In this document: piece by piece, positions 1-64,000 of the stretch
Layout: each line of letters begins with the position of its first letter
How positions within the stretch are numbered: position 1 is the stretch's first letter
Assembly (NCBI GenBank): GCA_003216255.1
Contig: QCJD01000004.1
Coordinates: forward strand, 18,854-82,853
Source of the DNA: Pelagibacteraceae bacterium AG-404-N13
GTDB taxonomy: Bacteria; Pseudomonadota; Alphaproteobacteria; Pelagibacterales; Pelagibacteraceae
Length of the DNA stretch: 64,000 nucleotides
Direction: 5' to 3'
The notes under the pieces: generated by a model
Database searches by the model: none
What the model was told of the DNA's origin: nothing
The model's input: the letters and a program-made list of their open reading frames with translations, nothing else
Translations under genes and position numbers: made by a program

Positions 1-276
1 GCTAATCATCCTGTAAAAAATTTAATTAATAAAAAAGTTGAAATAACAAGTCAAAACCATGGCTTTGAGGTTGTAAAAGAGAGCTTGTCGAAAAATATAC
101 AGATAACTCATAAATCACTTTTTGATAATTCGATTGAAGGAATTAAATTAAAAAATAAGCCAGTTTTCTCTGTACAATACCATCCTGAATCAAATCCTGG
201 ACCACAAGATAGTCATTATTTATTTAGCGATTTTATTAAAGATGTAAAAAAATATGCCAAAAAGAAAAGATATTAA
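1..276 (+). CDS. carA: carbamoyl-phosphate synthase small subunit (C-terminal part, truncated by window start)
   Basis: Frame 1 is open from base 1 ([24 protein letters not shown]...[21 protein letters not shown]), a typical class I GATase C-terminus; followed by carB. Confidence 0.95.
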
Positions 277-3200
277 AAAAATTTTAGTTATTGGAGCTGG
301 ACCAATTATTATAGGACAAGCATGTGAATTTGATTATTCTGGGACACAGGCGTGTAAAGCTCTTAAAGATGAAGGATATAAAGTAATTTTAATCAATTCA
401 AATCCTGCAACAATAATGACTGATCCTGAAGTTGCAGATAAAACTTATATAGAGCCAATTACGTTACAAGTTCTTGAAGAAGTAATTAAGAAAGAAAAAC
501 CAGACGCAATACTTCCAACAATGGGCGGACAAACTGCCTTAAATTTAGCCATCAAAGCAGAAGAAGTTGGTCTTCTTGATAAATATAAAATTGAACTAAT
601 TGGAGCCAAATCAAAAGCAATTGAAAATGCTGAAGACAGAAAAAAATTTAGAAAAAATATGTCAGATATTGGAATTGATTTACCTAAATCTGAAATACTA
701 AACAGCTTCAAACATGCAGCAAAATGTTTAAGAAAAATTGGCTTACCTGCAATTATCAGACCTTCTTTTACCTTGGGAGGTTTGGGTGGTGGTATTGCTA
801 AAACTAAAAAAGAATTTTTTAAAATAGTAAAACAAGGAATTCATGAGTCTCCAAAAAACCAAGTTTTGGTTGAAGAGTGTTTGGAAGGATGGAAAGAGTT
901 TGAAATGGAGGTTGTAAGAGATCGAAAAGATAATTGTATAATAATTTGTTCAATTGAAAATATCGACCCTATGGGAATTCATACGGGGGATTCTATTACG
1001 ATTGCTCCTGCCTTAACATTAACTGATAAAGAGTATCAAGTCATGAGAAATGCTTCCATTGCTTGTTTAAGAAAAATTGGAGTTGAGACTGGAGGTTCAA
1101 ATGTTCAGTTTGCCATAAATCCTAGGAACGGAAGAATGGTAATTATTGAAATGAACCCAAGAGTTTCGAGATCCTCTGCTTTAGCTTCAAAAGCTACTGG
1201 ATTTCCAATTGCAAAAGTAGCTGCAAAATTAGCAGTGGGATATACTCTGGATGAGTTAAAAAATGAAATTACAAAAACTACTCCAGCATCATTTGAACCA
1301 ACTATTGATTATGTAGTAACAAAAATACCTAGATTTACATTTGAAAAGTTTGCTGACACAGAGGCAACCCTTGGAACATCAATGAGATCTGTTGGTGAAG
1401 CAATGGCAATTGGAAGGAATTTTAAGGAGTCTTTACAAAAGGCACTTGTTTCACTTGAAATTGGCCTTTCAGGGTTAGACGATATATTTAATTTTTCAAA
1501 AAAGGAAATAATTAAAAAATTAAAGGAAAGCATTCCTAATAAAATACTTCTGATTGCAGAAGCTTTTAGAAAAAAAATACCTTTTCAAAAAATTCATAAT
1601 TTATCAAAAGTTGATCCTTGGTTTTTAAATCAGATTAAAGAGATTGTTGATGAAGAAAATAATTTAATAAAAAAAGGTTTGCCTAAAAATTATAATGAAT
1701 TTAATAGAATTAAATCAATTGGATTTTCAGATAAAAAACTTTCAAAATTAACAAGGGTAAAAGAGAAAATAGTAAGATCAAAAAGAACAGCTTTAAAGGT
1801 TTTCCCTGTATATAAAAAGGTAGATACTTGTGCAGCTGAATTTAAATCTTTTACACCGTATATGTATTCCACTTACCAAAGAAATTTTTCAGTAAATACT
1901 GAATGTGAGGCAAATCCAACAAATAAGAAAAAGATCATAATTCTTGGTGGAGGACCAAATCGTATCGGTCAGGGTATAGAGTTTGATTATTGTTGTTGTC
2001 AGGCTAGCTTTGCACTGAAAGAAGATGGTTTTGAGACAATAATGATTAATTGCAATCCTGAAACAGTTTCAACTGATTATGACACAAGTGATAGATTGTA
2101 TTTTGAACCATTAATTGATGAATATGTTTTCAATATAATTTTAAAAGAAAAATCTAATGGAAATTTATTAGGAATTATTGCTCAATTTGGAGGCCAAACA
2201 CCAATAAAATTAGCAAAATTTCTTTACGAAAATTCATTACCAATTTTGGGAACACAATACACATCTATTGATTTAGCGGAGGATAGAGACAGATTTAGAA
2301 ACTTATTAATTAAATTAAATTTAAAACAAGCCGAAAGTGGAATTGCATATACTTACAATCAAGCAATAAATATTTCTAATAAAATTGGCTTACCTTTAGT
2401 TATTAGACCTTCTTACGTTCTTGGCGGAAGGGCCATGGAAATAGTTCATGAAAAAAACCAATTAAAGGAATTTATTAATGAAGCATTTAAAGCTTCAGAA
2501 GAAAATCCAATTTTAATCGATAAATTTATTAATAATGCAATGGAAGTCGACGTTGATGCTATATCAGATGGTAAAGATGTTTATGTTGCAGGAATTATGC
2601 AACACATTGAAGAAGCAGGAATTCATTCTGGGGACTCTGCTTGTTGTTTGCCTCCTATATCAATTAAAGAAAATTTGCTTAAAGAGTTAAAGATACAAAC
2701 AAGAAAACTAGCTTTAGCTTTAAAGGTTAAAGGCTTTTTAAATATACAGTTTGCGATAAAGAAGGATGAAATATTTGTAATAGAAGTAAACCCAAGAGCA
2801 AGCAGAACTGTTCCTTTTGTTTCAAAAGCTAATGGCGTTCCATTAGCTAAAATTGCATCTAGAATTATGGCAGGTGAAAAACTTGGAAAATATAAATTAA
2901 AATATCAAACTAATAAAACATTTGCTGTTAAAGAAGCAGTTTTTCCATTTAATAAATTTCCTGAAAGTGATGTTCTTCTTGGTCCGGAAATGAAATCAAC
3001 AGGCGAAGTAATGGGATTTGATGATGATTTTGGAATGGCTTATGCTAAAAGTCAAATAGCTGCATCTAATTCATTGCCAACAAAAGGTTTGGCATTTTTA
3101 TCGGTGAAAGATTCTCACAAAGAAGAAATAATTGAACTTGCAAAAAAATTATTAAAATTAAATTTCAATTTGTGTGGAACTAGTGGAACGGCTAACGCAA

Positions 3201-3478
3201 TAAGAAGCAAAGGAATTAAATGTAAAAAAATAAATAAGGTAAGCAGTGGAACTCCTCATATAGTTGATGTTTTAAATTCAAAAAAAATTGCTTTGGTTAT
3301 TAACACAGGAGGAGGTAAAAAAAGACATCGTCTTAGTGATGCAAGAGCTTTGAGAAGAGCTACTTTGATTAATAAAGTTCCATATTGTACTAATATGTCA
3401 ACTGCTTATGCTTGCTTAGAAGCAATTCAATCGCTAAAAAATAAAAAACTAAAAGTAAAATCTATTCAAGATAATTAA
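254..3478 (+). CDS. carB: carbamoyl-phosphate synthase large subunit
   Basis: 1074 aa, two ATP-grasp halves ([20 protein letters not shown] / [17 protein letters not shown]). Confidence 0.98.
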
Positions 3479-4137
3479 TCTACCTTCCAATCAGTTTTAA
3501 AATTAACATAGTTAACTTGTAGACATCTTCTTTCTTTAAGTATTTCTTTTTTTTCCATTCCATGCCAAGTATTCGGCCCACTTGAGAAAAAATATCCATA
3601 ATTATCTCTATAAGGCAATGTTTTTACTCTTTTTAAATTACTATCATAAAAGTCAGTTCCTAAATCTTCACTCTCATTATGTTTGTTTACGAATAGAAGA
3701 CATGACATAATTTTTTCTTTGATATCACAGTGTGGTTTTAACCAAAAACCTGATCTATCACATATAACCTCAATTCTTACATACGCTTTTGATAAATCTT
3801 TACCAATTAGTTTTGAAATTGTTTCACAAGTTTTTTTATTTTGAAGTTCTTTAATTAAATTTGTCAAAGCAGGAAATTTATTAGAATTATCTTTTGTTAT
3901 AAAACATCTGAACTTTAAAGCCTTTCCTCCATCAGAAATTCCTGATCTAAACTTTCCCTCTCCCCCATCAATTGCTCTAGTTCCATCATAATTAAGATTG
4001 TGCTCAGCTGGATTGGCAATATCTGCCTGGACTATTTCATTTATCTGTTCTTCTGTAAGAGGTTTATTTAGCTCCCAATGTTTAAATGGATCATCATATT
4101 TTTTTGAATTATTTAAAACTGAATTTAAAAACGACAT
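3475..4137 (-). CDS. 2OG-Fe(II) oxygenase-like protein
   Basis: HxD (PHCDIKEK), distal H (NTWHGM) and R ([10 protein letters not shown]) spacing as in 2OG-Fe(II) oxygenases. Confidence 0.65.
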
Positions 4138-5075
4138 TAAGATATTTTTTTTTTGATTTCTTTAGCTATTCTATTTGTTTCATCTAGAATTTCATAGTTC
4201 CAAATTTCAACTTTTTCATTTAAATTTTTAATAATTTTTAATTTGTAAAACAAATCTCTAAATTTTCTAAATCTATAATCATTTGACTTTGCGGGTATTT
4301 CAGCAATATAAATAGGCTTTCCAGTTAGTGCTGCTTCAGAAATCATAGAAGTAGAATCGCATGTTACAACAATATATTTAGCTAAAGATAAACTGGATAA
4401 ATAAGCTTTTTTATCTACATCTTTAATTACCAAATTATTTTCTCCAAGATATTTTTGAGTAAAATCAATTATTTTTTCTGGTGTTCTCATAGAAGGAATT
4501 ATTATTGCCTGCAAATTATTAGTCTCCAATAAACTTTTAATTTTATCAAAAATTTTTATTAGATTTTTTTCATTATAATCATAATATTTATTAGGACCTC
4601 CAAGAATAAGTGACAGATACTCTTTTTCCTTATTCAGTTTTTCAGATAAATATTCATGGTTATTCGTTATTTCTTCTTTAGTTAAATAATGAATTGACCC
4701 TTTTGATAAAATTACATTCTCTCCAGTCAAACCATCGTGTTCGGGTGCTATGATAAAATCGAAATTATTTAAAGATACTTTTGGGTCTTGAATGTGAATG
4801 TTGTGAACTTTTTTTTTTGAATTTTTTTTTAGGTAAATTGATGGAATTACACTTTTTCTCCCACAAGAAATAATAATGTCAAAATCATTTGTAGTTATTG
4901 AGTTGAAAGTAAAATTTGAAACAGGTGTAAATTTAGGTGGTATTAATTTCCAAAATTTATTTAGTTCAACTTTATGGTGAGTAAAATCAATTTCTAGCGC
5001 CTTTGCCAAACCTTCAACTTGGCTTATCATCCCATGCATACCTTCGGTCAATAATAGACCTTTCAATTTAGACAT
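4137..5075 (-). CDS. mitochondrial-fission ELM1-like (DUF1022) family protein
   Basis: Family-like LTEGMHGMISQVEGLAKAL N-terminus, IIAPEHDG, LGGPNKYY and CDSTSMISEAALTGKPIYI motifs. Confidence 0.75.
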   Translation of the reverse strand: MSKLKGLLLTEGMHGMISQVEGLAKALEIDFTHHKVELNKFWKLIPPKFTPVSNFTFNSITTNDFDIIISCGRKSVIPSIYLKKNSKKKVHNIHIQDPKVSLNNFDFIIAPEHDGLTGENVILSKGSIHYLTKEEITNNHEYLSEKLNKEKEYLSLILGGPNKYYDYNEKNLIKIFDKIKSLLETNNLQAIIIPSMRTPEKIIDFTQKYLGENNLVIKDVDKKAYLSSLSLAKYIVVTCDSTSMISEAALTGKPIYIAEIPAKSNDYRFRKFRDLFYKLKIIKNLNEKVEIWNYEILDETNRIAKEIKKKIS

Positions 5076-5096
5076 TAATCACTATATAGCTTTCAT

Positions 5097-6041
5097 ATGA
5101 ATCAAAATCCAACAAAACACACAAAAGTGTTAATAATTGGGTCCGGTCCTGCCGGATACACTGCTGCAGTTTATGCTGCAAGAGCAATGCTTAAACCTAT
5201 ACTAGTTCATGGAATGGAACCAGGTGGACAATTAACAACTACCACTGATGTTGAAAATTTTCCAGGTTTTGCGGAAGTAATTCAAGGACCTTGGCTAATG
5301 GAACAAATGAAAGAACAAGCACAAGCAGTTGGAACTGAAATGATTGAAGATCATATTGCTTCTGTAAATTTAAAATCAAAACCTTTTGAAGCAGTTGGGG
5401 ACGGCGGGCAGAAATATACTGCAGATACAATTATTATTTCAACTGGAGCTCAAGCAAGATGGTTAAACATTGACTCAGAACAAAAGTTTAGAGGATTTGG
5501 AGTATCCGCATGTGCCACTTGTGATGGTTTTTTCTTTAAAGAAAAAACGGTTGCAGTTGTTGGTGGAGGAAATGCAGCTGTGGAAGAAGCAATGTTTCTT
5601 ACAAAATTTGCATCGAAAGTACAGTTAATTCATAGAAGAAATGAATTAAGAGCTGAAAAGCTACTTCAAAAAAAATTAATGGAAAATAAAAAAATTGAAA
5701 TTATTTGGGACAGTGTAGTTGAGGAAGTGATTGGAGATGACGAACCTAAAAATGTAAAAGGTTTAAAAATTAAAAATGTTAAAACAAATGAGACAAAGGA
5801 ATTAAAAATAGATGGTCTTTTTATTGCTATTGGACATGACCCTGCAACTCAGTTATTCAAAGATCAATTAAACATGGATAAAGAGGGTTATTTAATAACT
5901 AAACCAGACTCTACTGAGACAAATATCCCTGGTGTTTTCGCGGCAGGTGATGTTAAAGATAAAATCTTTAGACAGGCAGTTACGGCTGCAGGAATGGGTT
6001 GTATGTCTGCATTAGAAGCTGAAAAATTTTTAGCTTCGTAA
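5097..6041 (+). CDS. trxB: thioredoxin-disulfide reductase
   Basis: GSGPAGYTAAVYAARA, redox motif CATCDGFFF, AAGDV. Confidence 0.97.
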   Translation: MNQNPTKHTKVLIIGSGPAGYTAAVYAARAMLKPILVHGMEPGGQLTTTTDVENFPGFAEVIQGPWLMEQMKEQAQAVGTEMIEDHIASVNLKSKPFEAVGDGGQKYTADTIIISTGAQARWLNIDSEQKFRGFGVSACATCDGFFFKEKTVAVVGGGNAAVEEAMFLTKFASKVQLIHRRNELRAEKLLQKKLMENKKIEIIWDSVVEEVIGDDEPKNVKGLKIKNVKTNETKELKIDGLFIAIGHDPATQLFKDQLNMDKEGYLITKPDSTETNIPGVFAAGDVKDKIFRQAVTAAGMGCMSALEAEKFLAS

Positions 6042-6048
6042 AGGAAAC

Positions 6049-6438
6049 ATGGAAAAAATAGTTAAACAAATACAGTTATTAACTTTAATCATAATTCTAA
6101 TCAGTACAGTGATAGCTATTGGTAGTGAACTTTATCAAATGTTTAAAATTCAAACAGTCACTTTGGCTGATCTTCTTCTTCTTTTTCTTTATCTAGAAGT
6201 TTTAGCAATGGTTAGAGTTTTTTGGGAAAGTCAATCAATACAAATTACTTTGCCATTATTTATTGCTATAACAGCTTTATCGAGATTTATAATTTTACAA
6301 GGCAAATCTATAAATCCTGAAATTCTTGTTTATGAAGCAGGAGCAATTTTATTAATTGCTTTAGCTATTCTTGTATTAAGATTTAGAAATTCTCCAATTG
6401 TTGGTTTAGATAAAAAGAAAAAAGCTTCTAAAAAATAA
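6049..6438 (+). CDS. PsiE-like small integral membrane protein
   Basis: 129 aa, multiple TM helices, LEVLAMVRVFWESQSIQITLPLFIAITALSRFII resembles the PsiE family. Confidence 0.6.
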   Translation: MEKIVKQIQLLTLIIILISTVIAIGSELYQMFKIQTVTLADLLLLFLYLEVLAMVRVFWESQSIQITLPLFIAITALSRFIILQGKSINPEILVYEAGAILLIALAILVLRFRNSPIVGLDKKKKASKK

Positions 6439-6439
6439 T

Positions 6440-7462
6440 ATGACTGAAAAAGTACTGCTAACAGGTGTTAGTGGATGGATTGCAAAACATACTGCAATAG
6501 AATTATTGAATTCAGGTTATGAAGTTTTAGGAACGGTCAGAAACAAAAATTTAATTGAGCAAACAAAAGAAACTATAAGTAAATATACTTCAATAGATAA
6601 ATTATCATTTGTTGAGTTAGATCTTGTTAAAGACGACGGATGGAATGAGGCAGCAAAAGGATGTAAGTATATTTTTCATGTTGCTTCTCCATTTCCAATA
6701 AAAGTTTCAAAGAATAGAGAAAGTTTATTACCTCCTGCTGTTGATGGGACATTAAGAGTTTTAAATGCTGGTTTAAATGCTGGTGTAGAACAAATAATTA
6801 AAACTTCCTCGATCGTTGCAATGTTTAGAAAACCAAATAGAAGTAATCCCTATACATTTGGTGAAAATGATTGGACTGATGAAAATTGGGTAGAGGGAGT
6901 GAATGACTATTTTTTATCAAAAACAAAAGCAGAGAAAGCGGCATGGAAATTAATGGAAAGTAAGGGATTAAAAAATAAATTAACAACGATTAATCCAGGT
7001 GGAGTATTTGGTGATGCTTTAGATAAAAAAGGAGGTACATCAATTGAATATGTTAGACAATTTATGGCAGGTAAATTTCCAGGGGCACCTAAATTTGCAG
7101 TTTTAATTTCCGATGTCAAAGATATTGCTAAAGCACATGTTGCCTGTATTGGAAACAACAAAGTTGGTGGAAGAAGACTAATTGTTGGTAAAGAAGTTAA
7201 AAAACTTGTTGAGTTGTCTCAATTAATGGCTGAAGCGATGCCTGAGTATGCAAAGAAACTTCCTAAAAAAGAACTTCCAAATTTTATGGTAAAGTTAATA
7301 AGTTATTTAGACTCTAGTGCTAAAACAATGATACCTGACCTAGGAATTATGATGCAAACTGACACTACCTATGCGGAAGAACTATTAGGTTTTAAATTTA
7401 AACCTGCAAAAGATTGTATGGCTGAGAATGCAAAATCTGTGGTAAGACTTGGTTTAGTTTAA
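6440..7462 (+). CDS. NAD-dependent epimerase / dihydroflavonol-4-reductase-like SDR
   Basis: LTGVSGWIAKHTAIELLNSGYEVLGTVRN Rossmann motif, YFLSKTKAEKAAW active site. Confidence 0.85.
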   Translation: MTEKVLLTGVSGWIAKHTAIELLNSGYEVLGTVRNKNLIEQTKETISKYTSIDKLSFVELDLVKDDGWNEAAKGCKYIFHVASPFPIKVSKNRESLLPPAVDGTLRVLNAGLNAGVEQIIKTSSIVAMFRKPNRSNPYTFGENDWTDENWVEGVNDYFLSKTKAEKAAWKLMESKGLKNKLTTINPGGVFGDALDKKGGTSIEYVRQFMAGKFPGAPKFAVLISDVKDIAKAHVACIGNNKVGGRRLIVGKEVKKLVELSQLMAEAMPEYAKKLPKKELPNFMVKLISYLDSSAKTMIPDLGIMMQTDTTYAEELLGFKFKPAKDCMAENAKSVVRLGLV

Positions 7463-8641
7463 ATTATTACAAAAGGATTTTATTCTCTCCATTGCTACTT
7501 TTAATTTTTGCATTGATGTAGCATAAGAAATTCTAAAGTATCCTGGTAAACCAAATGCAGATCCTTGAACAACTGCTACATTTGCTTTTTCTAACAACTT
7601 TTCAACAAATTCAGAGTCTGTTTTTAGTTTTGTTTTTTTATTTAATAGTTTTTTGCAACTTGGAAATACATAGAAAGCACCATCAGGAGTTAAGCAATTC
7701 ACCCCTTTTATATTATTTAGACTCTTAACTACAAAATCTCTTCTTTTTTTAAATTCTTTTGATCTAGTTTTTATGAAACTTTGTGTTCCATTTAAAGCTT
7801 CAACAGCCGCAGCCTGACTAATTGATGAAGGGTTTGAGGTTGATTGAGATTGAACTTTTCTAATTGCTTTAATAATTTCTTTAGGACCACCCGCATATCC
7901 TATTCTCCATCCTGTCATTGCATAAGATTTGCTAACACCATTCATTGTAAGTGTTCTATTTTTTAAATTAGATACTTGGGCAATAGTAAAATATTTAGAT
8001 TTGTCATAAGAAATATGCTCATAAATATCATCGCTTAAAATATGAATTTTTTTATGTTTAGCTAATATTTTAGATAATTTTACTATCTCCTTTTTTGTAT
8101 AACTTGCACCTGTAGGATTTGATGGTGAATTCAGTATTAACCATTTTGTTTTTTTTGAAATTGCTTTTTTTAATTTTGCTGGAGTTAATTTAAAATTCTC
8201 ACCCTCGCTACATTTTACTATTTTTGGTTTACCTCCTGCTAATAGTACCATATCTGGATATGAAACCCAAAAAGGTGCTGGTATAATTACTTCATCACCT
8301 TTGTTTAATGTGGCCATAAAAGCATTATAAAGAACCTGCTTGCCACCCGTTCCGACTGTTATTTCTTCTACTGAGTACTTTAAGTTATTTTCTTTTTTAA
8401 ATTTTTTAATTATCGCTTTTTTTAATGCAGGAGTTCCATCAACCGCAGTATATTTTGTATCACCTCCCCTAATAGCTTTTATGGCTGCATTTTTGATATT
8501 ATTAGGTGTATCAAAATCCGGCTCGCCAGCTCCTAATCCTATCACATCTTTTCCAGCAGCTTTTAATTCTCTGGCTTTTTGGGAAACAGCTATAGTTGGT
8601 GAGGGTTTTATTCTCTTTAAACTGTTAGATATTATGCTCAT
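7454..8641 (-). CDS. aspC: aspartate aminotransferase (class I PLP aminotransferase)
   Basis: SPTIAVSQKARELKAAGKDVIGLGAGEPDFDTP, SNPTGA, NGVSKSYAMTGWRIGY. Confidence 0.93.
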   Translation of the reverse strand: MSIISNSLKRIKPSPTIAVSQKARELKAAGKDVIGLGAGEPDFDTPNNIKNAAIKAIRGGDTKYTAVDGTPALKKAIIKKFKKENNLKYSVEEITVGTGGKQVLYNAFMATLNKGDEVIIPAPFWVSYPDMVLLAGGKPKIVKCSEGENFKLTPAKLKKAISKKTKWLILNSPSNPTGASYTKKEIVKLSKILAKHKKIHILSDDIYEHISYDKSKYFTIAQVSNLKNRTLTMNGVSKSYAMTGWRIGYAGGPKEIIKAIRKVQSQSTSNPSSISQAAAVEALNGTQSFIKTRSKEFKKRRDFVVKSLNNIKGVNCLTPDGAFYVFPSCKKLLNKKTKLKTDSEFVEKLLEKANVAVVQGSAFGLPGYFRISYATSMQKLKVAMERIKSFCNNLN

Positions 8642-8677
8642 TGAAATATGTTTTTATTTTAATACTTTGTTTAATAT

Positions 8678-10849
8678 ATGCAAAATACTTATCAAGATTT
8701 AATTACAGATATACAGAGCAAAAATCCAGGGATTTCTGAAAAACTGGAAGGTGGAAAAAAGTTCAAAATTAAATCTGATTTTAAACCTGCTGGTGATCAG
8801 CCAGATGCAATTAAAAAATTAGTTCAGGGTGCAAAAAAAAATGAATTTAATCAAGTTTTGCTTGGCGTTACAGGATCAGGAAAAACCTTTACCATGGCAA
8901 AAATTATTGAGGAAACAAATAGGCCTGCTCTTATATTGGCTCCAAATAAAACTTTAGCAGCTCAGTTATACGGTGAAATGAAAGCTTTTTTTCCTGATAA
9001 TGCTGTTGAATATTTTGTGTCTTATTATGATTATTATACTCCAGAAGCATATGTTCCAAGATCAGATACATACATTGAAAAAGAAGCATCAATAAATGAA
9101 CAGATAGATAGGATGAGACACTCAGCAACCAGATCTCTTCTTGAACGAGATGATGTTTTAATTGTTGCAAGTGTTTCTTGCATTTATGGACTTGGATCAG
9201 TTGAGGCTTATAGCAAGATGACTTTGACCCTTGAAAGAAATAATGATTACAATCGAGAACAATTAATAAAATCACTAGTAGCTCTTCAATACAAAAGAAA
9301 TGATCAAAATTTTTTTAGAGGAACTTTTAGAGCAAGAGGTGAGTACTTAGAAATTTTTCCGTCTCATTTAGAAGACAGAGCTTGGAGAATAAGTTTATTT
9401 GGAGATAAATTAGAAAAAATCGAGGAGTTTGATCCATTAACAGGGGATCAGGTGAGAGAATTAAATCTCGTAAAAGTTTATGCTAATAGCCATTACATAA
9501 CTCCAAAACCAACAATAGAGCAAGCTGTAATAAAAATTAGAAAAGAATTAGAGAATACTCTCAAAAAACACAAAGCAGAAAATAAACTATTAGAAGCTCA
9601 AAGATTAGAGGAAAGAACTAAGTTTGATTTAGAAATGATCGAAGCAACAGGAACTTGTGCTGGAATTGAAAATTATTCAAGGTTTTTATCTGGAAGAAAA
9701 CCTGGTGAGCCACCCCCTACTTTATTTGAGTATTTTCCAGATAATACTTTAATTTTTGTTGACGAAAGTCATGTCACAGTTCCACAATTAAATGGAATGT
9801 TTAAGGGTGATAGATCCAGAAAAAGTACTCTTGCAGAATATGGATTTAGGCTTCCCTCTTGTATGGATAATAGACCATTGAAATTTGAAGAATGGGATTT
9901 AATGAGAACTCAAACTGTCTTTGTTTCTGCTACGCCTGGGCCCTGGGAGTTAGAACAAACAAAAGGAAAGTTTATTGATCAAGTAATCAGACCAACAGGT
10001 TTAATTGACCCACCGGTAGAAGTTAAACCTGCTAAAAACCAAGTAGACGACTTGATGCATGAATGTAAAAAAACTATTGAAAAAAATCATAGAGTTCTTG
10101 TTACGACTTTAACAAAAAAAATGGCTGAAGATTTAACCGAGTATCTTCATGAAAATGGAATTAAAGTTAGATACTTGCATTCTGATATAGACACTCTTGA
10201 GAGAATAGAAATTATGAGAGACTTAAGGCTAGGTGTCTTTGATGTTTTAGTTGGAATTAATTTATTAAGAGAAGGTCTTGATATACCTGAGTGTGCTTTG
10301 GTTGGAATTTTAGATGCAGATAAGGAAGGATTTTTAAGATCTGAGACATCATTAATTCAAACAATCGGACGAGCCGCAAGAAATTTGGATGGAAAAGTAA
10401 TTCTTTATGCAGATAAAGAAACTAAAAGTATAAAAAAAGCTATTAAAGAAACAGAGAGACGAAGAAATATTCAATTAGCTTATAACAAGAAAAATAAAAT
10501 TAGCGCCACCTCAATTAAGAAAGAAATAAGTGATATTTTGGAAAGTGTTTATGAAAAAGACTATGTAAAAATAGGAACAGGAGCAAATATAGGTGGAAAT
10601 CTAAAAAAACATCTTAAAGCTTTAAATAAACAAATGAAGGAAGCCGCTGGTAATTTAGAATTCGAAGAAGCGGCAAAAATAAGGGACGAAATTAGAAAAC
10701 TTGAAACTTCTGAGTTAGAGATTACACTTAATCCTCAAGTAAAGAAATATAACAAAAAAAATAAGCTTTATCCTAAAGGAAGATCAACTATGGGGATGCC
10801 AGGAACAAGAGCTCAAAAGGGAAAAAAGAAATGGAAGCAAATAAAATAA
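8678..10849 (+). CDS. uvrB: excinuclease ABC subunit UvrB
   Basis: [41 protein letters not shown]-terminal UVR motif. Confidence 0.98.
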
Positions 10850-11586
10850 TTATTACTGGAGGCGCTACAAGAATCGGGGCAGTAATTGCAGAAAAATTAT
10901 CAGGTCCAGGAAAAGAAATTGTAATTCATTTCAATAAATCAAAGTCAAATGCTGAAAAACTTAAAAAAGAGTTATCTAAAAATGGAACTAAAATTTATTT
11001 AGTTAAAGCCGACCTTGGCAAAGAAGAAGATATAAATAAAATAATAAAATTTGCTAAATCTAAATTAAAATACTTTGATTGTTTAATTAATAACGCTTCA
11101 CTATTTGAAAATGATAAGCTTGAAAATTTCACAACCGATAGCTGGGGTAAACATTTAAGAACAAATTTAAGAGCGCCAGCACTTTTATCAAAAGCATTTG
11201 CTAAAAATATTAAAGGGAAAAATAACAATATAATTAATATTATTGATCAGAGAGTTTTTAAACTAACTCCCTATTTCTTTTCATATACGATAAGTAAAAC
11301 TGGACTTTATACTCTTACTAAAACAAGCGCTATGAGCCTTGCTCCGAATATAAGAGTAAATGGAATTGCTCCAGGTCCTACATTAAAAAATAAAAGACAA
11401 TCTGAAAAACACTTCAAAAAGCAATACATGGCAACCCCTCTTAAAAGACAAGTAGATGTTGAACAAATCTGTAATGCCGTTGATTTTTTCATTAAAAATA
11501 GATCTATTACAGGACAGGTAATTTCAATTGATAGTGGTCAAAGTTTAAACTGGCAAACACCCGATATTATGGGAAGTAAAGAATGA
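10831..11586 (+). CDS. short-chain dehydrogenase/reductase, pteridine reductase/FolM-like
   Basis: SDR fold ([33 protein letters not shown]); located two genes upstream of folB. Confidence 0.75.
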
Positions 11587-12701
11587 AAAAAATATTTTTA
11601 TTAACATTTTGTTTATTAATAATTCCAAAGTTTGCTTTTGCATACGATTGCAGTGCAGTTGGTGGTAAAAGAATAAATAGCAGTGGTTTTGTCTACTTTG
11701 ATGGTCAAAAAGGAAAGTTTATTAAAGGTTTCGAAATTGAAGATCCTGCAAATAAAATAATTATGATTTTTAACTTTGGTGGATGGGGTAGTAAAAAAAA
11801 AGATAAAGGATTCTGTTTTCAAAAAGAAGAGGTAGAAGGTGTTTTAGGACAATTATCAGGAAGAAAAGTTAAAGGAAAAGAAATTGTTGTTTGGGCAAAC
11901 CAAGAACTTTGGAAAGCTGGAAATACAATGGGTATTACCACTAAGTGTGCAATGAAACATAAGTATAAAGGTAAAATGTTAGGCCATACTCCACCATGGT
12001 ATGAGTGCGTTTGGGGACCTCCAACTTATTTAAAAAAAGTAAAAACCTCAAAAAAAGATATATTGCAAATACCACCTTATGTAAGTAATTTTGCTTACAA
12101 GAATAGGGCAGCTTTAAATACTGCCATAGCAGAAATTTTTGTTCAAAAGGGAACTCCGAGAAATCAACTTTTCATTTCAGGTCACTCATGTGGTGCAATG
12201 GGAAGTTTAAGAATGGAATCGCTATATCCTGATGTATTTAATTCAGCTATAGCTTTGATGCCAAACTGCTGGGACAAGTCAGAACATTCTCAACTTAGAA
12301 AATGGGAATTAGATGAAATTAGAAGTGCAAAAAAAATTGATGCCTTAATTTTTCATTCTGAAACTGATGGAGAAATAGATTATCAAAGTGACTCTAGATA
12401 TTTAAAATGGATGGCAGATATTCCTGGAGCAAAATGGATTGAATTACCAAATCATAATAGTGAAGATGGTAAAGAAATCATTATTGACGGAAAACAATGC
12501 AAAATTAAGAAGAGAATGAGAGGTGGCTGGAAAATAAAACATAATCAAGATCTTGGGCATAAAAAGAAAGCCTGGACAATTGTTGATCCTAATGAAAAAA
12601 AGGAAATGATGAAAAAAGCTAGCGGACATTATATTCCCTATCGAAGTTGTTTTACCCCTTATCTTGATGATATAGAAAAATTTATTGAATCAAAAATTTA
12701 G
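11583..12701 (+). CDS. secreted alpha/beta hydrolase (PHB-depolymerase/esterase-like)
   Basis: N-terminal signal peptide ([20 protein letters not shown]), nucleophile elbow GHSCG, candidate acid residue in SETDGEIDY. Confidence 0.6.
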   Translation: MKKIFLLTFCLLIIPKFAFAYDCSAVGGKRINSSGFVYFDGQKGKFIKGFEIEDPANKIIMIFNFGGWGSKKKDKGFCFQKEEVEGVLGQLSGRKVKGKEIVVWANQELWKAGNTMGITTKCAMKHKYKGKMLGHTPPWYECVWGPPTYLKKVKTSKKDILQIPPYVSNFAYKNRAALNTAIAEIFVQKGTPRNQLFISGHSCGAMGSLRMESLYPDVFNSAIALMPNCWDKSEHSQLRKWELDEIRSAKKIDALIFHSETDGEIDYQSDSRYLKWMADIPGAKWIELPNHNSEDGKEIIIDGKQCKIKKRMRGGWKIKHNQDLGHKKKAWTIVDPNEKKEMMKKASGHYIPYRSCFTPYLDDIEKFIESKI

Positions 12702-12702
12702 T

Positions 12703-13128
12703 ATGAAAAAAAATAACCTTAAAATAGTTAAAATAGATAAAAACAAAGGTTTATTTAACTACGAAAAAAAAATTCTTATAAAAGATCTAATACTAGATTT
12801 AAAACTTGGCTATTATGATTTTGAGAAAATCAAAACACAAAAGGTTAAGTTTTCATTAGAGGTCGACTACGAAGATAAAAAACCTTCAAATGATAAAGAT
12901 CTTAAATCAATAGTTAACTACGCAAAAATTGTAAAATTAATAAAAAAATTGGTAAAAAATAAACATTATAACTTTCTTGAAACATTGGCCGAAGATGTTT
13001 TTGATGAGCTATTTAAAGACAAAAGAATTGATAAAATATCTCTTCGAATTGAGAAATTAGAAATTATGAAAGACTGCTCATCTGTTGGTATACAGATTTC
13101 TAAAAAAAGAAGCCATGCTAAGCTCTGA
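12703..13128 (+). CDS. folB: dihydroneopterin aldolase family protein
   Basis: [33 protein letters not shown] ... [13 protein letters not shown] 12703 preferred over the 12685 start in the ORF track. Confidence 0.78.
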
Positions 13129-14950
13129 AACTGGAAAAGAAGTAATTAAAAAAGAACTACCCTTAATGCCAAAGCTTCCTGGGGTTTACAGGATGCTCAA
13201 CTCTAAAAACGAAATTCTTTATGTAGGCAAAGCTAAGAATCTTACTAATAGACTAAAAAGTTATGTATCAGAAAAAAATCACATTATAAGAACTGAAAGA
13301 ATGTTATCTCAAACAAAAAAGCTTGAGATAACTACTACTTCAAATGAAAGTGAAGCTTTGCTGTTAGAAGCAAACTTAATCAAAAAATATAAACCAAAAT
13401 ACAATATCCTCTTAAGGGATGATAAATCTTTTCCATTTATCTTCATTGGTAACAAGGAAAAATGGCCTCAAATAAAAAGACATAGAGGGAAAAAAAATAA
13501 AGAAGGATTTTATTTTGGTCCTTTTGCTTCAGCTGGATCAGCAAACTGGACAATAAAAATGATTCAAAAAATTTTTCATCTTAGGGTTTGTGATGATACA
13601 GTTTTTAAAAATCGAGAAAGACCATGTATTTTGTATCAAATCAAAAGATGCTCTGGTCCATGTGTTGGTTATATTAAAAATGATGAATATAAACAAACTG
13701 TAGAAGATGCGATTGAATTTGTTTCTGGTAAATCTAGAAAAATTCAAAAAAATCTTTCGCAACAAATGGAAAAAGCTAGTGAAGAATTAGATTTTGAAAG
13801 AGCTACAATTTTAAGAGATAGAATTAAATCATTAAATATAATTCAATCTTCCCAAAGAATTAATGAAGCAAATTTAATAGAAGCTGATGTTATTGCCGGA
13901 TATAAAGAGTCTGGAAAAACATGTATTCAGGTTTTTTTCTATAGATCAAAACAAAATTGGGGTAATCAATCTTTTTTCCCAAAACATGATCCTGATGAAA
14001 GTTTAAAAGAAATTTTAAATTCATTCATTTCTCAATTTTATGAAAATAAAAGTGTACCAAAATTAATAATCATTAATGAAGAAATTAAAGAAAAAACTTT
14101 AATCGAAAAAACTCTTTCAAAAAAAGAAAGTAAAGAAATAAATATTTCTGTAGCAAAAAAAGGATCTAAACTTAAAGTTATAAATCAAGCAATTAAAAAT
14201 GCTAAAGATAGCTTAAATAGAAAACTTTATGAAAGCCAAAATAACAGAGACTTGTTTGATAAGGTTGCAAAAAAATTTGATTTAGAAACGAATGTAAGTC
14301 TTGTAGAAGTATATGACAATAGCCATATTCAGGGAACTAATAGTGTTGGAGCATTAATTACTTTCGGAGAAGAAGGGTTTATTAAAAAAAGATATAGAAA
14401 ATTTAATATTAAAATAAAACAAAATGAACAAGATGATTATGGAATGATGAAAGAGGTTTTAAATAGAAGATTTAAAAAAGCCATCCAAGAAAAAGATAAT
14501 TATTTATCTTTTCCTGATCTTGTTTTAATTGATGGTGGTAAAGGTCAATATTCTACTGCCAGGGAGACTTTAAATGAGCTTGGGCTTCATGATATTCCAA
14601 TTATAGCTATTGCAAAGGGCAAATTTAGAAACAGTGGTGATGAAACTTTTTTTCATAACGGTAAAAGCTTTAAATTTCAAAAAAATGATCCAACTCTATT
14701 TTTTCTACAACGAATAAGAGATGAAGCGCATAGATTTGCTATCAGTGCACATAGAGCAAAAAGGAAGAAAGGGATTAGCAAATCTTTATTGGATCAAATA
14801 GAAGGTATAGGTTCTATTAGAAAAAGGGCCTTATTAAATCACTTTGGCTCAGCTAGAGCGGTAGAATCGGCAAGTTTGGATGAAATTAAAACTGTTGAAG
14901 GAGTTGAGGAAAAAGTTGCAAAAAAAATATATAATTTCTTTCACGAATGA
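13118..14950 (+). CDS. uvrC: excinuclease ABC subunit UvrC
   Basis: GIY-YIG domain ([22 protein letters not shown]), [12 protein letters not shown] endonuclease domain, C-terminal HhH; start probably ATG 13118. Confidence 0.96.
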
Positions 14951-15531
14951 AATTTAAATTTCCAAATTATCTGACAATAGGAAGAATAATTATTGTACCT
15001 ATATTTGTTTTTGCTTTTTATCTACCTGGATTCTATGGCGATGTAATTCCATTCGCTTTATTCGTAATTGCATCTTTTACAGATTTTTTAGATGGATTAT
15101 TAGCGAGAATGTATAAAGAAGAGTCTAAATTAGGAGAATTATTAGACCCCATTGCAGACAAAATTATCGTAGCAACCGCTTTAATATTATTGGTTATGGA
15201 TGGCACTATTAAAAATTACGAGGTAATTGCTGCAATAATAATTTTAACAAGAGAAATATTGATTTCTGGTTTAAGAGAATTTTTAGCAGGAGGAAGAATT
15301 AAGCTTCCCGTATCCAATTTAGCAAAAGCAAAAACATTTTTACAAATGTTTGCAATTTCAGCACTATTAACTGGAGAAACTGGAAATAAGATTATTAATT
15401 TTCAAGATTACAACGCTCAAACTATAGGAATGATCTTACTTTGGTTATCAGCTTTTTTAACTTTGTTTACTGGTTACGAGTATCTTAGAAAAGGTATAGA
15501 TCACGCTATATCTGAGGATAATAAAAGTTAA
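14947..15531 (+). CDS. pgsA: CDP-diacylglycerol-glycerol-3-phosphate 3-phosphatidyltransferase
   Basis: CDP-alcohol phosphotransferase motif [27 protein letters not shown]. Confidence 0.95.
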
Positions 15532-16409
15532 GCAGCTTTTTTCTTTCTAACTAGTTTTCCGTAGCTAGAAGATAAATCTATTATTAAATCACACACTTTA
15601 TAATTGTTTTCAGCAATTTTAGAAACTGGAGTAATTTCTGCTGCAGTTCCAGTTAAAAAACAACCAACAAAATTTGGCAATTCATTAGGTGAAATTTTTC
15701 TTTCGTGAACTTTAATATTTTTTGATTTTGCAATATCAATTACAGTTCTTCTTGTTATGCCATCTAAGAAGCAGTCCGGGATAGGAGTATGTAATTCACC
15801 ATTTCTATCTTTAAAAAAGACATTTGCACTAGTTGACTCCGCAACATTACCCTCGTGGTCTAACATTAATGACTCACTATAACCTTGTCTCTCTGCTTCG
15901 TGTTTGGATAGAGTACATATCATATATAAACCAGCAGCTTTACTATCCCAAGGAATAGTATTTGGGGCAGGTCTTCTCCAATTTGAGATATTTAATTTTA
16001 TACCTTCAACTTTTAATTTTGGATCAAAATAGTCACCCCATTCCCAAGTTGCTATTGCAGTATTAATTTTTGTTTTTTGTGCAGAAACACCCATCATTTC
16101 ACTTCCTCTCCAAGCAAATGGTCTAACATATCCATTTTGAACATTTTGGATTGAAATTATTTTTTTACATGCATTATTAATTTCTTCCTTTGTATATGGA
16201 ATTTTAATATCCATCCTTTGAGCTGAATGATAAAGTCTATCTGTATGTTCTTCTAACTTAAAAATTTCACCTTCATACACTCTTAATCCTTCAAAAACTA
16301 AGCTTGCATAATGAAGTCCGTGACTGATAACATGTAGTTTTGCATCCTGCCAATCAACTAGTTCATTGTTGTACCAAATTTTTCCGTCTCTTTTGTCGAA
16401 GGGTATCAT
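15528..16409 (-). CDS. ilvE: branched-chain amino acid aminotransferase
   Basis: MIPFDKRDGKIWYNNELVDWQDAKLHVISHGLHYASLVFEGLRVY; the longer ORF to 16562 has an unsupported N-terminus. Confidence 0.93.
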   Translation of the reverse strand: MIPFDKRDGKIWYNNELVDWQDAKLHVISHGLHYASLVFEGLRVYEGEIFKLEEHTDRLYHSAQRMDIKIPYTKEEINNACKKIISIQNVQNGYVRPFAWRGSEMMGVSAQKTKINTAIATWEWGDYFDPKLKVEGIKLNISNWRRPAPNTIPWDSKAAGLYMICTLSKHEAERQGYSESLMLDHEGNVAESTSANVFFKDRNGELHTPIPDCFLDGITRRTVIDIAKSKNIKVHERKISPNELPNFVGCFLTGTAAEITPVSKIAENNYKVCDLIIDLSSSYGKLVRKKKAA

Positions 16410-16470
16410 ATGATTTTTTTTTTTTAAAAAATATATTTGTATATATAATATGTCAATATAACTTACCAAT

Positions 16471-16914
16471 ATGAAAAAAAATTTATATTTAAAAGACCAA
16501 GAATTAAAACAATATATAGAAAAAATATTTATAGGATACAGAGAAACTGTCTCAGATGCCAAAAAAATATTAGATAAATATTCTATAGGTGTGGCACATA
16601 ATAAAGCAATTCATTTGATATCTTTGTATGAAGGAATAACTATTTCTGAACTTCTTAAAAAATTGAAGATAACAAAGCAAAGTCTAAACAGAGTTCTTAA
16701 AGATCTAATTAAGTTAAATGCGATCAAGTATAAAAAGAACGAGACTGATACAAGGATTAAACATGTTTTTTTAACAGAAGATGGAATAAGATTGTTTAAT
16801 GAAATTTTTTCAAGACAAAAATCAAGAATATACAAGGCTTTTGTAAATTCAGATCACAAAGAAGTTATTAGTTTTGATAATGTTTTAAAAAAAATAATAA
16901 ATGGAAAAATATAA
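16471..16914 (+). CDS. MarR family transcriptional regulator
   Basis: Winged-helix pattern LYEGITISELLKKLKITKQSLNRVLKDLIKLNAIKYKKNETDTRIKHVFLTEDG. Confidence 0.85.
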   Translation: MKKNLYLKDQELKQYIEKIFIGYRETVSDAKKILDKYSIGVAHNKAIHLISLYEGITISELLKKLKITKQSLNRVLKDLIKLNAIKYKKNETDTRIKHVFLTEDGIRLFNEIFSRQKSRIYKAFVNSDHKEVISFDNVLKKIINGKI

Positions 16915-17578
16915 AGCTCATATTTTAGTAGTTGATGATGATGATGGAATAAGAGAATTAGTTAAACAGTTTCTCAATAAAAATAATTATCTTGTTACAA
17001 CTGCACAAAATGCAGAAGACGCTCTTGAGAAAGTAAAGATAATTAAATTTGACTTAATTGTATTAGATATAATGATGCCAGGAAAAAGCGGTTTGGAATT
17101 CACGAATGAAAATAAAAAAAAACTAGATACACCAATTATATTGCTAACAGCAAAGGGAGAGGCTTCTGATCGTATTGAAGGATTAGAAATTGGAGCTGAT
17201 GATTATTTAGCAAAGCCATTTGAGCCAAAAGAATTAATTTTAAGAATAAAAAATATTTTGAATAAAACAAAATTTGAGAATTCAAAAAGAGTAATTGAAT
17301 TTGGAAGTATTAAAATAGATTTAAATAAATTGTTTATTTATAGAAATCAACAAAGTTTAAAAATTAACAATACCGAAAAGATAATTTTAGAAAAAATGAT
17401 CAATTCCCCTGGAAAAATTTTTCAAAGGGATGAAATAGGTGCTTTAATTGATTTAACTAAAGAAAGATCTATAGACGTAATAATTACAAGATTAAGAAAA
17501 AAAATTGAAGAAAATCCAAAAAGTCCAAAATATCTTCAAACAATTAGAGGAGAAGGATATGTTTTATGGATTGAGTAA
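16901..17578 (+). CDS. OmpR-type DNA-binding response regulator
   Basis: Receiver domain (VVDDDDGIRELV, LDIMMPGKSGLE, LLTAK, GADDYLAKPFEPKEL) plus winged-helix effector. Confidence 0.93.
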   Translation: MEKYKAHILVVDDDDGIRELVKQFLNKNNYLVTTAQNAEDALEKVKIIKFDLIVLDIMMPGKSGLEFTNENKKKLDTPIILLTAKGEASDRIEGLEIGADDYLAKPFEPKELILRIKNILNKTKFENSKRVIEFGSIKIDLNKLFIYRNQQSLKINNTEKIILEKMINSPGKIFQRDEIGALIDLTKERSIDVIITRLRKKIEENPKSPKYLQTIRGEGYVLWIE

Positions 17579-18875
17579 ATTATTAAAAAACTTGCTTCCA
17601 AAAAGATTATTTTATAGAGGTCTTCTAATTGTTGCAATTCCAATCTTGGTTCTGCAAGTAACAATAACTCTAGTTTTTTTTGATAGCTTGTGGATTAAAA
17701 CAAACAAAGGTTTAGCAAAGTCTTTGGTAAGTGAAATTGTTACAATAATTGATATTTATAACAATGAAAGTGAATACAATAAAAAAATTGTAACAGATTT
17801 ATATAATAAAAACTTTAGTTTTAAAGTTAGATTTTTAGAAAACGAGAAACTACCAGATATAAAAGTTGAAAGATGGTTTAGCCCAATGGATAGAACCTTA
17901 AGAAGAGAATTGAAACCAAAATTTAACGAATATTGGTTTAATACAATAGGTAATAAAGAAATTGTAGATTTAAGAATAAAATTTAGAGATGGGGTTTTGC
18001 AAATTTTTTTTCCAAAAGAAAGAATACAAACTTCATCTATTCGTATATTTGCATTGTGGATTACACTTCCAGCAATTTTGATGATAGCTATTGCTATTAT
18101 TTTTCTAAAAAATCAAACAAGGCCAATTATAAAACTTGCTGAAGCATCAGAAAAATTTGGAAGAGGTGAGGAGATTGATGAATTTAGACCATCAGGAGCA
18201 CTGGAAATTAGAAAAGCAGGATTAGAATTTGAAAAAATGAGAAGTAGAATTCTAAGACATTTAAACCAGAGATCTGAAATGCTTTCAGGTATTAGTCATG
18301 ATCTTAGAACGCCATTAACAAGGATTAAACTTCAGTTAGCGATGATTAAAGACAAAAATTTGTCAAAGAAATTAACTGAAGACGTTGATGAAATGGAAAA
18401 AATGTTAAATGAATATCTTCAATTTGCCAGCTCTGGTGCTAAAGAAAAAACTGAAACTTTTGATTTGTCTGAACTTGTTGAAAATATAATTAATAAGTAC
18501 GAAAATCCTAATATTTCAAAGGATTTTAAAAAAAGAATATATTTTAATGGAAGAAAAAATTTAATCCAAAGAAGTGTAAATAATTTAATAGATAATTCAA
18601 TAAAGTATGGAGAAAAAACAAAGCTGATATTAGAAAAAAAAAAATCAAATATATTTATATCAATTGAAGATGATGGTCCTGGTATCCCAAAATCAGAATA
18701 CGAAAATGTTATCAAGCCATTTTATAAAATAGATAAAGGAAGATCAGAAACGAAATCAAGTGTAGGTCTTGGATTGTCAATTTCCTCAGATATAATAAAA
18801 TCACATGGAGGTGATATTAAATTTGCAAAATCAAATTTGGGTGGCTTAAAAGTTATGATTTCTTTGCCCGTTTAG
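17559..18875 (+). CDS. EnvZ-type sensor histidine kinase
   Basis: HAMP, H-box GISHDLRTPLTRIKLQL, HATPase N/G1/G2 boxes (NLIDNSIKYGE, DDGPGIP, SVGLGLSI); start ATG 17559 more plausible than 17505. Confidence 0.92.
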   Translation: MFYGLSKLLKNLLPKRLFYRGLLIVAIPILVLQVTITLVFFDSLWIKTNKGLAKSLVSEIVTIIDIYNNESEYNKKIVTDLYNKNFSFKVRFLENEKLPDIKVERWFSPMDRTLRRELKPKFNEYWFNTIGNKEIVDLRIKFRDGVLQIFFPKERIQTSSIRIFALWITLPAILMIAIAIIFLKNQTRPIIKLAEASEKFGRGEEIDEFRPSGALEIRKAGLEFEKMRSRILRHLNQRSEMLSGISHDLRTPLTRIKLQLAMIKDKNLSKKLTEDVDEMEKMLNEYLQFASSGAKEKTETFDLSELVENIINKYENPNISKDFKKRIYFNGRKNLIQRSVNNLIDNSIKYGEKTKLILEKKKSNIFISIEDDGPGIPKSEYENVIKPFYKIDKGRSETKSSVGLGLSISSDIIKSHGGDIKFAKSNLGGLKVMISLPV

Positions 18876-19107
18876 TTTTCTTCGAAGATTTAGGTCTTTT
18901 TAATTCATTTATTTTTTTTTCTAAAGAGCTGACTCTTTTGTTTAAAATTTCAAATTCCTCTTTACTTGTTAGCTTCATTCTCATTATTATTTCGTCTCTT
19001 TTTGATTTCAGTATATTAATTATTTCTTCACTAAGATCTTTGTAGTTTAATAATCCCTGCTCTATAAGCTTGGCAAATCTATCGAGAACAAATCTTGATT
19101 TTGACAT
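18853..19107 (-). CDS. UbiK/BMFP (DUF526)-like accessory protein
   Basis: 84 aa, FDRFAKLIEQ-like N-terminus, C-terminal coiled coil, basic tail. Confidence 0.6.
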   Translation of the reverse strand: MSKSRFVLDRFAKLIEQGLLNYKDLSEEIINILKSKRDEIIMRMKLTSKEEFEILNKRVSSLEKKINELKRPKSSKKTKRAKKS

Positions 19108-19154
19108 AATAGTTATTTAACAAAAATATAATATATTTATAATAAAATTAATTA

Positions 19155-19931
19155 ATGTTTATCAATAATTTTGATCCTGTTGCATTTCAAGTATTTTCTT
19201 TCGAGATCAGATGGTACTCTTTGGCATATATAGTAGGCTTAGTTGTTGGATGGATATACTGCAATAAATTTTTAATAAAAGACCAAGAGAAAAAAAATCA
19301 ATTTGATGATTATATCACATATATTATTATTGGAATAATACTAGGTGGACGATTAGGCTACGTAATTATTTATAATCCATCATACTATTTAAAAAATATA
19401 ATCGAAATTCCAATGATATGGAACGGCGGCATGTCTTTTCACGGAGCTGTAATTGGAGTAATTATATCGACAATATTTTTCTGTAAAAAAAATAATCAAA
19501 ATATCTTTTATTATTTAGATTTAGTTGCATTAAGTTCGCCGATTGGAATATTTTTAGGAAGAATATCAAATTTTATTAATTCTGAATTGTATGGAAGAGA
19601 GAGTGATATTTTTTGGTCAGTAAAATTTATACAAGTTGATAATTTAAATCGACATCCATCCCAAATTTATGAAGCTATTTTTGAGGGAATTATTTTATTT
19701 ATAATTTTAAACTTTTTTTACAAAAAATATTCTGAAAAAAATGGTTTGATTTCATCTTTATTTGTTATTTTTTATTCAGTATTTAGGTTTATTATAGAAT
19801 TTACTAGAGAGCCTGATACTCACATTGGTCTTATATTATTTGGTTTGAGTATGGGGCAAATTATAAGTGGTATATTTTTCATTGCAGGTACAATTTTATT
19901 TTACAAAAGCTATGTTTCTGAAAAAAGGTAG
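19155..19931 (+). CDS. lgt: prolipoprotein diacylglyceryl transferase
   Basis: IRWYSLAYIVGLVVGW, GGRLGYVIIYNPSYY, GRISNFINSELYGR. Confidence 0.96.
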   Translation: MFINNFDPVAFQVFSFEIRWYSLAYIVGLVVGWIYCNKFLIKDQEKKNQFDDYITYIIIGIILGGRLGYVIIYNPSYYLKNIIEIPMIWNGGMSFHGAVIGVIISTIFFCKKNNQNIFYYLDLVALSSPIGIFLGRISNFINSELYGRESDIFWSVKFIQVDNLNRHPSQIYEAIFEGIILFIILNFFYKKYSEKNGLISSLFVIFYSVFRFIIEFTREPDTHIGLILFGLSMGQIISGIFFIAGTILFYKSYVSEKR

Positions 19932-20955
19932 TAAAATTTCTTTAGACAAATTCATCTACAAAGCTCTGTATGATAAAAATAAAGGATATTACATGAAAGG
20001 TAATCCCATAGGATCTAAGGGTGACTTTATAACTTCTCCAAATATATCAATAATGTTCTCCGAAATGATTGCTATTTGGATAATTTCATTTTGGGAGAAT
20101 TTAGGATGCCCAAAAAAATTTAACATTGTTGAACTTGGGGCGGGTAACGGCGAAATGATGTATCAAATTATGAATGCAGTAAAAAAGTTCACGAATTTTG
20201 ATAAAAGCTCTAATTTTATTATTTTTGAAAAAAGTCAATACTTAAAAAAATTACAAAAGAATAAAATAAAATTTCAAAATATAAAATGGGTAAATAAATT
20301 AGAAAAAATTTCTAAATTCCCAACAATATTTTTAGCTAATGAGTTTTTTGATGCTCTTCCAATCAAGCAATTTATATGTAAACAAAATATTTGGTACGAA
20401 AAATATATTATAAGTAAAGGTAAATCATTTAAATTTGTTGATCAAAAAATAAAAAAAAGCACAATTGAAAAATTACTAAAACAAAAAATATTAAAAAATC
20501 AAAAATTTGTTGAGTTTTCTCCGTTGGGAAATGAAATATTGGGATCAATATCAAAAACTATTAAAAAAAATAATGGAGGTATCTTAATAATTGATTATGG
20601 ATACAAAAGTAAAAAAATGTTTAACACGTTGCAGAGTATAAAAAGTCATAAAAAAAATAATCCATTAGAAAATATTTATAAAGCAGATATTACTCATTTA
20701 ATAAATTTTAGTTTTTTAGAAAAAAAGATTGAAAATTTAAAGATCAACTCGGTATATTTAACTACACAAAGAGAATTTTTAATTAAAATGGGAATATTAG
20801 AAAGAGCAGAAATAATTAGTAAAGATATGCCTTTCTTAAAAAAATCAGATATCTATTTTAGGATTAGAAGATTGATAGATAAAAAACAAATGGGAACATT
20901 ATTTAAAGTTCTATTTGCTACAAAGAAAAAAAATAATTTTAATTTAGGATTTTAA
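19912..20955 (+). CDS. class I SAM-dependent methyltransferase, NDUFAF7/MidA family
   Basis: GSKGDFITSPNISIMFSEMIAIWI, VELGAGNGEMM, LANEFFDALPIKQF; start at 19912. Confidence 0.88.
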   Translation: MFLKKGSKISLDKFIYKALYDKNKGYYMKGNPIGSKGDFITSPNISIMFSEMIAIWIISFWENLGCPKKFNIVELGAGNGEMMYQIMNAVKKFTNFDKSSNFIIFEKSQYLKKLQKNKIKFQNIKWVNKLEKISKFPTIFLANEFFDALPIKQFICKQNIWYEKYIISKGKSFKFVDQKIKKSTIEKLLKQKILKNQKFVEFSPLGNEILGSISKTIKKNNGGILIIDYGYKSKKMFNTLQSIKSHKKNNPLENIYKADITHLINFSFLEKKIENLKINSVYLTTQREFLIKMGILERAEIISKDMPFLKKSDIYFRIRRLIDKKQMGTLFKVLFATKKKNNFNLGF

Positions 20956-20956
20956 A

Positions 20957-21709
20957 GTGATTAAATCTACACTGATTGGAAAATATAAAAATATATCCCA
21001 CGGTTTTTTTAATAAGTTAGGTGGTTATTCAACTGGTATTTACAAAAGTTTAAATTGTGGTCCAGGATCAAAAGATAATAAAAGAAATGTAAATAAAAAC
21101 TTAAGAAAAATTTGCATAAAAATTAAATGTTCAAAAAAAAATTTAATATTACTTAATCAAATTCATAGCAATAAAGTTATCTCAATTAATAAAGTTCCAA
21201 AAAGAAAACTTTTAGGAGATGCTTTAATTACTTCAAAAAAAAAATTTGCTTTAGGAATATTAACTGCAGATTGTGCGCCTGTCTTTATTTATGATTCCAA
21301 AAAAAAAATAATTTCAGCAATCCATGCTGGTTGGAAAGGAGCTTACAAAAGAATTTTATATAAAGCTATTTATGAATTTAAAAAAAAAGGAAGTAATGTA
21401 AAAGACTTAAATGTTGTTATTGGACCATGCATATCAAAGGGAAATTATGAAGTAAAAAAAGATTTTTTAAATAAATTTTTAAATCAAAATAAAAAAAATA
21501 AACATTTCTTTAGTTTTCGTAGGAAAAAAATTTTTTTTAGTTTAAACGAATATATTCTGAACCAACTTAAAAATATTGGAGTTAAAAATATAGAAATTAT
21601 TAATAAAGACACGTATTTGAATAAAAACAATTTTTTTAGTTCGAGACGGTCTATAAAAAATAATTTTGATGATTATGGTAGAAATATATCAGTAATTATG
21701 ATTAAATAA
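20957..21709 (+). CDS. pgeF: purine nucleoside phosphorylase/polyphenol oxidase family (YfiH/PgeF-like)
   Basis: HGFFNKLGGYSTGIYKSLN, LTADCAPVFIYD, AIHAGWKGAYKRI; GTG start. Confidence 0.88.
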   Translation: MIKSTLIGKYKNISHGFFNKLGGYSTGIYKSLNCGPGSKDNKRNVNKNLRKICIKIKCSKKNLILLNQIHSNKVISINKVPKRKLLGDALITSKKKFALGILTADCAPVFIYDSKKKIISAIHAGWKGAYKRILYKAIYEFKKKGSNVKDLNVVIGPCISKGNYEVKKDFLNKFLNQNKKNKHFFSFRRKKIFFSLNEYILNQLKNIGVKNIEIINKDTYLNKNNFFSSRRSIKNNFDDYGRNISVIMIK

Positions 21710-21724
21710 ATTATTCAAAATAAA

Positions 21725-22657
21725 ATGAAAATTCTCACAGGAAATAGTAATAAGAATCTTAGCAGTAAAATATCAAAATATCTTAAAAACAAATTGGTAA
21801 ACTCTAGTATTAGAAAATTTTCAGATGGTGAAATTTATATAGAAATAAATGAAAACATAAGAGGCAATAGTATATTTATTATTCAGGGAATTTCTTCGCC
21901 TGCTAATGATAATTTAATGGAACTGTTGCTTTGCATAGATGCTCTTAAAAGATCGTCTGCAAAAAATATTACAGCAGTTATTCCTTATTTTGGATATGCC
22001 AGACAAGATCGTAAGGTTGTTCCAAGAACTTCTATATCTGCAAAACTTGTTTCAAATCTAATTACAAAAGCAGGAGCAGATAGAATTGTAACTGTTGATC
22101 TTCATGCAGGACAAATACAAGGATTTTTTGATATTCCAGTTGATAATCTTTTTTCTACTCCAATATTCGCTAGACACATTAAGAGAAAAATAAAAAGTAA
22201 AAATTTAATTTGCGTAGCTCCTGATGTTGGAGGAGTTGAAAGAACCAGGGCTTTAGGAAGAAAATTAGATGTTGGTTTAGCAATAATTGACAAGAGAAGA
22301 CCTGCGCCAGGAAAATCACAAGTAATGAATGTAATAGGAAATGTTAAAGGCAAAACCTGTATAATTACCGACGACATAATTGACTCTGGTGGAACAATTG
22401 TAAATGCAGCAGATGCGTTAATTAAAAGAGGAGCCAAAGAAGTTTATGTTTATGTAACTCATGGAGTTTTGAGCGGGGAAGCTGTTGAAAAAATTAAAAA
22501 GTCTAAAATTAAAAATTTAGTTGTAACAGACACCATTGACAACTCAGATAAAGTAAAAAAATCAAGAAATATAGAGGTATTATCGATATCAAATTTATTG
22601 GCAGAAGCCATGAGAAGGATTTCTAATTCCACTTCTGTATCTGATCTATTTAAATAA
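21725..22657 (+). CDS. prs: ribose-phosphate pyrophosphokinase
   Basis: VIPYFGYARQDRKVVPRTSISAKLVSNLI, VTVDLHAGQIQGFFDIPVDNL, DDIIDSGGT. Confidence 0.98.
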   Translation: MKILTGNSNKNLSSKISKYLKNKLVNSSIRKFSDGEIYIEINENIRGNSIFIIQGISSPANDNLMELLLCIDALKRSSAKNITAVIPYFGYARQDRKVVPRTSISAKLVSNLITKAGADRIVTVDLHAGQIQGFFDIPVDNLFSTPIFARHIKRKIKSKNLICVAPDVGGVERTRALGRKLDVGLAIIDKRRPAPGKSQVMNVIGNVKGKTCIITDDIIDSGGTIVNAADALIKRGAKEVYVYVTHGVLSGEAVEKIKKSKIKNLVVTDTIDNSDKVKKSRNIEVLSISNLLAEAMRRISNSTSVSDLFK

Positions 22658-22699
22658 TTCTTGTAAAATTTAGATTCATCAGTTAAAACCCTGCTCTTT

Positions 22700-23422
22700 A
22701 TGAGTTCAATTCAAGCAATAACTAGAAATACTAAAACCAGAGGAGAGCTAAACGCTTTGAGAAAAAGTGGAAACGTTCCAGGAATAATTTATGGTGGAAA
22801 AAATGAAAATGAGAAAATTTCTCTTTCGAAAAAAGAAGTTAAAAATTTAATTAATAAAGAAAATTTCTTATCTAATGTAATTTCTATAAAGCTTAATGAA
22901 AAAGAGCAAAAAGTTTTACCAAGAGAAATAATGTTTGACATAATTTCTGACGAACCAACACATATAGATTTTATGAGAATTGTATCAGGTGCAAAAATTA
23001 TTTTGGAAATACCTGTAAGATTTATAAATAATGAACTGTCTCCAGGATTAAAAAGAGGAGGTGTTTTAAATATAGTAAGACGTAAAGTTGAATTGAAATG
23101 TCCAACAGAAAATATACCAACGGAGTTAGTTGTTGATCTAGAAGGCCTTGATATAGGTACAAGTATAAAAATTTCATCTATTAAATTACCAGAAAATGTT
23201 ACACCAACTATTCAAGGTAGGGACTTTGTAATAGCCACTGTAGCAGCTCCTACTATTGTTAAAGAACCGGAAAAACCTGCTGAAGCAGAAGCTGAAGGAT
23301 CAGAAGCTAGTACGACCGAAGGAGCAGAAGCAAGTTCAACAGAGGGTGAAAGCAAAACTGCAGAATCAGACGATAAAAAAACTGAAGGTGATAAACCTGC
23401 TGCAGATAAAAATAAGAAATAA
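22700..23422 (+). CDS. rplY: 50S ribosomal protein L25/general stress protein Ctc
   Basis: TRGELNALRKSGNVPGIIYGG, HIDFMRI; acidic low-complexity C-terminal tail. Confidence 0.94.
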   Translation: MSSIQAITRNTKTRGELNALRKSGNVPGIIYGGKNENEKISLSKKEVKNLINKENFLSNVISIKLNEKEQKVLPREIMFDIISDEPTHIDFMRIVSGAKIILEIPVRFINNELSPGLKRGGVLNIVRRKVELKCPTENIPTELVVDLEGLDIGTSIKISSIKLPENVTPTIQGRDFVIATVAAPTIVKEPEKPAEAEAEGSEASTTEGAEASSTEGESKTAESDDKKTEGDKPAADKNKK

Positions 23423-23451
23423 CTTTGAGTATTTTCCTAAAATAAAATTAT

Positions 23452-24012
23452 ATGTTGCTATTTGTAGGCTTAGGAAATCCCACTCCAAACAGTGAGAATA
23501 ATAGACATAATATAGGTTTCAAAGTTATTGATGCCATAAACCAAAAATTCGGTCTTTCAAAACAAAAACCAAAATTCAAGGGTCTTCTAACAACAGGAAA
23601 TATTAAAGAAGAAAAAATATATGCAATTAAACCACTTACTTTTATGAATAATTCTGGGATTTGTATAAGAGAATTATTAGAATATTTTAAAATCGATTCA
23701 GAAAACGTAATTGTTTTCCATGATGATTTAGATGTTGAATTTGGAAAAATAAAAGCAAAATTTGGAGGATCAGATGCTGGCCATAATGGTATAGCGTCAA
23801 TAGATAAATTTATTGGAAAAGATTATTCAAGAGTTAGGATAGGAATTGGAAAACCTAATGAAAAAATATCTGCAGCTGACTATGTTCTAAATGACTTTAG
23901 TGAAGAAGAAAAAGAAAACTTAGAAAAAATAACAAATAATATTATTGAATCATTAGCAATACTAATTGATAAAAAATTAGATTTATTTTCTAGCACTGTT
24001 AATAATAACTAA
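23452..24012 (+). CDS. pth: peptidyl-tRNA hydrolase
   Basis: FVGLGNPTPNSENNRHNIGF, PLTFMNNSG, GSDAGHNGI. Confidence 0.97.
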   Translation: MLLFVGLGNPTPNSENNRHNIGFKVIDAINQKFGLSKQKPKFKGLLTTGNIKEEKIYAIKPLTFMNNSGICIRELLEYFKIDSENVIVFHDDLDVEFGKIKAKFGGSDAGHNGIASIDKFIGKDYSRVRIGIGKPNEKISAADYVLNDFSEEEKENLEKITNNIIESLAILIDKKLDLFSSTVNNN

Positions 24013-25088
24013 TGGGTTTTAAATGCGGTATAGTTGGATTGCCAAATGTTGGTAAATCTACGTTATTTAATGCCTTAACAAATTCAAGTAAAGCTCAAGC
24101 AGAAAATTTTCCATTTTGTACTATAGATCCTAATATAGGTATAGTACCCGTCCCAGATGAAAGACTAGAAAAGTTAGTTTCAATTTCTAAATCAGCAAAA
24201 AAAATTCATACTACTATTTCTTTTGTTGATATTGCTGGTTTGGTTAAAGGAGCTTCAAAGGGAGAAGGTTTAGGAAATAAATTTTTATCACATATAAGGG
24301 AAGTTGACGCAATAGTTCATATGATTAGATGCTTTGACTCTGAAGATATTCAAAATGTAAACCTCGATGTAGATCCTATTAGGGATTTAGAAATAATTGA
24401 AACTGAAATGAAATTAGCAGATTTAGAGTCGATTGAAAAAAGACTCGATAAAAAAAATAAGAAAAATTTAGATGAAAATATATTTAAAATTTTAGAAAAA
24501 GCTAAGCAATTAATCAATAATGATAACGATTTAGATATTTTAAAAAATGAGTATGATGAAAGAGATTTGAAGCAGTGCACTTTACTATCTACAAAACCTA
24601 AGCTTTATATATGTAATGTTGATGAACAGAGTATTGAAAAAGGAAATGGATATACTGAAAAATTTATAGCTAAATATGGAGAAAAAAGCACAATAATTAT
24701 TTCAGCAGAAATTGAAAATCAAATTAATCAACTTGGTGATAAGATTGAAAAAGAAAATTATATGCAAATGATTAATATGAAAGAAACTGGATTAAATAAT
24801 TTAATAAAAAAAGGTTACGATTTATTATCACTTGAAACTTTTTTTACTTCAGGACCCGAAGAGTCTCGAGCATGGACTATAACTAAAAACTGTACAGCTC
24901 CTAAAGCAGCTGGTGAAATCCATACTGACTTTGAGAAAGGATTTATTAGAGCTGAAACAGTATCATATAAAGATTTTGTTGAAAATGAAGGTTGGCTTAA
25001 AGCTAGAGAGTCTGGAAAGATGAGATTAGAGGGTAAAGATTATATTGTTAATGACGGAGATGTCTTAAACTTTAGATTCAATACGTGA
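24012..25088 (+). CDS. ychF: redox-regulated ATPase YchF
   Basis: [31 protein letters not shown]-terminal TGS domain. Confidence 0.97.
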
Positions 25089-25844
25089 CCAAATCTTTTT
25101 CATACTAAAGTAAACTAGTATAGTAATAATTATTAAATATATAATAACTCTAAATCCAAACTTATGCCTTTGCTCTAAATGTGGTTCTGCTGCCCACATT
25201 AAAAATGTTACAACATCTTTTGACATTTGTTCAGTAGTAGCTTTTGTTCCATCTGAATACTCAACTATATCATCTGATAGTGGTGCTGACATTTTAATTT
25301 TATTTCCGTACATAAATTTATTGTAATAAACTCCATCATCCAGCTCCATATCTGCTGGTGGATCTTCATATCCAAGAAGTAGAGAATAAATATAATCTGC
25401 TCCACCCTTTCTAGCCTTAACTAATACAGACATATCCGGAGGATATGCGCCACCATTTGCAGACTTCGCCTCTTCATCATTTGCATATGTTGATACAAAC
25501 TTATCAGAAAGTCTTGCTGGTCTTGTAAACATTTCACCAGTGCTATTTGGACCATCAATTACCTCAAAATTAGATGCTATTGCTTTAGCTTCTTCTTCAG
25601 TAAATTCAGGACCCCCTTTTTCTGTAAGGTTTCTATAACTCAAATACTTTACTGAGTGACATGATGCGCATACTTCGTTATAAACTTGATAACCTCTTTG
25701 AAGCGATGCTCTATCAAATTTTCCAAAGAAACTTTTAAAGCTCCAATCAACTTTTAAAAGTTCTGCTGAATTTTCTGCAGAATTTGCATAATTTGTATTA
25801 AGCAACATTGATGTACAAAATAAAATTTTTAGAAATTTTTTCAC
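25065..25844 (-). CDS. petC: cytochrome c1
   Basis: Signal peptide, CASCH haem motif, C-terminal TM anchor; part of petABC. Confidence 0.96.
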
Positions 25845-27109
25845 AAATTTTCTCTATTATCCTGTTTATTTTTAGTTGTAGCTTGGTTTGGGAATCCTCC
25901 AAGAACAGGTTCAGTAATACTTAATGGAATATCTAATGTTTTTTCTTTTCTTCCCAGGACTGGAAGAATAACTAAAAAATGAAGAAAATAATATGCAGTT
26001 GCAACACGGGCTATTATTAAATAAGCACCTTCTGCAGGCATAGCTCCCATGTATCCCAATATCAAAACATCAGCTACAAGAAACCAATAAAATTGTTTAT
26101 AGATTGGTCTGAATATTGCAGATCTAACTTTTGACGTATCTAACCAAGGTAAAACTACTAATACAAAAATAGATGCAAACATTGCAATAACTCCTAGTAG
26201 TTTATCAGGTACTGATCTTAAGATTGCATAGAAAGGTAATAAGTACCATTCTGGAACAATATGAGCAGGTGTAACTAATGGATCTGCTTCTATATAATTA
26301 TCTGCATGTCCTAAAATGTTTGGTGAATAAAATACAAAAAATGCAAAAACTATTAGAAATAGCAGTAAAGCAAACAAATCTTTAATTACGATATAAGGGT
26401 GAAAAGGAACAGTATCATTAGATGGTTTTTTAATATCTATTCCAATTGGGTTGTTATTGCCAGGCACATGTAATGCCCAAATATGAAGTATTACTAATCC
26501 CAAAATTAAAAAAGGCAAAAGATAATGAAGACTAAAAAATCTTGTAAGAGTTGGATTGTCTACTGAATAACCTCCCCATAACCAATTTGTAATACTTTCG
26601 CCTATAAAAGGAATAGCGCTAAACAAATTTGTAATTACTGTAGCTCCCCAAAAACTCATTTGTCCCCATGGAAGAACATATCCCATAAAAGCTGTTGCCA
26701 TCATCAAAAAATAAATAATCATTCCAATAATCCATATTACTTCTCTCGGAGCTTTATAAGACCCATAATATAATGATCTAAAAATATGAATGTAAACAGC
26801 AAGAAAAAACATAGAAGCACCATTTGCGTGAACGTATCTAATCAGCCATCCGTAGTTTACATCACGCATTATGTGCTCAACACTTCCAAATGCTAGATCA
26901 GCATGAGCTATGTAATGCATTCCTAAAATAATTCCTGTAATTATTTGAGTAATCAAGCAAAAAGTTAAAATTCCACCAAAAGTCCACCAGTAATTTAAAT
27001 TTTTTGGAGTTGGGTATTCTTGTAAATGATTTGAAAGAGTTAATAACGGTAAGCGGTCATTAAACCATTTTCCTAATTTTGAACTGGGTTGATAATCGTG
27101 ATCACTCAT
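25841..27109 (-). CDS. petB: cytochrome b, bc1 complex
   Basis: [65 protein letters not shown]. Confidence 0.98.
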
Positions 27110-27113
27110 TATT

Positions 27114-27647
27114 TTATCCTATTTTAATAGTTTTACTATTAAGAAATACGTATTTTGGAACTTCCATATTTGTTGGTGCCGGACCTTTTCTAATTCTTCC
27201 TGAAGTATCATAATGAGAACCATGGCAAGGACAGAACCATGCATTATAATCTCCCTTATCAGTTAGTGGCACACATCCAAGGTGAGTACAAACTCCAAGC
27301 ATTACTAACCACTCGGGATTTTTTGCTCTATCCTCATCTCTTTCAGGATGTTTTAAATCTTTTAAATCAACAGATCTCGCGCTATCAATTTCTTCTTGGG
27401 TTCTTCTTTTAATGAATACAGGCTTACCTCTCCACAAAACTGTTATCGATTGACCTGGTTCAACAGCACTTATATCTACTTCGGTGCTAGCCAATGCTTT
27501 AACTGAAGCATCTGGGTTCATTTGATCAATCAAAGGCCAAACTGCAGCCCCTACTCCAACAGCTCCTGCTGCAGTTGTTGCAGTTAAAATAAAATCTCTT
27601 CTAGGTGGCTTTTTTTTATCTGAATCTGACATCTTTATTATTTTCAA
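27114..27647 (-). CDS. petA: ubiquinol-cytochrome c reductase Rieske Fe-S subunit
   Basis: CTHLGC...CPCHGS; TAT-like N-terminus ([16 protein letters not shown]); start at TTG 27647 or ATG 27632. Confidence 0.97.
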
Positions 27648-27701
27648 TCTCCTTTAATATATGTTTTCATATAAGAAAAGATAAATTTTTCTATAGTAAC
27701 A

Positions 27702-28184
27702 ATGACACACAAAGGACCAATTTCAGTACCTAAAATTGCTCTATATGAGCCTGATATTCCACAAAATACTGCTGCGATAATTAGAACCTGCTCCTGCTTA
27801 GGGGCTTTTCTAGAAATAATTGAACCTTGTGGTTTTTTATTCAATGATAAGCGATTTAAAAGAGTAGTAATGGATTATTTGGATGAAAGTATGATTAGGA
27901 TTTATAGTAGTGCTAAAGAATTTTTTGATGAAAAAAAATCTGAAAGAATAATTTTAATGACAACCAAAGCAAAAAAAAAATATACTGATTTTAAATTTAA
28001 AAAGAATGATACTTTATTATTTGGAAGAGAAAGTGCTGGCGTACCTGAGTCTGTGCATAAAAAATTAAAATTTAAAATAAAAATACCAATGATTGAAAAA
28101 AAGAGATCGCTAAATTTAGCTACTTCAGTTGCAATAACTTTATCTGAAAATTTAAGACAAACAAATTATATATGGATGAAATAA
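27702..28184 (+). CDS. trmL: tRNA (cytidine(34)-2'-O)-methyltransferase
   Basis: SPOUT family: IALYEPDIPQNTAAIIRTCSCLGA, FGRESAGVPE, SLNLATSVAI. Confidence 0.92.
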   Translation: MTHKGPISVPKIALYEPDIPQNTAAIIRTCSCLGAFLEIIEPCGFLFNDKRFKRVVMDYLDESMIRIYSSAKEFFDEKKSERIILMTTKAKKKYTDFKFKKNDTLLFGRESAGVPESVHKKLKFKIKIPMIEKKRSLNLATSVAITLSENLRQTNYIWMK

Positions 28185-28999
28185 TTAAAAAAAAATTGGC
28201 AAGAAATTGGTTTAAAACTTTACAAGAAGTTTTGTGTAAAGAGATAGAAGAATTAGAAGGTGGATCAAAATTATTTAAGTATAAAAACTGGGAAAGAGGT
28301 AAAAAATCAAATGAAGGTGGAGGTCAATCTAGAATTTACGAAAATGGAAAGATTTTTGATAAAGTTGGTGTAAATTTTTCTGAAGTTTATGGAAAGTTTT
28401 CTAATCAATTTAAGAATAAAATTCCAGGTACAAATAAAAATTCTAAATTTTGGGCCTCAGGGATATCTGTAGTTATGCACATGAAGAACCCTCATGTTCC
28501 TGCAATGCATTTTAATACTAGATATGTTTATACATCTTATGGATGGTTTGGTGGTGGAATGGATGTAACGCCATGTTTTAAAGATAAAAAATTAGAAAAA
28601 TGGTTTCATTCTGAAATAAAAAAATCTTGTGATAAACATAATAAAAACTATTACAAAAAATATAAAAAATGGTGTGACGAATATTTTTATTTGCCACATC
28701 GAAATGAACCACGTGGCATTGGTGGAATTTTTTTTGATTATAAAAAAAATAATTGGGAAAAAGATTTTTCCTTTGTGAGAGAAGTAGGAATAAGTTTTAA
28801 AAATATTTTTAGAGAAATAATATTAAAAAAACATAAAAAAAAATGGACTAAAAAGGATAAGGAAATTCAATATGAAAAAAGAGGAAGATATGTAGAATTT
28901 AATTTGTTATATGATAGAGGAACTAAATTTGGATTAAATACTGGTGGTAACGTTGATGCTATACTAATGTCTTTGCCTCCTATGGCAAAGTGGAAATAA
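28172..28999 (+). CDS. hemF: oxygen-dependent coproporphyrinogen III oxidase
   Basis: [59 protein letters not shown]. Confidence 0.97.
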
Positions 29000-29003
29000 G
29001 ATT

Positions 29004-29480
29004 ATGGATAAAGAACCAATTACAATTAAAGGATTAGAAAAAATAAAGGATGAATTAATTTTTCTAAAAGAAAAAAAAAGACCAGAAATAGTAGCTGCAA
29101 TTTCAGAAGCTCGATCACATGGAGATTTAAAAGAAAATGCTGAGTACCATGCTGCAAAAGAACAACAATCTCACAATGAGGGTAGAATTCAAGAAATAGA
29201 AAGTATTATTGCTAGAGCAAATGTTATTGATGTAACTAAAATAAATAATGATGGAAAAGTTATTTTTGGTTCGACAGTTTTTTTACAAAATTTAGACACG
29301 AATGAAAAAATAGATTACAAAATTGTTGGAAAAGATGAAGCTGACTTAAAAGAAAAGCTGCTATATTTTAAATCTCCTATTGGGAAAGGGCTAATTGGAA
29401 AGAACAAAGGAGACTTAGTTGAGGTTTCTACTCCTGCAGGAGTTAAAAATTTTGAAATAATCAATGTTGAATATATTTAA
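29004..29480 (+). CDS. greA: transcription elongation factor GreA
   Basis: [27 protein letters not shown]. Confidence 0.97.
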
Positions 29481-30751
29481 TTTAAAAAAGTATTTTCCAC
29501 TTCTTTTTCTGAAATACTAAAACTATTTTCTACCCATAAATTTTCTAAAGACTTAAGCTTTTGACCCAGCTCTTTACCTTCTTTCAAATTATATTTTTCC
29601 ATTATAATTTTTGCTTTAATTGGAAATTTTGGTATTTCTAAATTTTCGAAATATTTTTTTAACTCCAATAATTTACTATTTTTTTTATTTGATAAGAATA
29701 ATTTAAAATCTAATGCATCTATTAAATAGTTCTTACCTTGATAGTAAAATATTTTTTGTAAATTTTTCTTTGAAAAAGTATTTTTATCGTTAAATTTGTT
29801 ATATATTTCTTTAATTGAATTAATTCTTAATTTGTCTTGGTTAGACATATTAAATTTGTAAAGAAAAAAATCTGAATTATCTGTTTCATCAATTATTAAT
29901 AGAGCTAGAAGAAATATAAAATCTTTTTTAAAAAGCTCCTCTTTAAAATTTTTTTGTATTTTTTTAATCGTATCTATATTTTTTAATTGTGGAAAAATTA
30001 ATTGTAATATATCTTTACTAAATTCATCATCACAGATTTTAGTGAATCCTTTTGAAATCACTAATTTCTTTAATTCATCTATCAATCTTTCTTTTGATAA
30101 TTTAATTACTCCACTTATATTTTGTTTAATTACTTTTTTTACATTTAATTTATGATCTTGTTTGCTGTAATTAATAAAAAATCTAATATATCTGAGAATT
30201 CTTAAGTAATCCTCTTTGATTCTCTTTTCAGGATCTCCAATAAATTCCACTTTTCCGCATTCTAGATCTTTAACGCCATCGTTTGGATCAAATAAATTCC
30301 CATCTTTATCAGAGTAAATTGAATTAATTGTAAAATCTCTACGTAACGCATCTTCAGTCCATTCATTAGTAAATTCAACTTCAGCATGCCTTCCATCAGT
30401 TATTACATCTCTTCGTAGAGAAGTTATTTCAAAATTTTTTTCATCTAAACGAGCAGTTATTGTTCCATGTTCTATTCCAGTTTCAAAAAAATCTATATTA
30501 TTATTTTTTAAACATTCTTTCACTTCATCAGGTTTTAGATTTGTAGCTAAATCAATATCATCAAACTTTTCTTTACTTAATATTTTTCTAATACATCCTC
30601 CAACATATCTTATTTCACTTTCTTCGTTATAATTAGAAATAGCTTTAAAGATTTCTAAAACTTTAGTTTTTTTTGTTATTTCTAAAAAAGATTTTTCTTT
30701 TGAATTTAATTCAGCTTTTGAACTAAAAATTTTAGTTAAGATATTTTTCAT
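29477..30751 (-). CDS. cca: CCA tRNA nucleotidyltransferase / poly(A) polymerase family
   Basis: [48 protein letters not shown]. Confidence 0.93.
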
Positions 30752-30754
30752 AAT

Positions 30755-30828
30755 TGGCTGGGGTGCTAGGATTCGAACCTAGGATGGCGGTACCAAAAAC
30801 CGCTGCCTTACCGCTTGGCTACACCCCA
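30755..30828 (-). tRNA. tRNA-Gln (anticodon TTG), 3' CCA encoded
   Basis: Minus strand TGGGGTGTAGCCAAGCGGTAAGGCAGCGGTTTTTGGTACCGCCATCCTAGGTTCGAATCCTAGCACCCCAGCCA; cloverleaf stems pair, anticodon loop TTTTGGT. Confidence 0.97.
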
Positions 30829-30860
30829 AAATTAATTTCGTATAACACAAAAAAAAAGCT

Positions 30861-31703
30861 TTATATAGTTTTAGATAAAATACACCAATAGTTTTTATAT
30901 TTTTTATTTAATACTTTAATTGCATTTAATGCAGTTTTTTTTGTAATAAAATATCCAACAATTGTTGATCCTGAGCCTGTCATGTTTACAAATAAAACTT
31001 TATTCAAATCTTCCATGAATGCCTTAATTTTTTTCAATATAGGATATTTTTTAAATGCTGGTTTTTCTAAATCATTTTTTAAATATGAAAGAAATTTATG
31101 ATTTATTATTATTCTTTTATTTTTATTAAAAATTGGCTTAGAAAAAGTTCTGACATTATTATATATAGCCTTAGTAGAGCAGCCAAAATCTGGTTTAATT
31201 AATAATGCATATAAATTTATTTTGTTATTTAAATACTTGATTTTTCCATTTCCATATAAAATTGAGGTTTTGTTTTGAAGTCCAAAAACAACATCAGATC
31301 CAATTTTCGATGAAATTTTAGTAATTTCTTTTGAACTAAGATTTAATTTTTGATTTTTTACTAAAAACTTTAATACAGACGATGCGTTCATAGACCCACC
31401 TCCCATTCCAGATTTACATGGAATTTTTTTGTTAATTTTAATTAAATACTTCTGTCCACAAAGTTTTTTGTCTAAAAGTTTTAAAAGAGTTGAGATAGTA
31501 TTATTCTTAAAAATTCCTTTTGAAAATTTACCATAAAAAATAATTTTATGATTTTTGCTATTAATTTTCTTTATGAAAATTTCATCATGTAAATCTATAA
31601 ATGAAAATAAACTTTCAATTTTATGAATTTTTGATTTTAATTTGCTAAGAATTCCTAAAGAAATATTTATTTTTGCATAGGATTTAATTTTATATACTTG
31701 CAT
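30861..31703 (-). CDS. ispE: 4-(cytidine 5'-diphospho)-2-C-methyl-D-erythritol kinase
   Basis: SYAKINISLGIL, KIPCKSGMGGGSMNASSVLK, MTGSGSTIVGYF (GHMP kinase). Confidence 0.94.
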   Translation of the reverse strand: MQVYKIKSYAKINISLGILSKLKSKIHKIESLFSFIDLHDEIFIKKINSKNHKIIFYGKFSKGIFKNNTISTLLKLLDKKLCGQKYLIKINKKIPCKSGMGGGSMNASSVLKFLVKNQKLNLSSKEITKISSKIGSDVVFGLQNKTSILYGNGKIKYLNNKINLYALLIKPDFGCSTKAIYNNVRTFSKPIFNKNKRIIINHKFLSYLKNDLEKPAFKKYPILKKIKAFMEDLNKVLFVNMTGSGSTIVGYFITKKTALNAIKVLNKKYKNYWCILSKTI

Positions 31704-31706
31704 TAA

Positions 31707-33377
31707 CTAAATTTTACTTGGTCCATTAAGTAATTTATTCTGAATATCTTTTCTCATTTTATCATCTGTATCTTCAAATTCTAAAACGCTTTTCCAAAAA
31801 TATTTTGCCTGCATCTTTCTATTTAATTGCCATAGTACATCTCCATAATGATCATTAACAATTGGATCATCTGGCATTAATTCTACAGCCTTTCTTAGAT
31901 ACTTCTCCGCATTCTCATAATCTCCTATTAAGTAATATCCCCATCCAACTGAGTCTGTTATATATGGATCGTTCTCTTTTTCGTTATATGCCTTATTTAA
32001 CATTTCCATTGCTTCTTTAATTTTAAATTTTCTTTCAAGCCAGCTGTAAGCTAAATAATTTAATGAGTAAGGATCGTCAGGTCTTATTTCTAATGATTTT
32101 AATAGATCAATATCTGCCATTTCATAATTACCCATTCTCTCAAATGATCCTCCTCTTCTGTAAAGAACATCTGCATAAGTTGAAGTGTTTTTATCAATCT
32201 TAGATAAAACTAAAGAATAATACTCAATTGCTTTTTCATAATTTTTAAATTTTTTATAAATATTTGCAATATCATATAATATTTTAGTAGAAGGATTTTT
32301 AAATTTATTAATTTTCTTTTCAAAATAATCGATGGCCTCATTATCTTTTTCTTGTTCAGCTAAAAATTGTGTAATTTTTTTAGTTTTAAACCAATGATAA
32401 ACTTCTTCTTCATCGCTTAATTCATTTAAAATCTTTTTTGCAAATTCTAAATTATTATTTAGGTGATAGTTTTCAGCAAGCAAAGAAAGGTTAAAGTAAA
32501 ATTTAGGATTCAAATAATTAGATAAATTTAAATAAAAATTTGACTCTTTAAATAGATCTTGTGAAGAATATAGGTTAGCGATTAAGAAAAAAAACTCCGC
32601 TAATAGATCATTTTCACTTTTGCATGAAAAATAATTATTAAATTTTTCATATTTATTTTCATCAATCCACTTTTTAGATTGTGCAATAAGTAGGCTACTC
32701 ATCAAAGGATCAATTGTTTTTGAAATTTCGTTTACTAATTCATAATCTTTTTTTTCAATAATGTTGCCTAAATGGAAGAATAAATATCTAGAATATTCAT
32801 TTTCAGAAGAATTAATTAAATTTAAGAAATTCGAGTCTGTTTTTTTTGTGTCTAAATAACAATTTTGAAATGAGCTTGTAATTAAATCAATTCTTCCCAA
32901 ATTTCTGCTATTTTTTTTGATCTTAGAGTTTAGAAATAAATGATTATAGCTTTCAAGAATTTTAATTATTACAAATTCATAAGCTTCATTTTCTTGATAA
33001 GCTAAAAGCTTTTTTAATCTTTTCTCAGCCTGCTTATAATTTTTTTTTGTTATACTCTCTAATGCTAATAATAGATCTCCTTCAAAAAAATTTGAATTAT
33101 TAGAGCGTTTTATTTGATTAATTGCATTTTTAACCTGTCCACCTAAAACTAAAGAAAATACATATTCTCTTAAAAAATTATCATGTTTGTTCATCAAAAA
33201 TTTTGAAGAATTAAAAAATATAATTGCATCGTCATTCTTTTGATTAGTGACTGAAACTAAAGCTGAAAAATAGTTTGATAAATACTTCTGGTTGAATTGA
33301 TTTTTTTCAGTGGCTTTTGAATGTGCGGTGTTCTGATATAATAAAGAGAATAAAATTATTAAAATTTTTAAATACAT
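31707..33377 (-). CDS. TPR-repeat protein with signal peptide
   Basis: Signal peptide followed by multiple TPRs (KAIEYYSLVLSK, EMADIDLLKSLEIRPDDPYSLNYLAYSW, NAEKYLRKAVELMPDDPIVNDHYGD). Confidence 0.85.
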   Translation of the reverse strand: MYLKILIILFSLLYQNTAHSKATEKNQFNQKYLSNYFSALVSVTNQKNDDAIIFFNSSKFLMNKHDNFLREYVFSLVLGGQVKNAINQIKRSNNSNFFEGDLLLALESITKKNYKQAEKRLKKLLAYQENEAYEFVIIKILESYNHLFLNSKIKKNSRNLGRIDLITSSFQNCYLDTKKTDSNFLNLINSSENEYSRYLFFHLGNIIEKKDYELVNEISKTIDPLMSSLLIAQSKKWIDENKYEKFNNYFSCKSENDLLAEFFFLIANLYSSQDLFKESNFYLNLSNYLNPKFYFNLSLLAENYHLNNNLEFAKKILNELSDEEEVYHWFKTKKITQFLAEQEKDNEAIDYFEKKINKFKNPSTKILYDIANIYKKFKNYEKAIEYYSLVLSKIDKNTSTYADVLYRRGGSFERMGNYEMADIDLLKSLEIRPDDPYSLNYLAYSWLERKFKIKEAMEMLNKAYNEKENDPYITDSVGWGYYLIGDYENAEKYLRKAVELMPDDPIVNDHYGDVLWQLNRKMQAKYFWKSVLEFEDTDDKMRKDIQNKLLNGPSKI

Positions 33378-33387
33378 ACAATATTTT

Positions 33388-34089
33388 ATGGCTTCAGAAG
33401 AAAAAAATCAAAATAACATAATAACCACAGAGCCAATTCTAGAAAATATTGAGTATATATTTGATAATAAACCAATAAATAGATTCAAAACTAAACCAAA
33501 AGTAGAAGATGCATCAATAAAATTAAATGAGTTAAAAAAGGAGATTGAGAATATAGAAAATTGTGAATTGAAGAAAAATGCTTCAAAAATTGTTTTTAGT
33601 GATGGTGATTATAAGAGCAAAATTATGATTGTTGGAGAAGGTCCTGGTCAAAAAGAAGACCAAGAAGGAAAGCCTTTTGTAGGTGACGCAGGCATTCTTT
33701 TAAATAAAATGCTAAAATCAATTAATATTGATAGAAAAAAAATTTATATTACCAATGTTGTAAATTTTAGGCCACCAAACAATAGAAAACCAGAGCCTTC
33801 TGAAATATCAAAATATTCAAATTTTTTACGTAAACACATTGCAATTATCGATCCAAAAATATTAATATTAATGGGTAGTACAGCAATGGAATCATTATTC
33901 GGTTCAAATATAAAAATTACAAAGGAGAGAGGATCGTGGAAAGATTTAATCATTAATAACAAAACTTACCTTTGCATGATTACTTTTCATCCAGCATATC
34001 TACTAAGGCAGCCTGAAAATAAAAAATTTTCATGGACAGACTTAAAAGAAATAAGAAAAAAAATTGATCAATTAAATATAGTATTATAA
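33388..34089 (+). CDS. uracil-DNA glycosylase, family 4/5-like
   Basis: MIVGEGPGQKEDQEGKPFVGDAGILLNKML, NVVNFRPPNNRKP, TFHPAYLLRQP. Confidence 0.9.
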   Translation: MASEEKNQNNIITTEPILENIEYIFDNKPINRFKTKPKVEDASIKLNELKKEIENIENCELKKNASKIVFSDGDYKSKIMIVGEGPGQKEDQEGKPFVGDAGILLNKMLKSINIDRKKIYITNVVNFRPPNNRKPEPSEISKYSNFLRKHIAIIDPKILILMGSTAMESLFGSNIKITKERGSWKDLIINNKTYLCMITFHPAYLLRQPENKKFSWTDLKEIRKKIDQLNIVL

Positions 34090-34098
34090 ATTATTAGA

Positions 34099-34233
34099 AT
34101 GATTGACTGGCATAAAGGAAGAGTAGATTGGTTTAAGAGCAAAACAGGTATTTCAGATTATGGGATAGCATGGATATCTTTTTTTAAAGGATTGCTAATC
34201 GGTTTGCTCATTTATCATTTCTTTATAATTTAA
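34099..34233 (+). CDS. small single-TM protein, 44 aa (below the ORF-track size cutoff)
   Basis: ATG 34099 to TAA 34231-34233: MIDWHKGRVDWFKSKTGISDYGIAWISFFKGLLIGLLIYHFFII; fills an otherwise empty gap between co-oriented genes. Confidence 0.6.
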   Translation: MIDWHKGRVDWFKSKTGISDYGIAWISFFKGLLIGLLIYHFFII

Positions 34234-34235
34234 TT

Positions 34236-34817
34236 ATGAAGAAATTCATTGCTGGAGTAGATGAAGTTGGTAGAGGCAGTTTAATTGGGCCTGTTTATGC
34301 GGCTGCTGTTATTCTAAAAAAAAAAATTAATAAAAAAGAACTTAAAGATTCAAAAAAATTAAATAAAGCTAGAAGAGAAATTTTATCAAAATATATAAAA
34401 AAAAACTCTACCTGGGCTATTGGTTCAGCCTCTATAAAGGAAATTGAGAAAATTAATATCTTAAACGCAAGTTTATTAGCAATGAAAAGAGCTATTAAAA
34501 AATTAAAAAAAAAACCGACATTAGTCTTAATTGATGGAAATAAAATTCCTGAAATAAAAAATTATAAGATTAAAAGTATTATTAAGGGTGATCAAAAAAT
34601 TTCTGAAATTTCTGCAGCCTCAATAATTGCAAAAGTTTCAAGGGATAATTTAATTACAAATCTATCAAAAAAATTTAAAAAATATGGTTGGTCAAAAAAT
34701 GCCGGCTATGGAACCAAAGATCATATAGATGCAATCAAAAAATACGGGATTACCAAATTACATAGAAAAACCTTCAACCCCATACACAATATATTGAGTC
34801 TTAAAAAATTAAGATAA
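34236..34817 (+). CDS. rnhB: ribonuclease HII
   Basis: AGVDEVGRGSLIGPVYAAAVIL, LIDGN, SAASIIAKVSRDNLI, GYGTKDHIDAIKKYG. Confidence 0.97.
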   Translation: MKKFIAGVDEVGRGSLIGPVYAAAVILKKKINKKELKDSKKLNKARREILSKYIKKNSTWAIGSASIKEIEKINILNASLLAMKRAIKKLKKKPTLVLIDGNKIPEIKNYKIKSIIKGDQKISEISAASIIAKVSRDNLITNLSKKFKKYGWSKNAGYGTKDHIDAIKKYGITKLHRKTFNPIHNILSLKKLR

Positions 34818-34871
34818 CTAAAGATTCAATTTTATTCAATCTCAGGTTGACTGGGACTCTGAGCTGGAGTC

Positions 34872-34895
34872 TAATCATTTTTTATAAAATGATTA
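34872..34895. repeat. perfect 10-bp inverted repeat (TAATCATTTT-TTAT-AAAATGATTA) spanning the ccrM start codon
   Basis: Arms 34872-34881 and 34886-34895 are exact reverse complements; ATG 34889-34891 lies in the right arm. Confidence 0.85.
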
Positions 34896-35962
34896 ACTCA
34901 AAATTATCAAACAGAATAATCAACGGCGATAGTCTCAAAGAATTAAAAAATATTTCAAGTGAAAGTTTTGATTTAATTTTTGCTGACCCTCCCTACAATT
35001 TACAATTAAAAAAAGAATTAAATAGACCTGACTCTTCTAAAGTAAATGCAGTTAACGATGAGTGGGATAAGTTTGAAAGTTTTAAAAGTTATGATGAGTT
35101 TACATTAAATTGGCTAAGTGAATGTAAAAGAATTCTAAAAAAAGATGGAACTATTTGGGTGATTGGTAGTTATCACAATATATTTAGAGTTGGTTGTAAA
35201 ATCCAGGATCTAGGATTTTGGATTTTAAATGATGTTATCTGGAATAAAAATAACCCAATGCCAAATTTTAGAGGAACAAGATTTACAAATGCTCATGAAA
35301 CAATAATTTGGGCTGCCAAAAGTGAAAAATCAAAATATACTTTCAATTATCAATCTCTAAAGTGCTTAAATGATGATCTTCAAATGAGATCTACGTGGAA
35401 CTTGCCCATTTGTAATGGAAATGAAAGATTAAAAAATAATGGAAAAAAAGTTCATTCAACACAAAAACCTGAATCTTTACTTCATAGAATTATTCTAGCA
35501 TCTACATTAAAAAATGACTTAGTTTTAGATCCATTTTTGGGTTCAGGAACTACAGCTGTAGTGTCAAAAAAATTAGGTAGAAATTATCTTGGTATTGAAA
35601 AAGAAAAAAAATACTTTGAAGCAGCTTACAAAAGAATTAAAAATGCTAAGGTTATAGAAGATGAATATTTAGATACTCTGCAGAACAATAAATCAAAGCC
35701 AAGAATACCTTTTGGGTCACTAGTTGAAATGGGAGTAATAAAACCTGGTACCGAGATCTATGATCAGAAGAAAAAGGTAAACGCTAAGATCATGGTTGAT
35801 GGAAGTATTAAACATCAAGAATTTGAGGGATCAATACATAAAATTGCAGCTAAAATTGTAGGTACTGAGAGTTGTAATGGATGGACTTATTGGCATTATC
35901 AGTCTGGAAATTCATTAAAACCGATTGATGAACTAAGACAAAGGCTAAGGTCCAGTAACTAG
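34889..35962 (+). CDS. ccrM: CcrM-type adenine DNA methyltransferase (predicted GANTC specificity)
   Basis: FADPPYNLQL, WVIGSYHNIFRVG, MPNFRGTRFTNAHETIIWA, HSTQKPESLL, DPFLGSGTT, CcrM-type C-terminal extension (PRIPFGSLVEMG...CNGWTYWHYQ); start ATG 34889. Confidence 0.95.
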   Translation: MINSKLSNRIINGDSLKELKNISSESFDLIFADPPYNLQLKKELNRPDSSKVNAVNDEWDKFESFKSYDEFTLNWLSECKRILKKDGTIWVIGSYHNIFRVGCKIQDLGFWILNDVIWNKNNPMPNFRGTRFTNAHETIIWAAKSEKSKYTFNYQSLKCLNDDLQMRSTWNLPICNGNERLKNNGKKVHSTQKPESLLHRIILASTLKNDLVLDPFLGSGTTAVVSKKLGRNYLGIEKEKKYFEAAYKRIKNAKVIEDEYLDTLQNNKSKPRIPFGSLVEMGVIKPGTEIYDQKKKVNAKIMVDGSIKHQEFEGSIHKIAAKIVGTESCNGWTYWHYQSGNSLKPIDELRQRLRSSN

Positions 35963-37095
35963 TTTCTATAAATTTTTCCAAGATAACTTTCCAAAAATTT
36001 TTCATTTTTTGTTAAATATCTTAAACAAATATTTCTTATAAAAGCAAATAAAGGACTTTTTAAATGAAAAGCAAAATGATTTAATTTTGATCTCCAATTT
36101 ACAGAATTAATTTTTTTTATCCTATCCTTATAAAATCTACTATTATTATTTTTTATATCTTCGTAGAGATCGTTCGAGGTCTCTATCGATTGTGAAGCAC
36201 CTTGAGCAAATGAAGGTGGAAAAGCAAATAAAGCATCTCCAACAAAAAATATATTTTTTTTATTAATGATTTCAAACTTTTTACTTACATAAATAGGAAA
36301 AGCTTTTATATTTTCTAAATTACTTTTTAAATCTAAAATTGAATTTTGATTAATATTACCCAGTAGAGATTGTAAAAAATCATCATTTTCAAACATTTTT
36401 TTATCTGAAAGTTGATGCTCAGATAAATTTTTCCTAATTATTGAAATAAAATTGTACTCCTTATTCTGATTAACAGGGTAAATTACAAAATGAAAATTTG
36501 AACCCATAAATATTGAAACATCAGGATTATCATAGTTTTTTATATTTCCTCTTAATGCGACTGATTTATAAAATTTTGGAGTTATATGTTTTTCAGCAAT
36601 AATAGATTTTGAATTAGAGAAAACACCATCAGAAACAATAATATAGTCAAAAAATTCATTTTCATTATTGGAAAAATAAACATTTAATTTTTCTCCATCG
36701 TATCCAATGCTTTTTAATTCGATATTATGATTTATTTTTTTTTCAGGAATAGCCTCTAACAAAAAATTTATTAAAGTTGTTCTTTTTAATGTTGTATAAA
36801 AGTTAGTTTCATCATTAAATTTGCTTATATCGATATCGCAAATTTTATTATTATTTTTAGCATCAATAAAATTTACTCTTTTTGGGTAAGATAAATCATG
36901 AGCTGATAAGTTTTTAAAACCTATTTTATTAAGTAATTTAATACTATTTACTGATAGTTGAATTCCATAGCCTTCTTCCAAGTTCAACTTTGTTCGTTTT
37001 TCGAAAATTTTATATTCGAAGTCTTTTTCCTTTTCTAATAAATTTGCTAAATATAAACCTGAAACTCCAGCACCAATGATAGCTACCTTTTTCAT
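35959..37095 (-). CDS. FAD-dependent monooxygenase (UbiH/salicylate-hydroxylase-like)
   Basis: AIIGAGVSGLYLANLLE, VSDGVFSNSK, FFVGDALFAFPPSFAQGASQSIET. Confidence 0.87.
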   Translation of the reverse strand: MKKVAIIGAGVSGLYLANLLEKEKDFEYKIFEKRTKLNLEEGYGIQLSVNSIKLLNKIGFKNLSAHDLSYPKRVNFIDAKNNNKICDIDISKFNDETNFYTTLKRTTLINFLLEAIPEKKINHNIELKSIGYDGEKLNVYFSNNENEFFDYIIVSDGVFSNSKSIIAEKHITPKFYKSVALRGNIKNYDNPDVSIFMGSNFHFVIYPVNQNKEYNFISIIRKNLSEHQLSDKKMFENDDFLQSLLGNINQNSILDLKSNLENIKAFPIYVSKKFEIINKKNIFFVGDALFAFPPSFAQGASQSIETSNDLYEDIKNNNSRFYKDRIKKINSVNWRSKLNHFAFHLKSPLFAFIRNICLRYLTKNEKFLESYLGKIYRN

Positions 37096-38084
37096 TAAAT
37101 TTTTGAAATAGAACTAAATATTTTTTTTGTAAAAGAAGGCAAAATTATTGATTTGGTTTGAGTACGATTAAGTAAAATTTTATTTTTTATATTTGGTAAC
37201 TTATAAACTTTATTTAATATTATTTTCATATCCATATTTGATAATTTAATATTAATTTTTTTATTATTTGAATATTTATATTTTTTCTTCTCAACCTCAT
37301 TCATTGGAAAAATTGGCATATTTTTTAAAAAGTTAAATTTATTATTTCTTATTAATAAATATTTATCATTATCTTGGTAAATTTGTGCTTCAAAATATTT
37401 TGTTTTATTAAATTTGATTTTTGTTTTAATTGTAAAATCGTTTTTTTTGAATGAAATACAATTAAATGAGATTGGGCACTTGATACATAAAGGGTTATTT
37501 GGTTTGCAAACTAAAGCACCAATTTCCATTATGGCTTGAGCGTAATCACTTGCTCTACTAGAAGATCCAAAAAAATGAATTTTACTATTTAAATATTCTT
37601 TTGAAATTTCATCTTCTTTTCTCAAATAAAAAACTCTTTTGAGTATTCTCTCAACATTTCCATCCAATGGAATAATTTTTTTATTGAAAGCAATAGCCAT
37701 TATTGCTTTTGAAGTATAATCTCCAATACCTGGTAAATTTTTTAATTCATCAATCGATTTAGGCAATCTTCCATTGTGGTCTTTTATAATTTTTATAGCG
37801 GTCTTTTTTAAATTTTTAGCCCTAGAATAATATCCCAATCCTTCCCACGATCTCATTAGAGTTTCATTTTTTACTCTTGATAGAGTCTTTAGATTAGGAA
37901 TTGTTTTTATAAAATTGATAAAGTATGGAATTACAGTTTTTACTTGGGTTTGCTGTAGCATAAACTCACTGACTAAAGTAAAATATTCTTTTTGCTTCTT
38001 GGAAACTTTTTTTCTCCAAGGCAAAAATCTTCTATTATTATCGTACCAATAAATAATTTTTTTTGATATGTTTTTATCATTCAT
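37095..38084 (-). CDS. mutY: A/G-specific adenine glycosylase
   Basis: FLPWRKK, EFMLQQTQVKTVIPYF, LPGIGDYTSKAIMAIAF, 4Fe-4S cluster C-X6-C-X2-C-X5-C; start ATG 38084. Confidence 0.95.
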   Translation of the reverse strand: MNDKNISKKIIYWYDNNRRFLPWRKKVSKKQKEYFTLVSEFMLQQTQVKTVIPYFINFIKTIPNLKTLSRVKNETLMRSWEGLGYYSRAKNLKKTAIKIIKDHNGRLPKSIDELKNLPGIGDYTSKAIMAIAFNKKIIPLDGNVERILKRVFYLRKEDEISKEYLNSKIHFFGSSSRASDYAQAIMEIGALVCKPNNPLCIKCPISFNCISFKKNDFTIKTKIKFNKTKYFEAQIYQDNDKYLLIRNNKFNFLKNMPIFPMNEVEKKKYKYSNNKKINIKLSNMDMKIILNKVYKLPNIKNKILLNRTQTKSIILPSFTKKIFSSISKI

Positions 38085-38567
38085 ATGAGTCTCAAATATA
38101 ATTCTAAGCAGAGATATAAATCCATTCAAGGATTAAGATCTTTTAAAAATACTTTACCCACAAAAGTAAAAAGAATAATTGATAAAAAAGGTCAATTGTA
38201 CTCAGAGACTCTTGATAATTGGAAATATATTGTTGGTAATGAGCTATTTAAAGTTTGTTACCCAAAATCTTTTAAAAGTTCAAATAAGTTTGGTGGAAGC
38301 TATTTAAGTATTATGGTTAAAAGAGGTAGCGAAGTTGATCTAGAATACTCAAAAAAAAATATAATTAATAAATTAAACGCATTTTTTGGATATGAAGCTG
38401 TAAAAAGTATTAAATTAAATACTTTTGAGGGTGAGTACGAAAAAAATATCGTAAAAAAAGTGGTTGATGCGACAAAAAAAGAACACATAAAAAAAATAGA
38501 TAATATTAAAAATGATAAAATAAAAAAATCTCTATTAGAATTAAGTAAAATATTTAAACCAAAATGA
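38085..38567 (+). CDS. DUF721 domain protein (DciA-like)
   Basis: WKYIVGNELFKVCYPKSFK, LSIMVKRGSEVDLEYSKKNIINKLNAFFGYEAVKSIKL; neighbours mutY, dsbA-like and smc. Confidence 0.8.
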   Translation: MSLKYNSKQRYKSIQGLRSFKNTLPTKVKRIIDKKGQLYSETLDNWKYIVGNELFKVCYPKSFKSSNKFGGSYLSIMVKRGSEVDLEYSKKNIINKLNAFFGYEAVKSIKLNTFEGEYEKNIVKKVVDATKKEHIKKIDNIKNDKIKKSLLELSKIFKPK

Positions 38568-39145
38568 AAAAAATAATACTTACAACTTTGTTAATTGTGT
38601 TTTATTTTTTACCAGCAAAATTAAATGCTGAAATTAGACCAATTACTGAAGGTAATATCGACGCAAAAATAAAAATTGTTGTGTTTGAATCATTAACTTG
38701 TGGGCATTGTGCAAAATTTCATAAAGATGTTTATCCAGGATTAAAAGAAAATTTTATTGATAAAGGTCATATTTATATAGAGTTCAAAAATTTTCCTTTG
38801 GATATGGCTGCTATGAATGCATCAAAAATTGCACATTGCAGAAATGATGGGAATTCTGAAATTCTTCACTATCTATTTGATAATCAAAGTGAATGGGCTA
38901 AAGGCAGTACGATTGAGGAATTAAATAAAAATTTGAAAAAATATATTGAAAAATCAAATTTCAACTTGAATATAGATTCATGTTTAAATAATAAAAAAGT
39001 TGAAGATCATATTCTAGAAGACCGAATCGAAGGTGCTAAAACTTTCAAAATACAAGGAACTCCTACATTGATTATTAATGGAGAAAAGTTCGATAATCCA
39101 ACAAACTATAAAAAATTGAAAAAATTTTTAGAAAAACTGATATAA
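38564..39145 (+). CDS. DsbA-family thiol:disulfide oxidoreductase (secreted)
   Basis: Signal peptide, FESLTCGHCAKFHKDVYP, QGTPTLIINGEKF. Confidence 0.92.
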   Translation: MKKIILTTLLIVFYFLPAKLNAEIRPITEGNIDAKIKIVVFESLTCGHCAKFHKDVYPGLKENFIDKGHIYIEFKNFPLDMAAMNASKIAHCRNDGNSEILHYLFDNQSEWAKGSTIEELNKNLKKYIEKSNFNLNIDSCLNNKKVEDHILEDRIEGAKTFKIQGTPTLIINGEKFDNPTNYKKLKKFLEKLI

Positions 39146-39153
39146 GTCAGTGA

Positions 39154-41727
39154 ATGGAGTTTAAAAAAATCCATTTAAATGGATTTAAATCATTTGCTGA
39201 AAAAACTAATTTTCTCATTGAAGAAGGTTTAACTGGAATAGTTGGTCCAAATGGGTGCGGTAAATCAAATATAGTTGAATCTCTAAGATGGTGCATGGGA
39301 GAGACTTCCGCAAAAAGTATGCGGGGCTCTGGAATGGAAGATGTTATTTTTTCTGGAACTTCTAACAAACCATCAAAAAATATTGCCGAAGTATCTATTA
39401 ATCTTTCTAATGAAAATAAAGATGGCCCACATCAATACAATGAATTAGATGAGATAGAAATTAGACGTAAGATAGAAAAAGATAAAGGATCTAAATTTTA
39501 TATTAACAATAAAGAAGTAAGGGCTAAAGATGCTCAAATGTTTTTTGCCGATTTATCAACAGGAGCACATTCACCTTCAATTATCAGTCAAGGAAGAATA
39601 GGAGCTTTAGTGACGGCTAAACCCTCTGATAGAAGAGCAATATTAGAGGAGGCTGCGGGTATTGCTGGATTGCATGTTAGAAGACACGAGGCTGAATTAA
39701 GATTAGGAGCTGCAGAAAATAATTTAAAAAGAGCAGATGAATTAAGAAGGCAACAAGAAAAACAATTAGCAAGTTTACAAAAACAGGCAGAAGAAGCCGC
39801 AAAGTATAAGTCTATATCAGAAGAAATTCGTAAAGTTGAATCTGGTCTTTATTATTTAAAATTAAAAGAGATTGATCATGAAATAAAATTAGAAAATGAA
39901 ATAAATGAAGAAGCAGATGATAAAGTTAAAGAATTCAATAATAAATTAGAAGAATTGGAAAAAGCAATTAAAGTTGAGTTAGAAAGAGTAACCCCAATCA
40001 GAGAAAAAAATATAGAAAACCTCTCAAAAATACAAAGATTAAATCTTGAACTTAAAGGAATTGATGAAGAAAGTGAAAGAATTACTGAGGAAATAGATAC
40101 AATTAAAAATACCTTAAAAGTAATTGATGAAGATATAGATAGAGAAAAAAGTATAGTCATTGATGCAAACTCTAATGAAAAAAGACTTAAGGAGGAAAAA
40201 AATCAATTAATCGAAATAGATTCAAAATACTATGAAACTGAAAAGCTATCCAACCAAGACCTAGATGAAGCAAAATCTAAGTTAAAAAGAGAACAAGACA
40301 GAATGGATAACTTACTAGAAACTTTTAATATAGAGTTCTTACAAAAAAATATTGAAATAGTTAGTTCAATAAATGCTCAACTAGATAAAGCTAAAAGTTT
40401 AATTGCTGAAAATAAAGGTGATGAAGCAATATCAGCAATAGAAGAATGCAAGAAAAATTTGTCTTTCATGAATATGAAAATTAAAGATGTAGAAAGTGAC
40501 AATATAATTTCTAATGTAAAATCAAAGAACGAAATAATTAAAGAAATGCAAGAAGGTTATGCTGAAACCTATGGCAAAAACCTAAATATAAAAAAAGAAT
40601 CTGTTAAGAGAAATGAAAGGATAAAAATTATTGATCAAGAGATTGATAGCTGGAAAAACTTATTAAATAATTCTGAAAAAATGTCTATTGAGCTTAATGA
40701 AAGGAAAAATAAACAGAATTTAAAATTAAACGAATTAGAAAAACAACCACAGACACAAGCAGAAAAAAAAGGTCAAATATCAGAAAACTTAAGAATTTCA
40801 GAAAAAGAAAAAAATGAAAATGAAATTCTAATTGAAGAGATTGATTCAAAGATAGTTGATTTAAGAAATGAATTAAATAATACAAAAGAAAATTCAATTG
40901 AAATAAGAGAGAGAAAAGCAAGCTCAGGGGCAACTATTGATGGATTAAACAAAAGAAGAAATGACTTGCTAGATAGAGTTATGTCAGAACTTAATTTAAA
41001 AGAAGATAGTTTACTTGAATTTTCTAATCTTGAAAAAGAAGAAGAATTTCCAGACACAGTAACTCAAGAAGAGCTATTAGATAAAAAGAAGAGAGAAAGA
41101 GAAAAGTTAGGTTCGGTAAATTTAATTGCAGATGAAGAAACTTCAAAATATGAAGACGAAATAAAAAAAATGGAAAAGGACAGACAGGATCTTGTAACCG
41201 CTATAATTAAGCTCAAAGAGAGTATTACTGAATTAAATCAGAAAGGTAGAGAAAGGCTGTTAGAAGCATTTGAAAAAGTAAATAGAAAATTTAATGAGGT
41301 ATATACAAAACTATTCAATGGGGGAAATGCAAAACTAGAATTGGTTGACTCTGATGATCCATTGGATGCAGGTTTAGAAATGCTAGTTAGTCCTCCAGGA
41401 AAAAGGCTTCAATCAATAACACTTCTCTCTGGTGGTGAACAAGCTTTAACAGCTCTATCTTTAATTTTTGCAGTTTTTTTAACTAACCCCTCTCCTATAT
41501 GTGTTTTAGATGAAGTTGACGCCCCACTGGATGATGCTAACGTAACAAGATTTTGCAACCTTTTGTCTGAGTTAACTAAAATTACTTCAACTAGATTTAT
41601 TATCGTAACTCACCATGCCTTAACGATGTCAAAAATGAATAGATTGTATGGGGTAACGATGCCTGAAAAAGGAATTAGTCAATTGGTAGCTGTAGATCTC
41701 CAAAAAGCTGAGAGTATGGTTGCATAA
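39154..41727 (+). CDS. smc: SMC-family chromosome segregation ATPase (short, 857 aa)
   Basis: KSFAEKTNFLIEEGLTGIVGPNGCGKSNIVESLRWCMGE; LLSGGEQALTALSLIFAVFL; CVLDEVDAPLDDANV; coiled coil between the heads. Confidence 0.93.
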   Translation: MEFKKIHLNGFKSFAEKTNFLIEEGLTGIVGPNGCGKSNIVESLRWCMGETSAKSMRGSGMEDVIFSGTSNKPSKNIAEVSINLSNENKDGPHQYNELDEIEIRRKIEKDKGSKFYINNKEVRAKDAQMFFADLSTGAHSPSIISQGRIGALVTAKPSDRRAILEEAAGIAGLHVRRHEAELRLGAAENNLKRADELRRQQEKQLASLQKQAEEAAKYKSISEEIRKVESGLYYLKLKEIDHEIKLENEINEEADDKVKEFNNKLEELEKAIKVELERVTPIREKNIENLSKIQRLNLELKGIDEESERITEEIDTIKNTLKVIDEDIDREKSIVIDANSNEKRLKEEKNQLIEIDSKYYETEKLSNQDLDEAKSKLKREQDRMDNLLETFNIEFLQKNIEIVSSINAQLDKAKSLIAENKGDEAISAIEECKKNLSFMNMKIKDVESDNIISNVKSKNEIIKEMQEGYAETYGKNLNIKKESVKRNERIKIIDQEIDSWKNLLNNSEKMSIELNERKNKQNLKLNELEKQPQTQAEKKGQISENLRISEKEKNENEILIEEIDSKIVDLRNELNNTKENSIEIRERKASSGATIDGLNKRRNDLLDRVMSELNLKEDSLLEFSNLEKEEEFPDTVTQEELLDKKKREREKLGSVNLIADEETSKYEDEIKKMEKDRQDLVTAIIKLKESITELNQKGRERLLEAFEKVNRKFNEVYTKLFNGGNAKLELVDSDDPLDAGLEMLVSPPGKRLQSITLLSGGEQALTALSLIFAVFLTNPSPICVLDEVDAPLDDANVTRFCNLLSELTKITSTRFIIVTHHALTMSKMNRLYGVTMPEKGISQLVAVDLQKAESMVA

Positions 41728-41733
41728 AAGTCA

Positions 41734-42009
41734 ATGCCTGATGATCAGTTTAAAACTCGCTTAAAAATTGCAAAAAATAAAATAAAAGCTAAGAAATCGT
41801 CAAAAAATGATGAATCTTCCTCTGGAATTGGCGTGGCATTTAAAATGAGTACAGAATTAGTCTCTGCTGTGGCAGTTGGGACAATTATTGGGTTTATTTT
41901 AGACAATTGGTTTGGTACTAAGCCATGGTTAATTTTAATATTTTTTTTTGTAGGTGTGATCGCAGGGATTATGAACGTGGTTAAATCTGCTAAAAAGATG
42001 CAAAAATAG
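41734..42009 (+). CDS. atpI: AtpI-family Fo assembly protein
   Basis: VGTIIGFILDNWFGTKPWLILIFFFVGVIAGIMNV; precedes atpB. Confidence 0.85.
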   Translation: MPDDQFKTRLKIAKNKIKAKKSSKNDESSSGIGVAFKMSTELVSAVAVGTIIGFILDNWFGTKPWLILIFFFVGVIAGIMNVVKSAKKMQK

Positions 42010-42021
42010 TAAAGAATTATA

Positions 42022-42756
42022 ATGGCAGCAAATCCGATGTACCAATTCAATGTTTACAGAATTGGACCAGAAATTAAATTAGGATCAGTAGATATTTCTT
42101 TCACAAACGCAAGTCTATTTATGGTTATCAGTACTTTAGCGGTATTAATTATTTTTAATTTGGGAGCTAAAAAAAAATCATTAATACCTGACAAAATTCA
42201 ATTGTTGGCAGAACTCAGTTATTCCTTTGTATCGAAAATGATAAGTGATACCGCCGGCTCTAAAGCGAAGCCTTATTTTTCATTTATATTTTCGTTATTC
42301 ATGTTTGTACTATTCTGCAATATGTTTGGAATGATTCCTTATTCATTTACTGTAACAAGTCATATAATTGTTACATTTGCTTTAGCTGCATTTATATTTA
42401 TTGGAGTGACAATTATCGGTTTTATTAAGCATGGACTTGGTTATTTAAAACTTTTTGTACCAAGCGGGGTTCCAATAGTTCTACTTCCGCTAATAGTAAT
42501 AATTGAAATAATTTCATACCTTAGTAGACCGGTTAGTTTATCTGTAAGATTATTTGCAAATATGATGGCAGGTCACACAATGATGAAAGTGTTCGGAGGC
42601 TTTGTAATAAGTCTTGGAATTATTGGTGGATGGCTTCCACTAAGTTTTTCGGTTGCGCTAACTGGTTTGGAGATATTAGTTGCTTTTCTTCAAGCATATG
42701 TTTTTGCAATATTAACCTGCATCTACTTAAATGATGCATTAAATTTACACCATTAA
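42022..42756 (+). CDS. atpB: ATP synthase Fo subunit a
   Basis: YLSRPVSLSVRLFANMMAGHTMMKVF; LQAYVFAILTCIYLNDAL. Confidence 0.98.
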   Translation: MAANPMYQFNVYRIGPEIKLGSVDISFTNASLFMVISTLAVLIIFNLGAKKKSLIPDKIQLLAELSYSFVSKMISDTAGSKAKPYFSFIFSLFMFVLFCNMFGMIPYSFTVTSHIIVTFALAAFIFIGVTIIGFIKHGLGYLKLFVPSGVPIVLLPLIVIIEIISYLSRPVSLSVRLFANMMAGHTMMKVFGGFVISLGIIGGWLPLSFSVALTGLEILVAFLQAYVFAILTCIYLNDALNLHH

Positions 42757-42762
42757 CAATAC

Positions 42763-42771
42763 AAAAGGAGG
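42763..42771 (+). promoter_or_regulatory. strong Shine-Dalgarno sequence for atpE (AAAAGGAGG)
   Basis: AAAAGGAGG ends 5 nt before ATG 42777. Confidence 0.85.
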
Positions 42772-42776
42772 AAATA

Positions 42777-43004
42777 ATGGAATTAGAAGCAGCAAAAATG
42801 ATAGGAGCAGGACTTGCGGCAATAGCTTTGGCAGGTGCTGGTGTTGGAATTGGTATTATCTTTGGAAACTACCTTTCTGGCGCTATGAGAAATCCTTCAG
42901 CAGCTCAAAAACAATTCCCTAACTTATTATTAGGATTTGCTTTAGCTGAAGCTACTGGATTATTCGGATTAGTAGTTGCATTGATTATTTTATTTGCATT
43001 TTAG
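42777..43004 (+). CDS. atpE: ATP synthase Fo subunit c
   Basis: 75 aa hairpin: GAGLAAIALAGAGVGIGIIFGNYLSGAMRNPSA...FALAEATGLFGLVVALIILFAF. Confidence 0.98.
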   Translation: MELEAAKMIGAGLAAIALAGAGVGIGIIFGNYLSGAMRNPSAAQKQFPNLLLGFALAEATGLFGLVVALIILFAF

Positions 43005-43007
43005 TTA

Positions 43008-43598
43008 ATGTTTAAAAAAATAATTTTTCAAATATTTACTTTATACTTTGTGCTAGTTACATCTGCACAAAGTGGTGAGAGTGGAGGCATGCCTCAATTA
43101 AACCCTGAATTTTGGGTTTCCCAAATATTTTGGCTAGTTTTAACATTTGGTCTTCTCTATATAATTTTATCAAAACTAATTTTGCCTAAAATTAGTAATA
43201 ATTTAGAGTCTAGAAAATCACAAATTTTAGAAAATATAGAAACTGCAGAAAAACAGAGGGAAGAAAGTGAAAAACAACTTAAAGAATTTGAAAAAATTAT
43301 TTTAGAAAGCAAACTTGAAGCAAAAAATTATTTTAATGAAGCTAGACAAAAAATATTAGATGATATCAACAATAAAAGAAATGCATTAGATAAAGAGATT
43401 GATAATGAAGTAAATGCAGCTGAGCAAGAAATTATAAACTTAAAAAATGCTTCAAGTGAAAAAATCAAAAATATAGCAATTGAGACTTCATCTGAGTTAA
43501 TAAAGCAATTAATTGGTGAAGAAGCAAATAATAGCAGTATATCTGCGATAGTGGAAGAACAGTCAAGAAAGATAGAGGAAAAACAAAATGGCGTTTGA
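43008..43598 (+). CDS. atpF: ATP synthase Fo subunit b'
   Basis: MPQLNPEFWVSQIFWLVLTFGLLYIILSKLILPKISNNLESR, long helix; downstream of atpE. Confidence 0.93.
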   Translation: MFKKIIFQIFTLYFVLVTSAQSGESGGMPQLNPEFWVSQIFWLVLTFGLLYIILSKLILPKISNNLESRKSQILENIETAEKQREESEKQLKEFEKIILESKLEAKNYFNEARQKILDDINNKRNALDKEIDNEVNAAEQEIINLKNASSEKIKNIAIETSSELIKQLIGEEANNSSISAIVEEQSRKIEEKQNGV

Positions 43599-44085
43599 TG
43601 CAACTTTTTGGGTAGCGGTATCCTTTGTTATATTTTTTGGAATTTTAGTTTATTTCAAGATTCCACAAAATGTTAATAACTTGCTTAGCAAAATGATCGT
43701 GGATATTAAAAATGAAATTGATGAAAGCGAAAAATTAAGAACAGAGTCAAAGAAACTTTTAGACGATGCTCAAAGTAAATTAAACTCAGTAAGCGTAGAA
43801 ACAAAAAAAATATTAGATCAGGCAAAAAGTGATTCGGATAAACTTGTTATTGAAATGAATGATAAATTCCATAAATCTGCTGAAATAAAGAAAAATCTTT
43901 CAAAAACTAAAATCGTACAAATGAAAGAAGCAGCGATTAAAGAAATTAAAGATCTTTCAATTAAAATAGCTGTAAAATCTGTAAAAAAAATTATCACTAC
44001 TTCTGTAGATAAATCAAAATTAGATAATTTATTTGAAAAAAATTTAAAAGAAACGAAATCTGAGCTAAAAAATATTAACTCATAA
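43588..44085 (+). CDS. atpF: ATP synthase Fo subunit b
   Basis: FDATFWVAVSFVIFFGILVYFKIP plus long amphipathic helix. Confidence 0.93.
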   Translation: MAFDATFWVAVSFVIFFGILVYFKIPQNVNNLLSKMIVDIKNEIDESEKLRTESKKLLDDAQSKLNSVSVETKKILDQAKSDSDKLVIEMNDKFHKSAEIKKNLSKTKIVQMKEAAIKEIKDLSIKIAVKSVKKIITTSVDKSKLDNLFEKNLKETKSELKNINS

Positions 44086-44139
44086 ATTTTTAAAGATATA
44101 TTCGTTACTTTTCTTCAAAATAATATAAAATCAAAAAAT

Positions 44140-45597
44140 ATGAATTCAGTAGTTATTGGATCAGGATTTGGAGGGATTGCAGCAGCGTTAAGATTAAAAG
44201 CTAAAAATCATAAAGTAACTCTAATTGAAAAACACAAAGATCTAGGAGGAAGAGCTAGAGTTTTTAGAAGAAATGGATTTACTTTTGATGGTGGTCCTAC
44301 AGTTATAACTGCGCCTCATTTAATAAATGAACTTTTTCAGTTATTTAATAAAAATCCTCAAGATTATATAAATTTAAAACCATTAAACACTTGGTATAGA
44401 TTCGTGTTCGAGGATGGATCTAAATTTGATTATTCAGGTAATGAAGAAAAAATGAAAGATCAAATTAAAGAAATAAACTCAGATGATATTAATGGATATT
44501 TAAAATTAGTAAACTTTACAAAAAAAATTTTCGATAAAGGCTTTACTGAGCTCTCTGAAGTTCCATTTGATAATCCTTCTTTCATGATAAAACAAATTCC
44601 TGCTTTGCTAAATCTTAAAAGTTATAAGTCTGTTTATGCTCTAGTATCATCTTATATTAAAAGTGAAAAACTAAGAAGATTATTAAGTATGCATCCACTA
44701 TTAGTTGGAGGAAATCCTTTCACGACAACTTCAATTTATGGTTTGATTTTATACTTAGAAAAGAAATGGGGAATTCATTATTCAATGGGAGGAACTGGGC
44801 AAATTATTAATGGTTTAGAAAAATTGATGGAAGAAGAGAATATCGAGATAATAAGAGATAATGAAGTTCAAAATATTATTGTTACAAACAGCAAAATAAA
44901 TGGTCTCAAACTAAAGAACGGAAAAGAAATTAAAGCTGATAATATTATTTGTAATGCTGATCCACCAGCAGTTTATTCAAAATTAGTAAATTCAAAAAAT
45001 ACGAGTCCATTATTTAATTGGAAAATGAAAAGAATGGAATATTCCATGGGATTATTTGTATATTATTTTGGTACCAAAAAAACTTATGAAACAATCGAGC
45101 ACCATACAATAAAGTTTGGTGATAAATATAAAGAGCATTTAGATGATATATTTAACTCAAAAAAATTAAATGACGACATAAGCTATTATCTTCATAGACC
45201 TACAGCCACTGATAAATCAATGGCTCCTGATGGTCATGATTGTTTTTATGTTCTTGTACCAGTGCCAAATAACCAATCTGGGATTAATTGGTCTATAGAA
45301 GGAGATAGATTAAAAAATCTTGTAATAGATAAAATGGAAAATTCTTTATTGCCAAACCTTAGAGAAAATATTGTTGAAGATTTCTACCTAACTCCTGATT
45401 ATTTTGAAAAAGAGCTTAATACGAAATATGGCTCTGGTTTTTCAATTCAACCTAAGTTTTCCCAATCTGCTTATTTTAGGTTCCACAATAAATCTGAAAT
45501 ATACAATGGATTATACTTTGTTGGTGCTGGAACACACCCAGGAGCTGGTGTGCCAGGTGTGCTCTCTTCAGCTAAGGTTTTAGATAAAATTCTATAA
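44140..45597 (+). CDS. crtI: phytoene desaturase
   Basis: VIGSGFGGIAAALRLKAKNHKVTLIEKHKDLGGRA; C-terminal YFVGAGTHPGAGVPGVLSSAK. Confidence 0.95.
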   Translation: MNSVVIGSGFGGIAAALRLKAKNHKVTLIEKHKDLGGRARVFRRNGFTFDGGPTVITAPHLINELFQLFNKNPQDYINLKPLNTWYRFVFEDGSKFDYSGNEEKMKDQIKEINSDDINGYLKLVNFTKKIFDKGFTELSEVPFDNPSFMIKQIPALLNLKSYKSVYALVSSYIKSEKLRRLLSMHPLLVGGNPFTTTSIYGLILYLEKKWGIHYSMGGTGQIINGLEKLMEEENIEIIRDNEVQNIIVTNSKINGLKLKNGKEIKADNIICNADPPAVYSKLVNSKNTSPLFNWKMKRMEYSMGLFVYYFGTKKTYETIEHHTIKFGDKYKEHLDDIFNSKKLNDDISYYLHRPTATDKSMAPDGHDCFYVLVPVPNNQSGINWSIEGDRLKNLVIDKMENSLLPNLRENIVEDFYLTPDYFEKELNTKYGSGFSIQPKFSQSAYFRFHNKSEIYNGLYFVGAGTHPGAGVPGVLSSAKVLDKIL

Positions 45598-46448
45598 TGT
45601 CTAACAAAAATTACTTATCAAAATATGCAAAATCTTTTAATTGGGCAGGGTTTTTTTTACCTAAGAAGATTTATTTTAAATGTTCTAATTTATATGATTT
45701 TTGCAGAACAGTAGATAATATTGTTGATGATGAGGGGAAAATAGAAATAAAAAGGAATAAATTTTTAGATTTTAAGAATAAATTTAATAATCAAGACTTC
45801 AGAGACTCAATAATAAAAAACATGTGGTCATTGATAGAAGAATATGGAATTTCAAAAAAGATAGTAAATGACTTATTTGATGGAGTAGAGAGTGATTTAA
45901 AAAATAAAGTACAAATTAATTCAAAAAAAGAATTATTTATTTATTCCTATAGAGTTGCTGGTACAGTTGGTTTGATGATGGCTAAAATTTTAAAAGTTAA
46001 AGACAAAAATTCTCTTAAATCAGCAATCGATTTAGGTATAGCAATGCAGCTTACCAATATCTCTAGGGATATTATAGAGGACTCAAAAAATAACAGATTC
46101 TACATTTCACATAATTTTGAATCAATTAAAGAAACGTTAAAAACTGCAGATTTGTTTTATGAAAGTTGTTTTTCATCCATTAAAAATATTCCATTTGGTT
46201 TTAGATTTTCAATTTTGGTTGCAAGAAGAGTTTATAGAAAAATTGGACAGAATATTTTAAATAAAAAATCTATAGAAAATTATAATAGTTCAGGAAAAAT
46301 CTATGTAACTAATACAGGCAAAATAATTCAAACTTTATTATCTTTTGTTGATCTTTTAAGACTAACATTGATTAAAAAAGAAAATCACCTCAGATATAAA
46401 GAACATCAGCTTATAAATGAAGAAATTGATTTAAATGAAAGACTTTGA
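45597..46448 (+). CDS. crtB: phytoene synthase
   Basis: FCRTVDNIVDDEG; YSYRVAGTVGLMMAKIL; AMQLTNISRDIIEDSKNNRFYI. Confidence 0.95.
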   Translation: MSNKNYLSKYAKSFNWAGFFLPKKIYFKCSNLYDFCRTVDNIVDDEGKIEIKRNKFLDFKNKFNNQDFRDSIIKNMWSLIEEYGISKKIVNDLFDGVESDLKNKVQINSKKELFIYSYRVAGTVGLMMAKILKVKDKNSLKSAIDLGIAMQLTNISRDIIEDSKNNRFYISHNFESIKETLKTADLFYESCFSSIKNIPFGFRFSILVARRVYRKIGQNILNKKSIENYNSSGKIYVTNTGKIIQTLLSFVDLLRLTLIKKENHLRYKEHQLINEEIDLNERL

Positions 46449-47505
46449 CTATATAATTATTGGTGGAGGTTGTGCGGGTTTATCTTTGGCATATGAATTG
46501 GAAATACACCAAAAATTAAAAAACAAAACCCTCGCAATTATAGAACCAAGAGATGAATATAAAAAAGATAAAACATGGTCTTTTTGGAAAATAATTCCTC
46601 ATAATTTTGATGATTGTGTAAAAAAAAGTTGGAACAATTTTTCTATAAATGTACCAAATAAAACAAAGTTCTTAGAATGTAGTAATTATCCTTATCAATC
46701 TATTGATAGTGGATTATTTTATAAGAAAGTTATTGATAGGTTAAAACAAAATAAAAATATAAAATTTTTTAAAAATATTGATGAAATAAATTCAAAAAAT
46801 TCCTTTATTTTTAATAGTGTTCCGCAACTAAAAAAAAACAATAATGATCTTTGGCAGCACTTTTGTGGGGTAGAAATTGAGACTAAAAATAATTTTTTTG
46901 ATGATGAAATGATGAATTTAATGGACTTTGATTGTGAGCAAAGAAACACTGTTCATTTTTTTTATACACTTCCATATACAAAAAATAAGGCACTAATTGA
47001 AACTACTTGGTTATCAACTATGAAAGATGAGTCTGAAAAAGATTATGAAAAACAAATAAAAGACTATGTGGAAAATCACCTAAAACTAAAGGAATATAAA
47101 ATAAATTACAAGGAGGAAGGGGCTATTCCTCTTTTTTATCCTTTAAATAAAAGTGAAAGTAATAAAATTAATATTGGAACAGCAGGCGGCATGACAAGAT
47201 TAAGTACTGGATATACTTTTCTAAATATTCAAGAACATAGTAAATTTATTAGAGAAAATCTTGAAAATTTAACTAAAGTAAAATTATTTGAAATTGAAAA
47301 AAAATATCAGTTTTTAGATAAAATATTTTTAAGAGTTATAAAGAAAAATTCTGGAATTATGCCAAGTATATTTTTTAAAATGTTTAGCGGTTCATCAAAT
47401 ACAGTTATAAAATTTTTATCAAACAAAAGTAATTTTTTAGAAGATTTATCTATTATTTTAAAAATGCCAAAATGGACTTTTATTAAAGCATTATTTGGAA
47501 GGTAA
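46435..47505 (+). CDS. crtY: lycopene beta-cyclase
   Basis: YIIIGGGCAGLSLAYEL; DKTWSFW; ALIETTWLS; GAIPLFYP; IGTAGGMTRLSTGYTF. Confidence 0.94.
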   Translation: MKDFDYIIIGGGCAGLSLAYELEIHQKLKNKTLAIIEPRDEYKKDKTWSFWKIIPHNFDDCVKKSWNNFSINVPNKTKFLECSNYPYQSIDSGLFYKKVIDRLKQNKNIKFFKNIDEINSKNSFIFNSVPQLKKNNNDLWQHFCGVEIETKNNFFDDEMMNLMDFDCEQRNTVHFFYTLPYTKNKALIETTWLSTMKDESEKDYEKQIKDYVENHLKLKEYKINYKEEGAIPLFYPLNKSESNKINIGTAGGMTRLSTGYTFLNIQEHSKFIRENLENLTKVKLFEIEKKYQFLDKIFLRVIKKNSGIMPSIFFKMFSGSSNTVIKFLSNKSNFLEDLSIILKMPKWTFIKALFGR

Positions 47506-47506
47506 A

Positions 47507-48397
47507 ATGATCAAAATCAATTATTATCATTCTTTAATTTTTTTTAATTTTTGTATTTTTCTATCTGCTTTTGATTATTTAAGAAATAATAGTCTTTTAC
47601 TAGTTTCTTTGCTTTTTATTTTGAGCATAGGCATAACTCACGGTTCATTAGATCATATAAAGGGAAAAAAATTGCTAAAAATTTTAGGTTTTAAGTCATC
47701 AGTTGTTTTTTATTTTGGTTATATTTTTGTAGGATTAACTACAATAATTATTTGGCTCTTATTTCCTAAATTATTATTATTTTTATTTCTATTAATTGCT
47801 GCTTTTCATTTTGGTAAAGAAGACTCAGAATTTTTAAATAAAAGAAAAAATTTTGAGTTAATTTACTTTTTCAAAGGTTCGCTAATTATAGTTGCGCCTT
47901 TATTATTTCACAAAAATGAAACTTTATCTATTTTTAAGTCCTTAAATTTTGATATCACAACAAGTTTCCTAATTAATAATGAAATATTATACTTTTTTAT
48001 TTTACTCAGTTTCATTTCAAATATTTTCTTATCTTTAAATAAAAGCTTTGATGCTAAATCTCTTTTATTTATGGATTTCTTATCTATACTAATATTGAAT
48101 TATTTTCTTAATCCTGTATTGGCATTTACTTTTTATTTTTGTTTCTTGCATTCAATTAGGCACTCAATTTCATTAATAAAAGAAATAAATACTAATTTAA
48201 AAAAAGGTTTGCCAATATTTATTAAAAAAGCATTACCACTAACCATTATAACAATTTTTGGTTACATTTTTGCTTTATACATTTTAAATAATTACAATGA
48301 ATTAAGTGAATCTATATATAAAGTTATTTTTATTGGATTGGCCTCACTAACTTTTCCACATATATTGCTTGAATATTTAATTGAAAAAAATGAGTAA
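47507..48397 (+). CDS. blh: Brp/Blh-family beta-carotene 15,15'-dioxygenase
   Basis: Polytopic; ITHGSLDHIKGKKL, AAFHFGKED, FLHSIRHS histidine motifs; directly follows crtY. Confidence 0.92.
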   Translation: MIKINYYHSLIFFNFCIFLSAFDYLRNNSLLLVSLLFILSIGITHGSLDHIKGKKLLKILGFKSSVVFYFGYIFVGLTTIIIWLLFPKLLLFLFLLIAAFHFGKEDSEFLNKRKNFELIYFFKGSLIIVAPLLFHKNETLSIFKSLNFDITTSFLINNEILYFFILLSFISNIFLSLNKSFDAKSLLFMDFLSILILNYFLNPVLAFTFYFCFLHSIRHSISLIKEINTNLKKGLPIFIKKALPLTIITIFGYIFALYILNNYNELSESIYKVIFIGLASLTFPHILLEYLIEKNE

Positions 48398-48563
48398 CAA
48401 AAAAATAAATTTTTTAGGCTGGATTTTATTTATTGTATCTGCAGTAGGATTTACAATATCTAGTATAGGAAGTTTTTGGGCAATGTTTGGAAGTCTTTTT
48501 TTCCTTTTTGCTTGTTTTGTTTTTTTAATTCCTTTTTTTAGAAAAGAAGATAATGAAAAATAA
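48390..48563 (+). CDS. small two-TM protein, unknown function
   Basis: MSNKKINFLGWILFIVSAVGFTISSIGSFWAMFGSLFFLFACFVFLIPFFRKEDNEK; overlaps the ends of blh and ispH. Confidence 0.65.
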   Translation: MSNKKINFLGWILFIVSAVGFTISSIGSFWAMFGSLFFLFACFVFLIPFFRKEDNEK

Positions 48564-49497
48564 AAACTTAAAAATTTTGTTAGCTTCTCCAAGAGGATTT
48601 TGTGCTGGAGTTGATCGTGCAATTGAAATTGTAAAAAAAAGTATAGATAAATATGGAGCACCCGTTTATGTAAGACATGAAATTGTTCACAATAAACATG
48701 TTGTAGATAGTTTAAAAAAAATAGGGGCTATATTTGTTGAAGAGCTAGAAGAAATTAAAGATAAAACTAGACCTGTTATTTTTTCTGCTCATGGAGTTCC
48801 AAAATCTGTTCCAAAAGAGGCTTCAAATCTTAATATGACTTATGTTGATGCCACCTGCCCATTGGTTTCTAAAGTTCATAGAGAAGCTGAAAATTTATAT
48901 AAAAATGGTTCCCATATATTACTTATTGGGCACAAAAATCATCCAGAAGTAGTCGGAACAATGGGTCAATTACCAAGTGATTGTATAGATCTTATTGAAA
49001 ATGTTAATGATGCTGAAAAATATTCAAAAAAAAATGGAAGTAAATTAGCCTACATAACACAAACCACATTATCAGTTGATGATACTAGAGATATTATAAA
49101 TGTTTTGAAAAACAAATTTCCAGAAATCAAAGAACCAAAAAAAGAAGATATTTGTTATGCTACTACAAATAGACAGTCTGCGGTCAAAAAGATTGCAAAA
49201 AAATGTGATATGTTTTTTGTAATTGGAAGTAGAAATTCATCTAACTCGGTTAGGTTAGTAGAAGTAGCAAAAAAAAATGGGTGTGATAAATCAGAACTAA
49301 TTCACTCTGAAAGCAAAGTTCCAATTGATAAAATTACTAATTGCAAAACTATAGGTATTTCTTCTGGTGCTTCAGCTCCAGAAATTTTGGTAGAGGAATT
49401 TATTCAGGAATTAAAAAAACAATTTATTTTAGAAATAGAAGAAGTAGAGATAATAAAAGAGGATATAACGTTTAAAATTCCTGGAAAGTTAAACTAA
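48553..49497 (+). CDS. ispH: 4-hydroxy-3-methylbut-2-enyl diphosphate reductase
   Basis: LLASPRGFCAGVDRAIEIV, VRHEIVHNKHVVD, VDATCPLVSKVH, CYATTNRQ. Confidence 0.98.
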   Translation: MKNKNLKILLASPRGFCAGVDRAIEIVKKSIDKYGAPVYVRHEIVHNKHVVDSLKKIGAIFVEELEEIKDKTRPVIFSAHGVPKSVPKEASNLNMTYVDATCPLVSKVHREAENLYKNGSHILLIGHKNHPEVVGTMGQLPSDCIDLIENVNDAEKYSKKNGSKLAYITQTTLSVDDTRDIINVLKNKFPEIKEPKKEDICYATTNRQSAVKKIAKKCDMFFVIGSRNSSNSVRLVEVAKKNGCDKSELIHSESKVPIDKITNCKTIGISSGASAPEILVEEFIQELKKQFILEIEEVEIIKEDITFKIPGKLN

Positions 49498-50465
49498 TGG
49501 CTGTTTACACTAGAGTTAATTCAAAAGATATTAGCTATATTGAGAAGAATTATAATATTGGAAAAATTAAAAGTTTTACCGGTATTAAAAAAGGGATTGA
49601 AAATACTAATTATCTTTTAAAAACTGAAAATAAAAAATTTATACTGACTCTTTTTGAAAAAAGAGTTCAAGAAAATGATTTACCTTTCTTTATGAATTTA
49701 ATGGAAAAGTTAAATAAACATAAAATTAACTGTCCAGAACCTCAAAGAAATAAAAAAGGAGGTTTTTTAATAAAAATTAAAAGCAAAACTGCCTCTATTG
49801 TTTCATTCGTTGAAGGAAAAGATAAGTTAAAATTAAACCCAAAAAACTGTTATGAAATTGGTAAAAATATAGCCAAACTTCACATTGCATCAAAAAAAAT
49901 TAAGCTTTATCGAAAAAATTCTTTATCTTTAAAAGATTGGCCAAAACTATTGAATAAAATTGGAAATAAATCAAAAATTATAAGCCCGAATTTAAATGGT
50001 TTGATGAAAGATAGTTTCTTACAAATAAAAAATAAATGGCCAAAAAATTTACCTTATGGAATTATTCATGCTGATTTATTCATAGATAATATATTTTTTA
50101 AAAAAAATAAGTTTCATGGATATATAGACTTCTATTTTGCGTGTAATGATTTTTTGATGTACGAAATTGCCATTTGTATTAATGCGTTATGTTTTGATAA
50201 AAAAAATAATAAATTTGTATTTAATAAGAAAAAATCAACAAATCTTATTAAGGGTTATTCAAAAATAAAAAGAATTTCAGACAAAGAGAGAGAAGCTTTA
50301 AATATCTTGTGTAGAGGTGCAGCTCTTAGATATTTGCTTACAAGAACTTATGATTATTTAAATACACCAAAGAATGCTGTTATAAAAATTAAAAATCCTA
50401 AGGAATATATTCAAAAGCTAAAAGTGCATAATAAATTTATCAATTTTAAAAATTATTATAATTAA
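49497..50465 (+). CDS. thrB: homoserine kinase (choline-kinase-fold type)
   Basis: GIKKGIENTNYLLKTENKKFILTLFEKRV; GIIHADLFIDNIFF; next to rnhA, thrC nearby. Confidence 0.93.
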   Translation: MAVYTRVNSKDISYIEKNYNIGKIKSFTGIKKGIENTNYLLKTENKKFILTLFEKRVQENDLPFFMNLMEKLNKHKINCPEPQRNKKGGFLIKIKSKTASIVSFVEGKDKLKLNPKNCYEIGKNIAKLHIASKKIKLYRKNSLSLKDWPKLLNKIGNKSKIISPNLNGLMKDSFLQIKNKWPKNLPYGIIHADLFIDNIFFKKNKFHGYIDFYFACNDFLMYEIAICINALCFDKKNNKFVFNKKKSTNLIKGYSKIKRISDKEREALNILCRGAALRYLLTRTYDYLNTPKNAVIKIKNPKEYIQKLKVHNKFINFKNYYN

Positions 50466-50888
50466 ATGATTAAAATTTATACTGATGGTTCTTGTTTAGA
50501 AAATCCAGGAAATGGCGGATGGGCAGCAATAATTATTGATGATGGGCAAAAAACTCAAATAAAGGGAAGTAAAAAAAATACTACAAATAATCAAATGGAG
50601 CTACTTGCACCAATTGAAGCTTTAAAGAAAATTCCCAAAGGTAGTAAAGTTCAAATCTTTACAGACTCGAAATATGTAAAGTCAGGAATAACAGAGTGGA
50701 TCCAAAACTGGAAAAAAAATGGATGGAAAACTTCAAACAAACAAGGAGTCAAAAATAAAGATCTTTGGACAGAGTTAGATCTTTTAGCGAATGAATTTGA
50801 AATAAGTTGGAATTGGGTAAAAGCACATTCAACCGATGAGTTAAATAACGAAGTTGACTTAATTGCTCGAGAAGCTGCAAATTCATAA
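50466..50888 (+). CDS. rnhA: ribonuclease HI
   Basis: IYTDGSCLENPGNGGWAAII; NNQMELLAPIEAL; FTDSKYVKSGI; VKAHS. Confidence 0.98.
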   Translation: MIKIYTDGSCLENPGNGGWAAIIIDDGQKTQIKGSKKNTTNNQMELLAPIEALKKIPKGSKVQIFTDSKYVKSGITEWIQNWKKNGWKTSNKQGVKNKDLWTELDLLANEFEISWNWVKAHSTDELNNEVDLIAREAANS

Positions 50889-50890
50889 CA

Positions 50891-50920
50891 GGGCATCTGG
50901 CAACAGAACGCCTCTTTTTT
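50891..50920 (+). terminator. candidate Rho-independent terminator after rnhA
   Basis: GGGC-A-TCTG-[GCAA]-CAGA-AC-GCCT-C-TTTTTT: inner 4-bp stem with GNRA loop, outer 3-4 bp stem, then T6. Confidence 0.5.
50899..50912. repeat. GC-rich near-repeat copy 1 (GGCAACAGAACGCC)
   Basis: 13/14 match to 51567-51580. Confidence 0.75.
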
Positions 50921-50925
50921 AATTT

Positions 50926-51438
50926 ATGCCATTTACACCATTCCACATAGTAGCAGGAACATCAATCAAATCAGTTTTTCCAAAATACTTTAGTTTTTCA
51001 ACGTTTGCCTTGACAAATGTTTTGATTGATTGTGAGGCGCTCTATTACTATTTCACAACTGGTATTCTTGAACATAAATTTTTTCATACAATTTTTGGAG
51101 TATCAATTGTTGCAATTGTTTGTGCAACATTAGGTAAACCTGTTTGTGAGTTTGGTTTAAGAATTTGGAATAAAATTTTAAAGATGGAAAATATTAAATG
51201 GTTTAAAACTGAAATAAAAATAAATAATTTTTCCTCGTGGATTGGTGCAGTTACTGGTGCTTTATCGCAATTAATACTTGATAGTATTATGCACAGAGAT
51301 ATGACACCTTTGTTTCCATTTAGTAATGAAAATATCTTTCTAAGAATACTTTCTGTTGAAAACCTACATTATATCTGTCTTGGGTTATTTATAATTGGAG
51401 TATTTATTTATTTGTTAAAAAAACTTCTTTTTAAATAA
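50926..51438 (+). CDS. YdjM-like/DUF4184-like membrane protein (putative metal-dependent hydrolase)
   Basis: MPFTPFHIVAG N-terminus, D/H residues in TM helices (NVLIDCEALYYY, EHKFFHTIFG, LILDSIMHRDMTPLFPF). Confidence 0.65.
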   Translation: MPFTPFHIVAGTSIKSVFPKYFSFSTFALTNVLIDCEALYYYFTTGILEHKFFHTIFGVSIVAIVCATLGKPVCEFGLRIWNKILKMENIKWFKTEIKINNFSSWIGAVTGALSQLILDSIMHRDMTPLFPFSNENIFLRILSVENLHYICLGLFIIGVFIYLLKKLLFK

Positions 51439-51566
51439 CATGTTTCTACAATGAAGCACTAAATCAAAAAACCAACTGAAAAGAAAATAAGTCATTCTGA
51501 CAACGAAGTTTACAACGAAGTAGTTTTAATAAGTAAGCAAATATTCTATTCTCTAATCTTATGCCG

Positions 51567-51580
51567 GGAAACAGAACGCC
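51567..51580. repeat. GC-rich near-repeat copy 2 (GGAAACAGAACGCC)
   Basis: 13/14 match to 50899-50912. Confidence 0.75.
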
Positions 51581-51602
51581 CCCTATAAAAATATGTTAAC
51601 AT

Positions 51603-52385
51603 TTATTGTAGATTAGCAATGACATCTTTCTTTTTCTTGCCGGCTCTTACTTCATCAAAATACACTACTTGAGTAGGTATTTCCTTCATGTTTATTTGCT
51701 TATAAAGACTTACTTTAGATCTATAAATTCCAAATTTAAAATAAGTTTTAACACCTTTGGATTTAGTTGGCCCTTTAAAATCAAGAACTAATTTATTATT
51801 TGCCCATAATTTAAAATAACCATCATCTTTGTGTGTCCAATTAACATTTACCAAAATATCATTCCATTTTCCTAACAACTCTTCTTTAGATAAAATTTGA
51901 GTGCTTCCTACAGTATAATCTGGAACATGGTTTTCGATCCAATATCCACCACGTTTATTTTTAAACATCCAAATCACATGTTTTTTTTCTTGATGAAACT
52001 GACCAAGTATAACTGAGATGGGATCGACATTTACAAAATCCTCAGGCATATAAATTGACCAAGCATACCATCTCTCTCCTTTGCTAACTCTAAGCCTTGC
52101 ACTCAACTCATGTCTTTCACGATTTGTTTTACAATCATTCCAGTTACCATCTTTATCTTTACCACAATCACCAGCTCTTAATTCAAATCTGATTGATTTT
52201 TCCCCTAAACGTACTGGATGACCATCTGATTTATTAACTACTTCCATACCATATTTTTTATAATAATTTCCTGTAAGACTTTTCTTAAATTTACTACCTG
52301 AAGCAACATCTTTAGGCAAACTTACTGCGTATGCAGTATTGATCCACAACAAACCCAGAACCACAAACCCTAAAAATTTTTTCAT
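51603..52385 (-). CDS. secreted polysaccharide lyase (heparin lyase I-like fold)
   Basis: Signal peptide; RFELRAGDC...RERHELSARLRVSKGERWYAWSIYMPEDF; GQFHQEKKH; WNDILVNVNWTHKDDGYFKLWANNKLV. Confidence 0.75.
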   Translation of the reverse strand: MKKFLGFVVLGLLWINTAYAVSLPKDVASGSKFKKSLTGNYYKKYGMEVVNKSDGHPVRLGEKSIRFELRAGDCGKDKDGNWNDCKTNRERHELSARLRVSKGERWYAWSIYMPEDFVNVDPISVILGQFHQEKKHVIWMFKNKRGGYWIENHVPDYTVGSTQILSKEELLGKWNDILVNVNWTHKDDGYFKLWANNKLVLDFKGPTKSKGVKTYFKFGIYRSKVSLYKQINMKEIPTQVVYFDEVRAGKKKKDVIANLQ

Positions 52386-53749
52386 AATTTTTTTTTTATA
52401 AAATCTTTTATTTTACTAACATTATTATCTAATACTTGAAAATTTTCATCTTTATTAAGTATATGTTGCAATTCATCTGGTAACTTTTCATACTTATTTA
52501 TTGCATTTTTTATAGCATCTGGGAATTTACATGGATGTGCAGTAGATAGAACCACACAATCATGAATAGATAATTTATGTACTGCTCCTACACCAACAGC
52601 TGTATGTGGGTCTAATATAATATTATTTTCTTCATAATTTTTTTTAATAATTTCTAGAGTTTCTTGTTCATTACAACTTTCTGATAAAAAATCTTTTTGA
52701 ATATTATCTAAATTGTTTTTTTCAATTTGATAGGAATTTTGCTTAACTTTTTTCATAATTTCTGCTGTTTTTGAAGAGTCTGAGTTACTTACATAGTAAA
52801 TTAGTCTTTCAAAGTTACTGGCTAATTGAATATCCATACTAGGTGATAATGTTTCTTTAACTTCTTTTGAAACATAATCTCCTTTTGAAATCGCTCTATG
52901 CAGAATATCATTTTCGTTTGTTGCAACAATTAGCTTATCAATTGGTAATCCCATTTGTTTTGCAAGATAGCCTGCAAAAACATCTCCAAAATTTCCTGTG
53001 GGTACTGAAAAGGATATAATTTCTTTATCTAATCTAAAATATGAATAAAAATAATATACTGCTTGAGCAATAATTCTTGCCCAATTTATTGAGTTCACTC
53101 CAGACATATTTATAGATTTAGAAAATTCTAAGTCAGAAAACATGCTCTTAACTATATTCTGACAATCATCAAAATTTCCGTCTATAGCTATATTGAAAAC
53201 ATTTTTTTCTTCTACAGTTGTCATTATTTTTCTTTGAACAGATGAAATCCTATTATTTGGATGAAGTACAAAAATATTTAAATTTGATTTACCTTTAATA
53301 GCATCTATGGCTGCTGCACCTGTATCTCCAGAAGTTGCAACTACAATATTAATTTTTTTATTATTTTTAGTTAAGTAATATTCATATAGGTTCCCAATAA
53401 ATTGCATTGCAACGTCTTTAAAAGCTAATGTTGGACCATGGAATAATTCTAATAATTTTATTTCTCCAACATTTGAAAGTTTAACAACTTCTTTTTCTCT
53501 AAATGTAGAATAAGACTTCTTAACTAAAGTAGATAATTCATCTTTAGATATAAAATCTGATGAAAATAGATTTATTATCTCAGTAGATAATTCGTTATAA
53601 TTTAATTTTTTGAGTTCATGTAATTCTTGAGGACTATATTTTTTTAATGATGTTGGAACATAAAGACCTCCATCGTCTGCCAATCCTTTAATAAATACTT
53701 GTTCAAAATTATATTCTTCTGAATTATTTCTTGTGCTTACATATTTCAT
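52382..53749 (-). CDS. thrC: threonine synthase
   Basis: MKYVSTRNNSEEYNFEQVFIKGLADDGGLYVP; HGPTLAFKDVAMQF; VATSGDTGAAAI. Confidence 0.97.
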   Translation of the reverse strand: MKYVSTRNNSEEYNFEQVFIKGLADDGGLYVPTSLKKYSPQELHELKKLNYNELSTEIINLFSSDFISKDELSTLVKKSYSTFREKEVVKLSNVGEIKLLELFHGPTLAFKDVAMQFIGNLYEYYLTKNNKKINIVVATSGDTGAAAIDAIKGKSNLNIFVLHPNNRISSVQRKIMTTVEEKNVFNIAIDGNFDDCQNIVKSMFSDLEFSKSINMSGVNSINWARIIAQAVYYFYSYFRLDKEIISFSVPTGNFGDVFAGYLAKQMGLPIDKLIVATNENDILHRAISKGDYVSKEVKETLSPSMDIQLASNFERLIYYVSNSDSSKTAEIMKKVKQNSYQIEKNNLDNIQKDFLSESCNEQETLEIIKKNYEENNIILDPHTAVGVGAVHKLSIHDCVVLSTAHPCKFPDAIKNAINKYEKLPDELQHILNKDENFQVLDNNVSKIKDFIKKKL

Positions 53750-53758
53750 AATTTTCTT

Positions 53759-54238
53759 TTAACCATTATTGCTATCTAAAAAAGTGTAAGAAATAGCCAT
53801 ACTATTCAAGTTTCGAAACCTTAAATCATTTATCATTATTGGATCAATATAAAAAGTAATTGAGTATGTTGATATTTCGCCAGGTAGCAAAGTTTGTTTT
53901 TTATAACAAAAACAGTCAATTTCAACAAAGTATTTTTTTAATGTTTCTGGTTTAACATTATAAATGGCTTTTCCAGATGATTGATTTGAACCATAATTCT
54001 CAACATTAAAATCAACTTTATATAATTGGCCAACTTTAACTTGCATAGCATTATTATTGGTAGAAAAGTTCCAAGAAAGATTATCTTCTACTTTGGTATC
54101 TAAATTTAATGTTATTATTTTTTGACCAGCAACTTTAGTTTTTTTTTCAAAAATTATTGCTGCAGTTATAGAGGAAATTATTAGAATAAGAAAAAAGCCT
54201 ACTATATAAATCTTGGAAGAATCTTTTTTCTTAAACAT
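53759..54238 (-). CDS. ctaG: cytochrome c oxidase assembly protein (Cox11/CtaG)
   Basis: N-terminal TM; copper-binding CFC (EIDCFCYKKQTLLPGE). Confidence 0.94.
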   Translation of the reverse strand: MFKKKDSSKIYIVGFFLILIISSITAAIIFEKKTKVAGQKIITLNLDTKVEDNLSWNFSTNNNAMQVKVGQLYKVDFNVENYGSNQSSGKAIYNVKPETLKKYFVEIDCFCYKKQTLLPGEISTYSITFYIDPIMINDLRFRNLNSMAISYTFLDSNNG

Positions 54239-54282
54239 CTTAAATAATAAAACTATATTATAAAAAACGAATAATAAAATTT

Positions 54283-55197
54283 TTATTTAATTATTTGGTC
54301 AACAAGAAATAAAACAAATAGTAAAAATAAATAGAAAATTGAGTATGCAAATACTTTTTGGGCTTTCTTAAGCTCAAATTTGTTCTTCTTAAATTTAAGT
54401 AAATCGTAACAAATATAATTATAATATACTGTTAATATCAAAGATACTGCCAAGAACAGTTTGCCAGTAAATCCAATTGCATAAGGAATTACAACTATTG
54501 GCAACATGAATAATGAATAAACAAATATTTTTTTCTTTGTCTCTTCTACCCCTTTGGTAATTGGTAACATTGGGATTTTTGCTTTAGCATAATCTTTAGC
54601 TTTATATAAACTTAATGCCCAAAAATGTGATGGTGTCCAATAAAATATAATTAAAAAAAATGTAATTGGTTCAAGACTCAAAGAGTTTGTAGCAATAGTC
54701 CAGCCAATAACTGGTGGCAAAGCTCCAGACGCACCTCCAATTACAATATTTTGAGGAGTCTTTCTTTTAAGCCAAATAGTATAAACAAAAACATAAAATG
54801 CTATCGTTATAAATAATAATGTAGCTGAAAGAAAATTTGAAAAATAATAAAGTCCTATTACTGATACGGTTGATAAAACTACTCCAAATATTAAAGCATT
54901 ATCTTTGCTAACTTTTCCAGTTGGAATTGGTCTAAGACATGTTCTGGTCATTAAACTATCAAGATCTGCTTCATACCACATATTTAAAGCTCCAGCTGCT
55001 CCCGCTCCTACTGTTACAAAAAATATACAGATCAATGAGTCAATTAGTGGAATTTGATTTGGGGAAGTTAATAACCCAACTGCACAAGTAAATATAACCA
55101 GAGACATAACTCTCGGTTTCATTAATTGAATTAAAGATTTTAAATAAGATATTAAGTTTAATGAAACAGTTTTTTTATTTATTGTGTTTGTGTTCAC
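54283..55197 (-). CDS. ctaB: protoheme IX farnesyltransferase
   Basis: LMKPRVMSLVIFTCAVGLL; NMWYEADLDSLMTRTCLRPIPTGKVS. Confidence 0.97.
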   Translation of the reverse strand: MNTNTINKKTVSLNLISYLKSLIQLMKPRVMSLVIFTCAVGLLTSPNQIPLIDSLICIFFVTVGAGAAGALNMWYEADLDSLMTRTCLRPIPTGKVSKDNALIFGVVLSTVSVIGLYYFSNFLSATLLFITIAFYVFVYTIWLKRKTPQNIVIGGASGALPPVIGWTIATNSLSLEPITFFLIIFYWTPSHFWALSLYKAKDYAKAKIPMLPITKGVEETKKKIFVYSLFMLPIVVIPYAIGFTGKLFLAVSLILTVYYNYICYDLLKFKKNKFELKKAQKVFAYSIFYLFLLFVLFLVDQIIK

Positions 55198-55199
55198 TA

Positions 55200-55463
55200 T
55201 TACTCAACATTCAGTGATACAAAAATTACTATTAAAACAAGACCGATTATTAAAATATGATTTCCTAAGTCAAACATTCCAACTTTATCATTTTTTTTAT
55301 CGATTAATTTTCTATGTAAAGGAACTTGATCATAAGGGTTAATTGAAATTTTTTCTGGCTGATCTTTTTGATTTTCAACCTTAACTGAAAATCCAAACCA
55401 CGTTATATAAATAAAAAATACGAACAACAATAAAAAACCAGCTAAATAATCGTATCCATCCAT
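55200..55463 (-). CDS. small two-TM protein in cox cluster, unknown
   Basis: 87 aa, two TM helices, tightly packed between the subunit IV gene and ctaB. Confidence 0.7.
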   Translation of the reverse strand: MDGYDYLAGFLLLFVFFIYITWFGFSVKVENQKDQPEKISINPYDQVPLHRKLIDKKNDKVGMFDLGNHILIIGLVLIVIFVSLNVE

Positions 55464-55466
55464 TTG

Positions 55467-55811
55467 TTATGCTCCTCCCCCAACAACAAAATAGAATGCA
55501 CGTGAAAATAAAGTATATTCAAATTCTGCTACCATAAGAAATATAAAACAAGCAATTGCAGTCATTGGCCATAAAAGAACATTGACTAAAGCATATCTTT
55601 CCCAAAATAAGTGCATAAAAAATGCCATAATTAGTCCAGCTTTTAAAAACATAAAAAACAATATTAAAGACCATCTAAGCATCCCTTGAAAATTATACCA
55701 ATCAACCATGTAAGAAAAGAAACTTAGGACAAATAGTAAGCCCCAAATCCACATATAAATTCCTATTTTATGTGTAGATGCTGATTGTTCTTTTTTTTCC
55801 GCTTTAACCAT
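55467..55811 (-). CDS. cytochrome c oxidase subunit IV-like (prokaryotic COX4)
   Basis: Three TM; LIMAFFMHLFWERYALVNVLLWP. Confidence 0.82.
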   Translation of the reverse strand: MVKAEKKEQSASTHKIGIYMWIWGLLFVLSFFSYMVDWYNFQGMLRWSLILFFMFLKAGLIMAFFMHLFWERYALVNVLLWPMTAIACFIFLMVAEFEYTLFSRAFYFVVGGGA

Positions 55812-55819
55812 AATTTAAA

Positions 55820-56533
55820 TTACCATAAGTAAAAAAATGCAAATATAAATACCCATACTAAATCTACAAAGTGCCAGTATAAACCAAGAATTTCGATTTC
55901 AACATAATCACCTTTCATAGTTGTAAACCAGCCTCTTTTACCACCATTTTCGTAGTGACCTGCAAATACTTTATAAGCGTAGATAAATAAAAAAATAACT
56001 CCTATAGATACGTGCGTTCCATGAAATCCTGTTATCATAAAGAAAAATGATCCAAATTGTGCAGCTCCAAAAGGATTTTCCCAAGGTCTTACTCCTTCCT
56101 CTATAAGCTTACTCCATTCAAATGCTTGCATTCCAACAAAAGTTAATCCACCTAATGCAGTTGCTAAGACTAACCAACCACACATCTTCCGATTTTTTTC
56201 ATAACCATATTTAACTGCTAATGCCATTGTTCCACTACTTGTGATCAAAACAAATGTCATTATTGCTATAAGCAATAAAGGGACAGAAACACCGCCCACA
56301 TGTAATGCAAATACTTCACTTGGATAAGGCCAATCTACTAGTGTTGAACCTCTGCCTTTCATATATGAAATTAAAAAACAACTAAATACAAATGTATCAC
56401 TTAATAAAAAGATCCACATCATTGCCTTGCCCCAATGCACACCCTTAAACATTGTTTGATCGGAGCCAGTATCATCGGCCATTCCTCTAAAGCCTGGTTT
56501 AAGTTGCAAGCCTTCTATTTTTGGATCTGACAT
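55820..56533 (-). CDS. ctaE: cytochrome c oxidase subunit III
   Basis: FLLSDTFVFSCFLISY; FFFMITGFHGTHVSIGV; EILGLYWHFVDLVWVFIFAFFYLW. Confidence 0.93.
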   Translation of the reverse strand: MSDPKIEGLQLKPGFRGMADDTGSDQTMFKGVHWGKAMMWIFLLSDTFVFSCFLISYMKGRGSTLVDWPYPSEVFALHVGGVSVPLLLIAIMTFVLITSSGTMALAVKYGYEKNRKMCGWLVLATALGGLTFVGMQAFEWSKLIEEGVRPWENPFGAAQFGSFFFMITGFHGTHVSIGVIFLFIYAYKVFAGHYENGGKRGWFTTMKGDYVEIEILGLYWHFVDLVWVFIFAFFYLW

Positions 56534-56543
56534 ATTTACTTCT

Positions 56544-58379
56544 TTATGTTTTTTCTACCTCTGTATGCACAACTTCACTTGGTGGAGTTGTTTGTGTAAT
56601 ATAGTCTTCTTTTGCTCCAGGAACACTGAAATCATATGGCCATCTGTGAACTACAGGTAGTCTTTCACCAAAATTTCCATGTTCAGGTGGAACTGTTGAA
56701 GTTAACCACTCTAAAGAATTGGCTTTCCAAGGATTGTGTCCTGCTTTTTTTCCGACTTTTAAAGTTTTAATAATATTATAAATTAAAATAAATTGTGCAG
56801 CTCCAACTATAAACGCTGCCATACTTATGAATTCATTCATTCCAACAGCAGAAGTCATGTAAGGACTATCATACATTTCAAAATATCTTCTTGGTACTCC
56901 TATAAATCCTAAGTAGTGCATTGGGAAATAGATTGAATAAGCGCCTAAAAAAGTAAACCAGAAATGCCATTTGCCTAATTTTTCATCTAAAAATTTTCCT
57001 GATACTAAAGGAAACCAATGATAAACTGCACCCATAATAACCATTAATGGAGCTATACCCATAACCATATGGAAGTGGGCAATAACAAAGTACGTATCAG
57101 ATAATGGAACATCAACAGAAACGTTTCCAAGGAAAATCCCTGTAATTCCTCCATTTACAAAAGTTACGATAAAACCTAGACACCATAACATTACAGTATT
57201 TAATCTAATGTTACCTCTCCACAAAGTTAAAATCCAATTGTATACTTTCATAGCGGTGGGAACCGCGATAATAAGAGTTGTTGTTGCAAAGAAAAATCCA
57301 AACCATGGGTTCATTCCACTAACATACATGTGGTGCGCCCAAACAAAAAAGCTTAAAGCTCCAATTCCAACAATGGCCCAAACCATCATTCTGTAGCCAA
57401 ATATATTTTTTCTTGAGTGAACAGAAATTAGATCAGAAACTATACCAAAGGCAGGTAACGCTACAATATAAACCTCTGGATGGCCAAAAAACCAAAATAA
57501 ATGTTGAAAAAGAATTGGACTTCCACCACCATAATCAAGCACTTCTCCTGCTTGAATAATTGTTGGCATAAAAAAGCTTGTTCCTAAAATTTTGTCTAAA
57601 GTCATCATAATTGCACTAACTAGAAGTGCTGGAAAAGCTAACATCGCTAATACAGTTGCTGTAAATATCCCCCAAACTGTTAATGGCATTCTCATTAAAG
57701 TCATTCCTCTAGTACGAGCTTGTAAAATTGTAATTAGATAATTTAATCCACCCATTGTAAATCCAATTACAAATAAAGATAAAGAAACAAGCATCAATAA
57801 TATTCCCATACCAGCGCCAGGAGTTCCTGGTAAAATTGTTTGTGGAGGATACAATGTCCATCCGGCTCCTGTAGGCCCTCCGGGAACAAAAAAACTAGCC
57901 ATTAAAACTGCTACTGCAATAAAGAACATCCAAAAACTTATCATATTGACATAAGGGAAAACCATGTCCCTTGCTCCAACCATCAAAGGAATTAAGTAAT
58001 TACCAAACCCACCTAGAAATAGAGCCGTTAAAAAATAAACTACCATAATCATTCCATGCATCGTCACAAACTGGTAATAATGTTCTGCAGTCATAAATCC
58101 TGCAGCTCCAGGAAAACCTAATTGTAATCTCATTAACCATGAAAGAATTAATCCAACAACACCTGTGAATACAGCTGTAAGAAAATACTGAACTCCTATG
58201 ACTTTTGCATCCTGACAAAAAACCCATTTAGTAATAAAACTATGTCCATGATATAATTCTTGATCTGGAATTTCTGCTGGTCTGACGTAATCCATATCCG
58301 GAGAAGCAGGAGCAGAACCGCCCATTGTCTCTGAGGATTGTGCTTGGTATGTTTTGTTATTATCGTATTCGTCTGACAT
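56544..58379 (-). CDS. ctaD: cytochrome c oxidase subunit I
   Basis: TMHGMIMVVYFLTALFLGGFGNYLIPLMVGARDM; FWFFGHPEVYIVALPAFGIVSD; HFHMVMG. Confidence 0.98.
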   Translation of the reverse strand: MSDEYDNNKTYQAQSSETMGGSAPASPDMDYVRPAEIPDQELYHGHSFITKWVFCQDAKVIGVQYFLTAVFTGVVGLILSWLMRLQLGFPGAAGFMTAEHYYQFVTMHGMIMVVYFLTALFLGGFGNYLIPLMVGARDMVFPYVNMISFWMFFIAVAVLMASFFVPGGPTGAGWTLYPPQTILPGTPGAGMGILLMLVSLSLFVIGFTMGGLNYLITILQARTRGMTLMRMPLTVWGIFTATVLAMLAFPALLVSAIMMTLDKILGTSFFMPTIIQAGEVLDYGGGSPILFQHLFWFFGHPEVYIVALPAFGIVSDLISVHSRKNIFGYRMMVWAIVGIGALSFFVWAHHMYVSGMNPWFGFFFATTTLIIAVPTAMKVYNWILTLWRGNIRLNTVMLWCLGFIVTFVNGGITGIFLGNVSVDVPLSDTYFVIAHFHMVMGIAPLMVIMGAVYHWFPLVSGKFLDEKLGKWHFWFTFLGAYSIYFPMHYLGFIGVPRRYFEMYDSPYMTSAVGMNEFISMAAFIVGAAQFILIYNIIKTLKVGKKAGHNPWKANSLEWLTSTVPPEHGNFGERLPVVHRWPYDFSVPGAKEDYITQTTPPSEVVHTEVEKT

Positions 58380-58424
58380 AAATTTATTCCTTCTATATAT
58401 ATATCTTTTTTTTTATTTAAATTA

Positions 58425-59261
58425 TTATTTTTGAGCTAATTTTGTATCTCCTATTACCAAATCTTGTTGTTTTGCAATTAAATCTGAAAATGTTTCTTGT
58501 TCTCCTAGCCATGTAGCATAATCTTGTTCATTTTGAACTAATACAGATCCTCTCATCGCATAATGACCTACACCACAATATTCAGCACATAAAACTTCAT
58601 ACTCTCCTGTTTTGTTTGGCTCAAACCAATAAAATGTAACCACACCAGGCACAGCATCCATTTTTGCTCTAAATTGTGGAACATACCAATTATGAAGCAC
58701 ATCAACTGATCTCAATAAAATTTTTACAGGTCTATTATTTTCTAAATTTATTGCATCACTTTGGATCATAACATCGTCTTTGCCATATGGATCATCTAGA
58801 TTAATTCCGAAAGGATTTTCATCGTTTATGTTTATAACTTGTGTGGTTCCTAACTTTCCATCTTTTCCTGGCAATCTATATTGCCATCCCCATTGCCATG
58901 CCATCACATCAACCTCTAGTGCATTTTTTGGAACAGTTACATACTGATTCCAAATAATTAGCCCTGGAGCTAACAATGCTATTACTCCTAATGTTGTTGC
59001 CCAAGTAAGAATTTTTTCTAATTTTTTATCTTCAGGTTTATATTCAGCCTTACGATTTTCTTTATAAGAAAATTTAAAAACACAATAAGTCATGAAAAGA
59101 CAAACTGCTACAAAAACACCGCCACCAACCCAAAAAGTTAGTGTGATTGTATCATCCATACCGCCCCAATTTGAAGCAATATCAGTCCAATACCAAGGTG
59201 TAAAAATATGGAATAATACAGAACCGAGAATAACTAAAAAAAATATAATACCTGGATGCAT
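58425..59261 (-). CDS. ctaC: cytochrome c oxidase subunit II
   Basis: CuA motif CAEYCGVGHYAM; VDVMAWQWGWQYRLPG; VLHNWYVPQF. Confidence 0.97.
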   Translation of the reverse strand: MHPGIIFFLVILGSVLFHIFTPWYWTDIASNWGGMDDTITLTFWVGGGVFVAVCLFMTYCVFKFSYKENRKAEYKPEDKKLEKILTWATTLGVIALLAPGLIIWNQYVTVPKNALEVDVMAWQWGWQYRLPGKDGKLGTTQVININDENPFGINLDDPYGKDDVMIQSDAINLENNRPVKILLRSVDVLHNWYVPQFRAKMDAVPGVVTFYWFEPNKTGEYEVLCAEYCGVGHYAMRGSVLVQNEQDYATWLGEQETFSDLIAKQQDLVIGDTKLAQK

Positions 59262-59296
59262 AGCAGCCTATATAGAATAATAATTTTATAAATACC

Positions 59297-59313
59297 TATG
59301 ACAAAATGTCATA
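59297..59313. promoter_or_regulatory. perfect dyad TATGACA-AAA-TGTCATA, candidate operator
   Basis: 7-bp perfect inverted arms with 3-bp spacer in the ctaC / small-membrane-protein divergent intergenic region. Confidence 0.5.
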
Positions 59314-59350
59314 AAATTCTATTAAATAAAGTACTATATACAACAATAAT

Positions 59351-59542
59351 ATGCTCGGAAAACTAGGAATCCTGATAACAATACTCGTTTTAGTTTTACT
59401 TTTTTTCATTGTCATATCGCTAGGAGCTGGCGCCTTCTCTAAAGACAAGATTAAACCTGAAACTAAAAAATATTTAAAATCTGTAAATAAACTTTTGATA
59501 ATAATTGCTGTAGTTGGATCTATTTTAGTTTTATTTTTGTAA
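59351..59542 (+). CDS. twin-TM small protein (HIG1-like topology)
   Basis: 63 aa, TM-charged loop-TM; divergent from ctaC. Confidence 0.6.
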   Translation: MLGKLGILITILVLVLLFFIVISLGAGAFSKDKIKPETKKYLKSVNKLLIIIAVVGSILVLFL

Positions 59543-59546
59543 AAAA

Positions 59547-60224
59547 TTAAGCAATCAAAGATTTACACCAAGCTATAACTGCATCGTTATAGATGAACAC
59601 AATAGCAAAGAAAACTACCCAAACAATAAATAGGAAAAACCAATATAGTGCTAGGGCATTGATATTTTTTTCTTCTTCGCAGTATTCTTTTTCATCTAAT
59701 TTAAATATTCTTGAAGAAACTTTTCCCCAAAAAAATAAACCTCCCAGAAGATGAATACCGTGTAACGCTGTAAATATATAGAAAGATGAAAAGTAAGTAT
59801 TTGTATCAACAAAGTGTCCTGATTTCATAAGTTGATACCACAAAATTAATTGCAAAAATAAAAATAAATAACTTAAACCTCCAACATAAATCAAATTCTT
59901 TTTAATTTTGTTGGTATAATTTTTTTTAAGATCGCTACTAATTTTATTAAAGAAAAATGTTACAAAAATTAAAATAACAGTATTAATCCAAACTAAAGAA
60001 GTTTTTAAAATAAATGTTGTATCTTGTTCTGGAGGTAGAGAATAAAGATAGCCAGTAAATATCAAGCTAAATATAGCTGTGCTCACTCCAAAAATTATAA
60101 TAACAGCTGACATTTGATTTGATAGGTTAAAAGTTCGACCTGAATGAGTACTATCAATTGCAACCTGGTTTTCTTCCCATGGTTTTTGTGTTAGTGCGCC
60201 AAATAATTTCTTTATGATAGACAT
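59547..60224 (-). CDS. second heme-copper oxidase subunit III family protein
   Basis: FYIFTALHGIHLLGGLFFW; NALALYWFFLFIVWVVFFAIVFI. Confidence 0.85.
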   Translation of the reverse strand: MSIIKKLFGALTQKPWEENQVAIDSTHSGRTFNLSNQMSAVIIIFGVSTAIFSLIFTGYLYSLPPEQDTTFILKTSLVWINTVILIFVTFFFNKISSDLKKNYTNKIKKNLIYVGGLSYLFLFLQLILWYQLMKSGHFVDTNTYFSSFYIFTALHGIHLLGGLFFWGKVSSRIFKLDEKEYCEEEKNINALALYWFFLFIVWVVFFAIVFIYNDAVIAWCKSLIA

Positions 60225-60260
60225 AAGGTTTATATAGTTAGTATAAATAATTTTACAACA

Positions 60261-60845
60261 ATGAAATTAAAAACTTCAATAAGCGTTTTGGCTGGTTGCC
60301 TGGTAATTTTTTTATTTATTATGCTGCCAGTTTTTTTATCAATGAAAAGCCAAAAAGATGAATCAATTGCAGCATTTAAAGGTTCTGATTTTTCTTTAAA
60401 AGATATGAATAATAATACTATTACCGAAAAGTCTTTTGATGGACCTTTAACAGCAATTTTTTTTGGATTTACAAATTGTCCGGACGTTTGTCCAATGACT
60501 TTAAATAAAATGGATATTGTTCTAGAAAAATTAGGAAATAAAAAAAAAGATATAAAAGTTTTTTTTATAAGTGTTGATCCAGAAAGAGATACTCCTGAAA
60601 TTATTAAAGATTATTTAAGTAATTTTGACAATAAATTTATAGGGATTACTGGAGATCCAGGAAAAATATTCCTTCTTTATCAATCTTGGGGTGTAATAAG
60701 TAAAAAAATTTTTTTAGATAATGGTGATTATAATATTGATCATAGTACACCAGTTATACTTCTTAAAAATGGAAAATATATTTCAATGATTTCCCACCGA
60801 GATGATATTAAAAAATCTATCAAAATTATCAAAAAATATTTATAA
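60261..60845 (+). CDS. SCO1/SenC family copper chaperone
   Basis: FFGFTNCPDVCPMTLNKM; VDPERDTPE; DHSTPVILLK. Confidence 0.95.
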   Translation: MKLKTSISVLAGCLVIFLFIMLPVFLSMKSQKDESIAAFKGSDFSLKDMNNNTITEKSFDGPLTAIFFGFTNCPDVCPMTLNKMDIVLEKLGNKKKDIKVFFISVDPERDTPEIIKDYLSNFDNKFIGITGDPGKIFLLYQSWGVISKKIFLDNGDYNIDHSTPVILLKNGKYISMISHRDDIKKSIKIIKKYL

Positions 60846-61550
60846 ATTTAAAATATAACTAATTATAGAGATAATAGAAATTGTTGCTGTTTCAGCTCTT
60901 AAAATATTTTGATTAATATTTATCTGTTTAACATCTTTAAAATTTAAAATAAGTTCCCTTTCTTTTTCGGAAAAGTCACCCTCTGGTCCTACTACTGCAC
61001 AAAGTGGCTTGTTACCCTCCTTACCAACATCTAATTTCTTTTTTGATGTATTTAAATCAGTAAATACTAAATCTATTTTTTTTGAATTATTGCTTAAAAA
61101 ATTTTTTAAATTTTGAGGTTTTTCAAGTGTAGGGATATTAATACGATTTGATTGTTCTGTGGCCTCAATAATTATTTTTTCTAATCTTTCTTTATTTATC
61201 TTTCTTACAATAGTTCTTTCAAATATTATTGGTATAAACCTTGTTATTCCCAGCTCAGTCGCTTTTTGGATCATAAAATTAAAGTAATTTGATTTAATAG
61301 GTGAGAAAGCCAACCATAGTTCTTTTATATTTTCTTTCTTTCTTAATTGCTTCCTAACATTGAACTCAACTATATTTTTTGAAATATTCAGAATTTTAGC
61401 TTCCCATTCACCACTGCTATTGAATAAAGAGAAAACTTCATTCTCTTTAACTCTCATAACTTTTGAAACATAGTGAGATTGAGATTTATCAAGTTTGTCA
61501 GTCAAATTAATAGATAAACTTTTTGCAAAAAATAATCTAATGTTACTCAT
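60840..61550 (-). CDS. rsmE: 16S rRNA (uracil(1498)-N(3))-methyltransferase
   Basis: QKATELGITRFIPI; VVGPEGDFSEKERELI; LRAETATISIISIISY. Confidence 0.94.
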   Translation of the reverse strand: MSNIRLFFAKSLSINLTDKLDKSQSHYVSKVMRVKENEVFSLFNSSGEWEAKILNISKNIVEFNVRKQLRKKENIKELWLAFSPIKSNYFNFMIQKATELGITRFIPIIFERTIVRKINKERLEKIIIEATEQSNRINIPTLEKPQNLKNFLSNNSKKIDLVFTDLNTSKKKLDVGKEGNKPLCAVVGPEGDFSEKERELILNFKDVKQININQNILRAETATISIISIISYILNL

Positions 61551-61566
61551 ATTGATAGGTTAGTTT

Positions 61567-62232
61567 ATGAAAAATATTAAAGCAATCATATTTGATGCGT
61601 ACGGTACATTATTTGATGTCAATTCTGCAGCTGAAAAATGTAAAGAAAAAATAGGAGATAAATGGGAGAGCTTTGCAAATTACTGGAGAACTACTCAATT
61701 AGAATATACTTGGCTAAGAAGTTTAATGAAAAGACATAAAGATTTTTGGAAAATAACAGAAGATAGCTTAGATAAATCAATGAAAGTTTTTAATATAGAA
61801 ACAGGTATGAAAAATGAACTATTGAATCTTTATAAAGTTTTATCATGTTACCCAGAAGTAAAGGATACATTAAATAAATTAAATGAAAAAAATTATAAAG
61901 TGGCTATTTTATCAAATGGAACTCATTCTCTTCTTAATCAGTTGGTTTCTAATAATAATTTAGAGAATATTTTTGATGATATTTTTTCTATAGAAGAAGT
62001 GGGCATATTTAAACCAGATTCAAAAGTTTACGAGATCCCCATTAAAAAATACAAAATTCAAAAAGAAGATATTGTTTTCTTAAGTGCAAATACTTGGGAT
62101 GTTTCCGGTGGAGGAAATTTTGGTTATAATGCCATTTGGGTTAACAGAAATGATGGTATTTTTGATAACTTAGATTATTTACCAAAAAAACAGGTTAAAA
62201 ATCTAAGTCAGTTACTTGATATTTTAAAATAA
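61567..62232 (+). CDS. haloacid dehalogenase type II (HAD superfamily)
   Basis: IIFDAYGTLFDVNSA; AILSNGTHSLL; FLSANTWDVSGGGNFGYNAIWVNR. Confidence 0.92.
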   Translation: MKNIKAIIFDAYGTLFDVNSAAEKCKEKIGDKWESFANYWRTTQLEYTWLRSLMKRHKDFWKITEDSLDKSMKVFNIETGMKNELLNLYKVLSCYPEVKDTLNKLNEKNYKVAILSNGTHSLLNQLVSNNNLENIFDDIFSIEEVGIFKPDSKVYEIPIKKYKIQKEDIVFLSANTWDVSGGGNFGYNAIWVNRNDGIFDNLDYLPKKQVKNLSQLLDILK

Positions 62233-62253
62233 AATTATTAATTAGTTTGGTCT

Positions 62254-62631
62254 ATGGGAAATATATTAGATTTATTTGGAAGAATTTTGATTTCAACAAT
62301 ATTTCTTTTAAATGGAGTTTTTAAAATAAGTAATTACGAGGGTACCGTCGATTGGATAGAAAGTTTTGGAATGCCAGGAATATTAATTATACCTGCAATT
62401 ATATTGGAAATCATTGGACCAATCTTAATTATTGTGGGTTATAAAGTTAAAATAGCTGCTGGCTTATTAAGCTTATTCTGTATTGCAACAGCTATAATTT
62501 TTCATAATGATTTTTCAGATCAAATGCAACTTACATCTTTTCTAAAAAATATTGCTATAGCAGGTGGATTTTTATTTATTTTAGTAAACGGAACAAGAGA
62601 TTTTAGTATAGAAAAAAAATTTTCAAAATAA
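62254..62631 (+). CDS. DoxX family membrane protein
   Basis: GRILISTIFLLNGVFKISNYEGT; four TM segments. Confidence 0.87.
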   Translation: MGNILDLFGRILISTIFLLNGVFKISNYEGTVDWIESFGMPGILIIPAIILEIIGPILIIVGYKVKIAAGLLSLFCIATAIIFHNDFSDQMQLTSFLKNIAIAGGFLFILVNGTRDFSIEKKFSK

Positions 62632-63468
62632 ATGTCAAATATTGAAGTTAAAAAAATTATTAAACCTATTCTTGCATCCGATGGAGCTGGGGTTAAATTA
62701 AAAAGGAGCATAGGGGTTGAGCCTAATTATTTTGATCCTTTTTTAATGTTAGATGAATTTGGATCAGATAACAAAGATGACTATATTGGTGGTTTTCCTC
62801 CTCATCCTCACAGAGGAATTGAAACTGTGACCTATATGCTTCAAGGTGAGTTTGAGCATGAAGATAGTACTGGTGCTAAAGGTAGAATGTCTTCAGGTGA
62901 TGTTCAATGGATGAAGACAGGTAGTGGAATAATTCATTCTGAAATGCCCGCAATGTCTGAGGGTCGACTTCATGGGTTTCAATTATGGATCAATATGCCT
63001 GCTAAATTAAAAATGAGCAAACCTGAGTATATTTATATTGATGCAAATAAAATGAGTGTTCATAAAGATCATGATAAACAAATAAAAGTCATTGCAGGAA
63101 AATTTGAAAAAGCTGAAGGACCTGTAAAAGGACATAATGTTGGACCAGTCTATTTTGATGTAGAATTAAATAAGGATAAAGAGTTTAATTTTAAGTTACC
63201 CTCTACCCATAATTCTTTTATTTATTTAGTCACTGGAGAAATTGAAATTGGCAATAACAAACATGATAATATTCAAGATAGTACTCTAATATTATTATCT
63301 AAAGGTGAAAATTTAACTGTTAAAGCTAAATCAAATGCTAAGTTTTTAGTTATTTCGGGCAAACCTATTAATGAAGAAATTGCTAGAGGTGGACCATTTG
63401 TAATGAATACTAAAGCAGAGATCTTGCAAGCAGTTCAAGATTATCATAATGGTACATTTGTAAAATAA
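62632..63468 (+). CDS. pirin family protein
   Basis: FDPFLMLDEFG; GGFPPHPHRGIETVTYMLQGEFEHEDSTG; GSGIIHSEMP. Confidence 0.96.
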   Translation: MSNIEVKKIIKPILASDGAGVKLKRSIGVEPNYFDPFLMLDEFGSDNKDDYIGGFPPHPHRGIETVTYMLQGEFEHEDSTGAKGRMSSGDVQWMKTGSGIIHSEMPAMSEGRLHGFQLWINMPAKLKMSKPEYIYIDANKMSVHKDHDKQIKVIAGKFEKAEGPVKGHNVGPVYFDVELNKDKEFNFKLPSTHNSFIYLVTGEIEIGNNKHDNIQDSTLILLSKGENLTVKAKSNAKFLVISGKPINEEIARGGPFVMNTKAEILQAVQDYHNGTFVK

Positions 63469-63995
63469 TGAAAGCAGCAATTATTAATAAAACAGGAGGA
63501 CCAGAGGTTATAGAGCTTAAAGATATAGTTTTAGAAAAACCTGGTAAAGACGAAGTATCAATTGAACAAAAAGCAATTGGTTTAAACTATATTGATACTT
63601 ATCATAGATCGGGTCTTTATCCTTTAAAACTTCCAATTGGATTGGGTCTTGAAGGCGCTGGTTTAATTACTGAAGTTGGATCTAATGTTAAAAATTTTAA
63701 AGCTGGAGATAAAGTAGCCTATGCAGCTATACCTTTGGGCTCCTACTCAACACATAGAAATTTTCCTGCTAGCAAAATTGTTAAAATACCTGAGGGAGTT
63801 GATTTTGAAGTAGCAGCTACTTTAATGACAAAAGGTTTAACTACTTATTATCTTTTACATCAAACTTATAAAGTTAAATCGGGAGATACTGTTTTATTTC
63901 ATGCAGCTGCAGGTGGTGTTGGACAAATATTTGGTCAATGGGCAAAAAGTTTAGGGTGCAATGTAATTGGAACGGTTGGATCAGATGAAAAATAG
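63468..63995 (+). CDS. zinc-independent quinone oxidoreductase (MDR family), N-terminal part; the in-frame stop at 63993-63995 looks like a frameshift artefact or lesion
   Basis: MKAAIINKTGGPEVIELKD; GLGLEGAGLITEVG; LFHAAAGGVGQIFGQWAKSLGCNVIGTVGSDEK; stops at about 175 aa, whereas the family is usually about 320 aa. Confidence 0.85.
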   Translation: MKAAIINKTGGPEVIELKDIVLEKPGKDEVSIEQKAIGLNYIDTYHRSGLYPLKLPIGLGLEGAGLITEVGSNVKNFKAGDKVAYAAIPLGSYSTHRNFPASKIVKIPEGVDFEVAATLMTKGLTTYYLLHQTYKVKSGDTVLFHAAAGGVGQIFGQWAKSLGCNVIGTVGSDEK

Positions 63996-64000
63996 AAGTA

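Follow-up and report, generated by a model that had tools for sequence, protein, structure and literature searches.

The window (the whole 64-kb stretch of DNA that was analysed) carries a ribonuclease HII gene, rnhB, followed on the same strand by a methyltransferase gene, ccrM, the two being separated by a 71-bp gap (34818-34888). The first-pass annotation placed four GANTC sites upstream of ccrM, three of them in the gap, and predicted that the downstream gene encodes the GANTC methyltransferase. All four sites are present, beginning at 34796, 34823, 34855 and 34867, with the last three inside the gap. The ccrM product is CcrM-like: it matches NCBIfam model NF050803 with an E value of 5e-173, but falls under the model's cut-off (575 vs 830 bits), and its alignment with the CcrM of PDB entry 6pbd (E 2.5e-137) spans nearly the full length. 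The rnhB gene adjoins ccrM in 28 of 31 class loci and in 67 of 80 named loci. The features of the region are as follows.

34236-34817, + strand: rnhB (ribonuclease HII), the gene upstream of ccrM; open reading frame with a PF01351 match (E 2.6e-42)
34796-34800, unstranded: GANTC site 1 (GAGTC), within rnhB codons and outside the predicted core promoter; only some relatives have one
34823-34827, unstranded: GANTC site 2 (GATTC), putative accessory upstream site; a GANTC lies nearby in 30/47 distinct SAR11 elements
34823-34892, + strand: match to Rfam RF01784, "bablM sRNA" (55.4 bits; gathering score 38), reinterpreted here as the putative ccrM promoter
34835-34851, unstranded: inverted repeat TTCAA-N7-TTGAC spanning the -35 element; TTCAATC and GTTGAC invariant in 47/47
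34847-34852, + strand: predicted -35 element TTGACT; spacing from TTGAC to the last GANTC fixed in 47/47, same element class-wide
34855-34859, unstranded: GANTC site 3 (GACTC), in the spacer; a spacer GANTC is found in 45/47 SAR11 elements and 51/57 class promoters
34867-34871, unstranded: GANTC site 4 (GAGTC), extending into the predicted -10; 15 nt past TTGAC in 47/47, class equivalent at N14
34870-34875, + strand: approximate -10 hexamer TCTAAT, in the register of the class CANNNT; separated from TTGACT by 17 bp, with an invariant T at -7
34889-35962, + strand: ccrM, GANTC adenine methyltransferase, ATG at 34889; PF01555 and RAMA domains, with the NF050803 and 6pbd matches given above

A 10-bp perfect inverted repeat (TAATCATTTT/AAAATGATTA) at 34872-34895, which in RNA would sequester the ccrM start codon, is specific to this genome and is not conserved in relatives.

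GANTC is depleted in the window, with 99 sites observed (one per 646 bp) against 167 +/- 13 in dinucleotide shuffles, in agreement with the depletion published for CcrM-bearing Alphaproteobacteria (PMC3973325). The group upstream of ccrM is the sole case within the window of four sites in 76 bp. Poisson probabilities are 0.019 for such a group anywhere in 64 kb, 7e-6 for four sites in the interval upstream of ccrM specifically, and 2e-4 for at least three sites in the rnhB-ccrM gap. The complete genome of a relative (G026; 1,308,759 bp, 1,586 GANTC) was scanned in stretches, while searches of the genome that contains the window were limited to patterns and families. In G026, three GANTC fall within 60 bp at only four places: upstream of ccrM, in an intergenic region holding an Rfam RF01827 element and, apparently, inside two genes. 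By itself the count is moderate evidence, being only mildly improbable; the evidence from the fixed geometry and the conservation is strong.

Conservation was assessed in 47 distinct SAR11 elements, obtained by a search that permitted distances of 11-20 between TTGAC and [AG]AGTCTA. Alignment of the gap across these relatives revealed that the spacing to the last GANTC is conserved throughout, the distance from TTGAC to GAGTCTAAT ([AG]AGTCTA) being exactly 15 nt in 47/47. The last site reads GAGTC in 46 elements and AAGTC in one, its N always being G. The spacer GANTC begins 3 or 4 nt past TTGAC and its N varies (A28, C14, G2, T1). The end of TCTAAT is 13 nt from the ATG in the window and 12-13 nt from it in 41 of the 47 elements. 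The sequence TTGAC-N15-GANTCTAAT occurs once in the window's own genome, namely upstream of ccrM.

A palindrome, TTCAA-N7-TTGAA/C, is found near every SAR11 ccrM promoter examined (34835-34851 in the window; loci L067, L068, L072 and L117). It overlies the -35 element in the window's genus and lies downstream, in the -10/start region, in other genera, two of which have the variant TTCTA-N7-TTGAA. It looks like a movable candidate operator. As a regulon marker it was discarded: the variants tried have a single intergenic match in G026, at ccrM, so that the palindrome names no regulator.

The arrangement recurs outside SAR11. In other Alphaproteobacteria, TTGAC-N14-GANTC precedes ccrM in 57 of 109 distinct regions, and the bases that follow read ANNNT in 57/57, putting A at -11 and T at -7. 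These 57 promoters (distinct, from the class outside Pelagibacterales, one named Pelagibacteraceae MAG being pooled with them) were chosen solely by TTGAC-N14-GANTC. Because -11 and -7 lie outside the selection, the agreement at these positions independently marks the element as a predicted sigma70 promoter with a 17-bp spacer and a -10 that starts at the last base of GANTC. The class architecture can be written GANT[CANNNT], a GANTC fused to the -10 hexamer, 17 bp from the -35; a second GANTC occupies the spacer in 51 of the 57. Among 31 sister-family and class loci, a GANTC starts exactly 19 nt from the start of TTGAC in 16, compared with 0.00 in dinucleotide shuffles. The looser pattern TTGAC-N13-16-GANTC is found in 45 of 80 named genomes; most of them are Rhodobacterales, and the others include Sphingomonas, Dongia and a Pelagibacteraceae MAG. 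The class geometry is preserved in a sister family of the same order (TTGAC-N14-GAATCATATT), where a third GANTC lies some 20 bp upstream.

In the window's genus the GANTC is displaced by 1 bp relative to the class (N15) and is followed by TAAT. Read in the class register, the SAR11 hexamer TCTAAT retains T at -7 and has an atypical C in place of A at -11; the alternative hexamer TAATCA (TAATNN) would require a 19-bp spacer. For these two reasons the -10 assignment within SAR11 is only approximate and the ccrM promoter looks intrinsically weak. From the predicted promoter, transcription would start at about 34882, some 6 nt before ccrM. Sites 3 and 4 would then form the core promoter, with site 2 accessory and site 1 simply rnhB coding sequence. 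The proposal that the clustered sites serve ccrM control is thus favoured for sites 3 and 4, whose spacing and class-wide recurrence place them in the predicted promoter core, but not for the whole cluster: site 2 has a counterpart in just 30 of the 47 elements, and site 1 belongs to rnhB.

The promoter is nearly confined to ccrM. A strict pattern, TTGAC-N3-GANTC-N6-GANTC-ANNNT, gave 19 matches in 144 whole genomes and none when reversed as a control; 17 of the 19 are on the same strand as ccrM and 41-148 bp upstream of it. The other two are in a single genome (G409; loci L369 and L370), one upstream of a gene for an FtsK-type protein (PF13491) and one upstream of a ribonucleotide-reductase-like reading frame, presumably the large subunit. 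Both genes serve replication or division and are candidates for membership in a co-timed set. The gcrA gene does not appear to share the promoter: in five SAR11 genomes, the 180 bp that precede gcrA contain no GANTC.

Caulobacter GcrA binds to methylated GANTC and brings RNA polymerase to the promoters that carry it (PMC3667746). The window's genome encodes both CcrM and GcrA, the latter at G000:C1:88411-88842 (E 7e-34), with the N-terminal DNA-binding segment and the C-terminal segment both aligning with the solved Caulobacter protein. GcrA is also encoded in 54 of 61 relatives, and in class genomes it accompanies CcrM (36/43 CcrM-positive vs 3/14 CcrM-negative genomes). SAR11 GANTC sites are methylated in vivo with an ori-ter gradient, methylation being lower near the origin (PMC9516812), which is what late action of CcrM in the cell cycle would produce (PMC9516812; PMC12570018).

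The reading that we consider probable is that the element is the sigma70 promoter of ccrM and senses GANTC methylation, most likely through GcrA. The core promoter would comprise TTGAC as the -35, a spacer GANTC and another GANTC that enters the -10, and would yield a near-leaderless mRNA. CcrM should methylate both core sites. Since the methylated adenines would adjoin or lie inside the region of the -10 contacted by sigma70, firing would vary with the state of the locus, be it fully methylated, hemimethylated (newly replicated) or unmethylated, and ccrM expression would report on replication and on the activity of CcrM itself. GcrA, together with sigma70 polymerase at the ccrM -10, is the favoured reader of methylation because of its role in Caulobacter and its presence here and in most relatives. 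Methylation dependence and the part of GcrA in ccrM control are inferred, and the effect could be either activating or repressing. Several observations weigh against this reading: TCTAAT lacks A at -11, the GcrA-dependent mipZ promoter of Caulobacter has two GANTC in a different arrangement, the exact TTGAC-N14-GANTC pattern is missing from roughly half of the class loci, and two sister-family genomes (G232 and G235 of family f2; loci L332 and L333), 99% and 93% complete, have ccrM with the GANTC promoter but no detected GcrA. The last case hints at GcrA-independent use of the promoter or at assembly gaps.

The main rival keeps the same promoter and dispenses with GcrA. N6-methyladenine at the -10 would itself weaken RNA polymerase binding or melting, so that full methylation shuts ccrM off and hemimethylation upon replication reopens it, a negative feedback. 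The fusion of GANTC to the -10 lends itself to such an effect, as do the genomes that retain the promoter with no GcrA detected and the modelling of Caulobacter ccrM as methylation-sensitive and on when hemimethylated (PMC8865702). A -10 as poor as that of SAR11, however, suggests that an activator is needed, and the co-occurrence of GcrA with CcrM is left out of account; we rate this version as rather unlikely, if the strongest of the alternatives.

The interval also falls in an Rfam sRNA family that the first-pass annotation left out of its reading and that must be argued against. RF01784 was described by Meyer et al. 2009 among their less well supported motifs, with no mention of GANTC or promoters (PMC2704228); its name, bablM, is evidently babIM, a methylase gene name. 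If it were a structured RNA, the element would be a cis-regulatory leader or a small RNA acting on ccrM. The sequence is the very element described by Rfam between rnhB and the methylase gene, and it scores above the gathering threshold; its conserved blocks, however, are the predicted -35, the GANTC sites and the -10. RF01784 is matched in 52 of 197 SAR11-family genomes, nearly all of the window's genus, while ccrM is present in 174; other SAR11 genera and other orders retain promoter and GANTC without the hairpins. In the second hairpin, where two GANTC are proposed to pair, the central N-N pair is mismatched in 30 of 45 elements. RNAalifold recovered only the first stem from the 47 SAR11 elements, with a covariation term of 0 and zero two-sided changes, so the proposed base pairs show no compensatory change. 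That the small hairpin exceeds shuffles in stability follows from the mutual complementarity of any two GANTC, and the pair-compatible bases flanking both sites in 42/45 would also result from an RGANTCY preference at each site. The shift of the spacer GANTC between 3 and 4 nt past TTGAC fits a DNA site, as a helix arm should not shift without compensation. Finally, a transcript with the predicted leader of only about 6 nt would exclude the supposed RNA. With no covariation and a class-wide promoter geometry, the RNA reading is rejected as very improbable, and the RF01784 annotation in SAR11 is apparently wrong, the evidence pointing to promoter DNA.

A terminator-like scan match at 34854-34872 raised the possibility that the GACTC/GAGTC hairpin and T-rich DNA form an intrinsic terminator of rnhB, but the stem is mismatched in most relatives, a conserved TAAT and no T run follows, and the class-wide promoter geometry is at odds with it, so that it was discarded as scarcely credible. 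A chance cluster devoid of function, for which a probability of 0.019 somewhere in 64 kb is not extreme, is rendered negligible by the phasing and class-wide conservation (16/31 vs 0.00 in shuffles) and by the genome-wide specificity for ccrM.

Apart from the ccrM upstream region, G026 has one intergenic cluster of three GANTC, which is RF01827 ("SAR11_0636 sRNA"; L182:2437-2526, genome positions 622437-622526); the element is also present in the window's own genome at G000:C12:37497-37587. The spacings of its three GANTC, 12 and 11 bp, are constant in all distinct anchored copies (22/22), and the Rfam hairpin pairs two of these sites around an unpaired N, which resembles bablM. It is possibly another DNA element filed as RNA. 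It also holds a perfect DnaA box, TTATCCACA; identification with oriC was rejected, the GC-skew minimum of G026 being at 307.6 kb and not at 622 kb.

Enterobacteria have promoters that respond to the Dam methylation state of adenines following replication; here the methylase and the site are different, and the gene under control would be that of the methylase itself. Methylation-controlled promoters, GcrA-CcrM control and a Caulobacter ccrM modelled as methylation-sensitive (PMC8865702) are already known. The closest parallels are the GcrA/CcrM sigma70 promoters of Caulobacter crescentus (mipZ, podJ; Fioravanti 2013, PMC3667746), where methylation recruits GcrA and RNA polymerase. They likewise have GANTC in the promoter of an organism encoding both proteins, and the ccrM sites, too, lie at or between -35 and -10. 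The promoter described here differs in having a GANTC fused to its -10 with invariant spacing, a geometry that mipZ with its two GANTC does not share, and in that the gene under control would be ccrM itself. The Caulobacter ccrM promoter also has a GANTC nearby and is held to be methylation-sensitive (PMC8865702), but it is driven by CtrA, of which no ortholog is reported in Pelagibacter (PMC2877005). The parallel with Caulobacter initially drawn is accordingly a partial one: a GANTC near the ccrM promoter is common to both, whereas TTGAC-N13-16-GANTC is absent from the Caulobacter and Phenylobacterium ccrM loci examined, including that of C. vibrioides (L256), which has GACTCatGATTC near the start. 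A Caulobacter-like, CtrA-driven architecture was therefore set aside. In the open-access literature searched, we found no report of GANTC fused to the -10 of ccrM, or of RF01784 as a promoter.

A wider proposal, slightly less likely than not to be right, can be made tentatively: that this is an ancestral alphaproteobacterial epigenetic feedback switch, in which the methylase has its site in its own -10 and sigma70 polymerase, with or without GcrA, would read replication and methylation directly at ccrM, independently of CtrA. The promoter would be nearly private to ccrM, rarely used at ftsK and ribonucleotide reductase genes, and RF01784 would be a misannotated form of it. The GANTC-fused type may predate the CtrA-driven Caulobacter model. 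The reinterpretation would also correct a public RNA family, and it illustrates that a palindromic methylation site may pass for a hairpin when RNA motifs are surveyed. SAR11 bacteria are among the ocean's most abundant cells and have few regulators, yet their GANTC methylation shows the ori-ter gradient. A promoter of the GANTC-fused type, found from SAR11 to Rhodobacterales and Sphingomonas, would offer a concrete and testable mechanism for the timing of CcrM.
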